Source: a virus. Taken from it: a stretch of DNA of 56,865 nucleotides. The position numbers and the translations under genes are program-made. Where the stretch lies: positions 1 to 56,865 of IMG/VR virus record IMGVR_UViG_3300032304_002452. One strand, 5' to 3'. The first letter of the stretch is position 1; every line of letters starts with the position of its first letter. Below are positions 1-56,865 of this stretch, piece after piece. The notes under the pieces are model-generated. The model was not told the origin of the DNA and did no database searches. It saw only the letters and a list, made by a program, of their open reading frames with translations.

Positions 1-32
1 AGATATAAAGATCGTAAAATACTAAGTAGAAT

Positions 33-764
33 ATGAAATACTTAAAATTATTTGAAGAATTAAAAGCTGAAACATATAATAAGGCTGCTCTTAAATTAAA
101 AACGATGGGTCATGAAAGACGGTCTAAAGAAATATATGATTGGTCTGCTATTGTTCAAAAGAAAGAAACTTATGAAAAGTGGTCTAAATTAGGAACATTT
201 GGAATGTCTTTCTATCAAACAAAATGGAATTCATCTACCAGAACTTCTGAATATAAATTCTTGTTTGAAGGTCAATTTTATATTGCATTAGAAGTAGATT
301 CAGATTTTCTTTGGGAAAGGTTATCTGAAATTCAAGACAATAGTCTTTTCATCATATTCGATTTCGGTGTTTTACCGGCTAATAAAGAAACTGCTCAAAA
401 AATGTTGGAATATGATGAAATCAAAAATGATTCTTGGCAAGGTGGTTATCGGAATTCTAATTTTTCTATAAAATTATCTGAAAGGGGGTATGAGATATTA
501 CCAAAAGCTGAGTCGTATTTTGAACCATTTTATTTTTTAACACACTTACCGACTAATAGAAGAGAAGCTCTTAAATTTCATCGTTTATTAGTTAATTTAT
601 TTGAGCAAAAGATTGAACTTCCAGTTAATTGGGGTAAAATTGCAAAAGCTAAAGACATGATAGAAGAAGAACCAACAATTATAGGAACTGGAGATATGGA
701 AATATGGAGTAGAATTACTAATTCAGTAAAGAATATGCCTCTAAATTATCTTTATCGAGATTAA
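33..764 (+). CDS. Hypothetical protein with capsid-targeting-like N-terminus
   Basis: A 243-residue protein I do not recognise as a whole. It begins MKYLKLFEELKAE, the N-terminal peptide shared by many proteins here (basic residue, aromatic residue, then L-F-E). This resembles the T4 capsid-targeting sequence, which is cut after (L/I)-x-E. The body is mixed charged and aromatic, with no signal peptide or membrane segment. The first 28 bases of the gene closely match the starts of the genes at 1332 and 1948, so the 5' module was probably copied between genes. Function unknown; packaging into the head is an inference. Confidence 0.8.
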   Translation: MKYLKLFEELKAETYNKAALKLKTMGHERRSKEIYDWSAIVQKKETYEKWSKLGTFGMSFYQTKWNSSTRTSEYKFLFEGQFYIALEVDSDFLWERLSEIQDNSLFIIFDFGVLPANKETAQKMLEYDEIKNDSWQGGYRNSNFSIKLSERGYEILPKAESYFEPFYFLTHLPTNRREALKFHRLLVNLFEQKIELPVNWGKIAKAKDMIEEEPTIIGTGDMEIWSRITNSVKNMPLNYLYRD

Positions 765-784
765 ATATCATTATTTTAAAATAA

Positions 785-793
785 TATATAAAA
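785..793 (+). promoter_or_regulatory. Late-type TATATAAAA box
   Basis: AT box 14 bases before the ATG at 808. It belongs to the TATATA-type box seen before most structural and targeting-peptide genes of the window and resembles the T4 late promoter TATAAATA. Inferred from recurrence only. Confidence 0.4.
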
Positions 794-807
794 AAAAGAA
801 AAAATGT

Positions 808-1017
808 ATGCAACATTTAGAATCATATAATGGATTTTCAGAGACAATGATGATTGTTGAAGGAAAAAATAAACCCACAAACCCTGAATTGTGGGCTGCT
901 TGCACTGCTTGGGCTAAATCAAAATATGATGTTTGGCCATCAGCCTATGCTTGTGGAGCGGCTGCCAAAAGATATAAGTCTAAAGGTGGTAAGTGGAAAA
1001 AAAAGAAGAAAAAATAA
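808..1017 (+). CDS. Small lysine-rich protein, NPELW/PSAYA family
   Basis: A 69-residue protein beginning MQHLESYNGFSETMMIVEGK, a variant of the targeting-like peptide with a possible I-V-E cut site. It continues with NPELWAACTAWAKSKYDVWPS and ends in a run of lysines. Small phage proteins with an NPxLW ... PSAYA ... GG pattern are common and of unknown function; I believe they fall near DUF5872, unverified. The basic tail suggests nucleic-acid binding. The stop overlaps the ATG of the next gene (TAATG), so the two are probably translationally coupled. Confidence 0.75.
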   Translation: MQHLESYNGFSETMMIVEGKNKPTNPELWAACTAWAKSKYDVWPSAYACGAAAKRYKSKGGKWKKKKKK

Positions 1018-1328
1018 TGGAACATTTATTAGAATTTGCTGAATTTATTCTTGAGGAAGAGAAGAAAAAACCTTATGCTGGAGCTAAAGGTGGTTTAGAT
1101 AAATGGTTCAAAGAGAAATGGGTTGATATATCTAAAACAAATCCAGATGGTTCACATCCACCATGTGGTAGAAGTGATACAAGTAAAGGTGGTTATCCTA
1201 AATGTCGGAAGGTAAGAGTGGCTGCTAAAATGACAAAAAAACAGAAAAAAGCATCAGTGGCAAGAAAGAGAAAAGTTGAAAAGACAGGGTCGAAGGGTTC
1301 TGGAAGAAAACCAAATTATGCTAAATAA
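1017..1328 (+). CDS. Small basic protein, GGLDKWFKEKWVDIS family
   Basis: A 103-residue basic protein. I chose the ATG at 1017 rather than the in-frame one at 993, because 1017 overlaps the upstream stop as TAATG and gives the N-terminus MEHLLEFAEFILEEEKKK, a targeting-like peptide with an I-L-E site. The body has GGLDKWFKEKWVDIS, then PCGRSDTSKGGYPKC and a Lys/Arg-rich tail. This is a recurrent small phage and giant-virus protein pattern of unknown function (possibly DUF5872). The four cysteine or histidine positions might bind metal. A packaged basic protein that neutralises DNA is plausible but inferred. Confidence 0.75.
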   Translation: MEHLLEFAEFILEEEKKKPYAGAKGGLDKWFKEKWVDISKTNPDGSHPPCGRSDTSKGGYPKCRKVRVAAKMTKKQKKASVARKRKVEKTGSKGSGRKPNYAK

Positions 1329-1331
1329 AAT

Positions 1332-1946
1332 ATGAAATATTTAAAACTATTTGAGGAATATAGAGGTGATTTTAAGAATGAATATCACTTAGACGATTTC
1401 TATTTTAAAGTTGAGAATGGTGGTCCTTCTCAAAATGCCGGTGGTACTGAAATTGGTGATATAACTTTTAAATTCTTGAAGGATGGTGAAGAAGTTTTTA
1501 TTGATTTCGAAGTATTTCAAATGGCTTCCGGAGACTCAGGAGCGACTTGTGAAGATGAAATTACAGCAAAGGAATTAGGTATTGAATTAGATGGTAGAGG
1601 TAGAGTGCTAGATGAGTCTTTATTAGATGAAATTATGGATTCTTACGCTTCTGGTGGAGGTGGTAGTGAGTGGAATGATATGGAATATGAAGTAGAAGAT
1701 GTTTCACCAAGAGGTGTAATTGAAGAAGGTTGGTTATTAATAACAATTTATAAAGATGATAAAGAGGAAGAAGTCCAATTTGATATAAGACAAGAAGCTT
1801 TTGGTGTTAATAGGACTGATGAAGTAGAATTTCAGTACGATAATGATATAGAAAAGTTAAGAGAATTAGGAATTGAATTTAATGAGGATTTTCAGAATGA
1901 ACTACTTCAAGCTTATGATGATTACTCAAACTTTATAAGACCGTAA
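1332..1946 (+). CDS. Acidic hypothetical protein with capsid-targeting-like N-terminus
   Basis: A 204-residue acidic protein that starts MKYLKLFEEYRGD, nearly identical over its first nine residues to the gene at 33. The body is rich in Asp and Glu with a Gly-rich stretch (SYASGGGGSEW) and appears to contain two similar beta-rich halves (GDITFKFLKDGEEVFIDFE and GWLLITIYKDDKEEEVQFD). No known domain was recognised. It lies 3 bases after the preceding stop and 1 base before the next start, so it is part of a tight + strand operon. Confidence 0.8.
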   Translation: MKYLKLFEEYRGDFKNEYHLDDFYFKVENGGPSQNAGGTEIGDITFKFLKDGEEVFIDFEVFQMASGDSGATCEDEITAKELGIELDGRGRVLDESLLDEIMDSYASGGGGSEWNDMEYEVEDVSPRGVIEEGWLLITIYKDDKEEEVQFDIRQEAFGVNRTDEVEFQYDNDIEKLRELGIEFNEDFQNELLQAYDDYSNFIRP

Positions 1947-1947
1947 T

Positions 1948-2196
1948 ATGAAATATTTAAAACTATTTGAAAATTTTGAAACCGAAAAGAAATTTAGTGT
2001 TTCTTTTGAAACTAGATTTTATCCAGATGTTGTAAGTGGGTTGAAAAATTACAATATTAGATTTGAAGAAAAGTAAAATTTATATTTAAATTTAAAAAAA
2101 CAGACTGAGATCATCGCCTGGTCAGAAAATGGATTCAATATAATTCGAGCTATTCCGGCTTGGGTAAAACATCTACAAGTATATAGAGAAAAATAA
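1948..2196 (+). pseudogene. Remnant of a targeting-peptide gene, in-frame stop
   Basis: ATG at 1948 opens a 42-codon ORF beginning MKYLKLFENFETEKK, identical in its first 23 bases to the start of the gene at 1332. It stops at 2074-2076. The same frame then stays open as NLYLNLKKQTEIIAWSENG and onward to a stop at 2194-2196, with protein-like composition (AIPAWVKHLQVYREK). The simplest reading is a gene decayed by a nonsense mutation or an internal deletion. The first part could still be made as a short peptide. A terminator follows directly. Confidence 0.5.
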
Positions 2197-2198
2197 AA

Positions 2199-2219
2199 GA
2201 CACCTGAGGTGTCTTTTTT
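2199..2219. terminator. Bidirectional terminator
   Basis: Inverted repeat GACACC-TGA-GGTGTC (2199-2213) followed by a T run on the + strand, and an A-rich run upstream giving T residues on the - strand. It separates the convergent + operon from the CAP-protein gene. Confidence 0.8.
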
Positions 2220-2742
2220 AGTAAGTGAAATCTTGTACGAAATAGGTTTGGTTGTTATAAAAAAACTTTTTAACTGCTACCTTTTTGACTTTGGGATTCA
2301 TCAAATTGACTCTGTGTTCTTTTGTAGTATAACCAGCATCAATCAATAAAAGAGCCATTCCGTAAGTAATATCAGAATTAGAAATGACAAGGTTTTCAGT
2401 GCCGTTAGTATTCAAATGAGTGTGTTCACCAACGAAATTGAAATTAGTCAATTTGTTGTAAAATTCTTTATCGAAAGTCAAAGTATCGACTGGCTTAGCT
2501 GTTTTCAAGAAATTGATAGTTTCGTCACATTCTTTTACCCAATCTACGGTAGATTTCCGAGTAACAGTAAATCCACCAATAGTAGTAGTTTTCATTTTCT
2601 TGAAATCTTCAATTACTTTGATATATGAGCTTGGATTAGAACGAATTTTGTTGATTTCAATCATCATCAATTTCTCATCAGTTGTTTGAGAGAAAACGGT
2701 AAGAGTTAGAAACATCAAAAAGAATATGTTCATCATTTTCAT
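2218..2742 (-). CDS. Secreted CAP (SCP/PR-1-like) domain protein
   Basis: A 174-residue protein with a clear signal peptide (hydrophobic IFFLMFLTLTVFSQ near residues 6-19). CAP-superfamily signatures follow: EINKIRSNPSSYI near residue 29, GEHTHLN and ENLVIS in the middle, and HRVNLMNPKVKKVAV near the C-terminus, matching the ENxxR, HN/ENL and HRxN motifs. CAP proteins are secreted and have varied roles; in a phage it would act in the periplasm or at the cell surface. It is expressed from a near-perfect Bacteroidota-type promoter, so probably early. That promoter lies so close that ATGs at 2736 or 2733 are alternative starts. Function in infection unknown. Confidence 0.75.
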   Translation of the reverse strand: MKMMNIFFLMFLTLTVFSQTTDEKLMMIEINKIRSNPSSYIKVIEDFKKMKTTTIGGFTVTRKSTVDWVKECDETINFLKTAKPVDTLTFDKEFYNKLTNFNFVGEHTHLNTNGTENLVISNSDITYGMALLLIDAGYTTKEHRVNLMNPKVKKVAVKKFFYNNQTYFVQDFTY

Positions 2743-2746
2743 ATCA

Positions 2747-2777
2747 CAAATATACTAAGAAAAATGATAAAAACAAA
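2747..2777 (-). promoter_or_regulatory. Bacteroidota-type (early) promoter TTTG-N19-TATATTTG
   Basis: On the - strand, TATATTTG (2754 to 2747) preceded by TTTG with a spacer of 19 bases. This matches the Bacteroidota sigma factor consensus TTTG-N19-TAnnTTTG. It would drive the CAP-protein gene by host RNA polymerase with an extremely short leader. Confidence 0.7.
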
Positions 2778-2808
2778 AAATCCTCGAAAATTATTTTCGA
2801 GGATTTTT
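2776..2808 (-). terminator. Rho-independent terminator
   Basis: Stem TCCTCGAAAA / TTTTCGAGGA (2781-2790 with 2794-2803), loop TTA, extended by A/T runs. It lies just after the stop of the - strand gene at 2811 and overlaps the -33 element of the CAP gene promoter. Confidence 0.8.
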
Positions 2809-2810
2809 AT

Positions 2811-3899
2811 TTATCCTATTTTCATTTTACAATCAGTTCTTCCAAAATTTTTCGTACCAGTTTTGGCTTTCTTTGGAGGTCCTTTTTTGATAGGTGGAAT
2901 CTCTATTTCAACACTTTTAGCTTTTGTCATTTTAAAAGATTGAATAAGAACATCTTCTTCACCAGTTATCACAATTTCAGGAGCTTGTACATCTTCATTT
3001 ATCTGAGTACAAATGATTGAAATTTTAACATATCTTGCACTTGGATCCTGTTCTGCTACCGCATTATCTTCACCCTTTCCTTGATCATGTAAAATAGTTT
3101 GTCTAATAAGTGGATTCTCTGAACCAGATTCGGAGAATATATTCTCAATTACATTTTTTACCTCATTATTTCTAGCTTCAGACAATCCTTTATTAGTAGC
3201 TTCAAATCCATCTGCTTTTAATTTTGAAGCGGCTCCACCGATTCTTTGTTTATCAGTAGATGATTCAATATTTATTGAAACAACAGATAGACCATTTTCA
3301 TTTAACTGTTGAAAAACTGATTTTAGGGAATCTTCAAACTGTGGAGTCAATTGATATAAACCGGCCGCAAACAACTCATCATTTGACCAGTTAATATCTA
3401 ATGTATCAACGGTGAATTTAGTATCTGCGTAGATTGTATCTTTTTCAATTTTATTAATTGTCTTTTTAGTTGTTATTTCTGAGATGGCCCAACCATTTTT
3501 TAACATGCTAGCCAATTTCTTATAATCGTTTGATTTTACTGTGACTGTATTTGAAGTTTTGAGTACCTTTTTAAGTTCAATTTTAACATCTTCAGCGTTA
3601 TTTTGAATTATGTTAGCAGCATCTTTCATTCCTCTTGCCTCTAACGAATCAATGGCTGTTTTTAACTGTTGTTCATCATTCAAAACTAATTCTATTTTGT
3701 TAGAAATTTCTTTATCAGATAGTTTATTTTGTGCTGATGCTGGACTTACACTACCTCCAACAACACCTGCTAAAAGAGCAAGTCCCATTAGGACATCTTT
3801 GAATCCTGCTTCTTCATTAATTAGAGATTCTTCTAATCTTTGTAAGTACTCAATTTGTGCCTTCTCGACAATGAATTGATTATAACGATTAATCTTCAT
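2811..3899 (-). CDS. OmpA-like protein with targeting peptide and hydrophobic segment
   Basis: A 362-residue protein that starts MKINRYNQFIVEKAQIEYL, a targeting-like peptide with an I-V-E site. A hydrophobic, signal-like segment follows near residues 34-56 (VLMGLALLAGVVGGSVSPAS). The middle is helical and charged. The C-terminal third has an OmpA-C-like pattern: VVSINIESSTDKQR, then NKGLSEARNNEVKNVI, then DPSARYVKISIICT. If the N-terminus is cleaved, the hydrophobic stretch would become N-terminal. A role as a virion or envelope-interacting protein is inferred. The box TATATATACT lies 21 bases upstream, and a terminator follows the stop. Confidence 0.7.
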   Translation of the reverse strand: MKINRYNQFIVEKAQIEYLQRLEESLINEEAGFKDVLMGLALLAGVVGGSVSPASAQNKLSDKEISNKIELVLNDEQQLKTAIDSLEARGMKDAANIIQNNAEDVKIELKKVLKTSNTVTVKSNDYKKLASMLKNGWAISEITTKKTINKIEKDTIYADTKFTVDTLDINWSNDELFAAGLYQLTPQFEDSLKSVFQQLNENGLSVVSINIESSTDKQRIGGAASKLKADGFEATNKGLSEARNNEVKNVIENIFSESGSENPLIRQTILHDQGKGEDNAVAEQDPSARYVKISIICTQINEDVQAPEIVITGEEDVLIQSFKMTKAKSVEIEIPPIKKGPPKKAKTGTKNFGRTDCKMKIG

Positions 3900-3920
3900 A
3901 CTACTATGGATATATTTTGT

Positions 3921-3930
3921 AGTATATATA
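3921..3930 (-). promoter_or_regulatory. Late-type box TATATATACT
   Basis: A perfect copy of the recurrent box TATATATACT on the - strand, 21 bases from the ATG of the gene at 3899. Assigned as a phage-specific promoter from recurrence before many genes here. Confidence 0.5.
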
Positions 3931-3944
3931 TTAAAAGAAAAATG

Positions 3945-4694
3945 TCAATTTAGTAAAATATTTAATCTATCTTCTCGATTTGGTAAAATATCTTCTTCTT
4001 TGAGTATTGAAATTCCGTCAAAAATTATGACTTCTGATGTAATACTGTTTTCTATTTTAGAAACTTTGTAAGAAATAGTGTTATCTTGTTGAATTGAAAA
4101 ATCTAGAATCATATAATTTCCCGACCTATCTTCTTTAGTAGAAACTATTTCATTAACTTGAAATTTAGTTTTACAGATTTCTTTACCATCTTCATCATAA
4201 TCAAAGTAATTAGAGATTATTTCAACAGCGCTTTCAACTGAATTAACAAAATGAATAATGTCAAACAAATTACAACTTAATTTACAATTGTTTTGTATAT
4301 AATCAACATTGTGAATTTTTATATCTGACTTCTCGATTGTAAAATCTGAAAGATTTTTTTTACAAATCAAAGATTCAGTTAGAGCATACGTTGATTTTGT
4401 CTTGTAATTAAAGATGGTTCCGGATTTTAAAATGGTTTGTAATAAATCATAAAACCTCTTGGCGCATTTTTTAGAAACGGAAAAGTTGAAAAGGTAACCT
4501 ATCTCTGGAACATTATAAATAGGAGTAGGCGCTGTCCTGGGAAATCCCTGATATCCAGAATAACTATTCTCAGATTTCCAAAATGTAATTACATCAGTAG
4601 TAGACCATGTATCATTACTTAATGATAATGAAAGATTGAATTTTTTCAACCTTTCATTCCATTTATCTAAATATTTCTTATCAAATGTTCTCAT
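3945..4694 (-). CDS. Hypothetical protein of the NAD-salvage operon
   Basis: A 249-residue protein I do not recognise. It starts MRTFDKKYLDKWNERLKKF, without the targeting motif, and has no signal or membrane segment. Its ATG overlaps the NAMPT stop as TAATG, so it is co-transcribed and probably translationally coupled with the NAD-salvage genes. Whether it acts in NAD metabolism is unknown. Four scattered cysteines (CKKN, CKLSCN) show no clear metal motif. It ends the operon; I see no strong terminator after it. Confidence 0.75.
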   Translation of the reverse strand: MRTFDKKYLDKWNERLKKFNLSLSLSNDTWSTTDVITFWKSENSYSGYQGFPRTAPTPIYNVPEIGYLFNFSVSKKCAKRFYDLLQTILKSGTIFNYKTKSTYALTESLICKKNLSDFTIEKSDIKIHNVDYIQNNCKLSCNLFDIIHFVNSVESAVEIISNYFDYDEDGKEICKTKFQVNEIVSTKEDRSGNYMILDFSIQQDNTISYKVSKIENSITSEVIIFDGISILKEEDILPNREDRLNILLN

Positions 4695-6151
4695 TAAACC
4701 ATTTCGAGTTCTTCAACATCAAAATTGATTTCAGCTCTTTGACGAATTTCTTGGAAATTATAGTCAACTAAAAGATGTCCATTTTCAAATACTTTCACCA
4801 TCACATCACCTTCATCATCCTTAGCCTTTTGAATTGTTTCAAAACCATTATCAGTTTGAACCAATTTCAAATGTCCTTTTTTAGAAGTTTTGAATGATTG
4901 AACGATGTTTCCATATTTATCCACTTCAAGTGGATGTTTTTGAACATCACGTTCTTCACCATTTATGGTGATTGAACAACATTTGAAGGCGAATTTTTGA
5001 GTATCTCGGTCAACTTTTTGAAGAAGAGCGCCACCCATACCAAACACAATATTTTCAGCTGAGAATCCTTCTTCTACCATCATATCTAAGATTTCAATGA
5101 TAGATTCATAATTAACACCATCACCTTGTATTACACGAATATGGTCGTCAATTACTTTGAAACCTTTTGAGTTAGTACGTCCTCCGAATTTATCCCAAAG
5201 TATATTGAATACTTTTTTCAAGGTTTGAACAGGATCTCCACTATCAGGACGAATTACAAGACGACCATTTAAGTTAAGAACTTTTTCACGAAGTTGACCA
5301 CCCCACAATTCTTCACAAGCCCTTAGAATATTATAAGAGTCAGATACACAAGCTCTTATTCCTGTTGGGTAAGCATCTAACATATTTTCATATGCTTTTA
5401 CTTCATTTTCTTCTCCCCAAGAAGTGATAGTTGAGTGTTCAGAAGCTGGAATAGAAAAAGCCAACATTTCATCTGTGTTGTAAATCTCTTGAGCTAGAAG
5501 AATAGCTGTTGCTGTATCAGTACCACGGAAGTTTACCAAGTGAGCTAAACCGCCAATGCCTGAACTTTCAACAGATGATACGCCACGGAATCCAAAATCA
5601 TGTAACATACAGTTCACAATTCCGGTGATTTGTTCTTTATTATAGTCAGTGGTTTTCTTCAAGTATTTGATAAATACTTTTTTAATTTCACGAGAAAGAG
5701 TTCCCACGGTAATAGGATACCAAACTTGCAGTAAAATCGATTCAAGATAGTTAGTCAACCAACGAGTAGGTTCACCACCATTGTTGTGAATATAAACGAG
5801 TACATTTCCCGTTGGTACAACCGTACCTTCTGGTACAGCTTTGATAGTTACAGGAAGATAACCATCATATTTTTCAAGGATATATCTCCAACCAGATTCG
5901 TTGAAGTGTCCGGGTCCTAAGTGAGCATCCCAGAATTTTTTAGCTTTTTGAATTTTTTCTTCGGTTACAACTTGACCAGTTAGGTAAGTTTTCAAAATGT
6001 AGTTAAGACCGATTACGAGTGTTTCTTTAAACATACCACCACGAGATTCGAGGTAAGATGTTACTGTGTCTGTTCCTTGTGGATATTGTGGCCAGTGAGT
6101 TACTTTGTAACTATCAGACAACATTAGGATGTTATTAAAAATTGTATTCAT
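4694..6151 (-). CDS. nadV: Nicotinamide phosphoribosyltransferase (NAMPT)
   Basis: A 485-residue protein of normal family length. It makes NMN from nicotinamide and PRPP in the cytoplasm. Family signatures are visible: LMLSDSYKVTHWPQYP at the start, the YLESRGG motif, LHDFGFRGVSSVESSGIGG with the substrate-binding Asp, SIPASEHST, and the RPDSGDP phosphoribosyl-binding motif. It lies 10 bases downstream of the NMN adenylyltransferase gene. Together they form the two-step nicotinamide-to-NAD route known from vibriophage KVP40 and shown in other phages to rebuild NAD after defence NADases act (NARP2). A TATATTTA sequence about 24 bases upstream might add a second promoter. Confidence 0.96.
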   Translation of the reverse strand: MNTIFNNILMLSDSYKVTHWPQYPQGTDTVTSYLESRGGMFKETLVIGLNYILKTYLTGQVVTEEKIQKAKKFWDAHLGPGHFNESGWRYILEKYDGYLPVTIKAVPEGTVVPTGNVLVYIHNNGGEPTRWLTNYLESILLQVWYPITVGTLSREIKKVFIKYLKKTTDYNKEQITGIVNCMLHDFGFRGVSSVESSGIGGLAHLVNFRGTDTATAILLAQEIYNTDEMLAFSIPASEHSTITSWGEENEVKAYENMLDAYPTGIRACVSDSYNILRACEELWGGQLREKVLNLNGRLVIRPDSGDPVQTLKKVFNILWDKFGGRTNSKGFKVIDDHIRVIQGDGVNYESIIEILDMMVEEGFSAENIVFGMGGALLQKVDRDTQKFAFKCCSITINGEERDVQKHPLEVDKYGNIVQSFKTSKKGHLKLVQTDNGFETIQKAKDDEGDVMVKVFENGHLLVDYNFQEIRQRAEINFDVEELEMV

Positions 6152-6161
6152 AAATGTTGAT

Positions 6162-7073
6162 TTATTTTTGTGATGTAAATATACTAAATAATTTTTGGTG
6201 TTCCACCATAAACATTTCTGATTTTAACTCAGAAATATCAAACCATTTCAACTCTTGAATATCATCAGAAGGTTGAATTGGTCCCCAAAGATGTTTACAA
6301 GTGAAAAGTGTGGTCATTATTTTATCATCTTCTCCACGAAATCTCCAATCTTGTATTTGACAAGATGTTACATATTTGTAATCTCCTGATTCTGAATTAG
6401 AACCAGTTTCTTTCATATAAACTCTACGAGCGGCTGATTGAACTGATTCATCTTCTGGTTTAACAAATCCTCCGATAAATCTCCATTTAGATTCATCATA
6501 TTTCTTAGCGAGAAGAACTTTTGTTTCATCTGCATTGAGAGGTGCTATATCAACCGTTGGTATAACACGAGGATAAAGATTATAAGTATGATAGATAACA
6601 CCTGAACGAAAATCTTTTGAGTTTTTAACTTCTTCTGAGATTAATTTTCTAATGTCGGTTCCAGCCCAAGTTCCAAGTGGTTCTAATTCTTTAGTTTTAA
6701 ATTTACCGCCACCATTTAAGTAGTGTGGAATAAATGAATCTCGGCTACCATACATAAGAACTTCACCATGAGGATAAACTTCACGAATTCGTTTATCTAA
6801 TTCTTGAGCCCAACGGTTATTATCAGATTGGTCTTGAATGGCTAAGATGATAGAATCTGGATAATGGGTTTGAACCATCTTTTTACGGGTATCAAAATCG
6901 AGAGGATTTTTCTTAGTTCCAACAAACCGTGGAACTCCCAGGAAGATAATTGTTTTTTTGTGATTTCCGGTTACTTGTTTAATAACGTAGTGGTGACCTT
7001 CGTGTAATTCGTGAACTTGGAATCTCGCGATTGCTACACCGATTGAGTATTTAGAAGGATCTATATTATCCAT
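6162..7073 (-). CDS. Bifunctional NMN adenylyltransferase / Nudix-domain protein (NatV-like)
   Basis: A 303-residue protein. Residues 1-170 are an NMN adenylyltransferase of the NadM type: ARFQVHELHEGHH carries the HxGH nucleotidyl-transfer motif and GTWAGTDIRKLI the C-terminal ISxTxxR-like motif. Residues about 175-303 are a Nudix fold (KWRFIGGFVKPEDESVQSAA). The Nudix box is degenerate: where REUxEExG is expected the protein reads RRVYMKETGS, so two catalytic acidic positions are replaced and ADP-ribose hydrolysis is doubtful. It converts NMN and ATP to NAD. First gene of the salvage operon, behind a Bacteroidota-type promoter, therefore probably early. Confidence 0.93.
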   Translation of the reverse strand: MDNIDPSKYSIGVAIARFQVHELHEGHHYVIKQVTGNHKKTIIFLGVPRFVGTKKNPLDFDTRKKMVQTHYPDSIILAIQDQSDNNRWAQELDKRIREVYPHGEVLMYGSRDSFIPHYLNGGGKFKTKELEPLGTWAGTDIRKLISEEVKNSKDFRSGVIYHTYNLYPRVIPTVDIAPLNADETKVLLAKKYDESKWRFIGGFVKPEDESVQSAARRVYMKETGSNSESGDYKYVTSCQIQDWRFRGEDDKIMTTLFTCKHLWGPIQPSDDIQELKWFDISELKSEMFMVEHQKLFSIFTSQK

Positions 7074-7093
7074 AACTTTTTATTTTTCACTTA

Positions 7094-7125
7094 CAAATAT
7101 ACAACATTAAATCATTCTCTCCAAA
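7094..7125 (-). promoter_or_regulatory. Bacteroidota-type (early) promoter of the NAD operon
   Basis: On the - strand TATATTTG (7101 to 7094) with TTTG 20 bases upstream (7125 to 7122). It matches the host consensus TTTG-N19/20-TAnnTTTG. The leader to the ATG at 7073 is about 20 bases. The -33 element sits in the end of the preceding gene. Confidence 0.7.
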
Positions 7126-7418
7126 GTTTCTCTCAAATATTTTTCAATTTCTCTGGCTTTTCTACGAGTTGTTTTGACATCTAATTGTAAACGATATTCT
7201 TTAACTGAATCTTCATCTTCTAACTCAGTTAGAGTGACTTCAATTGTTTCTTTTATTTTAATAGAATCTTTAATTTGATTGAATGGTAGTTCTAATTGAC
7301 CAAAACAGGTATTCATAATTAGAGCGTCGTTCTCATTCAACAATTCAATTTCTTCTCCTTTGTTTAAGATTACAGTATCAATTACTTTAATGTCTTTTAT
7401 AATTTGATATTTTGGCAT
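7107..7418 (-). CDS. Small hypothetical protein
   Basis: A 103-residue protein beginning MPKYQIIKDIKVIDTVILNKG. It has a beta-rich first half and an acidic/basic helical end (TRRKAREIEKYLRETLERM). The opening resembles small beta-barrel phage proteins that start with a KGxE turn, but no family is recognised. It is divergently arranged with the gene at 7435, sharing an AT-rich TATATA region between them. Confidence 0.65.
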   Translation of the reverse strand: MPKYQIIKDIKVIDTVILNKGEEIELLNENDALIMNTCFGQLELPFNQIKDSIKIKETIEVTLTELEDEDSVKEYRLQLDVKTTRRKAREIEKYLRETLERMI

Positions 7419-7434
7419 ATAATTTTAATATATA

Positions 7435-8664
7435 ATGGATATGATAAAGGGATATAAAAGTTTTTTAATTTTAGAAAAATTAAAAGAATTGCAGATTATT
7501 CTTGAAGGAAATATTGAATTCTCTGATCTTTTCAAAGAAAAGCTTTTCGATATCAAGTCAAAGTCTAAATTGGCTGAAGAGATTTATGATCTTCAAGATA
7601 AATATTATGAAGATGATAAAGTTCTTAAAAATAATTATATTGATGTAACTGATAAGGAAGATAAAGTTACTTTTATATCTCAGGTCAAATTCGACCAGAT
7701 ACAATCTGAGTCTGACGAAGATATAGACCCCTATAAAGTTAAAGGTAGAGTTGAGATTGGAGTTGGTAGATGTGTTAGAACCCTATCAGATATAGCAAAC
7801 ATAAAGTTCACTGATAAGGAACTAGAAGACTTTGTTAATTTGTATAAATCTAAGAACATAACTGAGGGAGAAGAGTTTGATTTAGTTAGTGGTAAAGATA
7901 TTAAATATTGGTACAGTGAAGATAATTACTTCGATGGATATGGAGAAGGATCTTTATCCAATTCTTGTATGGCTGATGTTGATAAATCCTATTTTGACAT
8001 CTATTCTGACTCTAAATCTTGTCAATTATTAATTCTCACAAAAAAGATGGAGGGAAAGAAGTTATTAATTGGAAGAGCTTTAGTTTGGAATCCATCCGAA
8101 ATGAAACTAAAAGGAGATGTAGATTTTAAAGGTACTGAGTATTTTATGGATAGAATTTATTGTATGAAGGATTCTGATGAAAAGAAGTTTTTAAATTATG
8201 CTGATGAACAAGGTTGGTTAGTAAAAGCAAATAACAATTCTGATAATATTAGGGGAATGATCCTAAAATTAAGAGGTGAGACAGTCAAACTAAAAATAGT
8301 TTGTAAAGTTGAAGGGGATTGTGATGATTATCCTTATATGGACACACTTAAATACCTTTCTAAAGAAAAAGATGAGATATCAAACATTGGATTTAAAAAA
8401 GGATATCTATTAGAAGATACAGATGGTGATTTTTCTCGATGTGACGACTGTAATGGAAAAGGATCTTCAGAATGTGGTGATTGTGATAGTGGAAAGGTTT
8501 ATTGTGAAACTTGTGATGGTGATGGTGAGATCACAAAGAAAAGTGGTAAATTAAAGGATTGTAAAGATTGTAAAGGTAAGGGTGAAATAGACTGTCCTAC
8601 TTGTAAGGGTAGTGGATATTCTGGATTATGTGATGAATGTACAGGTTTAATTAAAAGACTTTAA
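7435..8664 (+). CDS. DnaJ-type zinc-finger protein with targeting peptide
   Basis: A 409-residue protein beginning MDMIKGYKSFLILEKLKE, a targeting-like peptide with an I-L-E site. A TATATAA box overlaps the first ATG, so the in-frame ATG at 7441 may be the true start. The central part is paralogous to the gene at 18004: both share a YWY motif, an (N/T)SC element, a (R)A/S-L-(V/L)W segment and (D)RIY...FxxYAxxxGW. The last 70 residues hold four CxxCxGxG-like motifs (CDDCNGKG, CGDCDSGK, CETCDGDG, CKDCKGKG, CPTCKGSG), the cysteine-rich zinc domain of DnaJ, without any J domain. Probably a protein-binding zinc module; the core function is unknown. Confidence 0.8.
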   Translation: MDMIKGYKSFLILEKLKELQIILEGNIEFSDLFKEKLFDIKSKSKLAEEIYDLQDKYYEDDKVLKNNYIDVTDKEDKVTFISQVKFDQIQSESDEDIDPYKVKGRVEIGVGRCVRTLSDIANIKFTDKELEDFVNLYKSKNITEGEEFDLVSGKDIKYWYSEDNYFDGYGEGSLSNSCMADVDKSYFDIYSDSKSCQLLILTKKMEGKKLLIGRALVWNPSEMKLKGDVDFKGTEYFMDRIYCMKDSDEKKFLNYADEQGWLVKANNNSDNIRGMILKLRGETVKLKIVCKVEGDCDDYPYMDTLKYLSKEKDEISNIGFKKGYLLEDTDGDFSRCDDCNGKGSSECGDCDSGKVYCETCDGDGEITKKSGKLKDCKDCKGKGEIDCPTCKGSGYSGLCDECTGLIKRL

Positions 8665-9156
8665 TTATCTACCCAAATAATTAAATAACTCAATAATATT
8701 TTTAATAGTAAATTGAAGTGATTCTAGGTTCTTATTAGATTGTCTTAAAAATTCAATATAGTTTTCAATTAGTTCGATATTTCTTTGTTCTTCAGCAACA
8801 TGAGCTTCTATAAGAAGAGTTTTCTCACCCATATTAGTTTTTATTCCAAAACCTGTAGCGTACCAAATAAACTTATCTTGTTTAAGTCTTTTTAATTTGA
8901 CTTCTTGTTTAGACCTTTTATCTAAAAATACAGAAATTTGTTCGGTAATCATCTGACGATAGGAAAGAGTTAAGGATTGAGTCTCCATAATCTTTTTAGA
9001 AGTTTCAGTAGTGATTTCAAATTTTAAGATTTGATAAAGTGGTTCGATAGTTTTATTCCATTCGGATCTTTTATCTTGAAAAAATGTTTCTAATCTATCG
9101 TTAGTTTCTTTTATCTTATTAATTCTTTCAACTTCGTCTTGAGTATAAACATTCAT
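8665..9156 (-). CDS. uvsY: UvsY-like recombination mediator (probable)
   Basis: A 163-residue helical protein. The C-terminal half has the layout of T4-type UvsY: a basic helix (RSKQEVKLKRLKQDKFIWY), a short turn region (ATGFGIKTNMGEKTLL) and then a long acidic helix ending ESLQFTIKNIIELFNYLG, comparable with the UvsY end in which a conserved F-x-I-K is followed by a helix. UvsY loads UvsX on gp32-coated single-stranded DNA. A uvsX gene is present at 22217. T4 UvsY is 137 residues; this is slightly longer. Similarity judged by eye; it could be an unrelated coiled-coil protein. Confidence 0.55.
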   Translation of the reverse strand: MNVYTQDEVERINKIKETNDRLETFFQDKRSEWNKTIEPLYQILKFEITTETSKKIMETQSLTLSYRQMITEQISVFLDKRSKQEVKLKRLKQDKFIWYATGFGIKTNMGEKTLLIEAHVAEEQRNIELIENYIEFLRQSNKNLESLQFTIKNIIELFNYLGR

Positions 9157-9206
9157 CTTCAGTATCGGTTTTATTTTTATAGAATTTTTTTAATTAAAAG
9201 ATTAGA

Positions 9207-9213
9207 TATATAA
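9207..9213 (+). promoter_or_regulatory. Late-type TATATAA box
   Basis: TATATAA 16 bases before the ATG at 9230, followed by a purine-rich AAAAGAAAAAAGAAAA leader. Confidence 0.4.
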
Positions 9214-9229
9214 AAGAAAAAAGAAAATT

Positions 9230-9826
9230 ATGTGTTATACAAAAGAACAAATTGAAAAGGCTATAAAATCAAAAGGATATGCTTGGTTTGAAGATGCTTC
9301 AAACAAAGGTTTTGATGTAAATATTGTTGGTGTAAGAAACTCAAAAACCGGTCAAACAGTTACAAATGTGTTTGATGATTGTTTAACTGTTTCTTATAAA
9401 GAAAATGGTGTTTGGAAGTTTCACTGTTGGTCGGCAACAACTGATCCAGGTAAAAAGGGTGTTATGGAATATCATAACTCGGCTGGTGTTGCAAGATTAG
9501 TTGAAGGTCAGTATAGAGGATCTCATCAATTAGGTTTACATCAAGGTAAATATGAGGCTTTAAGACAAAAATCAAATGTAAAGGTTTATCGTGATGCTAA
9601 TCGTGATATGACTTATAATGAAAATAAAGTTCAAGAGGGTATATTTGGTATTAATATTCACAAGGCTGGTGCAGATTCTACTTATGTAGAAAATTGGTCA
9701 GAAGGATGTCAAGTATTCAAAAAGGCGGCTGATTTTGAAGCATTTATGTCAATTTGTCGTAAAGCTGCTAAGATTCATGGTAATTCATTTACCTATACAT
9801 TAATCGAATCGAAAGATATTGTTTAA
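9230..9826 (+). CDS. YkuD (L,D-transpeptidase)-like protein, putative endolysin
   Basis: A 198-residue protein of a family found in Bacteroidota and their phages. Features seen: VGVRNSKTG near residue 33, KFHCWSATTDPG near residue 65, SHQLGLHQGKYEALRQ near residue 104, VYRDANRD, and GIFGINIHKAG followed by NWSEGCQVF. The H...S-x-G-C arrangement matches the catalytic His and Cys of the YkuD fold. I infer a peptidoglycan-acting enzyme; whether it is the lysis enzyme or host-wall remodelling is not shown. No signal peptide, so if it is a lysin it needs a holin. Single-gene transcription unit. Confidence 0.65.
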   Translation: MCYTKEQIEKAIKSKGYAWFEDASNKGFDVNIVGVRNSKTGQTVTNVFDDCLTVSYKENGVWKFHCWSATTDPGKKGVMEYHNSAGVARLVEGQYRGSHQLGLHQGKYEALRQKSNVKVYRDANRDMTYNENKVQEGIFGINIHKAGADSTYVENWSEGCQVFKKAADFEAFMSICRKAAKIHGNSFTYTLIESKDIV

Positions 9827-9835
9827 TCAATTTAA

Positions 9836-9845
9836 TATATAAATA
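9836..9845 (+). promoter_or_regulatory. Late-type box TATATAAATA
   Basis: TATATAAATA contains the T4 late promoter octamer TATAAATA and lies 17 bases before the ATG at 9863. Confidence 0.5.
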
Positions 9846-9862
9846 AAATTAATTTAAAAAAA

Positions 9863-10255
9863 ATGAGACATTTAAAAAGTTTTAATGAAGAAAATGAGTT
9901 TAATCAAGTAACATATAAAGATATACTTGATTTAGTTGAAAACGATCAAGTTAAGCTAATCAATATTGAAAAAGAAAGTATTATTGATTATATCAATCAA
10001 ATGTTGGAGTACTCTAAAAGACGAGGAGTTGATATATTAAACAATCCTATCGAAACTGGTAGAAGAAAAGGACTTGTTGAAATTGGTGATTCATTTTTAA
10101 TTGTTTTTGAAGAGGGCAAACCAAGTGTTATAATTGGAGAGTATGAACTTTGTAATTCCTTTGAATTTGGTGATGTGGTTATTTGTCCAGGACACGACTC
10201 CATAACCTGTTACAATAAAAAAACTGGAGAACATCAAACCTCTTATATTAGATAA
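9863..10255 (+). CDS. Hypothetical protein with capsid-targeting-like N-terminus
   Basis: A 130-residue protein beginning MRHLKSFNEENEF, the shared targeting-like peptide. The remainder is acidic in its first half and beta-rich in its second (KGLVEIGDSFLIVFEEGKPS). No domain recognised. It stands as its own unit between a TATAAATA box and a terminator. Confidence 0.75.
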   Translation: MRHLKSFNEENEFNQVTYKDILDLVENDQVKLINIEKESIIDYINQMLEYSKRRGVDILNNPIETGRRKGLVEIGDSFLIVFEEGKPSVIIGEYELCNSFEFGDVVICPGHDSITCYNKKTGEHQTSYIR

Positions 10256-10272
10256 GATGATTTTAATAAACT

Positions 10273-10302
10273 AAAAACCCTACTTTTCAGTAGGGTTTTT
10301 TT
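10273..10302. terminator. Bidirectional terminator
   Basis: Stem CCCTACT / AGTAGGG (10278-10284 with 10289-10295), loop TTTC, flanked by AAAAA and a T run. It serves the convergent genes ending at 10255 and 10301. Confidence 0.85.
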
Positions 10303-11062
10303 ATTTCTGTTTAATTTCTAAATACCAGTTTGGAAATCCTCCATTCCACCAAGGTGATATATTAACATAGAATTTTAATCCATGTTTTTCTTCCTTTTCT
10401 TGTTCTTGTGAAAGTCCTTCACCCCATCCATCTGAGCATTGTCCTTCTAAATAATCTTTGATTGAATCAATCTCATCACCTGTTAAATCTCTATTAGTTT
10501 CAATTTCACCAGTAATAATATTTTCATCTTTAAGTCCGGTTATTTCCATTCTTAAAATCTTAAAATCTTGATTAAATTCTCTATAAGGATAAAATTGTTT
10601 CAAATCTTCTTCATTAAAAGTGGTTTGAATGGTATCAAATTCATCTTTACCAATTTCAAATTCTTCAAAATCTAAATCATACATTCTGAAAAACTTAGAC
10701 ATATCATTGTTATAAACTTGTTCAATCCATCTTTCAAAATATTCATCAAAATTAGCTCTAACTTCTGAACTACTTAATTTGTGTGCTTGATATTCTTCTT
10801 CATCTTCATCATAATCACCAGCGGTTGAATATCCTAAATCTAATTCATTAGCGATATCTTGACATATATCATTACCTCTTTCATACTTTAAGAAATCAAT
10901 TAAATTATCACCGTCTAAACCATTACCTTCATCTACATTGAATACCTTTTTAACTGGAAATTCAAATGTATAAATTGATTCACGGCTTTTGGCTTTTGGG
11001 TTTTGTAACCATTCACCAAATGTTCTTTTAATTTCGGCTTCAAATATTTTTAAGTGTTTCAT
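10301..11062 (-). CDS. Acidic hypothetical protein with capsid-targeting-like N-terminus
   Basis: A 253-residue acidic protein beginning MKHLKIFEAEIKR (I-F-E site). The C-terminus is Gly/Trp/aromatic rich (WGEGLSQ, SPWWNGGFPNWYLEI), a pattern also seen in small Bacteroidota phage proteins of unknown role. Its ATG overlaps the preceding stop by four bases (ATGA). Last gene of the PPK2 operon. Confidence 0.8.
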   Translation of the reverse strand: MKHLKIFEAEIKRTFGEWLQNPKAKSRESIYTFEFPVKKVFNVDEGNGLDGDNLIDFLKYERGNDICQDIANELDLGYSTAGDYDEDEEEYQAHKLSSSEVRANFDEYFERWIEQVYNNDMSKFFRMYDLDFEEFEIGKDEFDTIQTTFNEEDLKQFYPYREFNQDFKILRMEITGLKDENIITGEIETNRDLTGDEIDSIKDYLEGQCSDGWGEGLSQEQEKEEKHGLKFYVNISPWWNGGFPNWYLEIKQK

Positions 11063-11292
11063 AAAGTGATAATAAATGATTTAATTTTTTCTAATTGAAC
11101 ACTATTAAAGTCATTCTCTTCTAAAAGTGCCATAATATTACTTTTCAATGTTTCAACATCATCAATAAATTCATCAGAATATTCATCTGGTTCAAAGGTA
11201 TTATTTCTAACCACATTTGAATCTGTATTAACTTGGTCAGAACCTAAGTGTGTTCCTCCGAAAAAGTTTTCATATTTTTTAAGCTTCTTCAT
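11059..11292 (-). CDS. Small hypothetical protein with targeting-like N-terminus
   Basis: I place the start at 11292, giving 77 residues beginning MKKLKKYENFFGGTHLG. This ATG overlaps the PPK2 stop as TAATG, while the longer upstream reading lacks the shared peptide. The rest is acidic and helical (DEYSDEFIDDVETLKSN). Function unknown. Its end overlaps the next gene by four bases, so translation is coupled along the operon. Confidence 0.7.
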   Translation of the reverse strand: MKKLKKYENFFGGTHLGSDQVNTDSNVVRNNTFEPDEYSDEFIDDVETLKSNIMALLEENDFNSVQLEKIKSFIITL

Positions 11293-12449
11293 TAATCTAA
11301 AATATTTATTACTTCTGGGTACCAATGACACTTGTTTGGATCTTTTCCCTCATATTCAACTTTATCCAACACATATCTGATGGCGTTTAATCTACCCACT
11401 TTTTTATCATTTGAATTAACAATGATCCAAGGTGAAACTCTTGATGCGGTTTCAACAAACATCTTATTTTTGAATTCTCCAATTAGCTCAAATTGGTCGA
11501 CAACTTTAGCATCGTTTGGAGAGAATTTCCAATATTTAAGTGGAGATTCTTGTCTTAATTTGAATCGAAGTAATTGTTTTTCTTTAGTAATAGAGAACCA
11601 GAATTTAATTAATATTACTCCTTCACGAATCATCTTTTCTTCCCAATCAAGAACATTCCCCATGAAATCATTATATTGGTCCTCTGAACAGTAACCCATC
11701 GCCGGTTCAACGACTGCTCTATTATACCAAGAACGGTCAAAGAAAACTATCTCACCTGGGTTTGGTAAGTATTTTTCGTATCTACCAAACCAATTAGTTT
11801 TTTCCTCTTCAGTTGGAACTCCCAAAGCAACAACTCTGAAATGTTTAGGGTTCATATATTCAACAAATCTTTTGATTGTCGATCCTTTACCAGCGGCATC
11901 ACGTCCTTCAAAAACTATAGCAACTTTCTTTTTATTTTTAACTACCCATTCTTGTAACTTCATTAACTCAACTTGAAGATCATATTTTTCACCTTCATAT
12001 TTCTTTCTTGGTAGAATTGACCATTCGCCTTCAACTTTATCAAAATGTTCATCATCTGATAGAGTTTCTTTTTGTCTTTTAATTCGAGCGGCTAATGTAT
12101 TGATGTAAGCTGTAAATTCTTCTTTAATTCTACGTCTTGTGTTTCTTTTTTTCAGAACTATAATTTGAGATATTTTTCTGAAAAGAGCTTCAACATTTAG
12201 TTCTCTAATAACATCTTCTCCAAACTCTTTAGTCATGACACCTAATAAAAAATTAACATCGATGTTTTTAAACCCATCGTTAAATTTAATTTTATTGGTA
12301 ATTGTGTCATATTCTATACTTTGAAGTATTCCTAATTTAAGCTCGTTTAATGTTTTGATTAGGCTTTTTTCAACTTCATCTAATTCTTCATCAGATAAGT
12401 TGTTGAAATCGAATTTTTCATTAAATTGATTAAATAATTGGAGTCTCAT
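11292..12449 (-). CDS. ppk2: Polyphosphate kinase 2 (PPK2) with capsid-targeting-like extension
   Basis: A 385-residue protein. Residues about 145-385 are a PPK2 domain: Walker A EGRDAAGKGST (181-191), Walker B FFDRSWYNRAVVEP (236-249) and a lid RFKLRQESPLKYWKFSPND. It moves phosphate between polyphosphate and nucleotides (class I PPK2-like). An extra N-terminal 145 residues, acidic then basic, precede the kinase and begin MRLQLFNQFNEKFDF, matching the targeting-like peptides of its neighbours. All catalytic motifs look intact. It sits third in a tightly coupled five-gene operon (13831 to 10301) of targeting-peptide proteins. PPK2 is rare in phages. Packaging in the head is inferred. Confidence 0.93.
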   Translation of the reverse strand: MRLQLFNQFNEKFDFNNLSDEELDEVEKSLIKTLNELKLGILQSIEYDTITNKIKFNDGFKNIDVNFLLGVMTKEFGEDVIRELNVEALFRKISQIIVLKKRNTRRRIKEEFTAYINTLAARIKRQKETLSDDEHFDKVEGEWSILPRKKYEGEKYDLQVELMKLQEWVVKNKKKVAIVFEGRDAAGKGSTIKRFVEYMNPKHFRVVALGVPTEEEKTNWFGRYEKYLPNPGEIVFFDRSWYNRAVVEPAMGYCSEDQYNDFMGNVLDWEEKMIREGVILIKFWFSITKEKQLLRFKLRQESPLKYWKFSPNDAKVVDQFELIGEFKNKMFVETASRVSPWIIVNSNDKKVGRLNAIRYVLDKVEYEGKDPNKCHWYPEVINILD

Positions 12450-12452
12450 AAC

Positions 12453-12929
12453 TTATATATTATTTTCCCTTTCGAATTTTATTACTATTTTACGGCAAAG
12501 ATTATCTTCATTTCTATAATTTGGTTTATTCATCATACTTTGATCAAATGTTTCTGATTTAACAATGTTTGTTGATTCTCCAACTCTTCCCCTTCCTTTA
12601 GGGAATATCTTTTCATACTCTAATTCATATGAAAGAGTAATTGATTCGGAATGTAAATAGTTTTTCAATTGTTGGATTGTAAGAAATAAACCTTTAGTTT
12701 GTTCTTCTCTCAAGTTTTTAACTTTGATTTGTAGTTCAAACTTGGTGCGTTTTTGACCACCATTTAGATAGATACCAAGTACCATTATATGTATATCGTT
12801 ACTTGGATCAGGAAAAATTTGATATTCAATAAATTCATCTTTTAAATTTAGACAAATATCGGATATGTTATTTAGGACTTCTTTGCCTAAATCGAAGGAT
12901 TTTCCCTCATTAAATTTTAAAATTCTCAT
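12453..12929 (-). CDS. Hypothetical protein with short targeting-like N-terminus
   Basis: A 158-residue protein beginning MRILKFNEGKSFDLGKEVL, a shortened form of the shared peptide. It has alternating strands and helices (ELQIKVKNLREEQTKGLFLTIQQL) and a basic end. It overlaps the upstream gene by four bases (ATGA) and lies 3 bases before PPK2. Function unknown. Confidence 0.75.
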   Translation of the reverse strand: MRILKFNEGKSFDLGKEVLNNISDICLNLKDEFIEYQIFPDPSNDIHIMVLGIYLNGGQKRTKFELQIKVKNLREEQTKGLFLTIQQLKNYLHSESITLSYELEYEKIFPKGRGRVGESTNIVKSETFDQSMMNKPNYRNEDNLCRKIVIKFERENNI

Positions 12930-13831
12930 ATCTTCTTATCAAATATGTAGAGGTCGTAAATGTTATTTCCTCTTACTTTTTTTATGCTTGTTAGGATTTT
13001 TCCAGTGGTAGAATCTAGACATTTAAAAACTCCTAAAGTTCTACCTTTATCTGTGATAATTTTAACAGTATTACCAGGTTGTCCCATAGCTCCTAAAACC
13101 GCCACATATTGATTTCCATATATTGATTTCAAAAAAGAGATTCTAACATTCTCAGTATTCTTTAAATTATTGATATATGGATTTTCAGTTGATTTAGTTA
13201 AGTCGAGTTTGGTGTCGGTTGTTTTGACTTTAATTGAAACGAATTTTCTTTCTTCTGTTCCTAGTGAAACTTCCTCACGGTTTTGGAGTACGTTTTGTTT
13301 AACTAAATTTTGTTGATTCCTACGAATAACATTAAAATCGGCCTTAGCTATAATTCCACCTCTCATGCCTTTGTCATTCATATTATACCCAGCTGGGGGT
13401 AACCGATAGAATGATCCAGTAAATGTCATAGAAAGAATTCTATCAGCTCTAAAAAGACGCCAGATTTTTTCTATTTTTCTATTTTGTGATACAGACCAAC
13501 CATTTAGGTGCCATCCTCTAATCAGAGGTTTTCCTTTGGATGATCGACCTAACACCATAATTTGTATAGCTCTCTCATGTCCGGCAAAATGGTTATCTTT
13601 TTCGCCTTTATAGTTGATAAGAAAAATCATACCGTATTTTATTGCTTTTATTGCTATTTCATCTGTATATTTAATTGGTTCATTGATGGGTATATTTTCA
13701 AAATCCTTGATTCCTTTCAGTGAAAATTTAGGCAAAAATTCTCTATCCTCCTTTAAATCATTATAGGATTCTCTCACAACATACTCAACTGGCTTTGTAT
13801 TATAATAGCTTTTTGCTTGCGTTAAGTTCAT
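12926..13831 (-). CDS. Hypothetical protein with WYL-like region
   Basis: A 301-residue protein, first gene of the PPK2 operon. The middle region has GHERAIQIMVLGRSSKGKPLIRGW, then WRLFRADRILSMTF, which resembles the beta pattern of WYL domains (a final F-R-x-D-R-I is typical), and next PPAGYNMNDKGMRGG. The C-terminal 70 residues are beta-rich with FKCLDSTTGKIL. It lacks the targeting peptide (starts MNLTQAKSYYNTKP). WYL-like domains bind ligands or nucleic acids, but I cannot assign a role. A TATATACT box lies upstream. Confidence 0.7.
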   Translation of the reverse strand: MNLTQAKSYYNTKPVEYVVRESYNDLKEDREFLPKFSLKGIKDFENIPINEPIKYTDEIAIKAIKYGMIFLINYKGEKDNHFAGHERAIQIMVLGRSSKGKPLIRGWHLNGWSVSQNRKIEKIWRLFRADRILSMTFTGSFYRLPPAGYNMNDKGMRGGIIAKADFNVIRRNQQNLVKQNVLQNREEVSLGTEERKFVSIKVKTTDTKLDLTKSTENPYINNLKNTENVRISFLKSIYGNQYVAVLGAMGQPGNTVKIITDKGRTLGVFKCLDSTTGKILTSIKKVRGNNIYDLYIFDKKI

Positions 13832-13850
13832 TAAAGTTAAATACTTTTTT

Positions 13851-13860
13851 AGTATATATT
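13851..13860 (-). promoter_or_regulatory. Late-type box of the PPK2 operon
   Basis: AATATATACT on the - strand, 19 bases from the ATG at 13831. It matches the recurrent TATATATACT box. Confidence 0.5.
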
Positions 13861-13875
13861 AAACTCATATAGGCA

Positions 13876-13901
13876 CAAAAAAACCTCGGAAATCCGAGGT
13901 T
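13876..13901 (-). terminator. Rho-independent terminator
   Basis: Stem AACCTCGG / CCGAGGTT (13882-13889 with 13894-13901) followed on the - strand by a T run. It terminates the lipoprotein gene just upstream of the PPK2 operon promoter. Confidence 0.75.
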
Positions 13902-13926
13902 ATATTTTGTTGAGGTTTTCGGAACC

Positions 13927-14091
13927 TTATTTAGTTGTTGAGTCAACAACTGCTGTATCAGCAGCTACCGGTGCAACTGTATCTACAGCAACCGCAGTAG
14001 AGTCGGTTGTGGTAACAGTAGTTTCAGCTGGTTGATTTGAGCAAGAAGCTAAAATCAAAGTAATACCGAAAATGAACAATAGTTTTTTCAT
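13927..14091 (-). CDS. Small lipoprotein, 54 residues
   Basis: A short ORF between 13927 and 14091. It starts MKKLLFIFGITLILASCSNQ: a basic N-terminus, hydrophobic core and the lipobox L-A-S-C with Cys17. The mature part is a low-complexity Thr/Ala/Val/Asp sequence (AETTVTTTDSTAVAVDT) like the flexible tethers of Bacteroidota lipoproteins. Its own TATATATACT box (14111-14120) and terminator support it as a gene. Lipid-anchored in the envelope; a superinfection-exclusion role is possible but only inferred from small phage lipoproteins such as T5 Llp. Confidence 0.8.
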   Translation of the reverse strand: MKKLLFIFGITLILASCSNQPAETTVTTTDSTAVAVDTVAPVAADTAVVDSTTK

Positions 14092-14110
14092 CGTTAATAC
14101 GTTATTTTTT

Positions 14111-14120
14111 AGTATATATA
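14111..14120 (-). promoter_or_regulatory. Late-type box TATATATACT
   Basis: Perfect copy of the recurrent box on the - strand, 19 bases from the lipoprotein ATG. Confidence 0.5.
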
Positions 14121-14197
14121 GAAAAGAAAAGCCTTTGTTTAATAATTAAATAATTTTTTTTCGGTTTTTTAAGATTTGGAATTAAATATATAATAAT

Positions 14198-14923
14198 ATG
14201 ATTAGGAATACAGAAGAGGCTAACAAATACTATCAACTTGTGAATCAATATATTGATGAATATACTGATACTCACAAAATCCGTCCTGTTAAATTGGGAA
14301 AATACCTTAAAAACTCTGATAAATTGAAAAACTTCTTAGAAAGAAAGGGTTTGAAAGATGTTCAAAATATCAACCGTGTTATCTCTGATGTGGTTGAAGA
14401 TAGAATTGCTATGGAAAAAGATTTAGTTAGGACTTTTGAAAGTTTTAAGTTATTTGAATCGGACGAATTTAAGATTCTAAATCTTAGACAATGTCTATAT
14501 AAAGGTATTGAAAAGTCAAATATTCACCATGAAAAGATTTTGGCTGATTACTTTGATGTTTCATTAAGTCACGTTGATATAATCAATTCTGATAAACATG
14601 TATTTAAAATTGAATCTTTGGGTAGTGATGTTGAATGTGTGATTTATACTTCAAATGAATTAGAAATAATTCGTGAGAATATGAAAGAATATTGTTTTGA
14701 TCAAGTCTTCAATAAGAAGGTAAAGTTGGAAGGTATTGGTGTTGAATTGAATGTTAATATCAAAGATTTTATTGATAATGAAAAATTTGGAAACCACATT
14801 AGTGAGGTTTTAACTGTGGAAAAGGTAAAAGAAATTATAAGAATTTTAATTTCTTGTGAAAAACCTAAATATAATCCTGATGAAAAAGATAATTTCATTG
14901 GTTTAAATCCATCACATTATTAA
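14198..14923 (+). CDS. Hypothetical protein with internal targeting-like motif
   Basis: A 241-residue protein. Residues 1-75 form a basic helical module (KIRPVKLGKYLKNSDKLKNF, then NINRVISDVVEDRI). Next comes LVRTFESFKLFESDEFK near residues 77-93, very like the N-terminal targeting peptides but internal and with an L-F-E site. The rest is acidic/aromatic with a short C-terminal LNPSHY. Processing at the internal site would release a 150-residue protein. The box TATATAATA ends 2 bases before the ATG, so the transcript may be leaderless. It overlaps the Tad2-like gene by four bases, convergently. Confidence 0.8.
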   Translation: MIRNTEEANKYYQLVNQYIDEYTDTHKIRPVKLGKYLKNSDKLKNFLERKGLKDVQNINRVISDVVEDRIAMEKDLVRTFESFKLFESDEFKILNLRQCLYKGIEKSNIHHEKILADYFDVSLSHVDIINSDKHVFKIESLGSDVECVIYTSNELEIIRENMKEYCFDQVFNKKVKLEGIGVELNVNIKDFIDNEKFGNHISEVLTVEKVKEIIRILISCEKPKYNPDEKDNFIGLNPSHY

Positions 14924-15189
14924 TCTAAAATTTTATCAATCTTTATATCTCTTTGATTTTGAATTGTGAGATATTTGTAACCTCCAATTTCCCAATCATC
15001 TGCAAGTATTTGTGTTAGGTTAATTTCATAATTTACAATTTCTGTTCCGGTTTCAAAAAAGAAATTAATTTTAGTTTTATCTTGATTTAAGTAAATATGT
15101 GCTGATTTATAACCATCAACGATATACCAAGAATTTCTTCTTATTTTCTTTCCATCTTTTAGTGCAGGTAATACTTCTTCGAATGTCAT
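14920..15189 (-). CDS. Tad2-like anti-Thoeris protein (DUF2829)
   Basis: An 89-residue protein with the layout of DUF2829: MTFEEVLPALKDGKKIRRNSW at the N-terminus and LADDWEIG near the C-terminus, the two most conserved blocks of the family. DUF2829 includes Tad2, a phage protein that binds the cyclic ADP-ribose signal of Thoeris and blocks the defence; Tad2 of phage SPO1 has similar length. The central strands (SAHIYLNQDKTKINFFFE) are less typical, so ligand choice is uncertain. It is downstream of and overlaps a small ORF by four bases. It complements the NAD-salvage operon as a second counter to TIR-type NADases (inference). Confidence 0.75.
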   Translation of the reverse strand: MTFEEVLPALKDGKKIRRNSWYIVDGYKSAHIYLNQDKTKINFFFETGTEIVNYEINLTQILADDWEIGGYKYLTIQNQRDIKIDKILD

Positions 15190-15449
15190 ATTAATTCTTT
15201 TATTTTCAGGTCTCTTATCTCTTTCTTAAAAAAATCTCCTGTATTTTGAACTCCTGGGTCAGGAATTCTTTTTTGTAATAAACGGACCAAGATATGATCA
15301 GGAACTCCCGTGATATCTATGGTATGTTTACATCGTTTCGATTTTTTTATATGTAGTTTGGTTTCAGTAAGTTGGTAACTTCTGATTTCTTTAGTTTCTA
15401 CTTTTGAATCTAAAGACTTTTTTATTTTTGATTTGGTAAAAATATTCAT
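15186..15449 (-). CDS. Small basic hypothetical protein
   Basis: An 87-residue basic protein (MNIFTKSKIKKSLDSKVETK). A middle TIDITGVPDHILVRLLQKRI and the end DLKIKELI do not match a family I know. Four-base overlap with the Tad2-like gene indicates coupled translation. It may work in the same counter-defence, but no evidence beyond position. Confidence 0.65.
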   Translation of the reverse strand: MNIFTKSKIKKSLDSKVETKEIRSYQLTETKLHIKKSKRCKHTIDITGVPDHILVRLLQKRIPDPGVQNTGDFFKKEIRDLKIKELI

Positions 15450-15479
15450 ATAAAAAGCTGCAACATCATGATATAACTA

Positions 15480-16946
15480 TTATATAATTTCACTTATTAG
15501 ATAACTTTTAAGTCTATCTAGTGTTTCTCTTTTCCCAAGTATGAACATAGAGTTCTTAACGTCTATACCTTGTGAATTGTAAACTACTGTTTTTCTCAAC
15601 AGTCCTAATACTTTTCCTGACTTCAATCCGTTTGTATTTATGTAATCAGTTATTGTGTTAGATATGTTGTCAAATGTCCAGTCGTTAATTGTTCCGATTG
15701 ATTTGATAACGCTATCAATTATTTTGATGTCATTATCGTCAATAGTTACATTGTCTTTTCTTGTGAACAGATTATCTACGATAGGTTTGAAATCGTGTTT
15801 AAAATTACATCTTTTCTTAGTTTCTGTTATTAAGGCAGTTTTCTGTCCGTCTGTCAAGTTTGACAAATCTACTCCTTGAGTTAAATCATCATCAGATGTC
15901 ATATGTTGAATCCATTGAGAGTTAATCCAAGTTGCTTTAGGCATATCGAATCTTGCTCCAGACTTGTGAACTCTATCTAAAGAGAATGAATTAATCATAT
16001 CGTCCATAGTAAGTAATTCTTTATCATCACCTGGATTCCATCCAACAAATGCCAGTGCGTTCATAAACGCATTAGTGTCATAACCTAAATCTTTCCAACC
16101 TTTTTGGTAAACACCGTTATCATCAGTATAACCGATTGGCGCAATTGGAATACCATATTTAGCTGCAGTTCTTTTAGATAATTTTCCTTTACCATCTGGA
16201 TTCATAATCAAAGGCAAATGTGCAAAAGTAGGTACATTCCATCCAAATGATTTGTAAAGTAATATATGGAATGGAGTTGAGGCAACCCATTCTTGTCCAC
16301 GTAGAACGTGAGTCACTCCCATATCGTGATCGTCACATACATTACAAAGGTGATAAGAACCTACACCGTTTGATTTGAGTAGAACTTTATCATCCACTTG
16401 ATTAGTATTGATAGAAATATCACCAAGTATCGCATCAGTGAAATTTACATCTATGTTAGAAGGAACTTTAAAACGAATTACATAAGGTGATCCTGATATC
16501 AAAAGTGAATCTACATCACTTTTAGACATGCTAAGTGAATTTTTCAAACTCATACGAGTTGAATCATCATATTTGAAATTTGGAATTGTTTTGTGTGCCA
16601 AGTCCAAATCATCTTTTGTATCGAAAGCGTAGTAAGCAAAGTCGTTATCTAATAGGAATTTAATCTTGTCGGAATAATCTCTTTCAGATTGAATAAAAGA
16701 ACCCACAGAAGTATCTGGGTTCCAATAAGAAGCATCTGGAACTATACCGAACCAATCAAGTGTATCCTTGAAATATTGTAGAAATGATGGTGTGTAACGA
16801 TCACGATCGGTATCTTCTAAACGAACAATAAATTTACCTCCATGTCGTTTAGCTAGGAAGTAATTATAAAGTAATGTTCTTAAATTGCCGATGTGACAAA
16901 ATGAAGACGTGGGTGAAGGCGCCAACCTTGTTATGATATTATTCAT
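15480..16946 (-). CDS. gltX: Glutamyl-tRNA synthetase
   Basis: A 488-residue, apparently full-length class I synthetase that charges tRNA-Glu. Seen: APSPTSSFCHIGN (residues 9-21, HIGH motif as HIGN), GGKFIVRLEDTDRDR, SERDYSDKIKFLLDNDFAYY, DDHDMGVTHVLRGQEW (active-site region), the KMSKS motif as KLSKR (255-259), and WNPGDDKELL of the stem domain. AYYAFDT and the insertion around GYTDDNGVYQKGW are typical of Bacteroidota GluRS, suggesting capture from a host. All catalytic blocks appear kept. Promoter of host type, so early expression. No tRNA gene was seen in the window. A complete GluRS is very unusual in a phage. Confidence 0.96.
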   Translation of the reverse strand: MNNIITRLAPSPTSSFCHIGNLRTLLYNYFLAKRHGGKFIVRLEDTDRDRYTPSFLQYFKDTLDWFGIVPDASYWNPDTSVGSFIQSERDYSDKIKFLLDNDFAYYAFDTKDDLDLAHKTIPNFKYDDSTRMSLKNSLSMSKSDVDSLLISGSPYVIRFKVPSNIDVNFTDAILGDISINTNQVDDKVLLKSNGVGSYHLCNVCDDHDMGVTHVLRGQEWVASTPFHILLYKSFGWNVPTFAHLPLIMNPDGKGKLSKRTAAKYGIPIAPIGYTDDNGVYQKGWKDLGYDTNAFMNALAFVGWNPGDDKELLTMDDMINSFSLDRVHKSGARFDMPKATWINSQWIQHMTSDDDLTQGVDLSNLTDGQKTALITETKKRCNFKHDFKPIVDNLFTRKDNVTIDDNDIKIIDSVIKSIGTINDWTFDNISNTITDYINTNGLKSGKVLGLLRKTVVYNSQGIDVKNSMFILGKRETLDRLKSYLISEII

Positions 16947-16977
16947 ATGGGTAATGTTGTTTTTAATATATAGTGTA

Positions 16978-17008
16978 CAAAAGTAAGGAATATTTTTATG
17001 AAAACAAA
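16978..17008 (-). promoter_or_regulatory. Bacteroidota-type promoter of gltX
   Basis: On the - strand TACTTTTG (16985 to 16978) with TTTG 19 bases upstream (17008 to 17005), an exact fit to TTTG-N19-TAnnTTTG. It overlaps the start of the divergent homing endonuclease gene. Confidence 0.7.
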
Positions 17009-17987
17009 ATTTATATACACACTTTCCGATCCAAATAGTGGATTAGTTAGATATATTGGTAAAGCTAAAGATGTTAAAAAAAGATTATCAAATCATCTAT
17101 CCAATAACCATCTTTCAACTTCAACTAAAAAAAATAATTGGATTATATCTCTTTTAAGAAATCAACAATTGCCTATTATAGAAGTAGTTGATGAGGTCAC
17201 ATCTGAAGAAATTGATTTCTATGAAATATTTTATATTTCATTATTTAAATCATGGGGATTTGATTTATTAAACGGAACCAATGGTGGTGATGGATTTGAT
17301 TGGAGTGGTAAAAAACATAATGATTACTCAAAATTAAAAAAAAAAATAAATAGTCCTCATAGAAAATCCGTTGCTCAATTTGATTTAGATGGAAATTTAA
17401 TTAAAGAACATCATTCACTTAGAGAAGCTGCTCAGTCAGTAAATGGTGATAAATCACATATATCGAAAGTATGTAAAGGTGTGTCTAAATATATAACGTC
17501 ATATGGATTTAAATGGAGTTTTATTGATAGAATAAATAGTCATGATATTGAAGAGGTCAAAAATAGAATTGTAAAATATGAGAAGCCTAGAATTGATAGT
17601 AGAATGAAAAAAATCCAAGTGTTTGATTTGAAGGGTAATCTATTAGATACTTGTAGAAGTTTAAATGGAACATCAAAGAAAACCGGGTGTCATATTCATT
17701 TGATTAAAAAATGTTGTGAAGAGAAACGTTATTATCAAACAAAGAATTTAACGTTTAGATATTTTGGAGACCCATTTGATTATTTTCCTTATAAATATTA
17801 TAGAGTGAATAAAAATTATAGAGTCGGTAAATTCGATAGAGATGGTAATTTATTACAAGAGTTTGATACTTTAAGTTCGATAAGTAAAGAAACTGGTATT
17901 GGTAAACAATATATTTCCAAAAATTGTAAAATTAATCAGAAAGATGGTGTTAGTGAATTGAAAGGATTTGTTTTTAGATTTATTTAA
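16998..17987 (+). CDS. GIY-YIG homing endonuclease with NUMOD1-like repeats
   Basis: A 329-residue free-standing homing endonuclease. Residues 1-95 are a GIY-YIG nuclease: FIYTLSDPNSGLVRYIG, the KKRL arginine, YEIFYISLF with the catalytic Glu, and LLNGTNGGDG. Then come three DNA-binding NUMOD1-like units, each with FD-x-x-GNL, a helix-turn-helix and a closing aromatic strand: near residues 123-172, 203-255 and 272-329. It sits between gltX and the gene at 18004, cutting an operon-like context. Translation start 16998; the next gene starts just past its stop. Confidence 0.88.
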   Translation: MKTKFIYTLSDPNSGLVRYIGKAKDVKKRLSNHLSNNHLSTSTKKNNWIISLLRNQQLPIIEVVDEVTSEEIDFYEIFYISLFKSWGFDLLNGTNGGDGFDWSGKKHNDYSKLKKKINSPHRKSVAQFDLDGNLIKEHHSLREAAQSVNGDKSHISKVCKGVSKYITSYGFKWSFIDRINSHDIEEVKNRIVKYEKPRIDSRMKKIQVFDLKGNLLDTCRSLNGTSKKTGCHIHLIKKCCEEKRYYQTKNLTFRYFGDPFDYFPYKYYRVNKNYRVGKFDRDGNLLQEFDTLSSISKETGIGKQYISKNCKINQKDGVSELKGFVFRFI

Positions 17988-18003
17988 TAAATATATAACT
18001 GAT

Positions 18004-19170
18004 ATGATTTATAAATATACTGAATTTTTACTTGAAAAGTTAATATTAGAATCTGATGTTATTTATTCTGATAAGTTTCGTACAATTTTATCTAGAATGA
18101 AAGAAGATAAAATCGCTGAAGAATTGTTAAAAATTGAAAATAAAGACTTAGATGTGGTTTCTAATTTCTTTGATGTTAAAATTGATAATGATAATTTGGT
18201 TACTTTTACTCCTGATAGGATTGCGCAACAAATTTTGAATGATTCAAAAGAATATTATCGATATGTAGGAGGTCAAGGAGGCTGGCTTACTAATAATATT
18301 AATGCTAATGGTAATATATTTGAAATATTAGGATTTGTTCCAAAAACTACTGATGTATATAGACCGAATAATACTGAATTAGGTGAAATTCAAAGTAGAT
18401 ATAAATCAAAAAAGAGTGGTAAAACCTGGTGTTATGTTAAATTTCCAGAAGGGGAAGGAGTTTACAACTTTGAAAAGTTAAGAAAAGAAGAAAAAGATTT
18501 AAAGAAAGTAGTTTTTACTAAAAATCGACAGGAAATTAGAACTGGTAGAGCCATTAGATTATTACTTACCGCTAATAGTGTTAGTGTTACAGACTCGGAA
18601 ATAGAGAAATTTGTGAATGGATTTAGGGCAATTTTATCCATAATGAATGATGTCTTTTCTCGATTTGATATTGTTGAAGGAGATGCTTTAGGTTATTGGT
18701 ATAATCGAAAAAATTATCTACATCCAGGTAGAGGAACTATGGGAACTTCTTGTCAAGCCGTTGGAAGGATTGATTGGTTGGAAATTTATATCAAAAATCC
18801 CGAAACAGTTAAATTATTAATTCTTAGATCAGAAGAAAATTGGGATAAAATAATTGGAAGATCTCTTCTTTGGAAATTAGATGATGGAAATACTTTTATG
18901 GACTATATTTATACCTCAAATGATTCAGATGATAAAGTATTTAAAGAGTATGCCAAATCAAAAGGATGGATAAATCTAGATGAATCTTTTGGTAGAAATT
19001 TGACAACTCATATAAAACCCGGTAGGTTGGACGCTTATCCTTCAGTTGATACTATGAATCATTGGAATCCTGAGACAGGAAAAATTAGTAATAAAAGTTT
19101 TCCAGGATCAGAGAGTATAATTTGGTCAAATGATGAAGATGAAGATGATTTTGAAGATGAAGATTACTAA
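18004..19170 (+). CDS. Targeting-peptide protein, paralogue of the zinc-finger protein at 7435
   Basis: I use the ATG at 18004 (388 residues), since the longer reading from 17968 overlaps the endonuclease gene, and 18004 gives MIYKYTEFLLEKLILESD with an L-L-E site and lies 5 bases after a TATATAA box. Shared with the protein at 7435: TGRAIRLLL / VGRCVRTL, GDALGYWYNRKNYL / GKDIKYWYSEDNYF, GTMGTSCQ / GSLSNSCM, VKLLILR / CQLLILT, GRSLLW / GRALVW, and FMDYIYTSNDSDDKVFKEYA / FMDRIYCMKDSDEKKFLNYA. It lacks the DnaJ zinc module and ends in an acidic tail (DEDEDDFEDEDY). The conserved Ser-Cys and aromatic residues might form a pocket; function unknown. Confidence 0.8.
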   Translation: MIYKYTEFLLEKLILESDVIYSDKFRTILSRMKEDKIAEELLKIENKDLDVVSNFFDVKIDNDNLVTFTPDRIAQQILNDSKEYYRYVGGQGGWLTNNINANGNIFEILGFVPKTTDVYRPNNTELGEIQSRYKSKKSGKTWCYVKFPEGEGVYNFEKLRKEEKDLKKVVFTKNRQEIRTGRAIRLLLTANSVSVTDSEIEKFVNGFRAILSIMNDVFSRFDIVEGDALGYWYNRKNYLHPGRGTMGTSCQAVGRIDWLEIYIKNPETVKLLILRSEENWDKIIGRSLLWKLDDGNTFMDYIYTSNDSDDKVFKEYAKSKGWINLDESFGRNLTTHIKPGRLDAYPSVDTMNHWNPETGKISNKSFPGSESIIWSNDEDEDDFEDEDY

Positions 19171-19486
19171 TCTAACAAGTATTTCAACTTAACTGCTCTA
19201 AATAATTCTTTATTTTTATTTTGAAAAGTTTCATGGTACTGCCAACCATCAATAAAAAAAGAAGTCACTTCAGTTTCAAATTTAACATAAAGTTTTGATG
19301 TTTCATTATTATAAATGGGCAAATTTGAAGATCGCCAAATGGTGTTTTCATGGAATTTGAATCCAAGAGTTTCTAATACTTCATTCCAAATATCGTACAC
19401 TCGATATGTAGTCCACCACCGATACAACAAACACGGTCTATTTTTTGATAAACTTTATCAGAATTGTGAAAGTCTTTCCTATCCAT
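19167..19486 (-). pseudogene. Possible frameshifted small gene
   Basis: Two short overlapping reading frames. ATG at 19486 opens a 37-residue frame (MDRKDFHNSDKVYQKIDRVC, stop at 19373). The other frame (19167-19430, only a TTG start) continues as an 87-residue protein-like sequence with NEVLETLGFKFHENTIW and AVKLKYLLD. Together they may be one gene with a frameshift near 19420. It lies directly after the metallophosphoesterase fragment, in the same decayed region. Low certainty. Confidence 0.4.
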
Positions 19487-19727
19487 GATGGTCTATTTTC
19501 TCTACCGATTTTGTTTTCATAATCTCGATGATTTCATTAATATGAAATGGTCTGAACTCTCCGAATAACCTGTAAGCCACATCAATTCCAACATCCATAC
19601 TTTTGTTGAAATCTTCTATACTACCGTGTGAGTGTCCATAAAGGTGTATAACTCCTTTATGTGAGCCGTTCCATACTCGGTGTGAATAGTGTGATAGAAA
19701 AAACTTATTTTTACCCAGCTTCGTCAA
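19479..19727 (-). pseudogene. C-terminal fragment of a calcineurin-like metallophosphoesterase
   Basis: About 80 codons with no ATG at the front (only TTG at 19727). The sequence FFLSHYSHRVWNGSHKG followed by HLYGHSHGS holds the last two metal-binding motifs (H and GHxH) of the calcineurin-like phosphoesterase fold, and SMDVGIDVAYRLFGEFRPF is the usual C-terminal segment. The first motifs are encoded at 20584-21008. About 1 kb carrying an unrelated ORF separates the parts, so the gene is split and very likely inactive. Confidence 0.7.
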
Positions 19728-19744
19728 TTGTTTCTTGTTTCATA

Positions 19745-20578
19745 TTATTTCTTTTTAAATTGTTCAAACCATTCTGATAATAATTCTTTTGTTGTCTTGT
19801 CAGATTCTTCAACCCTATTTTTCAAGTATGCCCATTTATGAAATTTAATCATATCTTCCTCACTATACATTCTTTCTGCTTGCCATTTAGCACCTTCAAT
19901 AAAATCAACTTCTATTGTACCATCGTCTTCTATGAAAGATTTAGCATACCTTTCAGCAGCTTCTTCAAGTGTTTCTTGTTTAGGTTCTAACGCACCTTTC
20001 AAGGACATATAGTTTTTAGCTCTTTTTTTAGCTTCTTCTAGTATTTTAATCTTGTTTTCTTTTTCACAATAATCACAGGTATTATCAGTAGGGTTTTCAC
20101 AAGTACATTCTTGTTTAGGTTCTTCTTTTGGAATGATGATTTTGTATGGTTTCATATTATGACCATAAATCATATTGTTTGTATCGAAATACTCTTCAAC
20201 TTTAACAAACTCACAACTTGGATTCTTAACAAACCATTCTAAAAACTCATCATCAATAGCTTGAATACCATCTTTTATTAAGTCTTGGTTTGTTGTTAGG
20301 ATGATTTTTTTACAATCAATTCTATAATGTGAGTATTTACTACAATTTACATATCCATCACCATTTTCACAAGCCTTAAATGGTTCAGGTTTTAAAGATA
20401 ATATATTATAAAACCAATTTCCTTCTTTAATTTCTTCATTAGAAGTGATGTAGATGTTTATATTATTTCCCAATGATTTTTTGATAAATTGTGTATCGTG
20501 ACATCTTGCTAAATTTCCTAATTTAGTCATCCATAACCTACTTGGTTTTTCTGTTGGTATTACGTGTATGTTTCGCAT
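19745..20578 (-). CDS. Bacteroidota-phage accessory protein (IHVIPTEKPSRL family)
   Basis: A 277-residue protein of a type common in Bacteroidota phages and prophages: N-terminal MRNIHVIPTEKPSRLW, then NINIYITSNEEIKEGNWFYN, two Cys pairs (CTCENPTDNTCDYC) suggesting a zinc site near residue 160, and the C-terminal ETLEEAAERYAKSF ... FIEGAKWQAERMYSEEDM. Function unknown. It lies inside a broken metallophosphoesterase gene. Right after its stop a 10-codon frame MKQETIDEAG copies the KQETLEEAA motif of the same protein, which probably marks the insertion joint. Confidence 0.8.
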   Translation of the reverse strand: MRNIHVIPTEKPSRLWMTKLGNLARCHDTQFIKKSLGNNINIYITSNEEIKEGNWFYNILSLKPEPFKACENGDGYVNCSKYSHYRIDCKKIILTTNQDLIKDGIQAIDDEFLEWFVKNPSCEFVKVEEYFDTNNMIYGHNMKPYKIIIPKEEPKQECTCENPTDNTCDYCEKENKIKILEEAKKRAKNYMSLKGALEPKQETLEEAAERYAKSFIEDDGTIEVDFIEGAKWQAERMYSEEDMIKFHKWAYLKNRVEESDKTTKELLSEWFEQFKKK

Positions 20579-20583
20579 TGCGT

Positions 20584-21008
20584 TTAGTTTTGAGCCTGAA
20601 GTGTTTGTAATCGTGTTTCCAGTAATTGCATTAGCATTATGATATCAAGTCCTGAGTTCAATTGAGCTATTCGCTGCACTGTTTCCACAATCAATTGGTG
20701 TTGAATGTAATCAACATCTTTTATAGTTAAAAATGAGTCCTTATATAAATCTATATGTTCATCGTGGTTGCCTCTTAAAATATGTATATTCTGACATCTT
20801 AGAGAATCTCTATAAATTGGTGTTTTATTGTGTCCACCGAAACAGAAATCACCTAGATGATAAAGTATATCATCTTCTTTTACATAATTGTTTTGTTCAT
20901 CTCATTTACTGAATCAAATATTCTATATCCAGATTTCCAATTTGAAATCTTTGGTCCCGCTATGTTAGTGTGGGAAAAATGTGTGTCTGCTGTAAACCAA
21001 ATGTTCAT
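20584..21008 (-). pseudogene. N-terminal part of a metallophosphoesterase, frameshifted
   Basis: ATG at 21008 opens MNIWFTADTHFSHTNIAG (metal motif DxH), running to a stop at 20880. The -1 frame picks up at about 20895 as DEQNNYVKEDDILYHLGD and carries FCFGG (motif GDxxxGG) and LRGNHDEH (motif GNHD). One missing base near 20898 would explain the break. After IKDVDYIQ the sequence changes to a coiled-coil-like tail (LMQLLETRLQTLQAQN) not expected in this family, ending at 20584. The C-terminal motifs are found at 19479-19727. The frameshift could also be a sequencing error, but the split could not. Confidence 0.7.
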
Positions 21009-21012
21009 AATA

Positions 21013-21020
21013 CAAATATA
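21013..21020 (-). promoter_or_regulatory. TATATTTG -7 element
   Basis: TATATTTG on the - strand just before the metallophosphoesterase start, matching the Bacteroidota -7 element. I see no matching TTTG at the usual distance. Confidence 0.35.
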
Positions 21021-21050
21021 AGGTAATTTTTTCTAAATATATAATTTTAT

Positions 21051-21320
21051 ATGAATTATTTAGATGACTATGGAAAGTTTAATCCTAAAACTAAGTTAGA
21101 TGCTAAAACTTATGTTGATAATAATTATTATGCCTTAAAACAAATAATGAATATCGATGAAGATGATTATGATTCAATAGAAGATGTTAAAGAAGTCTTA
21201 ATAGAATATTTTACTCGTTTTCCTGATCAGATATCAAGTGTAAGTTTTAATACGTTTGGTGTTGCTAAAAATTACGTTCCTCGATTAAATAATATCGGTG
21301 GTGTTATAAAATATCGATAA
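21051..21320 (+). CDS. Small hypothetical protein
   Basis: An 89-residue acidic protein (MNYLDDYGKFNPKTKLDAK) with no recognised domain. A TATATAA box lies 7 bases before the ATG. It precedes the targeting-peptide gene at 21323 by 2 bases, so the two form a short operon. Confidence 0.7.
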   Translation: MNYLDDYGKFNPKTKLDAKTYVDNNYYALKQIMNIDEDDYDSIEDVKEVLIEYFTRFPDQISSVSFNTFGVAKNYVPRLNNIGGVIKYR

Positions 21321-21322
21321 AT

Positions 21323-21976
21323 ATGAAATATATTAAATATATTAACCATTTTGAATCTGTTAATTCCTCATCAATTGAAAATTTATTAAAATCTTATGGT
21401 TTCTATTCGGCGGAAGAAATTTCTGAATTAATAGAGGATTCTTTATTAAGTTTAAAAGATTACATACAATATTTAAATGATGAATTTGATAGAGAATTTA
21501 TCACACTAATTCCTGAAGGAACGGGTTATCTACAATATTTTGATAAGTATAATAAAGAGAGGAAGTCAAATATTCAATTAAACAATCGGGTTTTGAGTAT
21601 AGATATGAGATTTGGTAATAAACTACACTATAAAACTACATCTAATATCACATACAAAGATATTTTAGATCGTCTAAATGTGGATTTTAAAGTTGTATAT
21701 CAACATCTAATACATCCTTACTATTATCTACTTATAAACTTAATTCCAGAAAATCTTACTTATTATGAAATTTATGGATATAGTCAGGGTAAAATGAAGG
21801 CGGGTGATTGTTACAGAATAAAACCTTTATATCCAATGTTTAAAGATAACTATACTGATTCGTTGAATTATTCAAGTGAATTAATAAGAGAGTTTTCAGT
21901 TAAATTGAATCACCTACGTGTTTTGTATGATGTTGGTTTTAGTTATGATGGTAAAGTAATTGATATTAGAATTTGA
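21323..21976 (+). CDS. Hypothetical protein with targeting-like N-terminus
   Basis: A 217-residue protein beginning MKYIKYINHFESVNSSS, a variant of the shared peptide (MKYIK then HFES). The body is aromatic-rich with DMRFGNKLHYKTTSNITYKD and no domain I know. Followed by a bidirectional terminator. Confidence 0.75.
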   Translation: MKYIKYINHFESVNSSSIENLLKSYGFYSAEEISELIEDSLLSLKDYIQYLNDEFDREFITLIPEGTGYLQYFDKYNKERKSNIQLNNRVLSIDMRFGNKLHYKTTSNITYKDILDRLNVDFKVVYQHLIHPYYYLLINLIPENLTYYEIYGYSQGKMKAGDCYRIKPLYPMFKDNYTDSLNYSSELIREFSVKLNHLRVLYDVGFSYDGKVIDIRI

Positions 21977-21986
21977 CCAAAATAAA

Positions 21987-22009
21987 AACCCAGAAGTTAA
22001 TTCTGGGTT
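21987..22009. terminator. Bidirectional terminator
   Basis: Stem AACCCAGAA / TTCTGGGTT (21987-21995 with 22001-22009), loop GTTAA, with A and T runs on either side. The stop of the - strand gene at 21997 lies inside the hairpin. Confidence 0.8.
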
Positions 22010-22200
22010 TCTTTTATTTTCTCAATCACTCCTCTTTCAAATAATTCTTTTAAGACAGAATTACAAGTATAAGGTTTATCGTAGTAATATTCAATATTAA
22101 TTAGAATATTATTCATACCAGCTTGATATAAAACATCTAAGTTATATCTCTTAATTTCTAAGTTTCTTTGATTTAACAAATTTATAATTATCTGTTTCAT
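21997..22200 (-). CDS. Small hypothetical protein downstream of uvsX
   Basis: A 67-residue protein (MKQIIINLLNQRNLEIKRYN) with no recognised domain. It starts 16 bases after the uvsX stop and ends in the terminator hairpin, so it is co-transcribed with uvsX. The end KELFERGVIEKI resembles a small winged-helix tail, but that is weak. Confidence 0.6.
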   Translation of the reverse strand: MKQIIINLLNQRNLEIKRYNLDVLYQAGMNNILINIEYYYDKPYTCNSVLKELFERGVIEKIKETQN

Positions 22201-22216
22201 ATCAAGTGATTATTTT

Positions 22217-23443
22217 TTATTTGAAAAGATCTCCAGCATCAAATGATTCTGAATCCATTGTATCGTCATCTGGTGAATCAATAATATCATTGAATTGTTT
22301 TTCAGTTTCTTCAATCTCATCTATTGATTTGAATCTAAAATAATCATTTACAATCGGTGCCATTTTTTCAAGAATTTCCATTGTGAATATTTCTTGTGTA
22401 AATAACTGTTTAGTTGTAACTGACTTATCTAGGTGAGAAATATACCATCTGTTTCCACCTGGTGTGAATGTCATTTCTCCTGTATTCTTATCAACTTCCA
22501 TTTTGCCTTGAGCGATTCCAATTTGATTAAAATATTCTGGACGACAGAAGGTATCTAATCCAGTATATGGATTCATACCATGTGCGAATGAAATATCAAA
22601 CCTTATTTTCTTAGGTTTAGCCATACGATTTTTCATAGTTTTGAATAAAACTGAAATACCACTAGAACCTAAATCCATCTCATCCTCTTCACCGGTCTTT
22701 AATTTCGATTTTGACATCATTCCGATTACAGATGCTGAATATAATAGACCATTACCACCTTTAAGTTTCTCAACACTAAACATGTCGAGTGTCATATAAG
22801 TATGGTTTGCTACAATCATTGGTATTTCTAAATATCCAAGGTCTGTATTAATACTTCTAAACATAGAACCTAATGCTTTCGCTTTTGTCATATCTTGTTT
22901 AATATTACCAGCAAGTAGATCTTCTTTTTCTTTATTAGATGCCATTTGACCTAATGAGTCTAATACAATCATTAATTTAGGTAGTTCAAAACCAGCTATT
23001 TTTTGCTCTTTTAAGTCATCTAAAAGTTTAGTTAAAAGCATATTAACATCTTCAACTTTGTTAGATGTTATTAATCTAAATTTATCCAATGAATTATCAA
23101 TACCAAATTTAGGTAAGTCTTCTAAATCAATTGCTTGTTCTGTATCAATATAAATAACAGAATATCCAGCTCTTTGTGCATGTTTGGCGCAAGAGTAACA
23201 TAAGAATGATTTTCCTGCACCTGATTCCCCTGCAAAAGCTGTGATCCGATTTGTAGAAACTCCTCCACCTAATAACTTACCTGATAAAGCAGCGTCCAAT
23301 AAATAAACACCGGTTGTAATAAAAACCTTCTCTACAATTTCTTTTCTTATTTGAACTGGGATAGTTTTTGCAATATTATCTAGTATTGATCCAACTTTAC
23401 TAAATTCAAATTTCTTAACTTCTTTGCCTGTTTGTTTTGCCAT
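22217..23443 (-). CDS. uvsX: UvsX/RecA-like recombinase
   Basis: A 408-residue strand-exchange ATPase of the T4 UvsX type. Walker A AGESGAGKSF (71-80), DTEQAIDLEDLPKFGID with the conserved acidic residue of the RecA core, Walker B LMIVLDSLGQMAS, the MTKAKALGSMFRSINTDL segment and VANHTYMTLDMFSVEKLKGG, with loop L2 near GGNGLLYSASVIGMMSK. It acts with UvsY and gp32 in recombination-dependent replication. The acidic C-terminal tail (DSPDDDTMDSESFDAGD) resembles the regulatory tails of this family. A homing endonuclease gene lies directly upstream on the other strand. Confidence 0.95.
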   Translation of the reverse strand: MAKQTGKEVKKFEFSKVGSILDNIAKTIPVQIRKEIVEKVFITTGVYLLDAALSGKLLGGGVSTNRITAFAGESGAGKSFLCYSCAKHAQRAGYSVIYIDTEQAIDLEDLPKFGIDNSLDKFRLITSNKVEDVNMLLTKLLDDLKEQKIAGFELPKLMIVLDSLGQMASNKEKEDLLAGNIKQDMTKAKALGSMFRSINTDLGYLEIPMIVANHTYMTLDMFSVEKLKGGNGLLYSASVIGMMSKSKLKTGEEDEMDLGSSGISVLFKTMKNRMAKPKKIRFDISFAHGMNPYTGLDTFCRPEYFNQIGIAQGKMEVDKNTGEMTFTPGGNRWYISHLDKSVTTKQLFTQEIFTMEILEKMAPIVNDYFRFKSIDEIEETEKQFNDIIDSPDDDTMDSESFDAGDLFK

Positions 23444-23541
23444 AAAATATAATTTTTATTATATATATAAAATTATATTTCCCTCTTTTATTATTTTATA
23501 TAATTACCACAGATATTTATTAAGGGTGGGAATATAATTTT

Positions 23542-23551
23542 TATATATACT
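23542..23551 (+). promoter_or_regulatory. Box TATATATACT touching the start codon
   Basis: Perfect box ending 2 bases before the ATG at 23554. With T4-like spacing, transcription would begin at about the start codon, giving a leaderless message. Confidence 0.45.
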
Positions 23552-23553
23552 AA

Positions 23554-24642
23554 ATGACAAAAGAAGACTTTTTATTAAGAGCACGAGAATTACATGGATA
23601 TAAATATAATTATCCTAATTTAAATAATAGAATATTATCTAATGATGATATTGATATTGAATATAATGGTATCATATATAGACAAAGAGTAGTTAAACAT
23701 ATATTATTAGGAAGATGTCCTGAGAAAAATACACCAAGTAAAACAACTGAACAATTTATATCAGAGGCTAAATTAATATGGTTTGATAAATACGACTATT
23801 CTTTAGTAGAGTATAAAGGAGCTTTGAAAAAAGTTAAAATAATCTATAAAGGAATTGTTTTTGAACAACTTGCTGTTTCACATTTAAATGGTCAATGTTG
23901 TGAAAAGAGTCTTAATCAAGAAAACTTTATTTTAAAATCTAAAGAAAAACATGGCAACCGATATGATTATAGTTTAGTAAAATTTAAAAATGGTAATTTA
24001 CCAGTATTAATTGGATATAAAGGAATTTATTATCTACAAAAACCATATTATCACCTTTCTGGAAATAGGCCAGAAAACATAAAATTGGCTGTTAGAAAAA
24101 CCAATAAACAATTTATTAACGAGTCAAATCAAGTACATGATTTTAAGTATAGTTATGATAAACTAAATTATATTTCCAATCAAACCAAAGTTATAATAAC
24201 TTGTCCAATACATGGAGATTTCAAACAAAGACCTCTTTCACACATCCAAGGAAATGGATGTCCATTATGTAATGAATCAAAGGGTGAAAAAGAGATTGCT
24301 AAATTTTTAGATAAAAAAAACATATCATATTATAGACAACATAAATTTCATGATTGTCGTAATGTATTTGAATTACCATTTGATTTCTATATACCTAAAT
24401 ATAGATTTATAATAGAATTTGATGGTAAGCAACATTATGAGCCTATTGAACACTTTGGAGGATTAAAAGCATATGAATCATTAAAAACCAATGATAAAAT
24501 AAAAAATGATTATTGTGAAGAAAACTATATTAACTTAATAAGAATTAAATATGACCAAGTTAATATAATTTGGGAAATTCTATGGGATAATTTGAAATTA
24601 TTCATAAATAATAAGGAATTTAATACTAAAAAAATCAGGTGA
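23554..24642 (+). CDS. Vsr-like homing endonuclease with DUF723-type repeats
   Basis: A 362-residue protein. The first 235 residues hold four repeated DNA-binding units with the pattern F-x-x-x-A/S...H-x-x-x-YDYS-x-V-x-Y...Q...H-x-x-G-x-C; the last has CPIHGDFKQ ... GNGCPLC and probably binds zinc. The C-terminal 120 residues are a Vsr/EDxHD-type nuclease fold: GEKEIAKFLDKKNISYYRQH, LPFDFYIPKYRFIIEFDGKQHYEP with the catalytic Asp and the Gln-His. It borders uvsX, a typical site for a free-standing homing endonuclease. Its end overlaps the convergent gene by 45 bases. Confidence 0.85.
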   Translation: MTKEDFLLRARELHGYKYNYPNLNNRILSNDDIDIEYNGIIYRQRVVKHILLGRCPEKNTPSKTTEQFISEAKLIWFDKYDYSLVEYKGALKKVKIIYKGIVFEQLAVSHLNGQCCEKSLNQENFILKSKEKHGNRYDYSLVKFKNGNLPVLIGYKGIYYLQKPYYHLSGNRPENIKLAVRKTNKQFINESNQVHDFKYSYDKLNYISNQTKVIITCPIHGDFKQRPLSHIQGNGCPLCNESKGEKEIAKFLDKKNISYYRQHKFHDCRNVFELPFDFYIPKYRFIIEFDGKQHYEPIEHFGGLKAYESLKTNDKIKNDYCEENYINLIRIKYDQVNIIWEILWDNLKLFINNKEFNTKKIR

Positions 24643-25041
24643 TAGTTTTTCAGGCACACCTTCAAGTCTAAATGAGTTTGTAATCATTTTCAGCTCAGAT
24701 TTTAGATTATGAATTGCCTCATTGAAAATATCTTGTGAATTTTCATCTAAATAGATATTCAACCTCGAGCCATCGCCTAATCCTTCATTATAGAAATCTA
24801 CCTTTATACATTTATCATTTTTTCCTTGTAATTTCTGAGTTTTATCTGGGTATTTTCTAATTAAGTCTTTTAAGAATCTTTCAGTCATAAAATTATAACC
24901 AGGTACATAAAATCCATCTTCGAATTCAATAGTCATTACGTAATCTGTGATATAGTCTAAAAAGCAATCTTTGACAGCTTGTTCGATTTCATTTTTTATT
25001 TCATTATCGATAGATTCGTTAAAACGTTTAAGATGTTTCAT
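24598..25041 (-). CDS. Hypothetical protein with capsid-targeting-like N-terminus
   Basis: A 147-residue protein beginning MKHLKRFNESIDNEIKNE. The rest is acidic with no known domain (KVDFYNEGLGDGSRLNIYL). Its last 14 codons overlap the end of the homing endonuclease gene, so the endonuclease probably landed at the 3' end of this gene and the final residues may not be original. TATATA region shared with the divergent gene at 25092. Confidence 0.75.
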   Translation of the reverse strand: MKHLKRFNESIDNEIKNEIEQAVKDCFLDYITDYVMTIEFEDGFYVPGYNFMTERFLKDLIRKYPDKTQKLQGKNDKCIKVDFYNEGLGDGSRLNIYLDENSQDIFNEAIHNLKSELKMITNSFRLEGVPEKLSPDFFSIKFLIIYE

Positions 25042-25061
25042 AATTGTGTATTCAAAATTAA

Positions 25062-25070
25062 ATATATACT
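25062..25070 (+). promoter_or_regulatory. Late-type box ATATATACT
   Basis: Box 21 bases before the ATG at 25092. The palindromic TATATA core also lies 21 bases before the divergent gene at 25041 and may serve both. Confidence 0.45.
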
Positions 25071-25091
25071 GGAAGAAAAAGATTATTTAAT

Positions 25092-27599
25092 ATGTCTAAA
25101 AACAAAGGAACCTTAGTATCATCCACAATAAGACCACTATCCACCAATTCATCTATGGCAACAGCGGTTGCGAATGAGATATTAGGTGGTTATCATACAG
25201 TAAACACATATACAGATAGAGATGCAATAACATATGATAGAAGAACATTTGGTATGTTGGTATATGTTTTAAATACTGATGAATTTTATCAATTAAAGAC
25301 AACTAATTCGGCTGACTTATCTGATAATTTAAACTGGACACTTGTTACTTTTAGTGGTGGTGGATCTGGTACAGAATGGTTAGATTCTGTTATTTCAAGA
25401 AGTGGAACACCACCGATTTCACCTTCAGTAGGCGATAGATATTTAGTTGTTGGTGGTAGTGGTATTTGGACTACTTTTAATGATTTGATAGTTGAGTGGA
25501 ATGGATTATCATATGATTTAACTGTTCCAACAGAAGGTACAACAGTTAGAGCTGATAATGAGACGACTTGTATTTATGTTTACTTAAATGCCGATTATCC
25601 GAGTGGAACTTGGACTAAACAAGATTTTGTTGTAGATCCATTTGAACCTCTTTGGAATATTGAACCATCAAAGACAATTAATGTTGGAACTAATTCTGAG
25701 TATTTGATTTATGGTGATTTGAATGTTGATGGTGTCGTCAATACATGGGGTAAGGTTGTTGTTTTGAATGGTGCTATTACGGGTAGTGGTTCGGTAAATA
25801 TTTTAGCAGGTGGTTCTGTTCAACAAGTAGATATGTTGACTGAAATATATGGTGGAACTGGAATCTCAATTGAGGCAACTTCGTTAAGTACGAGAAGTGT
25901 GTCAGTTGATATTGTTGCTGGTTCTGGGATTACCTTATCAAATTCAGGTAATTCTTTAGTTGTTTCAGCAATTGGTTCTGCAACGGCGAGTGGTGCTACA
26001 AAATATGTTATTCAGTCAACTGAAACTATTACTGTTCCTGATTATGAAGAGTATTGGATATACGGTGATTTAACTGTTTTTGGTACTCTTGATATTGGAA
26101 CATATGGTAAAGTAGTAGTGGCAAATGGTAATTTTATAGCTGCCTCTGGATCTTTGGTGAATAACATGGGTAATGTTGAAGTCTATGATTTATTGACTGT
26201 TACTGATGATAACTTGAAAGTTGATATTACAGAGATTAAATTTGGTAAAGCTGGTAGAATTCTTTTTGAGAGTGAGTTGAAGTATATTCCTTTAACAGGA
26301 ACTTATGCTCGTGTTTTAACAGAATCAGATAATTTAGTTTATTCAACTTCTAGTGCTTATTTAACTGCAACATACTCATCTGGTTTGGATAACTATTTAG
26401 GTATTTCTACTAATGATCCTTTAAAAAAGGTTCATATAAGAAATTCAGGTCTTTTAATTGATGGTTCTGAGGCTGAACAAGATGAGACAGTAGGTGATCA
26501 GAATTGGGCAAGAATTGTGGTCGATACTAGCACAAGTAATGTACAAGATATTTTAGACTTTAGAAATGATCAAGGTAGAGTTTTATTTGTCTCAGGTGCA
26601 ATTGAAGGTGGGAATAGATATCCGAGTGTTTCGATAGGTACATCTTCAACTGATAAATTGTTTCAGATTACAGATTATTATAGCACTCATACATTTTTAG
26701 AATTAACAAGAACCGGTTCATTTTCACAAATAAACACTAATGGATTCAAGTTGATTAATAATGATTTTGATGGTGTTTTTGCGACAGTTTCCGGTGCTGG
26801 CGCTTATTATGATGATGGAGTTGCTGTTAAATTCGCTGGAGTGGCAGATAACACAAATGGCGGTGGGACTTTTGGTTCTGTATTAGCATCTATTGATAGA
26901 AGTAATGGTTATCTTAATCAAATTGCTGTTCAATCAGATTATGCTTATATTTCAGTAGAAGATACTGTAAATGGTATCGTTTCTGATGTATTTGCATATA
27001 CTCATAGTTTAAGTTTGGAATATGTTTCAGCACCTTCCGCTACAATTGAGGAAATTACACTAAGTGATTATGGTATAAAGAATACTATAACTGGAACTTT
27101 TTCTATACAGGATATAATTGGCAATGATTTGGTATCAGTTTCCGATACTGGAACAGTTTCAATTTATGGTCTCACTAACAGTTCAGATACGAATGTTGTC
27201 ACTTGGAACTCAACAACAAAGGAATTAGGAGTCAGAAATTATTCGAGAAATTTCGTTTTGACTAGAGAAATATCATTTGAAACGGGGGAACAAGGTATAT
27301 ATATGATTGTAGTCCCTGATAAATGTAAATTGATATATCCTGTTGTTAGAGTGACAAAAGATATTGCTGGTACTGATAATGCTACTATTACTCTTCAAAA
27401 TGATGCTGGCACTACTATGACAGGTACAGCAGGAGTAATAACTCTATTAGCATCTACGACATTTGGTTCACAAGTTAGTGGATCCATTACGGGTAATAAT
27501 ACATTTGGAGCTTCAGGAGACCAAATTAGAATAGTAACAGCTAAAACCACTGCTGGTGGAAAATGTTCTATTGATTTACTTTTCGAGCTTGAGGATTAA
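25092..27599 (+). CDS. Tail-fibre-like structural protein
   Basis: An 835-residue protein with tail-fibre composition: rich in Gly, Ser, Thr and Asn and in short beta repeats. Residues 40-75 (TYTDRDAITYDRRTFGMLVY) resemble the N-terminal collar domain of Bacteroidota phage fibre proteins; residues 95-160 look like a DUF2793-type module (PSVGDRYLVVGG); residues 215-245 and 315-350 are two similar beta-helix-like stretches (EYLIYGDLNVDGVVNTWGKV and EYWIYGDLTVFGTLDIGTYG). The C-terminal 110 residues form a beta-sandwich-like head (GIYMIVVPDKCKLIYPVVRV). Probably a receptor-binding or whisker protein; exact place on the virion unknown. Confidence 0.75.
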   Translation: MSKNKGTLVSSTIRPLSTNSSMATAVANEILGGYHTVNTYTDRDAITYDRRTFGMLVYVLNTDEFYQLKTTNSADLSDNLNWTLVTFSGGGSGTEWLDSVISRSGTPPISPSVGDRYLVVGGSGIWTTFNDLIVEWNGLSYDLTVPTEGTTVRADNETTCIYVYLNADYPSGTWTKQDFVVDPFEPLWNIEPSKTINVGTNSEYLIYGDLNVDGVVNTWGKVVVLNGAITGSGSVNILAGGSVQQVDMLTEIYGGTGISIEATSLSTRSVSVDIVAGSGITLSNSGNSLVVSAIGSATASGATKYVIQSTETITVPDYEEYWIYGDLTVFGTLDIGTYGKVVVANGNFIAASGSLVNNMGNVEVYDLLTVTDDNLKVDITEIKFGKAGRILFESELKYIPLTGTYARVLTESDNLVYSTSSAYLTATYSSGLDNYLGISTNDPLKKVHIRNSGLLIDGSEAEQDETVGDQNWARIVVDTSTSNVQDILDFRNDQGRVLFVSGAIEGGNRYPSVSIGTSSTDKLFQITDYYSTHTFLELTRTGSFSQINTNGFKLINNDFDGVFATVSGAGAYYDDGVAVKFAGVADNTNGGGTFGSVLASIDRSNGYLNQIAVQSDYAYISVEDTVNGIVSDVFAYTHSLSLEYVSAPSATIEEITLSDYGIKNTITGTFSIQDIIGNDLVSVSDTGTVSIYGLTNSSDTNVVTWNSTTKELGVRNYSRNFVLTREISFETGEQGIYMIVVPDKCKLIYPVVRVTKDIAGTDNATITLQNDAGTTMTGTAGVITLLASTTFGSQVSGSITGNNTFGASGDQIRIVTAKTTAGGKCSIDLLFELED

Positions 27600-27904
27600 T
27601 TAGTTTCGAAGGTGAGTATTGTAGTAAGATTCTCTTGACTAAAACCATGTAAAGGTTTCCCACCTTTCTTTAAATAATCTTGATAAATTTCTTGATAATC
27701 ATCATAAGTATAAATCTTCGAATCTATTTCAGAGTAAATTACTTCAGTATCATCAGTTGAAATTGTACTGTTTCTAAGTTTTATAGAACCATAGTTCGGA
27801 CCCATTGGTCCGACTGGTGCAGTTGTTCCCCCACTAGCACCACCAACTGTTTGGTCACCAATTGGAATATTTCTTTCATTAAATTGTTTCCAGGATTTAA
27901 TCAT
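27596..27904 (-). CDS. Small protein with targeting-like N-terminus
   Basis: A 102-residue protein beginning MIKSWKQFNERNIPIGDQ, a form of the shared peptide, followed by a Gly/Pro-rich stretch (GGASGGTTAPVGPMGPNYGS) and a charged C-terminus. Four-base overlap with the fibre gene end and an eight-base overlap with the upstream gene. Function unknown. Confidence 0.7.
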   Translation of the reverse strand: MIKSWKQFNERNIPIGDQTVGGASGGTTAPVGPMGPNYGSIKLRNSTISTDDTEVIYSEIDSKIYTYDDYQEIYQDYLKKGGKPLHGFSQENLTTILTFETN

Positions 27905-28373
27905 TCTTTATTGGTAATTTTTCAAAAAACTCATCTTCCATCTCTAAAGAGAATTCATCTTTATTTGTATTGTAGATTATATTGTAGAGTATATTATCTT
28001 TTAATTTGACTTTTTCTCCATTTTTAAGAGTCATTATAGAAATTTCATCTTCATAGTTATTATAAATTTGAGCAATTTGAATTCCAATTTTACCATCTCT
28101 ATCAAATAAATTACAAATTACCTTTTTTCCTTCATCTAATAGATTAGATATTTTGGTAAAAGTAGTTTCTTTGGATAATAATCTATAATCCATTAAATCC
28201 TCATCCGATGTTTGGTCATAATGATCCAGGAATTCCTGTTCAGTTTTAGATAATTTTATCTTATTAGATATTTTATCTAATATTTGATTTAATCGAACTT
28301 CTTTAAGAGATTCGTTTAATTTGAAATAAGATATGAATTTCTTGAACGTCATGATGTTATTTCTATTTTTCAT
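27897..28373 (-). CDS. Hypothetical protein with targeting-like N-terminus
   Basis: A 158-residue protein. From Met8 it reads MTFKKFISYFKLNESLKEV, a targeting-like peptide; the ATG at 28352 is therefore an alternative start, although a TATATA box lies only 4 bases before the ATG at 28373. The remainder is acidic, ending EDEFFEKLPIKND, with a possible SH3-like stretch (IMTLKNGEKVKLKDNIL). Function unknown. Confidence 0.7.
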   Translation of the reverse strand: MKNRNNIMTFKKFISYFKLNESLKEVRLNQILDKISNKIKLSKTEQEFLDHYDQTSDEDLMDYRLLSKETTFTKISNLLDEGKKVICNLFDRDGKIGIQIAQIYNNYEDEISIMTLKNGEKVKLKDNILYNIIYNTNKDEFSLEMEDEFFEKLPIKND

Positions 28374-28403
28374 ATTCTATATATTAAGAATGATATCATA
28401 ATT

Positions 28404-28413
28404 TATATATACT
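28404..28413 (+). promoter_or_regulatory. Late-type box TATATATACT
   Basis: Perfect box 21 bases before the ATG of the 1223-residue protein. Confidence 0.5.
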
Positions 28414-28434
28414 CTACAAGATTAAGTTAATTAA

Positions 28435-31400
28435 ATGGATAAACAATTATTAGCAGCATTAGACAACCTTTCAATCGCTTTAGAGATGCTAACCGAATCT
28501 CTTAGTAAAAATAAAGAGGCAAAAAGTCCTACTGCCACTGCTATGCAATCTGGTAATTTTGGAGAACAATTGAAAGAAATTAATAAAGGAATTCAAGAGT
28601 TAAAAGATGATAATAAAAAGATTTTAGATGATACTCAAACCATTATAAAACTCCAGAAAGAGAAGAAAGATAGTTCGATGAATGTTTTCGAAGGAGCAGG
28701 TAAGGAAAATAATAAAAAAATGTTAAAAGATGGAATATCTGTGGTAGTTCTTATTGCTGGTGCTGTTTTGGCGATTGGATTAGCTTTCAAATTAATTGGA
28801 ACAGTTGATTGGAAGTCAGTTTTGGCTATATCAGTTGCGCTTCCAATGATTGCTTTTGCCTTTGAGAAAATGGCAAAAATAAAAGATTTAACTCCAGGTA
28901 AGGTTCTAATGATAGGATTATCAGTTGTTGGTTTATCTATTGCTATTATGTTATCATCAAAAGTTTTAGGTCTTGTTACACCCATAAGTTTATTTCAAGC
29001 ACTGACTGTTGTTTTTATAGCAACGGCATTTGGAGCAGCAGCTTTTGGACTTGGTAGTCTTTTGAAGGCTTTCAAGGATATAAAGGTAGCAGATGCCTTG
29101 AAAGCTTCTTTAGTTTTACCTTTAGTCTTATTAGCTGTTAGTGTTGCAATTGCAGCTTCTTCAGTTGTTTTGCAGGCAGTTCAACCAATAGGTTTATTTC
29201 AAGCCTTGACTGTTGTACTTATTGCGGCCGCATTTGGTGTCGTTTCATATGGTTTAGGTAAACTTATTTCAGCATTTAAGGATATCTCACCTGGTGATGC
29301 AGTAGTTGCAGCATTTTTAATGCCGGTAGTATTGATTGCTTTAAGTTATGCCATAGTAGAGACTTCTAAAATGTTTCAGTCCATAGTGCCAATTGGATTA
29401 TTTCAAGCATTGACCGCTATTCTAATCTCTGCAACTTTTGTTATCTTGGCTTACGCTGTGAAGCCACTTATGAAAGGTGTAGAGGGTGTAACTTTAAAAC
29501 AGATTGGTATGGGAACACTTGTTCTATTAGCGTTGACTGCTGCTGTGGTTGGTGCTTCATGGTTAATGATGGGTCTAAAACCAGTTTCTTTTTCCACTAT
29601 TGCGAAGTTTCTATTTTTATCAATTAGTCTTTCGGTATCAGTTATTGCTTTGGCTTTAGCGGTTAAAATTGTTAATAAACTTGGAACTCCGAAAGATTAT
29701 ATTCAGGGTGGTGCTTCAATTGTTATAATGGCAACCACTATAATGTTGAGTTCTTTGATGATTTCTAAGGGTAATTATAGTAATTATCCAGGATTATTTT
29801 GGAGTTTATTCTCAGGATTGGCAATCGCGGCATTTACCTTAGTAAACTGGTTAGTTATAAAGTTAGGAAGGGTAAAAGACTACATTCAAGGTGGTATATC
29901 AATTGTGGTTATAGCGACGACAATTATGATTACTTCACATTTGATATCAGCCGGTAATTATACTAACTATCCACCATTAATGTGGTCAATTGGAACAGTT
30001 ATAAGTATAGGATTATTTGGAATTGCCGCGGTTCTTTTGGGTACATTCTTGATGAATCCAACATTTTATATGGGACTGGCTGTAATTGTTATAATAGCTG
30101 CAACAATTGTTGCGGTTTCATACATTCTTGGGACTGGTAGTTATGAAAAATATCCAACATTTGGTTGGTCAATGGGTGTTGGTTTGGCACTTGGATTCTT
30201 CGGATTGACAGCTATATTATTAGGTACTCAAGTTTTCAATCCATTCTTTTATGCCGGTCTTGGCATGATTGCTGTTGTTGCACTTGCAATTGTTGGTGTT
30301 TCTTACATTTTTGAACAAGGATCTTATAAAGTTTATCCTCCATCCAGTTGGGTTGTTCCTACTATGTTAATACTTGGAAGTTTTTCGGCAATGGCCGTTT
30401 TACTTGGTATAATAGCTCCAATAGTTCTTTTGGGAGTTGCCACCGCTTTGATTATTAGTGGTTCAATAGTTGCTATTGATAAAATATTTCAAATGGGTTC
30501 CTACAAGGTTTATCCACCTGACGAATGGGTTAATTCAACTATGATGTTGATAGGTAAGTTTGCCATAATGTCATCTGTATTAGCATTAGCTTTACCTTTA
30601 ATTACCCTGGGTACAATTTCAATATTATTGATTGTTGGTGTGATTTATTTAATTGATAAAGTGTTTACTAGTGGTAAATATCGGAAATATCCAAATGAGG
30701 TGTGGCAAAGAGGTGTGACAATGACTATCAATAAATTTGCCAGTTTAATTAAAGATATAAGAAAAAATGTAGGATTTGGAGATTTAATTTTTGGAATTTT
30801 GAAGATTATTGGACTGGCAGAGTCAATAGTTAAAATTGATAAAATATTTAGTGAGGGTAAATATGAAAAGTATCCTAAGAAAGAGTGGGTTGATGGTTCA
30901 ATGTATGCTCTTGAGAAAATGAGAGACTTGGTAGGTAAACAAAGTATGTTTGCTGCAATTGGTGAAGCTATTGGCAACTTTTTTGGAGTTGGAGGTAAAT
31001 CAACTGTGATTAAATTAGCCGAGGGCATTCTTCAATTGGATCAAGTATTCTCAAAAGGTAAATTTCAAAGTTATCCTTCTAAATCTTGGATAGATGGAAT
31101 ACAATATGCTTTGAATAGATTCCAGAATATGTTAGGTGGTAAAACTTTTATGGAATCTCTAAAGTCATTGGTTGGAATGGATTCAAATTCAGCTCTTATA
31201 TCTCTTGCTAAATCAGTTGGTCATGTTGCGGAAGCTTTTGCTAAAGGAGATTATACTAAGTATCCAAAACCTGAGTGGATAGATGGTACAATATATGCTC
31301 TTCAGAAATTTAAGTCTATATTGGGTATGTTGAATTTTGATGATTTGGGTTCTGGGGGCATTATGGGATCAATAACTAGTTTATTTGGTGGTAAGAGTCC

Positions 31401-32106
31401 GTTAGAACAAGCCGTTTCTAATATAACGCTATTAGCAATGGCATTTGAGAAGTTAGGTTCAGCTATGAGTTCTTTCTCAAATTCTATTCAAGACTTAGAT
31501 GTTGAGAAACTTGGATTGGTTAAGAGTATGTCTAATAACGTCATCTTGCTTTCACTTATGGATCCTGATATGTTAGAAAGTGTTCTGACTAAGATAGAAG
31601 AAAAGGGTGGAATATTTGCTGAATTAATTAAAGATTTTGAAGGTAAAAAAGAAACTTCTCCAACCGCAACACCAATGAAAGTGACAACAACCGGAACAAA
31701 ACAAAAAACAGAAGGTCAAATTTTAGCTGAAAAAATAGATGGAATGACAGCTTTACTAGCAGATATATCAAGTGTTGTTGGTTCTAAAGGAGCTTTGAAA
31801 AATTATTTACTTTCAGTTAAAGAAAATCAATTGAATTCGTCAGGAAATGCTCCAAGTACAAGTCGTTCAGATAAAAGACTTAAAAATATATTGAAGAAAG
31901 TTGGTCAATCTATTAGTGGTATAAATATTTATCACTTTACATACACATTCAATCCAAGGATTATTTACCAAGGTGTTATTGCTCAAGAGTTATTAAATAC
32001 TCCGTTTGAACATGCTCTAGTTATAGATAAAAATGGATTCTATTCGGTTGATTATTCTAAATTAGATGTTCAGTTTAAAAAAATATCAACATCTGATACT
32101 TTTTGA
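28435..32106 (+). CDS. Giant hydrophobic repeat protein with C-terminal peptidase S74 domain
   Basis: A 1223-residue protein. Residues 1-90 are a coiled coil. Residues about 100-420 hold hydrophobic repeats built on (V/I)xPI(S/G)LFQALTxxxIxxxF, three clear copies and one degenerate. Residues about 440-960 hold nine units ending G(N/S/K)Yx(K/N)YPxxxW, 60-65 residues apart, the last with a W(V/I)DGxxYAL(E/N/Q)(K/R) extension. The last 79 residues are a peptidase S74 intramolecular chaperone: SDKRLKN with Ser1145 and Lys1150 as the likely catalytic pair, then YQGVIAQELLNTP and FYSVDYSKLDVQF. S74 normally trims and trimerises fibres. The long hydrophobic helical body resembles a tape-measure protein. 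The combination is unusual; a tape-measure or membrane-penetrating virion protein is my best guess. Confidence 0.8.
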   Translation: MDKQLLAALDNLSIALEMLTESLSKNKEAKSPTATAMQSGNFGEQLKEINKGIQELKDDNKKILDDTQTIIKLQKEKKDSSMNVFEGAGKENNKKMLKDGISVVVLIAGAVLAIGLAFKLIGTVDWKSVLAISVALPMIAFAFEKMAKIKDLTPGKVLMIGLSVVGLSIAIMLSSKVLGLVTPISLFQALTVVFIATAFGAAAFGLGSLLKAFKDIKVADALKASLVLPLVLLAVSVAIAASSVVLQAVQPIGLFQALTVVLIAAAFGVVSYGLGKLISAFKDISPGDAVVAAFLMPVVLIALSYAIVETSKMFQSIVPIGLFQALTAILISATFVILAYAVKPLMKGVEGVTLKQIGMGTLVLLALTAAVVGASWLMMGLKPVSFSTIAKFLFLSISLSVSVIALALAVKIVNKLGTPKDYIQGGASIVIMATTIMLSSLMISKGNYSNYPGLFWSLFSGLAIAAFTLVNWLVIKLGRVKDYIQGGISIVVIATTIMITSHLISAGNYTNYPPLMWSIGTVISIGLFGIAAVLLGTFLMNPTFYMGLAVIVIIAATIVAVSYILGTGSYEKYPTFGWSMGVGLALGFFGLTAILLGTQVFNPFFYAGLGMIAVVALAIVGVSYIFEQGSYKVYPPSSWVVPTMLILGSFSAMAVLLGIIAPIVLLGVATALIISGSIVAIDKIFQMGSYKVYPPDEWVNSTMMLIGKFAIMSSVLALALPLITLGTISILLIVGVIYLIDKVFTSGKYRKYPNEVWQRGVTMTINKFASLIKDIRKNVGFGDLIFGILKIIGLAESIVKIDKIFSEGKYEKYPKKEWVDGSMYALEKMRDLVGKQSMFAAIGEAIGNFFGVGGKSTVIKLAEGILQLDQVFSKGKFQSYPSKSWIDGIQYALNRFQNMLGGKTFMESLKSLVGMDSNSALISLAKSVGHVAEAFAKGDYTKYPKPEWIDGTIYALQKFKSILGMLNFDDLGSGGIMGSITSLFGGKSPLEQAVSNITLLAMAFEKLGSAMSSFSNSIQDLDVEKLGLVKSMSNNVILLSLMDPDMLESVLTKIEEKGGIFAELIKDFEGKKETSPTATPMKVTTTGTKQKTEGQILAEKIDGMTALLADISSVVGSKGALKNYLLSVKENQLNSSGNAPSTSRSDKRLKNILKKVGQSISGINIYHFTYTFNPRIIYQGVIAQELLNTPFEHALVIDKNGFYSVDYSKLDVQFKKISTSDTF
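29763..31275 (+). repeat. Nine coding repeats, GxYxxYPxxxW units
   Basis: Within the 1223-residue protein, units begin near 29769, 29953, 30135, 30320, 30496, 30674, 30857, 31057 and 31246, spaced about 180-200 bases. Protein cores read GNYSNYPGLFW, GNYTNYPPLMW, GSYEKYPTFGW, GSYKVYPPSSW, GSYKVYPPDEW, GKYRKYPNEVW, GKYEKYPKKEW, GKFQSYPSKSW and GDYTKYPKPEW. The DNA has diverged, so the duplication is old. Confidence 0.85.
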
Positions 32107-32119
32107 TATATAAATATAT

Positions 32120-32551
32120 ATGAGTATTTTAAAAGATTTGAGATTATTTTTTTCTTATAAATCTTCTATTCGTAAGAATAAAGTTCGCCTTCAGGGAGAT
32201 TTCAATATGAGAATTGATAATGCTGATAGGATGTATACCGTTTTAAATATACCCTCTAATTTGGTAGAGGAACCTTATAATTTAAGAAAGGAAGATATTG
32301 ATAAGATAGCTCAAAATTACATTAGAGATTACATTAATGAGTTATCTACCTTTCTAAATTCAATAGGTATATCAGAATTATATGATTTCTATGAACCTAT
32401 CAAAAAGGTTGATAAATATTCCTATTTAATAGTGATTGGATATAAACAATTAGACTCAGTGGAAATTAATAAGATTTTATATCGGGTAATATTACCAATT
32501 ATTTCAATAGTTGGTTTAATTTCTTTCACATTTTGGTTGTGGAAAGTATAA
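32120..32551 (+). CDS. Hypothetical protein with C-terminal membrane anchor
   Basis: A 143-residue protein with a soluble N-terminal part (IRKNKVRLQGDFNMRIDNAD, then EDIDKIAQNYIRDYINELST) and a single hydrophobic helix at the C-terminus (VILPIISIVGLISFTFWLW), so it is tail-anchored. It lies 13 bases after the giant repeat protein and might act with it. The ATG sits directly at a TATATAAATATAT sequence. Confidence 0.7.
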   Translation: MSILKDLRLFFSYKSSIRKNKVRLQGDFNMRIDNADRMYTVLNIPSNLVEEPYNLRKEDIDKIAQNYIRDYINELSTFLNSIGISELYDFYEPIKKVDKYSYLIVIGYKQLDSVEINKILYRVILPIISIVGLISFTFWLWKV

Positions 32552-32595
32552 ACAAATTTTTCAATTTTTCTTATAATATAAAAAAAAATCTATAA

Positions 32596-33021
32596 ATGAG
32601 TAAATTTTACGAAGTTTCTGAGGACTCTCAAAAAGAGTTCTTCAACGTTTTCAACAAAAAATCTTTTCCAATTTCAGTTGGTATCCAATTCATTGGATCT
32701 GAAAAACAAAAACAATTGATTAAAATATCTAAATTGGCTGATCAACATGCCTTTCTTTTAAATAAGGAGTTGTTAGTTTCAGTTAATGAGGATCTATTTA
32801 GTGTGTTTGATGAGGTGTCAATTTATATCCTTATTGAGCAAGAGATTGATAAAATTTCTATTGAGACTGAATCTGGTAAAATAAAAATGATTAAGCCAGA
32901 TTTAACAACTTTCTCATCTTTAATCACTAAATATGGAGTAGAAAAGGTTGCTAAGGCAAATCAAGTTGAGGAGTTATATCAACAACAAAAAGCTGATGGT
33001 GCTGAAGAATTTACCTTTTAA
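32596..33021 (+). CDS. Conserved-looking phage protein, unknown
   Basis: A 141-residue acidic protein (MSKFYEVSEDSQKEFFNVFN). It pairs an alpha/beta first half with SVFDEVSIYILIEQEIDKIS, and a second half with MIKPDLTTFSSLITKYG. Similar small proteins with an EEE/EQE helix followed by KPDFTTFSGxL are frequent in T4-like phages of Bacteroidota; no function known to me. First of a three-gene cluster (32596, 33039, 33278) closed by a terminator. Confidence 0.7.
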   Translation: MSKFYEVSEDSQKEFFNVFNKKSFPISVGIQFIGSEKQKQLIKISKLADQHAFLLNKELLVSVNEDLFSVFDEVSIYILIEQEIDKISIETESGKIKMIKPDLTTFSSLITKYGVEKVAKANQVEELYQQQKADGAEEFTF

Positions 33022-33038
33022 ATTAAAAATAAATAATT

Positions 33039-33269
33039 ATGAATATATCAAAAACTTATATCAGTGCTCTTACTAAAAAGTATGAAGCTCAAATGGAAGA
33101 AGCAAAGGCAAACTTAGCTTTATATCTATCAAACTCAAATTTAGCAGCAATTGGAGAACACTCTGACTTATTATCTGAGCATGATAGATGGGTTGGTCAA
33201 TACTGTGAGGCTAAAGATAAATTAGAATCTTTGAATCTTTTAATTGAAGAATTAGGATTAAAAAAATAA
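33039..33269 (+). CDS. Small coiled-coil protein
   Basis: A 76-residue, fully helical protein (MNISKTYISALTKKYEAQME ... DKLESLNLLIEELGLKK) predicted to form a coiled coil. It lies 17 bases after the preceding gene and 8 bases before the next. Possibly a chaperone or assembly factor; no direct evidence. Confidence 0.7.
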   Translation: MNISKTYISALTKKYEAQMEEAKANLALYLSNSNLAAIGEHSDLLSEHDRWVGQYCEAKDKLESLNLLIEELGLKK

Positions 33270-33277
33270 TAAATAAA

Positions 33278-33937
33278 ATGAATCAAAACGTACAAGTAAA
33301 TACTGTAAAACCAGAATTATCATTTTTTGAAAATGATGTTTTAAATAGACTTTTGAATTTCGATCGAGAGCTTTTATTGGACTCTAAAGTTGAAGAAGTT
33401 GAAAACTTCATGAAAAATAATCCAGGACATGGATTATCAGAAGAATATAAAGATGTTCTTTATGGAAATGCTCAAAATTTATATAATGAGTATAAAAAAG
33501 CTTTAAGAGATGTTAAGTTTAACTTCTACTTAAACAGACCACAATATAATCTTTTAACTGATTTACTTTTGAAGAAGTTAGAATATGATGTGAATACTGT
33601 TTTCATCGCCATTGAACTTACTGAACTTCTTGGTGGTATGGAAGGAACTAAGTATCAAAATGATACTGAGATTAAGTTATTTGAGGTTACAGCAACTGAA
33701 TTGACTTATATCTACCATCTAATTCAAAATCATAAGGTTAAAGGATTAGCTAAGGAGGCTTATGTATTTTCTAAACTTCTTGTTAGAATTGGTGAAGTGT
33801 CTAAGGTGATTAATTATTATGATGCAACTGCAAAAAGATTACCAGAAGAAATATCTCAATGGGCTTTGAGAATGGATGCATCTGATGTGATGTTATCGGA
33901 AGTACTTCCTAAATCAGAAACACAATTACAAGATTAA
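33278..33937 (+). CDS. Hypothetical helical protein
   Basis: A 219-residue, mostly helical acidic protein (MNQNVQVNTVKPELSFFEND ... DASDVMLSEVLPKSETQLQD). No signal, membrane segment or known motif. Last gene of the cluster with the small coiled-coil protein and followed at once by a strong UUCG terminator. A structural or assembly role is inferred only from context. Confidence 0.7.
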   Translation: MNQNVQVNTVKPELSFFENDVLNRLLNFDRELLLDSKVEEVENFMKNNPGHGLSEEYKDVLYGNAQNLYNEYKKALRDVKFNFYLNRPQYNLLTDLLLKKLEYDVNTVFIAIELTELLGGMEGTKYQNDTEIKLFEVTATELTYIYHLIQNHKVKGLAKEAYVFSKLLVRIGEVSKVINYYDATAKRLPEEISQWALRMDASDVMLSEVLPKSETQLQD

Positions 33938-33942
33938 AAATT

Positions 33943-33966
33943 AAACCCTCTTCGGAGGGTTTTTTA
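33943..33966 (+). terminator. Rho-independent terminator with UUCG loop
   Basis: Stem AAACCCTC / GAGGGTTT (33943-33950 with 33955-33962), loop TTCG, then TTTTATT. Confidence 0.85.
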
Positions 33967-33970
33967 TTAG

Positions 33971-34162
33971 ATGAAAGATAAAATTAAAAAGATTAAACAA
34001 TTAAGAAATAGTAGAAATAATACTATTAATTATAGTCAGTATATATCTGAATCTATTGATAAATCTATTTCTTACACTGACTATTTGAGTCAGAACCTTT
34101 ATATTGATAATCAAACTAATGTAAGTTATTCGGAATATTTAGCTGAAAAAATTAAGCCTTAA
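33971..34162 (+). CDS. Small YSxYxxE repeat protein
   Basis: A 63-residue protein with three repeats: INYSQYISESID, ISYTDYLSQNLY and VSYSEYLAEKIK. Proteins with tandem (I/V)xYSEYxAE units occur in large T4-like phages, often near structural genes. The unit itself resembles the targeting-like peptide (aromatic, then x-E). Start codon is 7 bases after the previous terminator. Function unknown. Confidence 0.7.
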   Translation: MKDKIKKIKQLRNSRNNTINYSQYISESIDKSISYTDYLSQNLYIDNQTNVSYSEYLAEKIKP

Positions 34163-34400
34163 ATTCTGAAAATCTAACTAGGTGTGTTAGTGATTCTTCA
34201 ACTTTTGTAACTTTTTCTGGTAATCCTTTGTGTTTAGTTTTAGCAAAATCTTTAAGAGATTTAGTACCTTTCTTTTTTCCTTTTTTCATGAAAGATTTAG
34301 CCACATCTTTAATCACTTTTGGTGCGTCTTTTAATTCACCCTTTGCGTAGGCATAAGCGGCTCCTAATAGTTTTTGTTGTGCTTTCGATTTGGCTGGCAT
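34152..34400 (-). CDS. DUF3008-like small basic protein
   Basis: An 82-residue basic protein: MPAKSKAQQKLLGAAYAYAKGE followed by VAKSFMKKGKKKGTKSLKDF and AKTKHKGLPEKV, the pattern of DUF3008 (found in many bacteria and phages, no function known). The C-terminus ends SLTHLVRFSEFKA, which looks like the shared targeting peptide but at the other end of the protein. Overlaps the end of the convergent gene by 11 bases. Confidence 0.8.
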   Translation of the reverse strand: MPAKSKAQQKLLGAAYAYAKGELKDAPKVIKDVAKSFMKKGKKKGTKSLKDFAKTKHKGLPEKVTKVEESLTHLVRFSEFKA

Positions 34401-34413
34401 GTTAGTAATTAAT

Positions 34414-34854
34414 TTAATCTATATATTTAATATTAATATTTAAAAGTTCTTTCCCGTATTTTATGGACAGTTCTTTTCCTTTTTCTGTGAGAGTTATTAA
34501 CTTACCTTTTTCATATTCTGATAATTTCCAAATACCATCATCTTCATATTTTTTTATGAAAGCCAATCCGGATTTACTTAAATCTTTAGTATAGTATCTA
34601 CTTCTTTTGTTTATCAAAATGGCTAATAATTTTAGTTTTAAGGCTATTTTATATTGAGAACCTCTATACTCTTTTTTAACGGACATTACTTCGTGATAGG
34701 GTATTTCATCATCTGAGATACTGAATATTACACGACCAGCTAATACATCACTTTGATATGCTTCGATACAATAGGTATCATAATAATCTTTTGGTCCTAC
34801 AAAAATTATTTCTTCTTTAGATTCTTTTATAAACTGTTTAAATTTGTTAATCAT
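34414..34854 (-). CDS. GNAT-like protein with targeting-like N-terminus
   Basis: A 146-residue protein beginning MINKFKQFIKESKEEIIF, very close to the T4 internal-protein peptide MKTYQEFIAEA, with an I-K-E site. The rest could be a GNAT acetyltransferase fold: LAGRVIFSISDDEIPYHEV followed by SVKKEYRGSQYKIALKLKLL, where the V-x-x-x-Y-R-G turn resembles motif A, and TKDLSKSGLAFIKKYEDDG near the end. The acetyl-CoA loop is imperfect (RGSQYK instead of RGxGxG/A). Catalysis is uncertain. Confidence 0.65.
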   Translation of the reverse strand: MINKFKQFIKESKEEIIFVGPKDYYDTYCIEAYQSDVLAGRVIFSISDDEIPYHEVMSVKKEYRGSQYKIALKLKLLAILINKRSRYYTKDLSKSGLAFIKKYEDDGIWKLSEYEKGKLITLTEKGKELSIKYGKELLNINIKYID

Positions 34855-34863
34855 TTCTATTTT

Positions 34864-35481
34864 TTATTTTATAGGACAATGTGATGCTGACCAAATATAT
34901 TTATAATTTCGTTTGATTTTAACACCTAATTTTTCAGCTAAAGTGACAACATCTTCTAAACATTCTGAATCAGAACCACCCACTATTTCTACGGTTTTAC
35001 TTTTTAATGATTGTAAAATATCATAAAGCTTTTTAGGAGAGTGAAACCAAACGTGATTATTACCTATGTAAACAATAACGGTTCCTTCTTTGGTCGGAAA
35101 CATATCACCCTTCTTTAATTGTTTCTTTTCTTCTAGATCTGAAATTTTATCATAAACTTCTTTATCTAATATCTTCTTATAGAAATCAGCATCAACTTTA
35201 TAGTTATATCTTTTTTCTATTCTTTCTTTTACGTTGGGAAAATTGTAGAACTCATCTGAAATAGGAATATCCGGATTCTCATCATATAGATAGTCTTTAT
35301 CTACATTTTTACCTTCGTGATGATTATCAAATATCTGATAAACATTTTCAAAATTATTACAGTATTTTGTTAATTGATTAATATACATTTCGGTGAAGTA
35401 CTTACTAAATGCTTTCTGTACGTCAACAATTATTAGATATTTAATTCCGTTGTAATTTTCAAAAGTTTTAATCCATTTCAT
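34864..35481 (-). CDS. Isochorismatase-like cysteine hydrolase with targeting-like N-terminus
   Basis: I use the ATG at 35481 (205 residues, MKWIKTFENYNG), because the 10 extra residues of the longer reading overlap the promoter box and only this start gives the shared peptide. YLIIVDVQKAFSKYF is the first isochorismatase-fold strand with the catalytic Asp; IVYIGNNHVWFHS and VEIVGGSDSECLEDVVTLAE contain the expected region of the nucleophilic Cys, and the protein ends in GVKIKRNYKYIWSASH. The catalytic Lys is not evident. Substrate unknown. The box TATATATACT lies 2-3 bases before the ATG. Confidence 0.65.
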   Translation of the reverse strand: MKWIKTFENYNGIKYLIIVDVQKAFSKYFTEMYINQLTKYCNNFENVYQIFDNHHEGKNVDKDYLYDENPDIPISDEFYNFPNVKERIEKRYNYKVDADFYKKILDKEVYDKISDLEEKKQLKKGDMFPTKEGTVIVYIGNNHVWFHSPKKLYDILQSLKSKTVEIVGGSDSECLEDVVTLAEKLGVKIKRNYKYIWSASHCPIK

Positions 35482-35483
35482 AT

Positions 35484-35493
35484 AGTATATATA
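35484..35493 (-). promoter_or_regulatory. Box TATATATACT touching the start codon
   Basis: Perfect box on the - strand, 2 bases from the ATG at 35481; suggests a leaderless message. Confidence 0.45.
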
Positions 35494-35499
35494 AAAAAA

Positions 35500-35528
35500 G
35501 AAACGAAACACTTTTGATGTTTCGTTTC
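35500..35528 (-). terminator. Rho-independent terminator
   Basis: Stem GAAACGAAACA / TGTTTCGTTTC (35500-35510 with 35518-35528), followed on the - strand by a T run. It terminates the Gln/Gly-rich gene immediately upstream of the next promoter. Confidence 0.8.
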
Positions 35529-35554
35529 AGATATTTTTAAATTTAATTATCTAA

Positions 35555-36142
35555 TTAAAGTGGAAGTTCTTCTTCACCACCTTCTTCTTCACCTTGACCT
35601 TCTTCTTCTTCACCTACTTCTTCAAATTCTCCTTGTCCTTGAGACTGTCCTTGTCCTTGAGCCTGTCCTTGTCCTTGAGCCTGTCCTTGTCCTTGAGCCT
35701 GTCCTTGTCCTTGAGCCTGTCCTTGTGGTTCAGCTTCTGTTTGAACCTGAACTTGACCTTGACCTTGTGGTTGAACTTGAGTTTGACCTTGTGGTTGACC
35801 TTGTCCCTGAGTTTGAGCTTGTGGTTGAGCTTGAGCCTGTCCTTCTGGTGATCCTTGTGCATCACCTGTTAAAGCACCGGCAGGAACCTGATCAACATTA
35901 GTGAAATTAAGGGTAACATACTTTACAATTTCTTCTGCGATATCTATATCACCAAAGAATTGTCTTAAATTTTTTCCAGTATTATCTTTTACTTTTTTAA
36001 CATATGCGTTAATAAGAGATTGAGGAATATCAATCAAAGTTCTTACTTTATAGATATCGTTCACTTGAAGAACGGATTCTTTAATTATTTCATCTTTTCT
36101 CTTGTTATTGCGATAAGATTCAAATTTTCTAATGTGTTTCAT
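35555..36142 (-). CDS. Targeting-peptide protein with Gln/Gly/Ala low-complexity tail
   Basis: A 195-residue protein beginning MKHIRKFESYRNNKRKDE. Residues 20-90 form a compact region (VRTLIDIPQSLINAYVKKVK ... EEIVKYVTLNF). From about residue 98 it is low complexity: (GQ)AQ/PQ repeats with the six-residue unit GQAQGQ repeated four to five times without change, then an acidic tail of Glu and Gly. Such tails are disordered. Acidic, flexible, targeting-peptide proteins would fit a prohead core component, but that is an inference. The repeat DNA may vary in length. Confidence 0.75.
   Translation of the reverse strand: MKHIRKFESYRNNKRKDEIIKESVLQVNDIYKVRTLIDIPQSLINAYVKKVKDNTGKNLRQFFGDIDIAEEIVKYVTLNFTNVDQVPAGALTGDAQGSPEGQAQAQPQAQTQGQGQPQGQTQVQPQGQGQVQVQTEAEPQGQAQGQGQAQGQGQAQGQGQAQGQGQSQGQGEFEEVGEEEEGQGEEEGGEEELPL
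35636..35727. repeat. 18-bp tandem repeat in coding DNA
   Basis: Unit CTTGAGCCTGTCCTTGTC repeated four to five times with almost no change, coding for GQAQGQ on the - strand. More degenerate CCTTG repeats continue to about 35850. A likely site of slippage or copy-number change. Confidence 0.85.
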
Positions 36143-36196
36143 CCTATTAAGATATTTTTTATAACATATATATTACTTATAAAAAGTCATTTTTTG

Positions 36197-36718
36197 TTAT
36201 TTTGTTCCTAAAAATATACCAAGAAAAATTGCTATTGCAGAAACAACACCAGTTGTTGTCCACCCAGCTATTCCTTTAACTTTTGCTTTAGTTAGATCTT
36301 TTTTTAATCCTTTAATGATTGTTGAATCATTATTTCTTTGTTGTTCACATAAATCAAGTCTGAAAAGTGCATTAGCTACTTGTGATTTGAGGTCTTTGAC
36401 CATATCATCTTGCTTTTTCATGGCTTCGTCTTGTTTTGTCACTTTGTAGTTTAAAATTGTAATTTTATCATTCATATTATTGATAACACCTACATAGTAA
36501 GTATCCAAACTATCGCATTTAATTGAAAGTTTTTCAAATAAACCTAACAGTTCTGTATTATTGTCTAATTTTTGAACTTGTTCGATAGTTAGAAGAATGC
36601 CGATTGTATCACCATTTTGAACATAGTATTGTGGTAAATCTGCTTTTACGAAAGATGTCTGTGAGAATCCTAACATAACTGTTAAAATTAAACCTAAGGT
36701 TAGTAATAAGCTTTTCAT
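36197..36718 (-). CDS. Spanin-like protein with signal peptide, coiled coil and C-terminal TM
   Basis: A 173-residue protein. Residues 1-19 are a signal peptide (LLLTLGLILTVMLGFSQ), the middle is a long helix with Cys67 and Cys123, and residues about 150-171 are a hydrophobic helix (GVVSAIAIFLGIFLG). It follows the coiled-coil membrane protein at 36721 by 2 bases. Proteins paired this way with opposite membrane anchors suggest a spanin-like pair that would connect the membranes at lysis. No lipobox is seen, which an outer-membrane spanin would usually need, so this is tentative. Confidence 0.7.
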   Translation of the reverse strand: MKSLLLTLGLILTVMLGFSQTSFVKADLPQYYVQNGDTIGILLTIEQVQKLDNNTELLGLFEKLSIKCDSLDTYYVGVINNMNDKITILNYKVTKQDEAMKKQDDMVKDLKSQVANALFRLDLCEQQRNNDSTIIKGLKKDLTKAKVKGIAGWTTTGVVSAIAIFLGIFLGTK

Positions 36719-36720
36719 AA

Positions 36721-37173
36721 TTATTTCGTTTTTTCTTTTATAGATTCCAAAAGATTATCACCAGTTCTTTTAATTGGATTATCTCTTAGTTCTTGAATTT
36801 CGGCTTTAGTTTTTGATATACCAGCTTTGAAATCTTTCAAATCTTTATTTGCTTTAACCAATTGAGCTTCTTTGTCTTTTAGTTTTAAATCTAAAGCCTT
36901 TATATCAACCTTAATTTTTTCTAAATCTGTTGAATCCTCTTCAAACTTTTTTTGAAGCTTTTCAAAATCACTTGCAAGAATATCTTTTTGTTTTTGTAAT
37001 TTTTTGTTTTGTTTTTCAAGAGCTATCCTTTCTTTTCTATGATTTTCACCGCTGAAATACCATTGTGTAAAAAATATTCCAGCTATTAGAAATAGAATCA
37101 CAATCATAATTGATTTTATGTCCAGTGTATTTGACTCTGGCTTCATAAATAAACTTTTGAGTAATGTTTTCAT
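36721..37173 (-). CDS. i-spanin-like membrane protein
   Basis: A 150-residue protein with an N-terminal transmembrane helix (residues 20-41, IMIVILFLIAGIFFTQWYF) and a long charged coiled coil (KKLQKQKDILASDFEKLQKK onward), the layout of inner-membrane spanins such as Rz. It is followed by the second member of the pair 2 bases later. Lysis function is inferred from layout; a structural coiled-coil protein is the alternative. Confidence 0.75.
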   Translation of the reverse strand: MKTLLKSLFMKPESNTLDIKSIMIVILFLIAGIFFTQWYFSGENHRKERIALEKQNKKLQKQKDILASDFEKLQKKFEEDSTDLEKIKVDIKALDLKLKDKEAQLVKANKDLKDFKAGISKTKAEIQELRDNPIKRTGDNLLESIKEKTK

Positions 37174-37237
37174 TTTTTAATTATTTTTTGTATATTAGCT
37201 GACTTAATATATATCTATAAATTAATCTCTCATTTAG

Positions 37238-37759
37238 ATGAAAAAAATAGTTAGCTTTGACTTTGATGGTACAATGTGTTTCACTCCTGAGCCAATAGAA
37301 GGTGAAAAAGTGTGGCAGGAAAAAACAGGTACCGTTTGGCCCTACACCGGATGGTGGTCAAAAAAAGAAACACTTGACCAGAATATTTTCCATATTCCGA
37401 TTAATCCATTTGTTTATAAAAAATACTTAGAAGTGGTTGCTGAAGATGAAACTATGGTCATTTTGGCTACTGGTCGTTTGATTAAACTACAAAGAGAAGT
37501 TGAAAAGGTTCTAAAATCTCATAATCTTGAGTTTGATTTAATCGCTTGTAATAGTGGTGGTGAAACTTATCGTTTCAAAACTAAACTTTTTGAAGATTTA
37601 ATTAATAAATATAAACCAGAAGTTTTTGTCATGTATGATGATAGACACGATCATCTTGTTCAATTTGAAATGTGGGCAAGATTTCAACCATGTCGTGTTG
37701 AGATTATTGATGTGACTAAATCTGACAAAACCCCTTTGATAATAAACTCTACTAAATAA
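37238..37759 (+). CDS. HAD-family phosphatase (RNA-repair-type HAD candidate)
   Basis: A 173-residue HAD hydrolase. Motif I VSFDFDGTMCF has nucleophile Asp8 and acid Asp10; VILATGRLIKLQREVEKVL holds motif II; a Lys-rich part follows (RFKTKLF); VMYDDRHDH is motif IV. The segment GWWSKKETLDQNIFHIPINP is typical of a phage and bacterial HAD group linked to 'Swiss Army Knife' RNA repair. It may act as a 3' or 5' phosphatase in RNA end repair, possibly against anticodon nucleases; that role is inferred. Three bases before clpS. Confidence 0.8.
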   Translation: MKKIVSFDFDGTMCFTPEPIEGEKVWQEKTGTVWPYTGWWSKKETLDQNIFHIPINPFVYKKYLEVVAEDETMVILATGRLIKLQREVEKVLKSHNLEFDLIACNSGGETYRFKTKLFEDLINKYKPEVFVMYDDRHDHLVQFEMWARFQPCRVEIIDVTKSDKTPLIINSTK

Positions 37760-37762
37760 AAT

Positions 37763-38044
37763 ATGGCAACAATTACAAAAAAGAAAACTAAATCAGAAGT
37801 CGATCAGATTTTATCTAAACCCTTTAAAATCATACTACATAATGATGATTTTAATTCTTTTGATTGGGTAATCACTTGTTTAATTAAGATTTGTGGACAC
37901 GAGTATGAACAGGCAAATCAAATCGCTCACCTAGTTCATTTCAAAGGTGAATGTGATGTTAAGTATGGTGATTTTGAAAAGCTTTCAATTCTTAAGGAGA
38001 AGTTACAAAATGCTGGTCTTTCAGTCACTATCGAGGCGGTTTAA
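37763..38044 (+). CDS. clpS: ClpS-like adaptor protein
   Basis: A 93-residue protein with all landmarks of ClpS: a flexible N-terminal extension, KPFKIILHNDDFNSFDWVI with the N-D-D residues (27-29) that hold the alpha-amino group of N-degrons, GHEYEQANQIAHLVHFKGEC with the conserved His (His59), and a C-terminal strand NAGLSVTIEAV. ClpS delivers N-end-rule substrates to ClpA/ClpC. A phage copy may redirect host Clp proteolysis. It forms an operon with the HAD gene and overlaps a convergent ORF by 24 bases. Confidence 0.92.
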   Translation: MATITKKKTKSEVDQILSKPFKIILHNDDFNSFDWVITCLIKICGHEYEQANQIAHLVHFKGECDVKYGDFEKLSILKEKLQNAGLSVTIEAV

Positions 38045-38617
38045 TATTCTATTAAAGTTTCTAGGTGTATCATAATATTCTTTAGAGTTTATTATAAATT
38101 TTAATTTTTTACCAGTTCCGTATGTTATTGTATTTGGATCAATTTCATTAAATTTTGAAATATATTTCAAAATTTGAGGATGTGTCTTACATATAGAATT
38201 TTCAGAATTTACTTTTTGGGATGAACAAAAGTGACAATTTGTTCCTTTTAGTCTATTTCTTAGCGTTGTTTCATATTCAGAGTTGCATTTATCACATATC
38301 CATTTGTATTTATGTGTTTTCATGGCTCTTTCAATAGAAATGATATTTGTATTGCTCCATGATCTAATAATTTCATCTGGTATTTGGTGGTTTCTTATTT
38401 TAGATTCAATACTTACATTAAGATCCAGTTCCTTAAAATCTATTTTCAAAATTTGACATATTTTCAGTATCGACTCTTCGGTTGACTTTTTTGACGAATT
38501 TTTCTGTTTAATAATTACTACTCTACTACAATTGGGTAATTCTGGTAAGGGTTTAAGTAGGTTTCTTTTATAGTTCCACTCTTTGCATATTTCTGGATAT
38601 TTTTCTAAAAGATTCAT
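38021..38617 (-). CDS. Zinc-ribbon (treble-clef) protein, homing-endonuclease-like fragment
   Basis: A 198-residue protein next to the terminase gene. It starts MNLLEKYPEICKEWNYKRN, the first element of DUF4379-like treble-clef units, and contains YKWICDKCNSEYETTLRNRLKGTNCHFC, a four-Cys zinc ribbon. A second EW-like unit is around residue 88 (IIRSWSNTN). I see no nuclease domain. Such modules occur in phage homing endonucleases, so it may be the DNA-binding remnant of one. Begins 15 bases after the terL stop. Confidence 0.6.
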   Translation of the reverse strand: MNLLEKYPEICKEWNYKRNLLKPLPELPNCSRVVIIKQKNSSKKSTEESILKICQILKIDFKELDLNVSIESKIRNHQIPDEIIRSWSNTNIISIERAMKTHKYKWICDKCNSEYETTLRNRLKGTNCHFCSSQKVNSENSICKTHPQILKYISKFNEIDPNTITYGTGKKLKFIINSKEYYDTPRNFNRILNRLDSD

Positions 38618-38632
38618 AATTTATATATTTCA

Positions 38633-40840
38633 TCAATCCAATCCCCAACCTTTACGAGCTTCTTGAATTCTTCTACTAGATGTTAGATGTCTTCTTTTAA
38701 CATCTAGTAGTTGTTTATAATCAACTCCCTCTGTATATTCAATTCTTTTTAAGACTTCATCAATTAGATTTTGTATTTCGGTGTTTTGTAAACCTGTAAA
38801 TAAATCCTCTACAATGCCCTTAAAGTCATTCTTACCATAAATTGCTGTTAAGTTTACAAGTGTCATTACTGTATCATCGTGTGATGAACCATCTGCTGCA
38901 TATCTAATGTTTCCAGCAGATGTTGTGTGTTTTATGAATGTTGTCATTTCTTGGATAGTTTCGTGTTCACTTACAATAATTGATCTATTGTGTAAACGGT
39001 CTTGATAATCTTTAACCATTAAGTTTTTATTTTCACCTACTTTCAGACCAATCTTTTCTTCTAAAGCATCAACTCTATGTTTAAATCGGAAAAATACACC
39101 GGATCCATAGTCATTATTTCCACCGAAAACATTTGGTAAGTGAGCTAGTAACTCATTGCCATAGGTATTCACCTCTAAAACCGATTTAACATTATCTGAA
39201 TTAAAATGTTCAAAAGATAAGAGATAGACTATTTCCGCCAAATCAGCCACAGATATAATATTACATCTGTAAATGCCAATCTGTTCTAATCTAACAAAAT
39301 CTAAAACATCTTTATAATTAGCTTTTTGTGAGTTTATTAAGTCAATTGGCTTAGGAACCATTTTGAAAATATTGATAACTGAGTAGTCTAATCCCAATCC
39401 TTCAGCAACATCAATAGATAAGACTATTTTGTAATCTTTTCTTAATTGTGAATTATAAACCGATTCATCGGTTGACCATTTTAGGTCTTGATATGAGAAT
39501 CTTAACTTTCTATCGAATTCGTCAATAGGTTTCCATTCAAATTGTTTTTTGTTTCTGGTTAATTCTTCAATAAGTGCCTCATCTAATAAGCTTCTAGATG
39601 AATTGATGAATCTTAAATCAAATTCTTGGTTGAAAGCTTCTTCACCACCAATATCTTTTATTGTTTCTTTTTTCCAAGTTGTAATCTCTGTGATTTGTGG
39701 TAGTTTTACTTCACCAATTGATTCTCTGATAATATCATCTTCAGAACAATCAACCGAATTGAATACATTAATAACCCATTTTTTCAATTCTTCGTTATAG
39801 TATAACTCTGAGTTGTTATTTGGAAATCTTTCTTTTAGATGATTTAAAACCTGTTCAGATGTTATATTGAATTCTTCTAACTTCTTAGTATTCAACCTAA
39901 TGTAAGTTACAAATCTTTTTGGTACTTGCCACCAATAAACTCTTTTAGCTACATAAGATGATTTCTCACCTTCTGGCTTTTCAGCTTCCATAAGTAGTTT
40001 ATGGAACAGATTAAATCCACTTGGTGTGGATGTTATGATAATTTTAGAGTTGTCAATGTTAGCAATGGTTGGGAAAACAGATTTATAGAACTTATCGGCA
40101 ATATTATCTGGTAGATAAGCAAACTCATCTAGATATAGAAAGTCAGCAGATTGTCCAATAGAAGCTGTTTTGGTTGTGGCAAATCCTTTAATTCTACTTT
40201 TGTTTTCAAAAACTCTAAATTTTTGGTTCCAGTTAAGAATACCTTGTTGAAGAAAAAAAGGTAGTCTTTGATATATCTCTCCGATTTTATCAAGTACTTC
40301 AACTGCGGTATCTAATTTATTGGCGGTTACAAGAACGTTTTTATTATTATTGAAAAGAACAAAGTGTAACATCATAATAGATGATGAGATGGTATTGTGT
40401 GATAATATACCGTTTGTGTAGTATCTATGGTTTATGTGATCTATTGATAAGTCAAACATAGATGATTTGAATTTATCTTTTTTAATAAGTAAAACCTTTT
40501 CTAATCCATTTGTCGTTTGTATTGATTGACCTACTTTCAGGTCCTTGACTCTTATTTGGCTAAATTTATCATCAAATACTAAGTGGTTGTCAGCGCAAAC
40601 TAATCTGTGTGTGTCTGTATTAAGAATATAATTTGTGTATGGTTGTGTTATATGAATCGAATCAACATTTTCAAATCCTGTGTCAGTTGATGTTCTATAT
40701 CCATCAATTGAAATAGAACTTAATATTTTTTTTGAGTCATCATTTTCGTCTAATTTAATATTTCTATATTCTATTTTTTCGATGACCTGAATACAAAATT
40801 TGAGAGTGTATATTATTATTGATTTAAAAAATTCAAACAT
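38633..40840 (-). CDS. terL: Large terminase C-terminal part with intein C-fragment
   Basis: A 735-residue ORF. Residues 1-149 are the intein C-fragment: helical lead (IIIYTLKFCIQVIEKIEYRN), a block B-like LVCADNHLVFD, IRVKDLKVGQSIQTTNG, and the end SIDHINHRYYTNGILSHN with the His-Asn needed for splicing. The C-extein starts with Thr: TISSSIMMLHFVLFNNNK continues Walker A. The ATPase part has Walker B SADFLYLDEFAYLPD and the coupling motif ITSTPSGFNLFH; the nuclease part has SIDVAEGLGLDYSV, VSVADLAEIV and DGSSHDDTVM. Alone it lacks Walker A, so it needs trans-splicing with the product of 41828-42340. The spliced protein would be about 698 residues (T4 gp17 is 610). Overlaps the endonuclease gene by 25 bases. 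Confidence 0.93.
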   Translation of the reverse strand: MFEFFKSIIIYTLKFCIQVIEKIEYRNIKLDENDDSKKILSSISIDGYRTSTDTGFENVDSIHITQPYTNYILNTDTHRLVCADNHLVFDDKFSQIRVKDLKVGQSIQTTNGLEKVLLIKKDKFKSSMFDLSIDHINHRYYTNGILSHNTISSSIMMLHFVLFNNNKNVLVTANKLDTAVEVLDKIGEIYQRLPFFLQQGILNWNQKFRVFENKSRIKGFATTKTASIGQSADFLYLDEFAYLPDNIADKFYKSVFPTIANIDNSKIIITSTPSGFNLFHKLLMEAEKPEGEKSSYVAKRVYWWQVPKRFVTYIRLNTKKLEEFNITSEQVLNHLKERFPNNNSELYYNEELKKWVINVFNSVDCSEDDIIRESIGEVKLPQITEITTWKKETIKDIGGEEAFNQEFDLRFINSSRSLLDEALIEELTRNKKQFEWKPIDEFDRKLRFSYQDLKWSTDESVYNSQLRKDYKIVLSIDVAEGLGLDYSVINIFKMVPKPIDLINSQKANYKDVLDFVRLEQIGIYRCNIISVADLAEIVYLLSFEHFNSDNVKSVLEVNTYGNELLAHLPNVFGGNNDYGSGVFFRFKHRVDALEEKIGLKVGENKNLMVKDYQDRLHNRSIIVSEHETIQEMTTFIKHTTSAGNIRYAADGSSHDDTVMTLVNLTAIYGKNDFKGIVEDLFTGLQNTEIQNLIDEVLKRIEYTEGVDYKQLLDVKRRHLTSSRRIQEARKGWGLD
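40394..40840 (-). other. Intein C-fragment (IntC), 149 residues
   Basis: Encoded by 40840 down to 40394. The splice junction is HN | T, between 40394 and 40393. The stretch from ISIDGYRTSTDTG onward matches the usual intein order of blocks (TDTG..., ADNH, VKDLKVGQ, YYTNGILSHN). The first 35 residues are a hydrophobic/helical segment found in the linker of intact terminase inteins. Confidence 0.85.
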
Positions 40841-41805
40841 TTTTCTATTATTTCTTTTTTGTTCTTTTTGAATTCAGAATCCCAGATAACTAAAACTTTG
40901 AATCCCTCTTCTTCAGCAACTCTTATTTTCACGGCATCTTTTTCCCATATTTCTTTGGATGTAGGACCATTTTCTTTAAAAAATGGGTGTGGATAATCAT
41001 CTTCTTTAAATTTTTCTGGATTCGCATGAAAATAATCACCGTTGTATTCTATTATTTTCATTTCATTGATATCAACAAAGTCGTATGAGTAAAACTCCTT
41101 TCCTTTTATTGATAAAAAGTATTCTTTATTTTTTGTTGCAAAATATACTTTATTAAGTAATTCATTTTTTTGATATCCATTTAATACTTCATAAAATAAT
41201 TCTTGACTGATTCTTGAAAATCCACACTTCATATTTCCATTTTCCAATAGACTTTTTTGCCATTTAGATTGTCTTTCTGAGAATATTTTAATTCCCTCTT
41301 CTTCTCCATATTTATCTATACATTTTTCTAAATTAAATGTGGATTGTCTTTCTTTTCTTTTTATTAAAGACTCTTCTTCTGAGAATCCTCTATCCATCCA
41401 GTATGATAGTTGAGTGCTGTTGGATTTATATTTATTTATATTTGATATAAATAAATTTCTTTCATCGTCTGATTTCCAATTAATAAAATTTTTTGAAAAA
41501 GGACTTCTAGATTTTCTCTCTTCTTCTGTTGTCCTACTTTTATGATTTGGATTATTCTCACCAGAAAACATCTTTGAAAACATTTTTTTATAAACTTCAC
41601 TCTTCATGTGTTTTCCTGAGTTTTTAGAGGTTGATTTTAGATCTTCATTCGCCATTATGGGAGCATCAGGAAACATTTTTTTATATTCTTTTGTTGTTAT
41701 GTTTCCATGTTTGAATTTTAAATGTTTTCCGTATATCCTCTTACACTTTTCTCCACATATCCTACAAGTTACTAATTCATTATTATCTATTATTTCAAAA
41801 CTCAT
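40816..41805 (-). CDS. Homing endonuclease inside the split terminase gene
   Basis: A 329-residue protein between the two terminase parts. N-terminal zinc finger of MucR/ROS type (TCRICGEKCKRIYGKHLKFKH), then a NUMOD3-like stretch (MFSGENNPNHKSRT), basic helices, and a C-terminal Vsr-like nuclease domain: YSYDFVDINEMKIIEYNGDY with catalytic Asp and Glu, then HPFF, IWEKDAVKIRVAEEEG and VLVIWDSEF. This is the architecture of the endonucleases described in fractured genes with split inteins. Its ATG is 22 bases after the end of the N-half, and it overlaps the C-half by 25 bases, so all three are one transcription unit. Confidence 0.9.
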   Translation of the reverse strand: MSFEIIDNNELVTCRICGEKCKRIYGKHLKFKHGNITTKEYKKMFPDAPIMANEDLKSTSKNSGKHMKSEVYKKMFSKMFSGENNPNHKSRTTEEERKSRSPFSKNFINWKSDDERNLFISNINKYKSNSTQLSYWMDRGFSEEESLIKRKERQSTFNLEKCIDKYGEEEGIKIFSERQSKWQKSLLENGNMKCGFSRISQELFYEVLNGYQKNELLNKVYFATKNKEYFLSIKGKEFYSYDFVDINEMKIIEYNGDYFHANPEKFKEDDYPHPFFKENGPTSKEIWEKDAVKIRVAEEEGFKVLVIWDSEFKKNKKEIIEKCLNFLNQ

Positions 41806-41827
41806 ATAAACTTTTTTATTTTATATA

Positions 41828-42340
41828 TTAAAACGATGGCTTCCCCTCAATCAGGAAAATAGTATCATATATTTTTATTTTAATCCTTTCTAATATTGAT
41901 AATTTTCTTTGTTGAGATATCATAAAATAGTACAATTTTCCTACCCTTGTGTAAATTTTTAATCCGTTTTTCTCTATCTCTATTATGGTATTAAAATTGG
42001 AGCATTTACCTGTTTGTCTACTCGCCATTAGAATATTAAATCGGTTGTTAAAGAAGTTATCTAAGATTTCTTTTTGATAGTCTCTCAATCTTAATTGTAC
42101 AGGCTCACCTTTTTCACCTTTAACCCAACAGTATTTCTCAGCGAAATGGTGAATATCCATTTTACATTTTACATATTCGTCAATTTCAGTAGCTGACATT
42201 CGGAATGTTAACCCGGCTTTTCTTAGTCCAATTGTATTCTCATAGAAAGGATTTTCTATACGACTCAAAACAAAACCGTTATTAATCTTTTCAGAGGCTT
42301 CATCTATCATTTTTGTGTTCCAAATTATTTGTTTTGACAT
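41828..42340 (-). CDS. terL: Large terminase N-terminal part with intein N-fragment
   Basis: I use the ATG at 42340 (MSKQIIWNTKMIDEASEK), which has a good purine leader; the longer reading from 42397 runs into the promoter. The 112-residue N-extein ends RLRDYQKEILDNFFNNRFNILMASRQTGK cut short here: the last residues MASRQTGK are Walker A up to the invariant Lys. Then the intein N-fragment starts with Cys (CSNFNTIIEIEKNGLKIYTR) and runs 58 residues to a stop. T4 gp17 reads SRQLGKTT at the equal place, so the intein splits Walker A between Lys and Thr. Only trans-splicing can make an active ATPase. Confidence 0.93.
   Translation of the reverse strand: MSKQIIWNTKMIDEASEKINNGFVLSRIENPFYENTIGLRKAGLTFRMSATEIDEYVKCKMDIHHFAEKYCWVKGEKGEPVQLRLRDYQKEILDNFFNNRFNILMASRQTGKCSNFNTIIEIEKNGLKIYTRVGKLYYFMISQQRKLSILERIKIKIYDTIFLIEGKPSF
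41831..42004 (-). other. Intein N-fragment (IntN), 58 residues
   Basis: Starts at Cys codon 42004-42002 directly after the Walker A Lys. Block A is CSNFNTIIEI. The helical part (RKLSILERIKIKIYDTIFLI) is followed by a stop at 41828. Block B is not in this fragment but in the C-fragment, so the split is N-proximal and atypical compared with most natural split inteins, which break after block B. Confidence 0.85.
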
Positions 42341-42358
42341 AAAGGAAATAAACTTTTT

Positions 42359-42382
42359 TATATATACTTTACATATATATAC
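42359..42382. promoter_or_regulatory. Divergent late-type boxes
   Basis: TATATATACT at 42359-42368 and TATATATAC at 42374-42382 on the + strand, between the divergent terminase and 42400 genes. The palindromic cores could serve both directions; TATATAAAAAAG on the - strand is 18-20 bases from the terminase ATG. Confidence 0.45.
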
Positions 42383-42399
42383 AAATACTACATTCACTT

Positions 42400-43026
42400 A
42401 TGGCAGGCACACAATCAAAACTAGAAAAAGAGAAAAGCAGATTAACTGATGAATTTGATTTAATTCAAGAGGAAAATAAAGAGTTTGATATCAGTCAACA
42501 TTTAGCTACAATAGATGATCTACCAGATTTGGGTCAAATTGAACTTTATGATTATGATGCAGACTTAACAATGGTTAGTCAAAAAGGTATGGAAGTACTT
42601 GAGTCATTGGTTGATTTATATCTAGGTGAGTTTCCGGAACTCAAACACAATGCCTATATCAGAAATAAAGTAAAAGAGGATTCACTTGTATATGCTGAAA
42701 CTCTTTTCTTACAGAAAATGACTCGCAAAAACTTTCTTTCTCAATTACGACAAGTTGATAATGGTGATAATTCAGCAAGAATGCACGAAGTTATTAATCA
42801 AACTATTAGAGAGGTGAGAGAAAACTCTAAATTTGCCTCTACAATGAGATCGGATTTAGAAAAATTCTATAAAGATTTCCGTGTTGATTTAATTGAAGTA
42901 GCTGATAAGATGAAACAAAACAATACACAATCTACTTCAAATGATTCAGAAGATGATGGTCAAGTGGTTGACTCTAAGAAATTGAATGATATGATTAACG
43001 AGGCACTTTTGAAAAAGAAAAGTTAA
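42400..43026 (+). CDS. Hypothetical acidic helical protein divergent from terL
   Basis: A 208-residue, mostly helical protein (MAGTQSKLEKEKSRLTDEFD) with a central DLYLGEFPELKHNAYIRNKV and a Lys-rich end (NDMINEALLKKKS). It is divergent from the large terminase gene and shares the promoter region. Size and location would allow a small terminase subunit, but I see no motif that proves it. Its end overlaps the convergent gene by 32 bases. Confidence 0.7.
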   Translation: MAGTQSKLEKEKSRLTDEFDLIQEENKEFDISQHLATIDDLPDLGQIELYDYDADLTMVSQKGMEVLESLVDLYLGEFPELKHNAYIRNKVKEDSLVYAETLFLQKMTRKNFLSQLRQVDNGDNSARMHEVINQTIREVRENSKFASTMRSDLEKFYKDFRVDLIEVADKMKQNNTQSTSNDSEDDGQVVDSKKLNDMINEALLKKKS

Positions 43027-43858
43027 AACTTTCGAAATTTTTAATCACATTAGAATATTCTAACTGAACAATAGTTTCTAAAAATTTCTTGGATTTATTA
43101 TGAGTGTATTCTTTTACCACTAAAACATTTTCCATATTTTTAATCTTATCTTTAACTTTTAATTTAACATCTTTTTCAGTTTTCATTAAGAGAGATTCCA
43201 AAACATTATTTATTCTTTTGGATAACTCAATAGCTGATTTACTATCATCATAGAAGGTGATTTGAGTATAGTCTTTTATTTCCTCATTTACTATCTTATC
43301 CACTTCAGTTTTCAAACCAATGAGATGTTGTAGAATGAGTTTAACTTTAAGATGAGCAATATCATCTTCATTGCGATTCATAAATGTTTCGGATATATAA
43401 TAGAATTTTTTTATTTTTAAACCTTTTTCTTTTAAATCTTCCTCCAATTTTTGAATCTGTTTTTCGTAGTTTCTTTTATTATTCTTTGAACAGATGATAT
43501 AAATATCATCGTCGGTGTTAATTATTGAATTAAAGACAGATAGATCAATTTGAAAAGGTATATTCTCAATTAGTTGAGGATTAAGATACTCTTGCATTGA
43601 AATAGCAAGATTTGAAAGATCTGCTCTGTATTTTTTTGCTGATAATTTGACTTTATTCATAGCTTCAATAGAAAGCCAGAATGTTTTGCCGTTGAATTCT
43701 ATTTTATTATTTTGATTTCGATAGATTCCAGATTGAAATGTTTTGAAATCAGCAGGATCTATTTTCAAAATAGGAATATTAGGATTTTCCTTAGAAACAA
43801 TCCAAGGTTTCGATTCGGTTTTTAAAATTATATCTAAGTCTATAAAATGGGAATTCAT
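42995..43858 (-). CDS. Phage protein of unknown function, C-terminal targeting-like motif
   Basis: A 287-residue protein. The N-terminal FIDLDIILKTESKPWIVSKE, then PADFKTFQSGIYRNQNNKIEF and NGKTFWLSIEAMNKVK are a pattern I associate with large Bacteroidota phages; function not known. The middle helices are charged (YEKQIQKLEEDLKEKGLKIK). The C-terminus reads SNVIKNFESFNFSFSKVPR, which matches the shared peptide (IK-x-FESFN) but at the end of the protein. A TATATAG box lies about 6 bases before the ATG. Confidence 0.75.
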   Translation of the reverse strand: MNSHFIDLDIILKTESKPWIVSKENPNIPILKIDPADFKTFQSGIYRNQNNKIEFNGKTFWLSIEAMNKVKLSAKKYRADLSNLAISMQEYLNPQLIENIPFQIDLSVFNSIINTDDDIYIICSKNNKRNYEKQIQKLEEDLKEKGLKIKKFYYISETFMNRNEDDIAHLKVKLILQHLIGLKTEVDKIVNEEIKDYTQITFYDDSKSAIELSKRINNVLESLLMKTEKDVKLKVKDKIKNMENVLVVKEYTHNKSKKFLETIVQLEYSNVIKNFESFNFSFSKVPR

Positions 43859-43874
43859 GATACTATATATTAAA

Positions 43875-43903
43875 AAACCCAGTCATTTTTGACTGGGTTT
43901 TAA
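43875..43903 (-). terminator. Rho-independent terminator
   Basis: Stem AAACCCAGTCA / TGACTGGGTTT (43875-43885 with 43890-43900), loop TTTT, with T residues following on the - strand. Confidence 0.85.
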
Positions 43904-43904
43904 T

Positions 43905-44354
43905 TTAAGCTATTCCTTTTTCAATTGCGAAGTTGTAAAGTGTTACCAGATTCAAATATTTTAAGAATCCTGTTCTTACATCTTTTAGTGTTTTAGATTT
44001 TTTCAAGATTGAAATAATAATGATTCCAAATTCTTCTTGAAATTCTAGTTGTGATTCATACCAGTTTTTTTTGTAATTTTCACCGTCTCCCCATTCTTTA
44101 TCACCACCACTTAACCAATATAAACATTTTGAAGGATCGATATTATAGTAGTCAATGTCTGATATTTTTATATTCCAAATTTCATCATTCCATTTAGATT
44201 TTAATCTCATCAAAATTGCCACTGCTTCTGCTAAATCAGTTGTCAATTCCATACCTATTTCAAAGTAATAACCATTGTAGTCTTGGCTGATTTTAATCAT
44301 CTCAGATTCCCAAACATTATTAGGTCTCATTACAGATACTTTCTTCTTTTTCAT
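43905..44354 (-). CDS. Hypothetical protein
   Basis: A 149-residue Trp-rich protein (SDIDYYNIDPSKCLYWLSGG, DKEWGDGENYKKNWYESQ). No known motif, signal or membrane segment. Second gene of a short - strand unit with the gene at 44371 (16-base gap), closed by a terminator. Start codon ATG at 44354 gives MKKKKVSVMRPNN. Confidence 0.7.
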   Translation of the reverse strand: MKKKKVSVMRPNNVWESEMIKISQDYNGYYFEIGMELTTDLAEAVAILMRLKSKWNDEIWNIKISDIDYYNIDPSKCLYWLSGGDKEWGDGENYKKNWYESQLEFQEEFGIIIISILKKSKTLKDVRTGFLKYLNLVTLYNFAIEKGIA

Positions 44355-44370
44355 GTTAATTGGTTGTTTT

Positions 44371-44670
44371 TTATATCCTTTCAGATTTTAAATTGATTCC
44401 CGATTGCCATTTTCCCTTGAAATTTCCATCCTCGAATATTCCGTTTATGAAATTTCCATAGAAATTACCGGATTTGAAAATGCCATATTCCCAGTCACCA
44501 GAGTAGAAATCTCCCGAATGCCAAATTAGAGTGTCATTTTTAATCTCTATTTGAGCATTCTCGATTTCAGAGTCTAAGAGCCAGTAAAACTTTTTCAGGA
44601 GTAATTGTTTATGAATTTCATTTTGTGATTTGATTGCCTTGCCATCAATCACTAGTTCGGAGTATCTCAT
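44371..44670 (-). CDS. GxFxxGxW repeat protein
   Basis: A 99-residue protein whose second half is built of short turns: WHSGDFYSGDWEYGIFKSGN, then FYGNFINGIFEDGNFKGKW. The G-x-F/W pattern every five residues resembles pentapeptide- or MORN-like beta folds. Such small GxF proteins are frequent in T4-like Bacteroidota phages; function unknown. Confidence 0.7.
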   Translation of the reverse strand: MRYSELVIDGKAIKSQNEIHKQLLLKKFYWLLDSEIENAQIEIKNDTLIWHSGDFYSGDWEYGIFKSGNFYGNFINGIFEDGNFKGKWQSGINLKSERI

Positions 44671-44756
44671 AATGGTTTAACCAAAATTATTATTACGTTA
44701 TATATTGAGGTCTCGAAACCGATTTGGAGAGAATGTGGATTTTTTTTAGAAAAAAT

Positions 44757-44783
44757 AAAAAACCCAACCTTTTGGGTTGGGTT
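44757..44783 (-). terminator. Rho-independent terminator
   Basis: Stem AACCCAACC / GGTTGGGTT (44761-44769 with 44775-44783) with T residues following on the - strand; terminates the gene at 44804. The interval 44671-44803 otherwise holds no gene. Confidence 0.8.
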
Positions 44784-44803
44784 TGTCTTTACTTTTTAAA
44801 GAA

Positions 44804-45178
44804 TTATTTGGAATTATTCTCTAAAAAAGCTTTTTCATATCGATTAAGAGAGTTTAAACCTTTAGAACTAATTTTATCAAGAATTATGTCAATTGATAAT
44901 TCTCCAACCTCTCTGTTGTATTCTATTGACTTTAGATTTTTTAGAAAATCTGTGAATTCATCTTGAAGTTGAATTTTCTTTTTGTTGTCTTTATGTGTAT
45001 AAGCGATTATACTTTGAGTAGTCTTATCAAAAAAAACTTTTAAGTAGCCTTTTTCTTTGTGTTCAAAAATTTTCTGAGCACAAAAGTTAGTGATATTGTT
45101 ATCAAGTAGCACCTTTTCAACTTCAGATACACTATTGAATTTAGTTAAATGTAATGATATGATGTTATTGTAGTTCAT
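44804..45178 (-). CDS. Small protein with DUF6576-like C-terminal motif
   Basis: A 124-residue protein. The C-terminus ILDKISSKGLNSLNRYEKAFLEN resembles the short helical L-D-K-I-x-x-x-G-x-x-S-L-T-x-x-E motif (DUF6576) that ends many Bacteroidota proteins, here stand-alone. The N-terminal part is an alpha/beta mix (NYNNIISLHLTKFNSVSEV). A TATATTTG -7 element lies 16 bases before the ATG, suggesting early host-driven expression. Function unknown. Confidence 0.7.
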   Translation of the reverse strand: MNYNNIISLHLTKFNSVSEVEKVLLDNNITNFCAQKIFEHKEKGYLKVFFDKTTQSIIAYTHKDNKKKIQLQDEFTDFLKNLKSIEYNREVGELSIDIILDKISSKGLNSLNRYEKAFLENNSK

Positions 45179-45194
45179 ATGATGTTTGTTTAGT

Positions 45195-45202
45195 CAAATA
45201 TA
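45195..45202 (-). promoter_or_regulatory. TATATTTG -7 element
   Basis: Matches the Bacteroidota -7 consensus TAnnTTTG on the - strand. No TTTG at 19-20 bases; the only upstream TTTG is 12 bases away, so the promoter is imperfect. Confidence 0.35.
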
Positions 45203-45237
45203 CGGAATAATTTTCAAAAATGGAAAAATAATTTTAA

Positions 45238-45245
45238 TATATATC
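45238..45245 (+). promoter_or_regulatory. Late-type box TATATATC
   Basis: Box 20 bases before the ATG at 45266, at the head of the operon leading to the tail sheath. Confidence 0.4.
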
Positions 45246-45265
45246 ATAAAAATACAATTCTTTTA

Positions 45266-48184
45266 ATGAGAAAGATTTTAACAAGAGATCAATATTTAGA
45301 TACTTTAAGAACACAGAACTATTCAAAGTTCACCGGCATTCCAAAGTCAAATGAGGCTTTTGCAAATGATGTTAATTGGGGAGACTCTTGGGTCGGTAGA
45401 TTGATAAACTCTATAAAAAGGAAGGCTAAAGTTGCCATAAATTTGAGAAGAGTTGATTCTCTTGCAAAAAGACTAAGATCATTATTCGATGAGTTACTTG
45501 AAATAGGTAAAATAGTTGTGGATTCATCTACAATATCCTTTTTAACAACATTGACATATTTTGATGAATTAGCTGATAAGATTAATAACAAAGAGGATGT
45601 ACAAGTTATAATAAGTCATATTGATATTATGATTTCTCAAATAAAGTCATATAATCTAGTTGATGGTGAAAAACTTATCGATAAATTAAATGAATTTAAG
45701 GACTTTTTGAAAGGATTAGAATCTGAGAAAGAAAGTAAAGAAAATGTTGAGTCTGAGGAAAAGTTAGTGTCAAATGTTGACGATTATTTTAAGAATTTGG
45801 AATTATTAAAAGAGGTTTTAAAGTTGGTTCAAGGTCCTTCTTCTCCAGCACCAGTTACACCATCTTCTGAAACTGGTGGTGAAGTTGGGAAGGGTGCAGG
45901 ATTCAAAGAAGATGAGCTTAAAAATCCAAATATGGTAGTTTATAAAAACAAGGAGGGTCAAATTAAACCCAATATCATTTCAAAAGACCAATCCAAAATA
46001 GTTAGTGGTAATATAAGCTTGGAAACTCCAAAATTTGAGAATAATTGGGCAGGTTTAAAAAAGAATATTTTGAATGTTGTTCCTCCTGTTAAAATGGGTT
46101 CAAAAATTTCATTTATCAAAAATGGTCAGAAAATTATTGGTACAATAGTATCTATAAGTGATAAAAATGATACTATCAAGGTAAAAAGTGAAGATGGAAA
46201 GGAACACTCATTTGTAATGAGAAATACCGATTTCAAAAAAGTTGAATCTTTTATTTTTGAAGATACTACTCCAAATCCTGACGATAAGTCTAAAAAAGTT
46301 TTAGAAAAATTAAAAGGAGCTGCTAATATTCTAACTTCATCTAAAGATAAAGGTTTGGCTATTGATATTAAATGGATAGATCAGATTTTATCACTTAGAA
46401 ATGATGAGAAAGTTCAAGAGTTAGCTACAGGATTGTACAAAACTATTTATGCTTATCTATTAGGTGATAAAAAACAAACTTTAAATCCAAATACTAGTGG
46501 ATTGATGGAAGGTTTTGTCGATGATTATAAGTTAGATACAAAATATGGTTATGGTGTTGGTAAAACACAAATTGCTGCTGAAAAGATGGCACGATTTTAC
46601 TATTTTTGTTTGAAATTCACAAGTGATAAACCTCTTGAATTGTCTAACGGTGATATTGGTGCCTATAAATTGATTGGAAATATAGGTTCTAAATTGAAAG
46701 AATTAAATGATTCTACAACTGAAATTCTTAAAAAGGAATTCAATGAAAAAGAAGAAAAGAAAGAAGTTGAATTCAAAGTAGGAGATGTTGTTAAATATAA
46801 ACGAGATAATGGAGAAGAAGCTGAGAATGAGATAATAAAAGTTGAAGGAGATAAGATATTCTTCAAGGATAAGGAGGGTAAAGAATTCTCTAAGACGTTT
46901 GGTGAAATAATTTCTAAAGTAGATAAGAAAAATGAATCAGTTATAAGAAAATATAATCAATTCAAAAAGATTTTCGAAGCAACAGAAGGTGTTGATTATG
47001 ATTCTATCTCAGATAAATTTAATGAAGTTTTTGATGATGATACTAAAGAAACTTTTAAAATTACAGAAGAAACCAAAGAAAGGTTGGAGAAAATTGTAAC
47101 CGCAGGAGATTCTATTGTCATAACTAATTCAGATCCTATTATGGAGATAGTAAGATTATTTAATAGAGCTTGGAGATTACACACTCCTGGTAGAATTCCT
47201 TCTGGTAGAGGTGGTGGTAAAGTATCTATGTCAGTCTTTCAAGAGTATGAAAATCTTGGAGATGGTGGTGGTAGTCCAGATGATCCTGGTAATGGTCCTT
47301 ATAGAAATATTGAATTATATGAAAAGTGGCAAGAAGCTGTTCTAAGTATATTAGGTGATACAAAATATAGAACTACTATATTTAGTGATGATGCAAAATT
47401 TGTATTTGTTAGTGGAGAGGAGCTAAAACAAGCAGTTTCATTGACTTCTATTACAAAGGGTGAAAATAAAGTAGATGTTGCTAAGTCAAAACCTTTAGGT
47501 AAAATTTTATTAAGGTTTATTAATAATCTTCTAGCTGATACTCAGATGTACAAAAAAGGTGGAGCGATGCCTAAGTTTATGGAAGAGTATTTCGGAATAA
47601 AAGGAGAAGATGTTGATAATTTGAGTTATGGTGGATTCCAGGATGTTAAAAATAACATTAAAACAAGTGAAGGTATAGTTACTCCTAAGGTTAAATTTGA
47701 GAGTTTCTCTGTTTCTGGCGGTGCTGGTGATTTGAAAACTTCATTAAAGGAAGGTGCTTTAAGTTCTGGAGATATTTTCAGATTGCAATTTAAAGAAAAG
47801 GCTACTAAGTATTTTAGGATAGTTAGTGATGATCAGAATAATAATTGTTTTGTTGAAGTTTTCAATAGTTTTCCATTAGAAAGAGTTCAGATATCAGGAA
47901 TTCGACTTCAGATGCCGACTGATGTTAGAATCGCATCAATTAATGTTAGAAAACCAGTCAGGATAAATGATGTGCTTAATTTGAAACAATGTAAGTTTAA
48001 TGTAATAAAGGACAAATTTGTTACTGGTTTTGAAGTCTTGAGTGTTGAAATTAAAAAATTTGAGATTCTGAAAACAGAAGAAGGTGATTCTTTTTCGGAG
48101 ACTGATAAATATTTATCGCCTATAATTTTGAAGAAAATCAGAGAATCTGATTTGAAAAAATTAAAAAATGAAGTCAAACATTAG
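45266..48184 (+). CDS. Large protein with internal capsid-targeting-like segments
   Basis: A 972-residue protein of unknown function. The start MRKILTRDQYLDTLRTQNYS is only loosely like the shared peptide. Residues 1-170 are helical; a Pro/Ser linker follows (PSSPAPVTPSSETGG). Two SH3-like modules are each followed by a targeting-like segment: MGSKISFIKNGQKIIGTIVS ... FKKVESFIFEDTT near residue 330, and VGDVVKYKRDNGEEAENEI ... SVIRKYNQFKKIFEATEGV near residue 555-575 (I-F-E sites in both). The last 400 residues are alpha/beta (WRLHTPGRIPSGRGGGKVSM). It could be a polyprotein processed in the prohead. It directly precedes two further targeting-peptide genes and the sheath gene. Confidence 0.8.
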   Translation: MRKILTRDQYLDTLRTQNYSKFTGIPKSNEAFANDVNWGDSWVGRLINSIKRKAKVAINLRRVDSLAKRLRSLFDELLEIGKIVVDSSTISFLTTLTYFDELADKINNKEDVQVIISHIDIMISQIKSYNLVDGEKLIDKLNEFKDFLKGLESEKESKENVESEEKLVSNVDDYFKNLELLKEVLKLVQGPSSPAPVTPSSETGGEVGKGAGFKEDELKNPNMVVYKNKEGQIKPNIISKDQSKIVSGNISLETPKFENNWAGLKKNILNVVPPVKMGSKISFIKNGQKIIGTIVSISDKNDTIKVKSEDGKEHSFVMRNTDFKKVESFIFEDTTPNPDDKSKKVLEKLKGAANILTSSKDKGLAIDIKWIDQILSLRNDEKVQELATGLYKTIYAYLLGDKKQTLNPNTSGLMEGFVDDYKLDTKYGYGVGKTQIAAEKMARFYYFCLKFTSDKPLELSNGDIGAYKLIGNIGSKLKELNDSTTEILKKEFNEKEEKKEVEFKVGDVVKYKRDNGEEAENEIIKVEGDKIFFKDKEGKEFSKTFGEIISKVDKKNESVIRKYNQFKKIFEATEGVDYDSISDKFNEVFDDDTKETFKITEETKERLEKIVTAGDSIVITNSDPIMEIVRLFNRAWRLHTPGRIPSGRGGGKVSMSVFQEYENLGDGGGSPDDPGNGPYRNIELYEKWQEAVLSILGDTKYRTTIFSDDAKFVFVSGEELKQAVSLTSITKGENKVDVAKSKPLGKILLRFINNLLADTQMYKKGGAMPKFMEEYFGIKGEDVDNLSYGGFQDVKNNIKTSEGIVTPKVKFESFSVSGGAGDLKTSLKEGALSSGDIFRLQFKEKATKYFRIVSDDQNNNCFVEVFNSFPLERVQISGIRLQMPTDVRIASINVRKPVRINDVLNLKQCKFNVIKDKFVTGFEVLSVEIKKFEILKTEEGDSFSETDKYLSPIILKKIRESDLKKLKNEVKH

Positions 48185-48799
48185 ATGAGAATAGATAGAT
48201 TTAGTGATTTTAAGGTTAATGAAATATTTGGTATAGGAAAGCCTCTACAATACGATGGTATTGCTAAAGAGAACTTTAAAAAACTTCTAGATAATTTGGA
48301 AGATGTTAAGGTGAACAAATACGCTGATTATAAAAGAGAAGTTTTAATTAACTTGAAAAGTGAAAAATCCAAAGAAACTAATGATAAGGTTCAGGAAGGA
48401 CAAGTCGTTGGTCTAAAGAAAAAAAATACTTCAGTGTCATATAAGCCTCAGACTTCTATTCATGATGCAATTAAGAGTCCAGATTACTCAAATGTTACTA
48501 AAATTGAAATAATGAAAAATTATTCTAAACATAGAATGAGTAGTAAGATATTTGGTGTTGGTAAAGAGGATACTTATAGTTTATCTATAAATGGTAAACA
48601 TTTTATATCTGATGTTCGTGGGGAGGAGGGTAAAGTTTTAGTATCCAATAAAATATCCAAAGCTTTTTGGGAATTGTTATCCGAGTTATCAGTAATACAA
48701 GAAGATTTTAGAAAGAAATTGATAAAAGAAGATGTTTATAAGAAAAAATTATCCGATTTGAAAAATAAATATACCAATTGGTTTAATAAACTAAAATAA
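48185..48799 (+). CDS. Hypothetical protein with targeting-like N-terminus
   Basis: A 204-residue basic protein beginning MRIDRFSDFKVNEIFGIG, a looser version of the shared peptide. Its ATG directly follows the stop of the 972-residue gene, so translation is coupled. The C-terminal half has ISKAFWELLSELSVIQEDFR and a Lys-rich end. No known domain. Confidence 0.75.
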   Translation: MRIDRFSDFKVNEIFGIGKPLQYDGIAKENFKKLLDNLEDVKVNKYADYKREVLINLKSEKSKETNDKVQEGQVVGLKKKNTSVSYKPQTSIHDAIKSPDYSNVTKIEIMKNYSKHRMSSKIFGVGKEDTYSLSINGKHFISDVRGEEGKVLVSNKISKAFWELLSELSVIQEDFRKKLIKEDVYKKKLSDLKNKYTNWFNKLK

Positions 48800-48831
48800 C
48801 TAAAAACCCCCAAATCTGGGGGTTTTTAGTT
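48798..48831 (+). terminator. Strong rho-independent terminator
   Basis: Long perfect stem AACTAAAAACCCCCA / TGGGGGTTTTTAGTT (48798-48812 with 48817-48831), loop AATC. It ends the 45266-48799 unit. Confidence 0.85.
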
Positions 48832-48854
48832 ATATTAAATCAATATATAGAATT

Positions 48855-49460
48855 ATGAAATTTCTTAAAGGTTTTAAACTATTCCTAGAGGCAGATGATG
48901 TAGAGATTCAAGAAACACCAGGATCAGATGAGTTAGTCAAAGATAATGAAAAGACTAATAAAGAATCACTTGATATGATTCAAAAGGATATTGCTTATTA
49001 TAGATCGAAGAAAGATGTTATGCAAAAAATATTTGATGATTCCCAAAGACAAGATTCGGAAGTAAATATTGATTTACAAAAAAATGTTTATGCTAATGAA
49101 AAAGATGTTAAAAAAAGAAATCGATATCTCAAAGAACTTGAAAGTGTTTATACTTTAAAAAGAACAGCTGATAGATTATCAACTCAGATTGAAACTGATA
49201 AAAAAAGAGTAGATGAATTAACGAAACAAATGAATGATTTAAAAGATAGATTTAATCAATTAGATGACTCATCTCAAAAGGTTAAGGTTTCGGAAAGAAT
49301 TGAAAAGAGTCGTGATTATTTAAAGACTTTAAATCAAACAATACTCTTCAACAATTCAGAATATGCTAAGATTGATAAAAATTACAAAACTAAGAAGACT
49401 AATTTCGAAGCGATGATGAAAGTAGAAGAGCAGAAAATTAAAAATCTTAGTCAAAAATAG
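48855..49460 (+). CDS. Coiled-coil protein with capsid-targeting-like N-terminus
   Basis: A 201-residue protein beginning MKFLKGFKLFLEADDVEIQE, then almost entirely a charged coiled coil (TADRLSTQIETDKKRVDELT onward). Elongated coiled coils with a targeting peptide fit prohead core or scaffold-associated proteins, though this is inferred. TATATAG lies 5 bases before the ATG. It sits just upstream of the sheath gene. Confidence 0.75.
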   Translation: MKFLKGFKLFLEADDVEIQETPGSDELVKDNEKTNKESLDMIQKDIAYYRSKKDVMQKIFDDSQRQDSEVNIDLQKNVYANEKDVKKRNRYLKELESVYTLKRTADRLSTQIETDKKRVDELTKQMNDLKDRFNQLDDSSQKVKVSERIEKSRDYLKTLNQTILFNNSEYAKIDKNYKTKKTNFEAMMKVEEQKIKNLSQK

Positions 49461-49482
49461 AAAAATATGGTTTTTTCTATTT

Positions 49483-49490
49483 TATATATA
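49483..49490 (+). promoter_or_regulatory. Late-type box TATATATA
   Basis: Box 27 bases before the tail sheath ATG at 49518, with a purine-rich leader. Confidence 0.45.
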
Positions 49491-49517
49491 ACATAAATAA
49501 AAAATAAATTTAAAAAT

Positions 49518-52500
49518 ATGGCAATCCAAATCGGTAAATACAAAAGACCAGGAATCTTCATCGAAGAATTTGATAATTCAGTTATTTCAAGTCCGATTGT
49601 AGAGGGTATAACAAACACCATCATTGGAGTTTCCAAGAAAGGACCAGTTAACACACCTATTTTGTTAAAGACAATAGGTGAATTGGAAAATATATTTGGA
49701 CCTCTTGATAGACAATTGGAAAGAAAGGGTTCTTTCTTTCATAGAACAATTTCTAAGATGTTGGAAACCTCTCCAATTTTTGCAATCAACTTGTTGCTAA
49801 CTGATGATGCGCTTGATAGAATTGAGTATCAATCTCTTTCTGCTCAAACAACTGCTCAAAATGATATTGAAAGATTAGCTCCATATAGAAGATTTTTTGA
49901 TACTACTGGTTTCTGGAAAAGAGATACAGAATCATTCATCAATATAACTAAAGCTGATCTTGATTATGAAAAAAGAGTTTTAAATTTTACAAACTTATCT
50001 GATAAGTATGTAACAATCTTTGTTTTCAAATCAAAGAAAGTTGGTTTTGATAGACCGCTTCTTGAGTGGTATGGTAGTATTGAAAAATTACCTCCTTATG
50101 TTAATCCTACCGATTTAGCATCTGACTATCTAGTGGATGTTGTTGTGATTGCTGGTGATTATTCTGATTATAGAAGTTTATCAGTTGATCCAAGATTTTC
50201 TTCATATTTCTCACCAACTGGTTTGAGAAAGGATCAAGTGATTCCATTTACAAATGATAGAAACATAACAACATTGGCTTATGCTGATGGATTGTCCCTA
50301 ATACCTTATTTTAGAGATTTAAACGGTCAAAATATTTTTATTGAAACTGTAATTAATAGAGGAACAGACCAACATGGTGTTTTCTGTTCATTCAATGCTG
50401 ATCTTTTTGAAACTGATTACCCAACAGGTTTAGTTGACCTTATTGGTAATAACTTAGTTGGTGATGACTTACTATCAAATCCACCAACATCTAACTTCAC
50501 TAACTTGACAGAATTGGATGGTAATGATGGATCTGGTGATGGTGAGGTAAAAATCAAATTCCTTTCTTATGATGAAACAATCACTGAAAGTAATCCATTC
50601 GTTCAGACCGTTCTTGATAGACCAGGAAATGTTATGACATTATTTGGAACTCAGTCTAAACCAAGTGCTGCAGGAGATCATTCATATTTGAGTAATGATA
50701 TGTCAGGTATTCAGGGAGGTGTTTTAGAAGGGTATGTTGATGTAAAGGAGAGAACTTATTGGTTTTCTGAGGGGTATGTAAATGACCTTTATTTATCAAA
50801 TACTACCACTAGTGGAGCAACAATTTCTGTGGTATATGATCTTTTATCAAATCCTTTTCCTAATGGATATGCGATTATAAACGGAAATTATGTAGAAATT
50901 AGCAATACTCTATCTGATCCGAATGGTTCTACTAATTTGAATGGTAGAATTCAGTTAAGTTCAAGTTTCTATACTAACTTAACAATATCTGCTACAAAAT
51001 CTTACTACTCAGCGTTTGTAGTGGATACTTCAGGAACTATAAAGTCTTATCAAACTTCAACTCCGAATACTAAGCCACTTGTTGCGACTACTGATATTGT
51101 TTTAGGTTATGCTTCGTTTTCACACTATGCTGGATCTTTTGTAACCTCTTCTGTAACATTTCATAATGTTACAATTGGCACAGCAAGTAATGGTGGAGAT
51201 GATTCTTTCTTACCTTTAGTTGGTGGTGTAGATTATACTTATACTATCACAGGTTCAGCTTCATTTAAAGTTGAGTTCACGGACACAAATCAATCAATTT
51301 CTCCAAGAGATTATGAGAGATATAGAAAGATTAAGTCATTCAATTATCTTTTAGATTACTTGAATGGTTCAACTTCTAATAAAGGAGCTTTACTGTTCGA
51401 TCCGCTACGTAATTTAGATGGATTTAGTCAAAAAATAAGTTTGGCATTAATCGATATAAAAAATATCAGAGATGTGAATACTTTGAATAGATCTTTTGAA
51501 ATTCACGGAGTTATTCCTACAACTAATCCATCCAGTAACGTAGTTGTTGAGGATGATTATATAGATAACTATTTTGTTTCTGGAAATGATGTTGCTTCTT
51601 TAGCAAGTTACGATATTCCTTTAGTAGTTTATAAGTTTGATAATGAGTATATACTTGGTGAAAAGGGTGTCGAAACAAAATCTACAATTGCTGGATTGAC
51701 TCCTGATGGTGCTTCTGCATCTGAATATGGTGTTGTTTCAAGGTACTCAAATTACTATGAGTCTTATGAGCAAGGTTTTATCAATACAACAGATGTTATC
51801 TATCAAAAAACTAACTATACTCCAATAAGAGTTCAGTGGATTAGTGGTGAGTCTGTAACAGCTTCAATTGCTGGATATGACTACGTTGTTTTTGGTGTGG
51901 ATCAAACACAAGCTAATTATTTTGGATTTACTGTAAGTGCATTAATAACAAGAAATGAAGAATTTTTCAGAAATGTATCAGATGATTATCAATTTTTGTT
52001 ATCTGGTAACTTAAATTCAGGAACACTTAAAGTTATAAATGATACTGGTCTAAATCCTCAAGAAAATCCAGCATTTACTTTACCTGTTGGATACTCTTCA
52101 CCTTTAGATGCTGAAGAAAGAGCTAATTTATTAGATACTTTATCTGGTACAGCTTTAGGGTTTATAAATTCTGCAACATTTAGTTTCTTTGCATTCGAAG
52201 TAGAGGAAAATGTAAAAGATGAGATATTGAATAGACTTGAAAATCTTTACGCTTATAATAATAACTTTGCTGATAGACCAATTTATTTAGATATGTTTTT
52301 AGACAATGAGTTGAATTTGAAGGTCAATTTCGAGGATTCGTTGCTACAACAATCAGTTCCATTCGATAGTATCGATACAACAACTCCAGGAAGTCCACTT
52401 TGGGCTAATAACACAACTTGGGTTAAATCTCTGGATTCTAACTACAAACAGTCAATTGAGTTGGAGTTTCCAAGTGGATACGTTACAAGTCCTAACAAAA

Positions 52501-53795
52501 TACTTGTTAGAGGTTCAAGATATACTGAAGTTAAAATTGGTGATTATTTAGAAGCTAATTATGCAACAGCTTCTTTGGAACCAGATCAAATGCCTAAGAA
52601 ACTCACTAGAATTCTTTCTAAGAGGACATGGACGGGTGATACTACTTTGGTTGAAATTACTTGTGATGCTGAAATCAAGATTTCTGATTTTGGTTCTGGT
52701 GATAAACAAACATTTAGATATACATCAATTGATGATTATGTATCTACTTACAAAGCAATTAGTCTTAAAGGATTCAGAGTTAGACAAGATTCTTTGCCTG
52801 ATGGTACAGAGGCTAAACAACAAGCAATTCTTAATTTAGTTGCGAAAGGTACACCTCTTTTCAATGCTGTAACAAATAAAGAAGCTTTTGATTTCAGATA
52901 CTTAATCGATTCATTCGGTTTAGGTTTAACTGAAAGAAGTAAACAACAATTAGTAGATATTTGTGGTGAAAGACTTGATTGTTTTGGTATCTTAAATATG
53001 CCTTCATTAAGAAGTTTCAAAAACTCTTCATCTCCATCTTTTGTTAATTCAGAGGGTGTATTACAGACTGAGTTTATTGCTAAAGGTGGTGATCCAGAAA
53101 GCAACCCAGCGTTTCTTTACACATTTGGTGATGGTCGTGGTGTATCATCTGTGGGTTACTTTACACCTTACTTAACTGTAAATGATAATGGAAGACCAAT
53201 TGATGTTCCACCTTCAGCTTATGTTGGATTAACTTTTATGAGAAAACATAACTCAACAGTTACAACTATTGTTCCTTGGACAATTGCAGCTGGTGTGACA
53301 AATGGTAGAATTACAAATATCTCTGGTCTTGAAGGAGACTTTACTCCAACAGATATTGAAAACCTTAATCAAGCTCAAATGAACCCAATCGTGTTCAAGA
53401 GAAATAGAGGTTATATCATTGAAACTGAAAATACTGCTCAAACTCTTTATAGATCTGCTCTTTCTTTCATACACGTAAGAGAGGTATTGATTGAACTTGA
53501 GAGAGAATTATCGAGAATGTTGTTAGATTTCCAATGGAAATTCAACACACCTGAAATCAGAGCTGAAATTAAGTTAAGAGCTGATGTAATTTGTGAGAAA
53601 TACGTTTCTAAAAATGGTCTTTTCAACTACTTTAACAAGTGTGACGAAGAGAATAACACATCTGAAATTATCGATAACCAAATCGGTGTTCTTGATACTT
53701 ATGTAGAACCAATTAAGGGTATGGGTATCATTGTGAATAACATCACAATTCTTAGAACTGGAGCAATTCAAGCAGGTGGTTTCATCACATCTTAG
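49518..53795 (+). CDS. Tail sheath protein (gp18-like), very large
   Basis: A 1425-residue contractile tail sheath subunit. The N-terminus KYKRPGIFIEEFDNSVISSP followed by TIIGVSKKGPVNTP is the sheath hallmark, and the C-terminal 280 residues carry the rest of the core: FGLGLTERSKQQLVDICGER, PPSAYVGLTFMRKHNSTVTT, NLNQAQMNPIVFKRNRGYII and the final IVNNITILRTGAIQAGGFI. T4 gp18 is 659 residues. The extra length is a beta-rich central insertion, roughly residues 300-1050, with Gly/Ser/Thr-rich sections that should project on the outside of the tail. Followed by a terminator. Confidence 0.93.
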   Translation: MAIQIGKYKRPGIFIEEFDNSVISSPIVEGITNTIIGVSKKGPVNTPILLKTIGELENIFGPLDRQLERKGSFFHRTISKMLETSPIFAINLLLTDDALDRIEYQSLSAQTTAQNDIERLAPYRRFFDTTGFWKRDTESFINITKADLDYEKRVLNFTNLSDKYVTIFVFKSKKVGFDRPLLEWYGSIEKLPPYVNPTDLASDYLVDVVVIAGDYSDYRSLSVDPRFSSYFSPTGLRKDQVIPFTNDRNITTLAYADGLSLIPYFRDLNGQNIFIETVINRGTDQHGVFCSFNADLFETDYPTGLVDLIGNNLVGDDLLSNPPTSNFTNLTELDGNDGSGDGEVKIKFLSYDETITESNPFVQTVLDRPGNVMTLFGTQSKPSAAGDHSYLSNDMSGIQGGVLEGYVDVKERTYWFSEGYVNDLYLSNTTTSGATISVVYDLLSNPFPNGYAIINGNYVEISNTLSDPNGSTNLNGRIQLSSSFYTNLTISATKSYYSAFVVDTSGTIKSYQTSTPNTKPLVATTDIVLGYASFSHYAGSFVTSSVTFHNVTIGTASNGGDDSFLPLVGGVDYTYTITGSASFKVEFTDTNQSISPRDYERYRKIKSFNYLLDYLNGSTSNKGALLFDPLRNLDGFSQKISLALIDIKNIRDVNTLNRSFEIHGVIPTTNPSSNVVVEDDYIDNYFVSGNDVASLASYDIPLVVYKFDNEYILGEKGVETKSTIAGLTPDGASASEYGVVSRYSNYYESYEQGFINTTDVIYQKTNYTPIRVQWISGESVTASIAGYDYVVFGVDQTQANYFGFTVSALITRNEEFFRNVSDDYQFLLSGNLNSGTLKVINDTGLNPQENPAFTLPVGYSSPLDAEERANLLDTLSGTALGFINSATFSFFAFEVEENVKDEILNRLENLYAYNNNFADRPIYLDMFLDNELNLKVNFEDSLLQQSVPFDSIDTTTPGSPLWANNTTWVKSLDSNYKQSIELEFPSGYVTSPNKILVRGSRYTEVKIGDYLEANYATASLEPDQMPKKLTRILSKRTWTGDTTLVEITCDAEIKISDFGSGDKQTFRYTSIDDYVSTYKAISLKGFRVRQDSLPDGTEAKQQAILNLVAKGTPLFNAVTNKEAFDFRYLIDSFGLGLTERSKQQLVDICGERLDCFGILNMPSLRSFKNSSSPSFVNSEGVLQTEFIAKGGDPESNPAFLYTFGDGRGVSSVGYFTPYLTVNDNGRPIDVPPSAYVGLTFMRKHNSTVTTIVPWTIAAGVTNGRITNISGLEGDFTPTDIENLNQAQMNPIVFKRNRGYIIETENTAQTLYRSALSFIHVREVLIELERELSRMLLDFQWKFNTPEIRAEIKLRADVICEKYVSKNGLFNYFNKCDEENNTSEIIDNQIGVLDTYVEPIKGMGIIVNNITILRTGAIQAGGFITS

Positions 53796-53817
53796 TAGAG
53801 TTTATACAGAAATAAAA

Positions 53818-53844
53818 AAGAGGGATTCATTCCCTCTTTTTTAT
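53818..53844 (+). terminator. Rho-independent terminator
   Basis: Stem AAGAGGGA / TCCCTCTT (53818-53825 with 53831-53838), loop TTCAT, then TTTTATT. Ends the sheath transcript. Confidence 0.85.
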
Positions 53845-53867
53845 TAAACAGATATAGGTATATTTAA

Positions 53868-53874
53868 TATATAT
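53868..53874 (+). promoter_or_regulatory. Late-type box TATATAT
   Basis: Box 15 bases before the ATG of the homing endonuclease gene at 53890, after the sheath terminator. Confidence 0.35.
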
Positions 53875-53889
53875 GTAAAAAGGTATGTA

Positions 53890-55602
53890 ATGAATCTACA
53901 AATATTTAAAAATCCAGATCCTTCTGGTAGGATGTGTAAAGAATCGTTTTTAGTAAAAAATCATATGGAAGAATATCAATATATTATAGATTATTGCATT
54001 TCAAACAATATATTAGATATTTCTCTGAAGGAAAAGGTTTATTTGTGTTTAAATGATATGAAATGTATTCCGACATGTAAAAATTTAAATTGTAATAATC
54101 AAGTTAAATTTAAAAATTCAACTTTAGGTTATTATAATTATTGTTCTAATAGGTGTGTTGGCATTGATCCTAATGTTATTAAATTAAAGGAACAAAAGTC
54201 ATTAGAGAAGTTTGGAACAAAAACACCTGCTCAATCTAAAGAAGTTAAGGATAAATCTATGAAAACCAATCAGGAAAGATATGGTCATAATTCGGCTATG
54301 TGTCTTTTAGAAACTCAAGATAAATCCAAGAAAACATTATTAAAAAACTATGGAGTTGATAATCCAGGTAAGTCTCTTGAGATAGTTCAGAGGAGGGTTG
54401 AATCTTTTAAATTAAGCGATTATAAAGAATCATATAGAAAAACATCACTAAAGAAGTATGGAGTTGATCATCCTTGGTCTAATAAAGATATTCACTCTAA
54501 GACAATTGACTTTTTTTATGCTTCTTATAAAAGCAGAGTAGAAAGTAAGATAGATATCACAAGGTTTAAATTTAGAGGGTTTCAAAGGAGAATATCAACA
54601 AGTTTATTGTTTCATTGTAGCGAATGTGATAGACAATTTGATATATTAACATATCAATTTTATTATAGGATGAATAGTGGAGTTAATATATGTACAAACT
54701 GTTTTCCGATATCTGAAAATGCTTCAATCTCCCAGATTGAAGTATATAACTTTATTAAAAGAAATTATAATGGTGAGGTTATATTAGACTGTAAAAATAT
54801 AATTAATCCATATGAGATAGATATTTATCTACCAGATTTAGAATTGGGATTTGAGTTTAATGGAGTTTGGTGGCATTCTGAGAAATTTAAGGGTGAAAAC
54901 TATCATTTAAAAAAGTATGAGATATCAAATCTAAATGGTGTGCATTTGATAACAATATGGGAAGATGATTGGGTAACAAATAGAGAAATATGTGAGTCTT
55001 TTATTCTAAACAAATTAGGTAAAACTCAGAATCGAATATATGCTAGAAAGTGTGAAATAAAAGAAATATCATATAACGATTCAAAGGGTTTTTTGGATAG
55101 TAATCATCTACAAGGAGATTGTAAATCATCTATAAGAATTGGATTATTTAACAATGAAGAATTGGTTAGTTTAATGACATTTTCTAAACTACGTTTGCCA
55201 TTACAAAGACAGGAGAGGAATAGGAAAAAAGAAAGTCATTATGAATTAACTAGGTTTTGTAATAAAATAAATTCAAATGTGATTGGTGGTGCATCAAAAT
55301 TAATGAGATATTTTACTAAAAAGTATTTACCTATTCAAATAGAGACATATTCGGATAATTTAATTTCAAATGGTGGTCTATATGAGGTATTAGGATTTAA
55401 ATACTCACATACCTCCAAACCTGGATATTGGTATGTAATTGATGGTATCAGAAGTCATAGATTTAATTGGAGGAAACAAAAACTTATAGAAATGGGTTAT
55501 AATATAGATAAAACAGAAGAGGAAATTATGTCTGAGTTGGGATATTATAGAATTTACAACGCTGGTAATAAAAAATGGATTTTAAATTTTGAAAATTCAT
55601 AA
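53890..55602 (+). CDS. Large homing endonuclease (DUF7487 / Vsr-like type)
   Basis: A 570-residue protein. The N-terminal part has a Cys-rich finger (CIPTCKNLNCNNQVKF ... YCSNRC). Repeated YG-V/H-D/N-x-P units follow (KFGTKTPAQS, RYGHNSAM, NYGVDNPGKS, KYGVDHPWSN), typical of phage homing endonuclease DNA-binding arms. A second zinc finger is CSECDRQ ... CTNCFP. The nuclease domain follows: NPYEIDIYLPDLELGFEFNG with catalytic Asp and Glu, VWWHSE, and HLITIWEDDW. The C-terminal 180 residues (GLFNNEELVSLMTFSKLRLP, SYTFRxWY-like GYWYVIDG) are another conserved module of these proteins. Lies next to the tail sheath gene. Confidence 0.85.
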   Translation: MNLQIFKNPDPSGRMCKESFLVKNHMEEYQYIIDYCISNNILDISLKEKVYLCLNDMKCIPTCKNLNCNNQVKFKNSTLGYYNYCSNRCVGIDPNVIKLKEQKSLEKFGTKTPAQSKEVKDKSMKTNQERYGHNSAMCLLETQDKSKKTLLKNYGVDNPGKSLEIVQRRVESFKLSDYKESYRKTSLKKYGVDHPWSNKDIHSKTIDFFYASYKSRVESKIDITRFKFRGFQRRISTSLLFHCSECDRQFDILTYQFYYRMNSGVNICTNCFPISENASISQIEVYNFIKRNYNGEVILDCKNIINPYEIDIYLPDLELGFEFNGVWWHSEKFKGENYHLKKYEISNLNGVHLITIWEDDWVTNREICESFILNKLGKTQNRIYARKCEIKEISYNDSKGFLDSNHLQGDCKSSIRIGLFNNEELVSLMTFSKLRLPLQRQERNRKKESHYELTRFCNKINSNVIGGASKLMRYFTKKYLPIQIETYSDNLISNGGLYEVLGFKYSHTSKPGYWYVIDGIRSHRFNWRKQKLIEMGYNIDKTEEEIMSELGYYRIYNAGNKKWILNFENS

Positions 55603-55626
55603 AATAACCTCCATTGGAGGTTATTT
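55602..55626. terminator. Bidirectional terminator
   Basis: Stem AAATAACCTCC / GGAGGTTATTT (55602-55612 with 55616-55626), loop ATT, between convergent genes ending at 55602 and 55621. Confidence 0.75.
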
Positions 55627-55875
55627 GAATTTGTTTACCATGCTATTCATATTGTTCATGTAGGAACTTGGATTAAAGTTTGGTTGTGAACCTTGTTGTT
55701 GTTCCTCTTGCTTCTTTCTTTGCTTTTCTTCTTCGTCACTTAATTCATTGACGATTGAAATGTTTTCTTCTAACATCCAGAAAGGCCAATTATCAATCGC
55801 TTCTTCTTGAACGTGATAATGTTTTTGAAGTAAGAGTTTATTTTTTAATAAAGGTCTCAAAGGCATCATGAACAA
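55621..55875 (-). CDS. Small baseplate-associated protein (probable)
   Basis: An 84-residue protein overlapping the end of the gp26/gp51-like gene by 38 bases, with alternative ATGs at 55869 and 55866. It has KHYHVQEEAIDNWPFWMLEE, a pattern often seen directly after baseplate hub genes of T4-like phages, then an acidic/Gln helix (KQRKKQEEQQQGSQPNF) and an Asn/Met-rich end. Probably a tail or baseplate assembly partner of the upstream gene; evidence is mainly position. Confidence 0.7.
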   Translation of the reverse strand: MFMMPLRPLLKNKLLLQKHYHVQEEAIDNWPFWMLEENISIVNELSDEEEKQRKKQEEQQQGSQPNFNPSSYMNNMNSMVNKFK

Positions 55876-56782
55876 CGAAAATACCTGACGCTCCGTTGGG
55901 AAATGTCATATCAGTGCGGACCTCCACTCCGCAAGCAGTACAGTTGTTAGCCAATTCTTTTACACCAAACGTCATTTTTCCAACAGCAGCATTCAAGAAT
56001 TGGAAAGAAATATCATCTAAATCTTCGAATTCTTTTAATTTAACTTTAACTCCTTCATAAGTGATAGCAGTTCTACCATTTAACATAAAAGGAATGATTT
56101 TTAAGAATGCTAAGTTTGGTGGCCTTTTTTCATTATTTTCTTTGATGATATAATCAGCAAAAGATTTTTGTAAACCGATATTTGGTGGAGTTAATTCAAA
56201 CTCTTTACTATTTACGGTTGTGAAAGAGAATGAGCTTTTGCCTTTATCATAAAATCTATCAAGTTTCTCATCGATTTCATGAAATCTAAAGTTCTTACGA
56301 ACCAATTCGATTGAGTTGTCAGCACCGCAAGTACACTTTACATTTACCGCTAAAGCGTTTCCTTGTTGAAAGGTCAATTCACGAATAAGGAAAATTAGAT
56401 ATAGTCTGTCTTGATCTTTGATATCCAAATAAGTACCCATTTTGCCATCCGAGTATTTAACACGAACACAAGCTTGTAACATATCATTCATTTTTTCAAT
56501 GATATCATAAAAATTATTATCATCGACCATTGAATATGATTGAATTTCTTTTACTTGTGCAGCTCTTACAAGAAAAGTAGTACCTTGTGGATAAAATTTA
56601 CCACATGGTAGTTCTTTAATATCGAATGATAAAAATTGTAAATCGGTTACACGATTTGTATTAGGTTGTGTTTGGGTTACAAAGTCAAACATACTTTGAT
56701 TTGGATTTACTTTCTCATTTCCACCTTCTAAATCTTTTATGTGTTTTTTGAGATAGTCCTCTTCTGATAAATTATCTGCCAT
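55838..56782 (-). CDS. Baseplate hub assembly protein (T4 gp26/gp51-like)
   Basis: A 314-residue protein. LQFLSFDIKELPCGKFYPQG is typical of the gp26-like baseplate hub group (LPSGGKFYP in relatives). Two Cys pairs (VKCTCGADN and NCTACGVEV) flank a region of about 145 residues and probably bind one zinc ion. FLIRELTFQQGNALAVNV and FQFLNAAVGKMTFGVKELAN are further family-like segments. It acts during baseplate assembly in the cytoplasm. TATATATA lies 23 bases before the ATG. Confidence 0.7.
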   Translation of the reverse strand: MADNLSEEDYLKKHIKDLEGGNEKVNPNQSMFDFVTQTQPNTNRVTDLQFLSFDIKELPCGKFYPQGTTFLVRAAQVKEIQSYSMVDDNNFYDIIEKMNDMLQACVRVKYSDGKMGTYLDIKDQDRLYLIFLIRELTFQQGNALAVNVKCTCGADNSIELVRKNFRFHEIDEKLDRFYDKGKSSFSFTTVNSKEFELTPPNIGLQKSFADYIIKENNEKRPPNLAFLKIIPFMLNGRTAITYEGVKVKLKEFEDLDDISFQFLNAAVGKMTFGVKELANNCTACGVEVRTDMTFPNGASGIFVVHDAFETFIKK

Positions 56783-56805
56783 ATTAATTGTTATTTTTTA
56801 TAGTT

Positions 56806-56813
56806 TATATATA
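56806..56813 (-). promoter_or_regulatory. Late-type box TATATATA
   Basis: Box 23 bases before the ATG at 56782 on the - strand. The remaining bases to 56865 hold no gene I can support; an ATG at 56854 runs off the window. Confidence 0.45.
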
Positions 56814-56865
56814 GTTATATCTTTTTTTCCTTGTATGGTTGAATAATAGAGAGTATGTCATCTAT

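Follow-up and report, generated by a model that had tools for sequence, protein, structure and literature searches.

The window analysed here is a 56,865-base fragment (about 57 kb) held in IMG/VR as IMGVR_UViG_3300032304_002452. On its minus strand, at 11292–12449, is a gene with an ATG start that encodes a 385-aa polyphosphate kinase 2 (PPK2) bearing the class I signature DRSWYN. The first-pass annotation had placed this ORF exactly and gave no strand. The gene lies in a tight operon of that strand. At the head is a 301-aa gene (12926–13831), followed by a 158-aa gene (12453–12929), PPK2, a 77-aa gene (11059–11292) and a 253-aa gene (10301–11062), all on the minus strand. The junctions are, in order, an ATGA overlap, a 3-nt gap, a TAATG overlap that includes the PPK2 stop and an ATGA overlap. 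The earlier description of a coupled operon with other targeting-peptide genes is thereby confirmed, with one exception: three of the four other genes start with the short tag described below (158 aa, MRILKFNEG, 8.9 bits; 77 aa, MKKLKKYENF, 17.0 bits; 253 aa, MKHLKIFEAE, 13.2 bits), and the first gene is untagged. A promoter-like TTTAATATATACTA occurs at 13850–13863 (minus strand), 32 nt before the first ATG of the operon.

By PPK2 and tail sheath, the nearest relatives of the window are the complete huge phages LR745206 (W01, 634 kb) and LR756502 (W02, 642 kb), and next nearest is LR756501 (W03, 735 kb). Genomes of the 634-, 642- and 735-kb type are described as Mahaphages, whose hosts are predicted to be Bacteroidetes (PMC7162821; polyphosphate is not mentioned in the text of that paper). 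The window phage is likewise a huge phage, and its host is probably also a member of the Bacteroidetes. In LR756504 (636 kb) and the Lak phages the sheath is present and no PPK2 match was found. The 301-aa product is 72% identical to its counterparts in W01 and W02. Most of the 28 nearest viral loci have its gene as the same-strand neighbour on the upstream side of PPK2; the product has no Pfam, PHROG or PADLOC match and no significant PDB match. No protease or capsid gene occurs within the 57-kb window, and the head genes are known from the relatives. None of the phage records searched is an isolate carrying the window PPK2 gene. Elsewhere in the window (38633–42397, minus strand), endonuclease-like ORFs and a segment resembling an intein interrupt the large terminase region.

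The kinase and its phage lineage

The 385-aa ORF matches PF03976 (E=1.9e-78) and scores 303.7 bits with TIGR03707, for which the cut-off is 301.8. The catalytic domain occupies residues 146–371 (11337–12014, minus strand). Over these residues the PDB sequence matches are PPK2s (E about 3e-73), and the Francisella tularensis enzyme (5llb/5ll0) matches with E ~1e-26 and an rmsd of 1.3 Å. Walker A is GRDAAGKG (residues 182–189) and Walker B is DRSWYN (residues 238–243). In 38 aligned phage PPK2s, G182, R183, D184 and A186–G189 of Walker A are invariant, as are D238–R244 and the lid residues R295, R299, P303, K308 and D313, so that the motifs are intact as first read. When the gene is compared with a 92% identical relative (L005), dN/dS is 0.09 for the whole gene and 0.02 for the kinase part, indicating that it has been maintained by purifying selection. 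PADLOC returned no defence match for this protein. That the ORF is a genuine, intact class I PPK2 is well supported by these features.

The residue after Walker B is Asn in class I, Gly in class II and Glu in class III PPK2s, and class I enzymes are nucleoside-diphosphate-specific (PMC8776046). In the window protein this residue is N243, and DRSWYN, with the same Asn, is found in 51/51 non-redundant phage PPK2s. The signature points to conversion of NDPs to NTPs and not to use of AMP, which corrects the nucleotide range, AMP included, that was given initially. The class I enzymes of F. tularensis (4YEG/5LL0/5LLB) and Sinorhizobium meliloti (SMc02148, 3CZQ) resemble the phage protein in the catalytic domain (~48% identity, rmsd 1.3 Å) and have the same Walker A, Walker B and class I Asn. 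In contrast to these, the phage protein has an additional tag and a phage-only helical domain, and phage PPK2s form a separate group in the tree.

PPK2 had been described as rare in phages. Among huge phages it is not, since a scan of IMG/VR matched 298 viral loci with PPK2 relatives, of which 80 were kept. In a quick tree, 51 phage PPK2s group together (SH-aLRT 81) apart from 76 other bacterial PPK2s, and the neighbours of the phage group are four PPK2s from marine bacterial MAGs (99). Phage contamination was ruled out for these four, whose neighbouring genes are bacterial and include ppx-like genes. A PPK2 on an Acinetobacter phage record was set aside because the record itself looks bacterial (recC, ubiE). 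Virus-encoded ppk1 and ppk2 have been reported on viral contigs in metagenomes as auxiliary metabolic genes (PMC13188868, citing Li et al. 2025); in the part of that report consulted, a head tag, a phage-only domain and a cargo polyprotein are not described. Viral ppk2 is then already on record, and within the open-licence literature the tag, its link to the scaffold and the phage-only domain appear to be new.

The N-terminal tag as a genome-wide module

The 145-residue extension noted in the first-pass annotation is real, for the kinase match begins at about residue 146–148, but the tag-like part of the extension is confined to its first ~11 residues. The extension consists of two modules. 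The first is an 11-residue tag, MRLQLFNQFNE (12417–12449, minus strand), in which the aromatic pair F6/F9 is followed by N-E. The second is a folded helical domain of residues ~14–130 (12060–12410, minus strand). In an AlphaFold2 model of the protein (mean pLDDT 89.8), nearly all residues beyond ~15 are confident; residues 1–10 fall below 50, and the tag is the disordered part. A profile of the helical domain matches phage PPK2s and none of 80 bacterial PPK2 ORFs, and by this profile the domain is confined to phage PPK2s. A PDB fold search with it gave nothing at E below 1.

The tag, about 10 shared N-terminal residues, sits on many otherwise unrelated proteins. It was scored at a threshold of 10 bits with a profile built from W01 N-termini other than that of PPK2; counting with a regex only was dropped in favour of cross-trained profiles, its background of 2–3% being too loose. 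At least 10 bits were reached by 15 of the 64 window genes compared with 0 of 221 internal-Met controls from the window, and such controls passed in 1 of 2395 cases in W01 and 2 of 3073 in W03. The window PPK2 scores 13.6 bits, which against near-zero controls excludes chance for its tag. The NAMPT, NMNAT/Nudix and GluRS genes of the window are untagged. Orthologues, defined by reciprocal BLAST after removal of the first 25 residues, tend to be tagged together: both members carry the tag in 10 pairs between W01 and W03 (p=2.6e-7), 7 between the window and W01 (p=7e-5) and 5 between the window and W03 (p=0.001). The long form of the tag (FINE) and the short forms (FNE, FES) interchange between orthologues. 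A tag module shared by unrelated proteins is well supported by these sequence comparisons.

PPK2 is tagged in the window, W01 and W03, and few other tagged proteins are common to the three genomes. The same N-terminus, which the first-pass annotation had proposed to look for in other huge phages, is kept in the PPK2s of W01, W02 and W03. These have the aromatic pair as F/F or Y/F, and the tag ends in I-N-E in W01 and W02 and M-N-E in W03, as compared to F-N-E in the window; N10 and E11 are invariant in the five closest phage PPK2s. Most PPK2s close to that of the window begin with the tag. Exceptions in the same clade are L106 and L108, which have no clear tag, and L094, in which it is degenerate.

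These observations bear on a rival explanation, namely that PPK2 is an ordinary auxiliary enzyme that raises the NTP supply for replication inside the infected cell, its N-terminus being a relic or no packaging signal at all. The enzyme is complete and conserved, viral ppk2 genes have been presented as auxiliary metabolic genes (PMC13188868), and the nearby NAD-salvage genes encode untagged metabolic enzymes. However, the tag is kept in the PPK2 orthologues of three genomes that have little else in common at the N-terminus, it matches T4 internal proteins and scaffold repeats (see below), and the PPK2 operon has the promoter-like motif of tagged genes and of the W03 protease gene. We regard this explanation as unlikely.

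Likeness to T4 targeting peptides and scaffold repeats

In T4, the first 10 residues of IPIII are enough for packaging; within the targeting peptide, residues 4 and 7 direct targeting and residues 8 and 10 direct processing, and gp21 cuts after L/I-X-E (PMC9026906). Models were trained on the huge relatives without any T4 input and used to rank 594 T4 starts. The W03-trained model placed IPIII, IPII and IPI at ranks 2–4, and the W01-trained model placed IPI, IPIII and IPII at ranks 5, 7 and 9. Alt, which is also packaged by T4, was missed, so the models catch one kind of targeting signal only. A strict pattern of two aromatics three apart followed by [ILMV]xE occurs in T4 in IPII and IPIII only, and in 29 genes of W01 and 57 of W03, where shuffling expects 1.7 and 2.65.

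The T4 capsid-targeting sequence (CTS) of IPI, IPII and IPIII is, like the tag, a short N-terminal peptide on unrelated proteins with an aromatic pair three apart and then a Glu cleavage motif. F6 and F9 of the window PPK2 have the spacing of T4 residues 4 and 7. The L/I-X-E cleavage motif is absent from the window tag; because it ends in F-N-E, it is termed CTS-like and not a T4 CTS. Huge phages differ from T4 in using the tag on dozens of proteins per genome, in the common occurrence of a shorter FNE/FE form (the form of the window PPK2) and in repeating the motif in the scaffold-protease as well.

This last protein is encoded in W01, W02, W03, G003 and G005 by an ORF in which a gp21-like prohead protease (head maturation protease in PHROGs, E=5e-27) is fused to 11–13 tandem repeats of YSEY[IL]AEN; the window fragment has no gp21-type protease. 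The repeats are the same motif as the tag (YSEYIAE), and in W01 the scaffold-protease is the only gene with at least three copies. The simplest reading of this match is that tags would enter the core by imitating the scaffold repeats. A review describes the placing of certain proteins in the core as still unresolved (PMC9958956), and for that reason the match bears on the mechanism of the T4 targeting peptide too.

The promoter-like motif, TTTAATATATA(G/C)nA at ~33 nt before the start codon, is found upstream of many genes in the window, W01 and W03. It occurs at the heads of tagged operons and before the tail sheath, the W03 protease gene and W03 PPK2; matches before capsid genes are weaker. 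With each genome scored by the other's model, the motif preceded 46 of 80 tagged leaders versus 85 of 394 untagged ones in W01, and 39 of 64 versus 91 of 409 in W03. The T4 late promoter TATAAATA is not enriched before tagged genes. The distribution of the motif suggests late co-expression of the tagged genes and the PPK2 operon.

A short, partly hydrophobic tag that is so common (15/64 window genes) and outnumbers the known T4 cargo might instead be a different localisation or assembly signal, for example for membrane attachment or sorting in the infected cell, with no relation to the head. Its spacing, the same as in the T4 CTS and the scaffold-protease repeats, argues against this, and we consider such a role highly improbable. 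Of the earlier proposal of a head-targeting extension, what survives is an element of ~11 residues instead of 145, for which independent lines of sequence evidence give good support: the T4 internal-protein match, the scaffold repeats, retention in orthologues and the promoter-like motif. Packaging of PPK2 in the head is a strong inference from these features.

PPK2 as putative head cargo

The explanation that we favour, and hold to be somewhat probable as a whole, is that the window PPK2 is head cargo that is injected and uses host polyphosphate to make ATP or GTP. The first ~11 residues would act as a capsid-targeting peptide akin to those of T4 internal proteins. The aromatic pair would imitate the YxxYIAE repeats of the scaffold-protease and in this way bind the scaffold core, so that PPK2 would become part of the prohead. 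Cleavage by the prohead protease is then predicted after E11; in the 634-kb phage, for example, the mature N-terminus past the Glu would be ELFIRDIDHTTLEQIK. The released helical domain and kinase would remain in the head and enter a new host with the DNA, possibly together with further tagged proteins, anti-defence enzymes for example. There, an active class I PPK2 would use ADP or GDP and polyphosphate to regenerate NTPs ahead of phage gene expression. If this is true, the phage brings into the cell an energy supply that is fuelled by the host yet does not depend on a host metabolism that fails or is attacked by defences. The tag would then also let the injected protein set of a phage be read from sequence alone.

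Packaging could also serve another end: polyphosphate synthesis, a shift of host polyphosphate stress signals or head assembly. Synthesis of polyphosphate is the preferred direction of some class I PPK2s (PMC8776046), and no role is known for the additional phage-only domain. The class I signature is, however, mainly tied to NDP phosphorylation, and no sequence feature of the window PPK2 indicates synthesis; such an end appears decidedly unlikely.

The proposed delivery of PPK2 for NTP regeneration may be part of a wider strategy. We think it evenly poised whether the heads of huge phages carry a whole cargo proteome, dozens of enzymes addressed by a peptide copied from the scaffold-protease repeats. 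A phage-specific class I PPK2 lineage would be a conserved member, brought in so that host polyphosphate yields ATP and GTP as infection begins, and other lineages would package PPK2 by their own tag or in a cleavable polyprotein. PPK2s of a second phage group start with M[KR]xLLTEVxxIKxMMG, and, as weak evidence, starts of this type are also seen on three further genes of G002 (294 kb; a regex finds only 4 of 371 genes). PPK2s on the Moraxella Mcat6 and fecal phage records have no tag at the start. In some phages PPK2 lies within proteins of 540–2377 aa and is bordered, exactly or closely, by [LI]NE sites (INE|GFFD, LNE|S). An [LI]xE site precedes the phage PPK2 domain in 25 of 47 sequences compared with 8% of control windows.

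Embedded PPK2s are found, for example, in proteins of 1116–2377 aa at L112:5020-12150, L111:5020-10023 and L128:5062-8409, the parts of which are separated by L/I-N-E sites. The other parts are PG_binding_1 and, by eye, a protein-kinase-like N-terminal part. It is possible that these are cargo polyproteins cut by the protease. On the L160 contig (G002), many genes begin with further motifs that recur at N-termini (LTESDLxRIVKRVI, ITESQ, LxxxIRKVLxE), which suggests that tag families of their own exist in other phages.

The 83 strictly tagged proteins of W01 and W03 have Pfam matches to PPK2 (2), Acb1, SMODS-associated NUDIX, T4-type RNA ligase (Rnl1-like), 2'-5' RNA ligase, methyltransferases and DnaB_C. 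Like T4 IPI, several of these would be of use as infection begins. The tagged Acb1 anti-CBASS protein, SMODS-associated NUDIX and T4-like RNA ligase of W01/W03 (L010-L078) are a candidate injected counter-defence set. Phage NAD+ reconstitution pathways are known to counter NAD-depleting defences. In the window, an untagged NAD+ salvage pair lies near the PPK2 operon (4694–7073, minus strand), NAMPT beside a NUDIX-domain protein with an NMNAT-like N-terminus, and similar NAD+ salvage genes are present near PPK2 in W02 (L003 7417-9879).

Follow-up and report, generated by a model that had tools for sequence, protein, structure and literature searches.

The 89-aa open reading frame at positions 14920 to 15189 of the window (the whole stretch of 56,865 nucleotides analysed here, IMG/VR virus record IMGVR_UViG_3300032304_002452) is a divergent, minimal member of the Tad2-like family PF11195. 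It forms no conserved unit with its neighbour orf87 or with the NAD salvage genes of the same phage. Our tentative reading, to which we give a probability of about 0.45, is that it is accessory counter-defence cargo, a sponge for a small nucleotide-type molecule that would act apart from the NAD pair. An earlier note on this DNA had joined the gene and the NAD operon into two layers against TIR defence; it is partly supported, its observation being good and its interpretation over-reaching. The features concerned are as follows.

4694 to 6151, minus strand: nicotinamide phosphoribosyltransferase (NAMPT; PF18127/PF04095; phrog_448, 510.6 bits).
6162 to 7073, minus strand: NMN adenylyltransferase-Nudix protein (NMNAT-Nudix; NUDIX domain PF00293; phrog_395/phrog_1198).
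14198 to 14923, plus strand: orf241, convergent conserved neighbour and other border of the slot (relatives in 36 contigs; 77% identical in the related contig L003).
14920 to 15189, minus strand: Tad2-like protein, 89 aa, ATG start, with the domain in residues 1-68 (window positions 14986-15189).
14937 to 15195, minus strand: 259-bp stretch, the Tad2-like gene minus its last codons, aligned with 14 bp in L003 (11752-11765).
15186 to 15449, minus strand: orf87, 87 aa, overlapping the start of the Tad2-like gene by 4 bp (copies 78% identical in L003 and 36% in the related contig L020).
15480 to 16946, minus strand: GltX-type glutamate-tRNA ligase, upstream neighbour (NCBIfam equivalog TIGR00464, 363.6 bits, cut-off 289.95).

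The DUF2829 motifs reported by the earlier note at the two ends of the frame are present (N-terminally MTFEEVLPALKDGKKIRR, and LADDWEIG in residues 62-69), and the assignment to the Tad2-like family holds: Pfam PF11195 matched with 40.6 bits (E 3.8e-10; curated gathering cut-off 25 bits), residues 1-68 aligning with positions 1-72 of the 73 in the profile. A six-frame search of the whole 56,865-base virus record recovered PF11195 at the identical position with 40 bits. The frame is intact, with 4-bp overlaps at both its ends, and the eight invariant core columns of the domain are all kept. NCBIfam and PADLOC gave no match for this ORF, and the PHROGs below E 0.001 were phrog_1048, phrog_643, and phrog_6670, two of them without function and one annotated as a transcriptional regulator. 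Direct sequence comparison with PDB chains was weak (top chain 8v3e, Tad2, E 0.037), so family membership rests on profile and fold.

An AF2 monomer model, computed from an alignment of 38 family sequences, had a mean pLDDT of 69.9, with values of about 60-90 in residues 1-70 and below 50 in residues 73-89. The predicted elements follow the order alpha1, beta1, beta2, beta3, beta4, alpha3, and beta5; alpha2 is absent from the model, in which no helix lies between beta2 (residues 29-34) and beta3 (residues 41-47). Foldseek against the PDB placed 18 Tad2 chains at ranks 1-18 (probability 1.00, E 0.003-0.02), followed by a probability of 0.28 at rank 19, and in VIA-align ten Tad2-family entries reached Z 6.3-7.6, the next row Z 3.8. 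Rows ranked below the Tad2 entries, for example 8qkh_s of the phage 812 neck (Z 3.8), were too weak to use. Named Tad2-like proteins were also among the top rows for the model in a viral structure library. The earlier note had proposed a fold prediction against Tad2, and for the model it places Tad2 structures on top in both programs; because the model was built on a Tad2-family alignment, this match supports the assignment, but not independently.

Sponge activity in the Tad2 family covers gcADPR, cyclic dinucleotides, and HisADPR, according to passages of PMC12043709 and PMC13299392 and to PDB titles. SPO1 Tad2 (gp34.65; 8sme, 8smf, 8smg, 8wje) shares with the window protein the domain family and the fold order (matches of 62-64 residues with Z as high as 7.6 and with 22-30% identity over the structural match), but it has an alpha2 segment, a GWNGK loop, and three residues (W, S, and D) in the strand 4-alpha3 stretch, all of which the window protein lacks. 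ModTad2 of a Myroides odoratus prophage (8v3e, 9eib), which binds HisADPR of type II Thoeris according to a passage of PMC13299392, resembles the model in fold (VIA Z 7.4) and differs from it in the same features. HgmTad2/AcrIIA7 and SptTad2 (8kbi-8kbk, 8wjd, 9kzr) are likewise similar in fold (Z 6.3-7.3 for 8kbi, 8kbj, 8kbk, and 8wjd); they carry the long insertion between beta2 and beta5 at which cyclic dinucleotides bind in Tad2, as described in a passage of the review PMC12043709, whereas the window protein has only about six residues there.

The same passage lists the loop beta1-beta2, the loop beta3-beta4, strand beta4, the loop beta4-alpha3, and alpha3 as the lining of the gcADPR pocket, and places Tad2 dimer formation at alpha2 and beta2 (PMC12043709). 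A functional Tad2 is expected to be a homotetramer and to have alpha2, the helix of the V-shaped dimer, which the monomer model of the window protein does not show. Our assessment of the pocket is based on this passage and on the columns common to the solved proteins, not on a contact list. Fragments of SPO1 Tad2, ModTad2, SptTad2, and HgmTad2 gave 22 aligned columns identical among the four, and the window protein keeps 10 of them, mostly in the fold core (F3, L10, K11, G13, R18, W21, K28, A63, D65, and W66; the pairing of K28 and the alignment of the beta1-beta2 loop are uncertain, with a four-residue insertion there). The N and G that follow W in GWNGK are changed, as are the M and F of beta2, and in the strand 4-alpha3 stretch W, S, and D are replaced by Y54, N57, and Q60. 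Motif residues that differ in this way might be unimportant. The window protein scored 40.1 bits with a profile of Bacillota homologues, from which the X-masked L105 was left out, versus 17.6 bits with a profile of the four solved Tad2 proteins. Given this divergence, that is, no alpha2, an altered beta1-beta2 loop, and 10 of 22 columns, a Thoeris ligand is not readable from the Tad2-like sequence; since the loops described as lining the pocket differ, the binding mode is probably not quite that of SPO1 Tad2. The earlier idea of a Tad2-like sponge against the Thoeris signal thus stands as to family and fold and fails as to ligand features, with most shared motif residues changed and alpha2 and the long insertion missing. 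Missing pocket residues, taken together with a lack of protection, had been named there as a sign against it; residues shared by the solved Tad2 proteins are missing in part, in a protein whose predicted fold is still that of Tad2.

The genomic setting marks the gene as accessory. The closest relative found, L003 (a contig of 42,946 bases; GltX 86%, orf87 78%, and orf241 77% identical), has no Tad2-like gene and keeps both flanks, the stop of orf87 lying at 11764 and that of orf241, on the opposite strand, at 11774, 9 bp apart. The borders of the 259-bp stretch that separates the two contigs were read by eye from the sequences and the alignment, and 11 bp at the L003 junction (ATAAAATTTTA) are identical to the 3' end of the Tad2-like gene of the window. 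In L020 (orf241 62%, orf87 36-44% identical), a different gene occupies the slot. It lies at 10711-11451 on the minus strand and encodes a nucleotidyltransferase-like protein of 246 aa that matches PolyA_pol (19.2 bits, under the cut-off) and a nucleotidyltransferase family, both weakly. Because L003 keeps the flanks without the gene and L020 carries another gene there, the orf87-orf241 interval is a variable slot of a T4-like phage. Gain of the Tad2-like gene in the lineage of the window is the simpler reading, resting on two relatives, and loss in L003 is possible because of the 11 bp that match the 3' end of the gene. Among 48 records (the window and 47 relatives), PF11195 exceeded its cut-off in the window only; a sub-threshold match in the relative G012 (13.9 bits, with stops inside) was taken as chance.

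For orf87, no Pfam, NCBIfam, or PADLOC family was found at the thresholds used, the PHROGs match was weak (14.7 bits), and a search dedicated to its relatives returned none, its copies being those seen in the L003 and L020 loci. Since both loci carry orf87 without a Tad2-like gene, orf87 is an older neighbour and not a Tad2 partner. A conserved two-gene unit is therefore rejected, and with it the earlier suggestion that the coupled ORF at 15186 is an added part. The GltX of the window is bacterial-type and phage-encoded, with relatives in 12 viral loci; when these were used as synteny probes, other genes followed GltX in the loci beyond L003.

The NAD salvage genes noted earlier in the same phage are indeed on the contig. 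NAMPT and NMNAT-Nudix are adjacent on the same strand and form one operon, separated from the Tad2-like gene by about 8 kb or more that contain other genes; we take NARP2 to be the name for this NAMPT-NMNAT pair. Against the NCBIfam bifunctional models, NMNAT-Nudix scored far under the cut-off. NAMPT-type genes (phrog_448) occurred in 9 of the 48 records including the window, that is, in 8 of the 47 relatives, and PF11195 was absent from all eight related NAMPT contigs. In a wider set of 80 NAMPT-bearing viral contigs (80 of 268; 74 newly searched and 6 from the related set), two had PF11195, and none of 27 RecA-type control contigs did (27 of 37 loci; the remaining 10 belong to contigs covered before), all these counts being taken from contig fragments of unequal length. 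Co-occurrence of NAMPT and PF11195 was accordingly rejected as evidence of coupling, and the special link between the Tad2-like gene and NAD salvage that the earlier note had drawn was not borne out by these contigs.

In a phage collection, 1,900 records matched NAMPT and 390 matched ModTad2, and Listeria phage LMSP-25 was among both sets of matches, under two accessions. Passages of PMC12028318 describe NARP2 as well as AcrIIA7 homologues in the core genome of Schizotequatrovirus, and AcrIIA7 carries DUF2829 according to a passage of PMC6739104. From these cases, NAD salvage and DUF2829 in one phage are not new. One contig, L354 (IMGVR_UViG_3300010162_000373), has NAMPT, a 246-aa gene, NMNAT-Nudix, and a fusion of Clp_N with a Tad2-like domain in one run on one strand (4596-5312, 5309-6286, and 7166-8593, all minus). 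The fusion, of 238 aa, shares 4 bp with the end of NMNAT-Nudix; NAMPT lies further upstream. This is a real physical link between a Tad2-like domain and NAD salvage and counts against a reading without any link, in one distantly related contig; because the fusion follows NMNAT in a NAMPT operon, the pairing survives as an idea of low probability.

It is against this background that a true Tad2 has to be weighed, one that binds gcADPR or HisADPR, blocks ThsA activation, and forms a first layer ahead of NAD repair. The predicted fold matches SPO1 Tad2 with gcADPR and ModTad2 with hisADPR, NAMPT and NMNAT are on the same contig, and other phages have both kinds of gene. However, the GWNGK loop, alpha2, and the three residues of the strand 4-alpha3 stretch (W, S, and D) are not conserved in the window protein, and the NAMPT counts show no association (0 of 8 related contigs, 2 of 80 overall), which leaves this reading unlikely.

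Tad2-like domains also occur in larger proteins and in other settings. In Bacteroides phage BS-TP2 (L116, 2288-2788), the domain is C-terminal in a 166-aa protein of the head-tail connector region, and in phage csAssE-Sib (L015, 3446-4201) it is fused C-terminally to a WDGH domain. A protein-binding or anti-CRISPR module like AcrIIA7, and no nucleotide sponge, would fit the joining of related domains to WDGH, Clp_N, and a connector-region protein, together with the DUF2829 of AcrIIA7 described in PMC6739104 and the fold match to 8kbi/8kbk. Yet the PDB structures named AcrIIA7 were, by their titles, solved with 1',2'-cADPR and cGG, which favours a sponge, and no CRISPR link was seen for the window gene; we regard such a module as rather improbable.

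The top sequence relatives in a genome scan were chromosomal genes of Bacillota (L069-L114), mostly of 73-78 aa. All 46 are closely followed by an SDR oxidoreductase gene, and 37 of the 46 have QueT no more than 2.5 kb away; in Kurthia gibsonii (L071), for example, the Tad2-like gene, SDR, and QueT lie at 5001-5219, 5278-6024, and 6155-6661. These proteins are up to 40% identical to the window protein and likewise lack the long middle segment, but they retain G-W-x-G and P-T-x-C-D, which the window protein does not. A host role near queuosine-precursor transport is possible for them, and among the papers listed when the literature was searched for DUF2829 together with QueT or with short-chain dehydrogenase, none was relevant. 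An ordinary metabolic role of the window protein, which would then bind a metabolite of nucleotide or deazapurine type as the Bacillota relatives may, would agree with these neighbourhoods and with the better fit to the Bacillota profile. Nevertheless, the Bacillota set was chosen by peptide patterns of the window protein itself and is therefore a biased clade. SDR and QueT are not found beside the phage gene, whose sporadic presence fits cargo better; the metabolic role is in our view improbable. Bacillota chromosomes beside SDR and the head-tail connector region do not look like counter-defence, and in this they speak against the cargo-sponge reading.

Short phage proteins closer in build to that of the window were found with the LADDWEI pattern, for which 80 of 118 matching stretches were taken as loci; 42 of the 80 ORFs matched the Bacillota-built profile, the short phage members without GWNGK among them being L172, L195, L169, L126, L124, and L125. 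L172, L195, L126, and L169 share with the window protein the short domain, R-x-x-W with LADDWEI, and the missing GWNGK loop, although they are mostly remote from it in sequence (phmmer 14-28 bits). The nearest phmmer match among the LADDWEI proteins, L172 (1397-1817), apparently has two minimal Tad2-like domains in tandem. In Tenacibaculum phage Gundel_1 (L115, 2184-2471 and 2489-2755), a Tad2-like gene directly follows an Acb2/Tad1 hairpin-domain gene (27.4 bits, cut-off 27), possibly as an adjacent sponge pair. Minimal Tad2-like domains, without alpha2 and the GWNGK loop, might form a separate class of phage sponges that bind their own, likely NAD-derived ligand and are recruited by phages that rebuild NAD; this is suggested by the NAMPT-NMNAT pair on the window contig and by the 4-bp overlap of the L354 fusion with NMNAT, and we consider it a long shot. 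A decaying or neutral insert that keeps a Tad2-like open frame by chance, as the presence of the gene in one contig only of the 48 related records and the low-confidence C-terminal tail of the AF2 model might suggest, is very improbable, given the intact frame with its neat overlaps and the conserved core.

We return to the preferred reading, a cargo protein of Tad2 fold that is probably a nucleotide-type sponge. The gene would have been gained as counter-defence cargo. Judging from the family, its product would be homo-oligomeric and act as a stoichiometric sponge for a small nucleotide-type molecule made by the host; with the signal bound, the defence effector would stay off. The ligand would probably not be held exactly as in SPO1 Tad2, and the NAMPT-NMNAT pair may act independently, on any NAD-depleting defence. 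If the protein is active, Tad2-like sponges would extend to proteins without the features so far used to explain ligand binding, and the window protein would become a test of how little of the Tad2 fold suffices. A PF11195 match by itself does not equal anti-Thoeris activity, since Bacillota chromosomes also encode the domain and other modules are found fused to it.

Three further features of the window were observed. The large terminase (38633-42397, minus strand; Pfam terminase match in 38636-40840) is seemingly split by intein-like ends, as read by eye, into two halves that enclose an endonuclease-like ORF (40816-41805). A phage PPK2 polyphosphate kinase (11292-12449, minus strand; 256 bits) is conserved among many orf241 relatives, and the protein encoded at 35555-36142 on the minus strand has a long Q-G-Q-A repeat tail.
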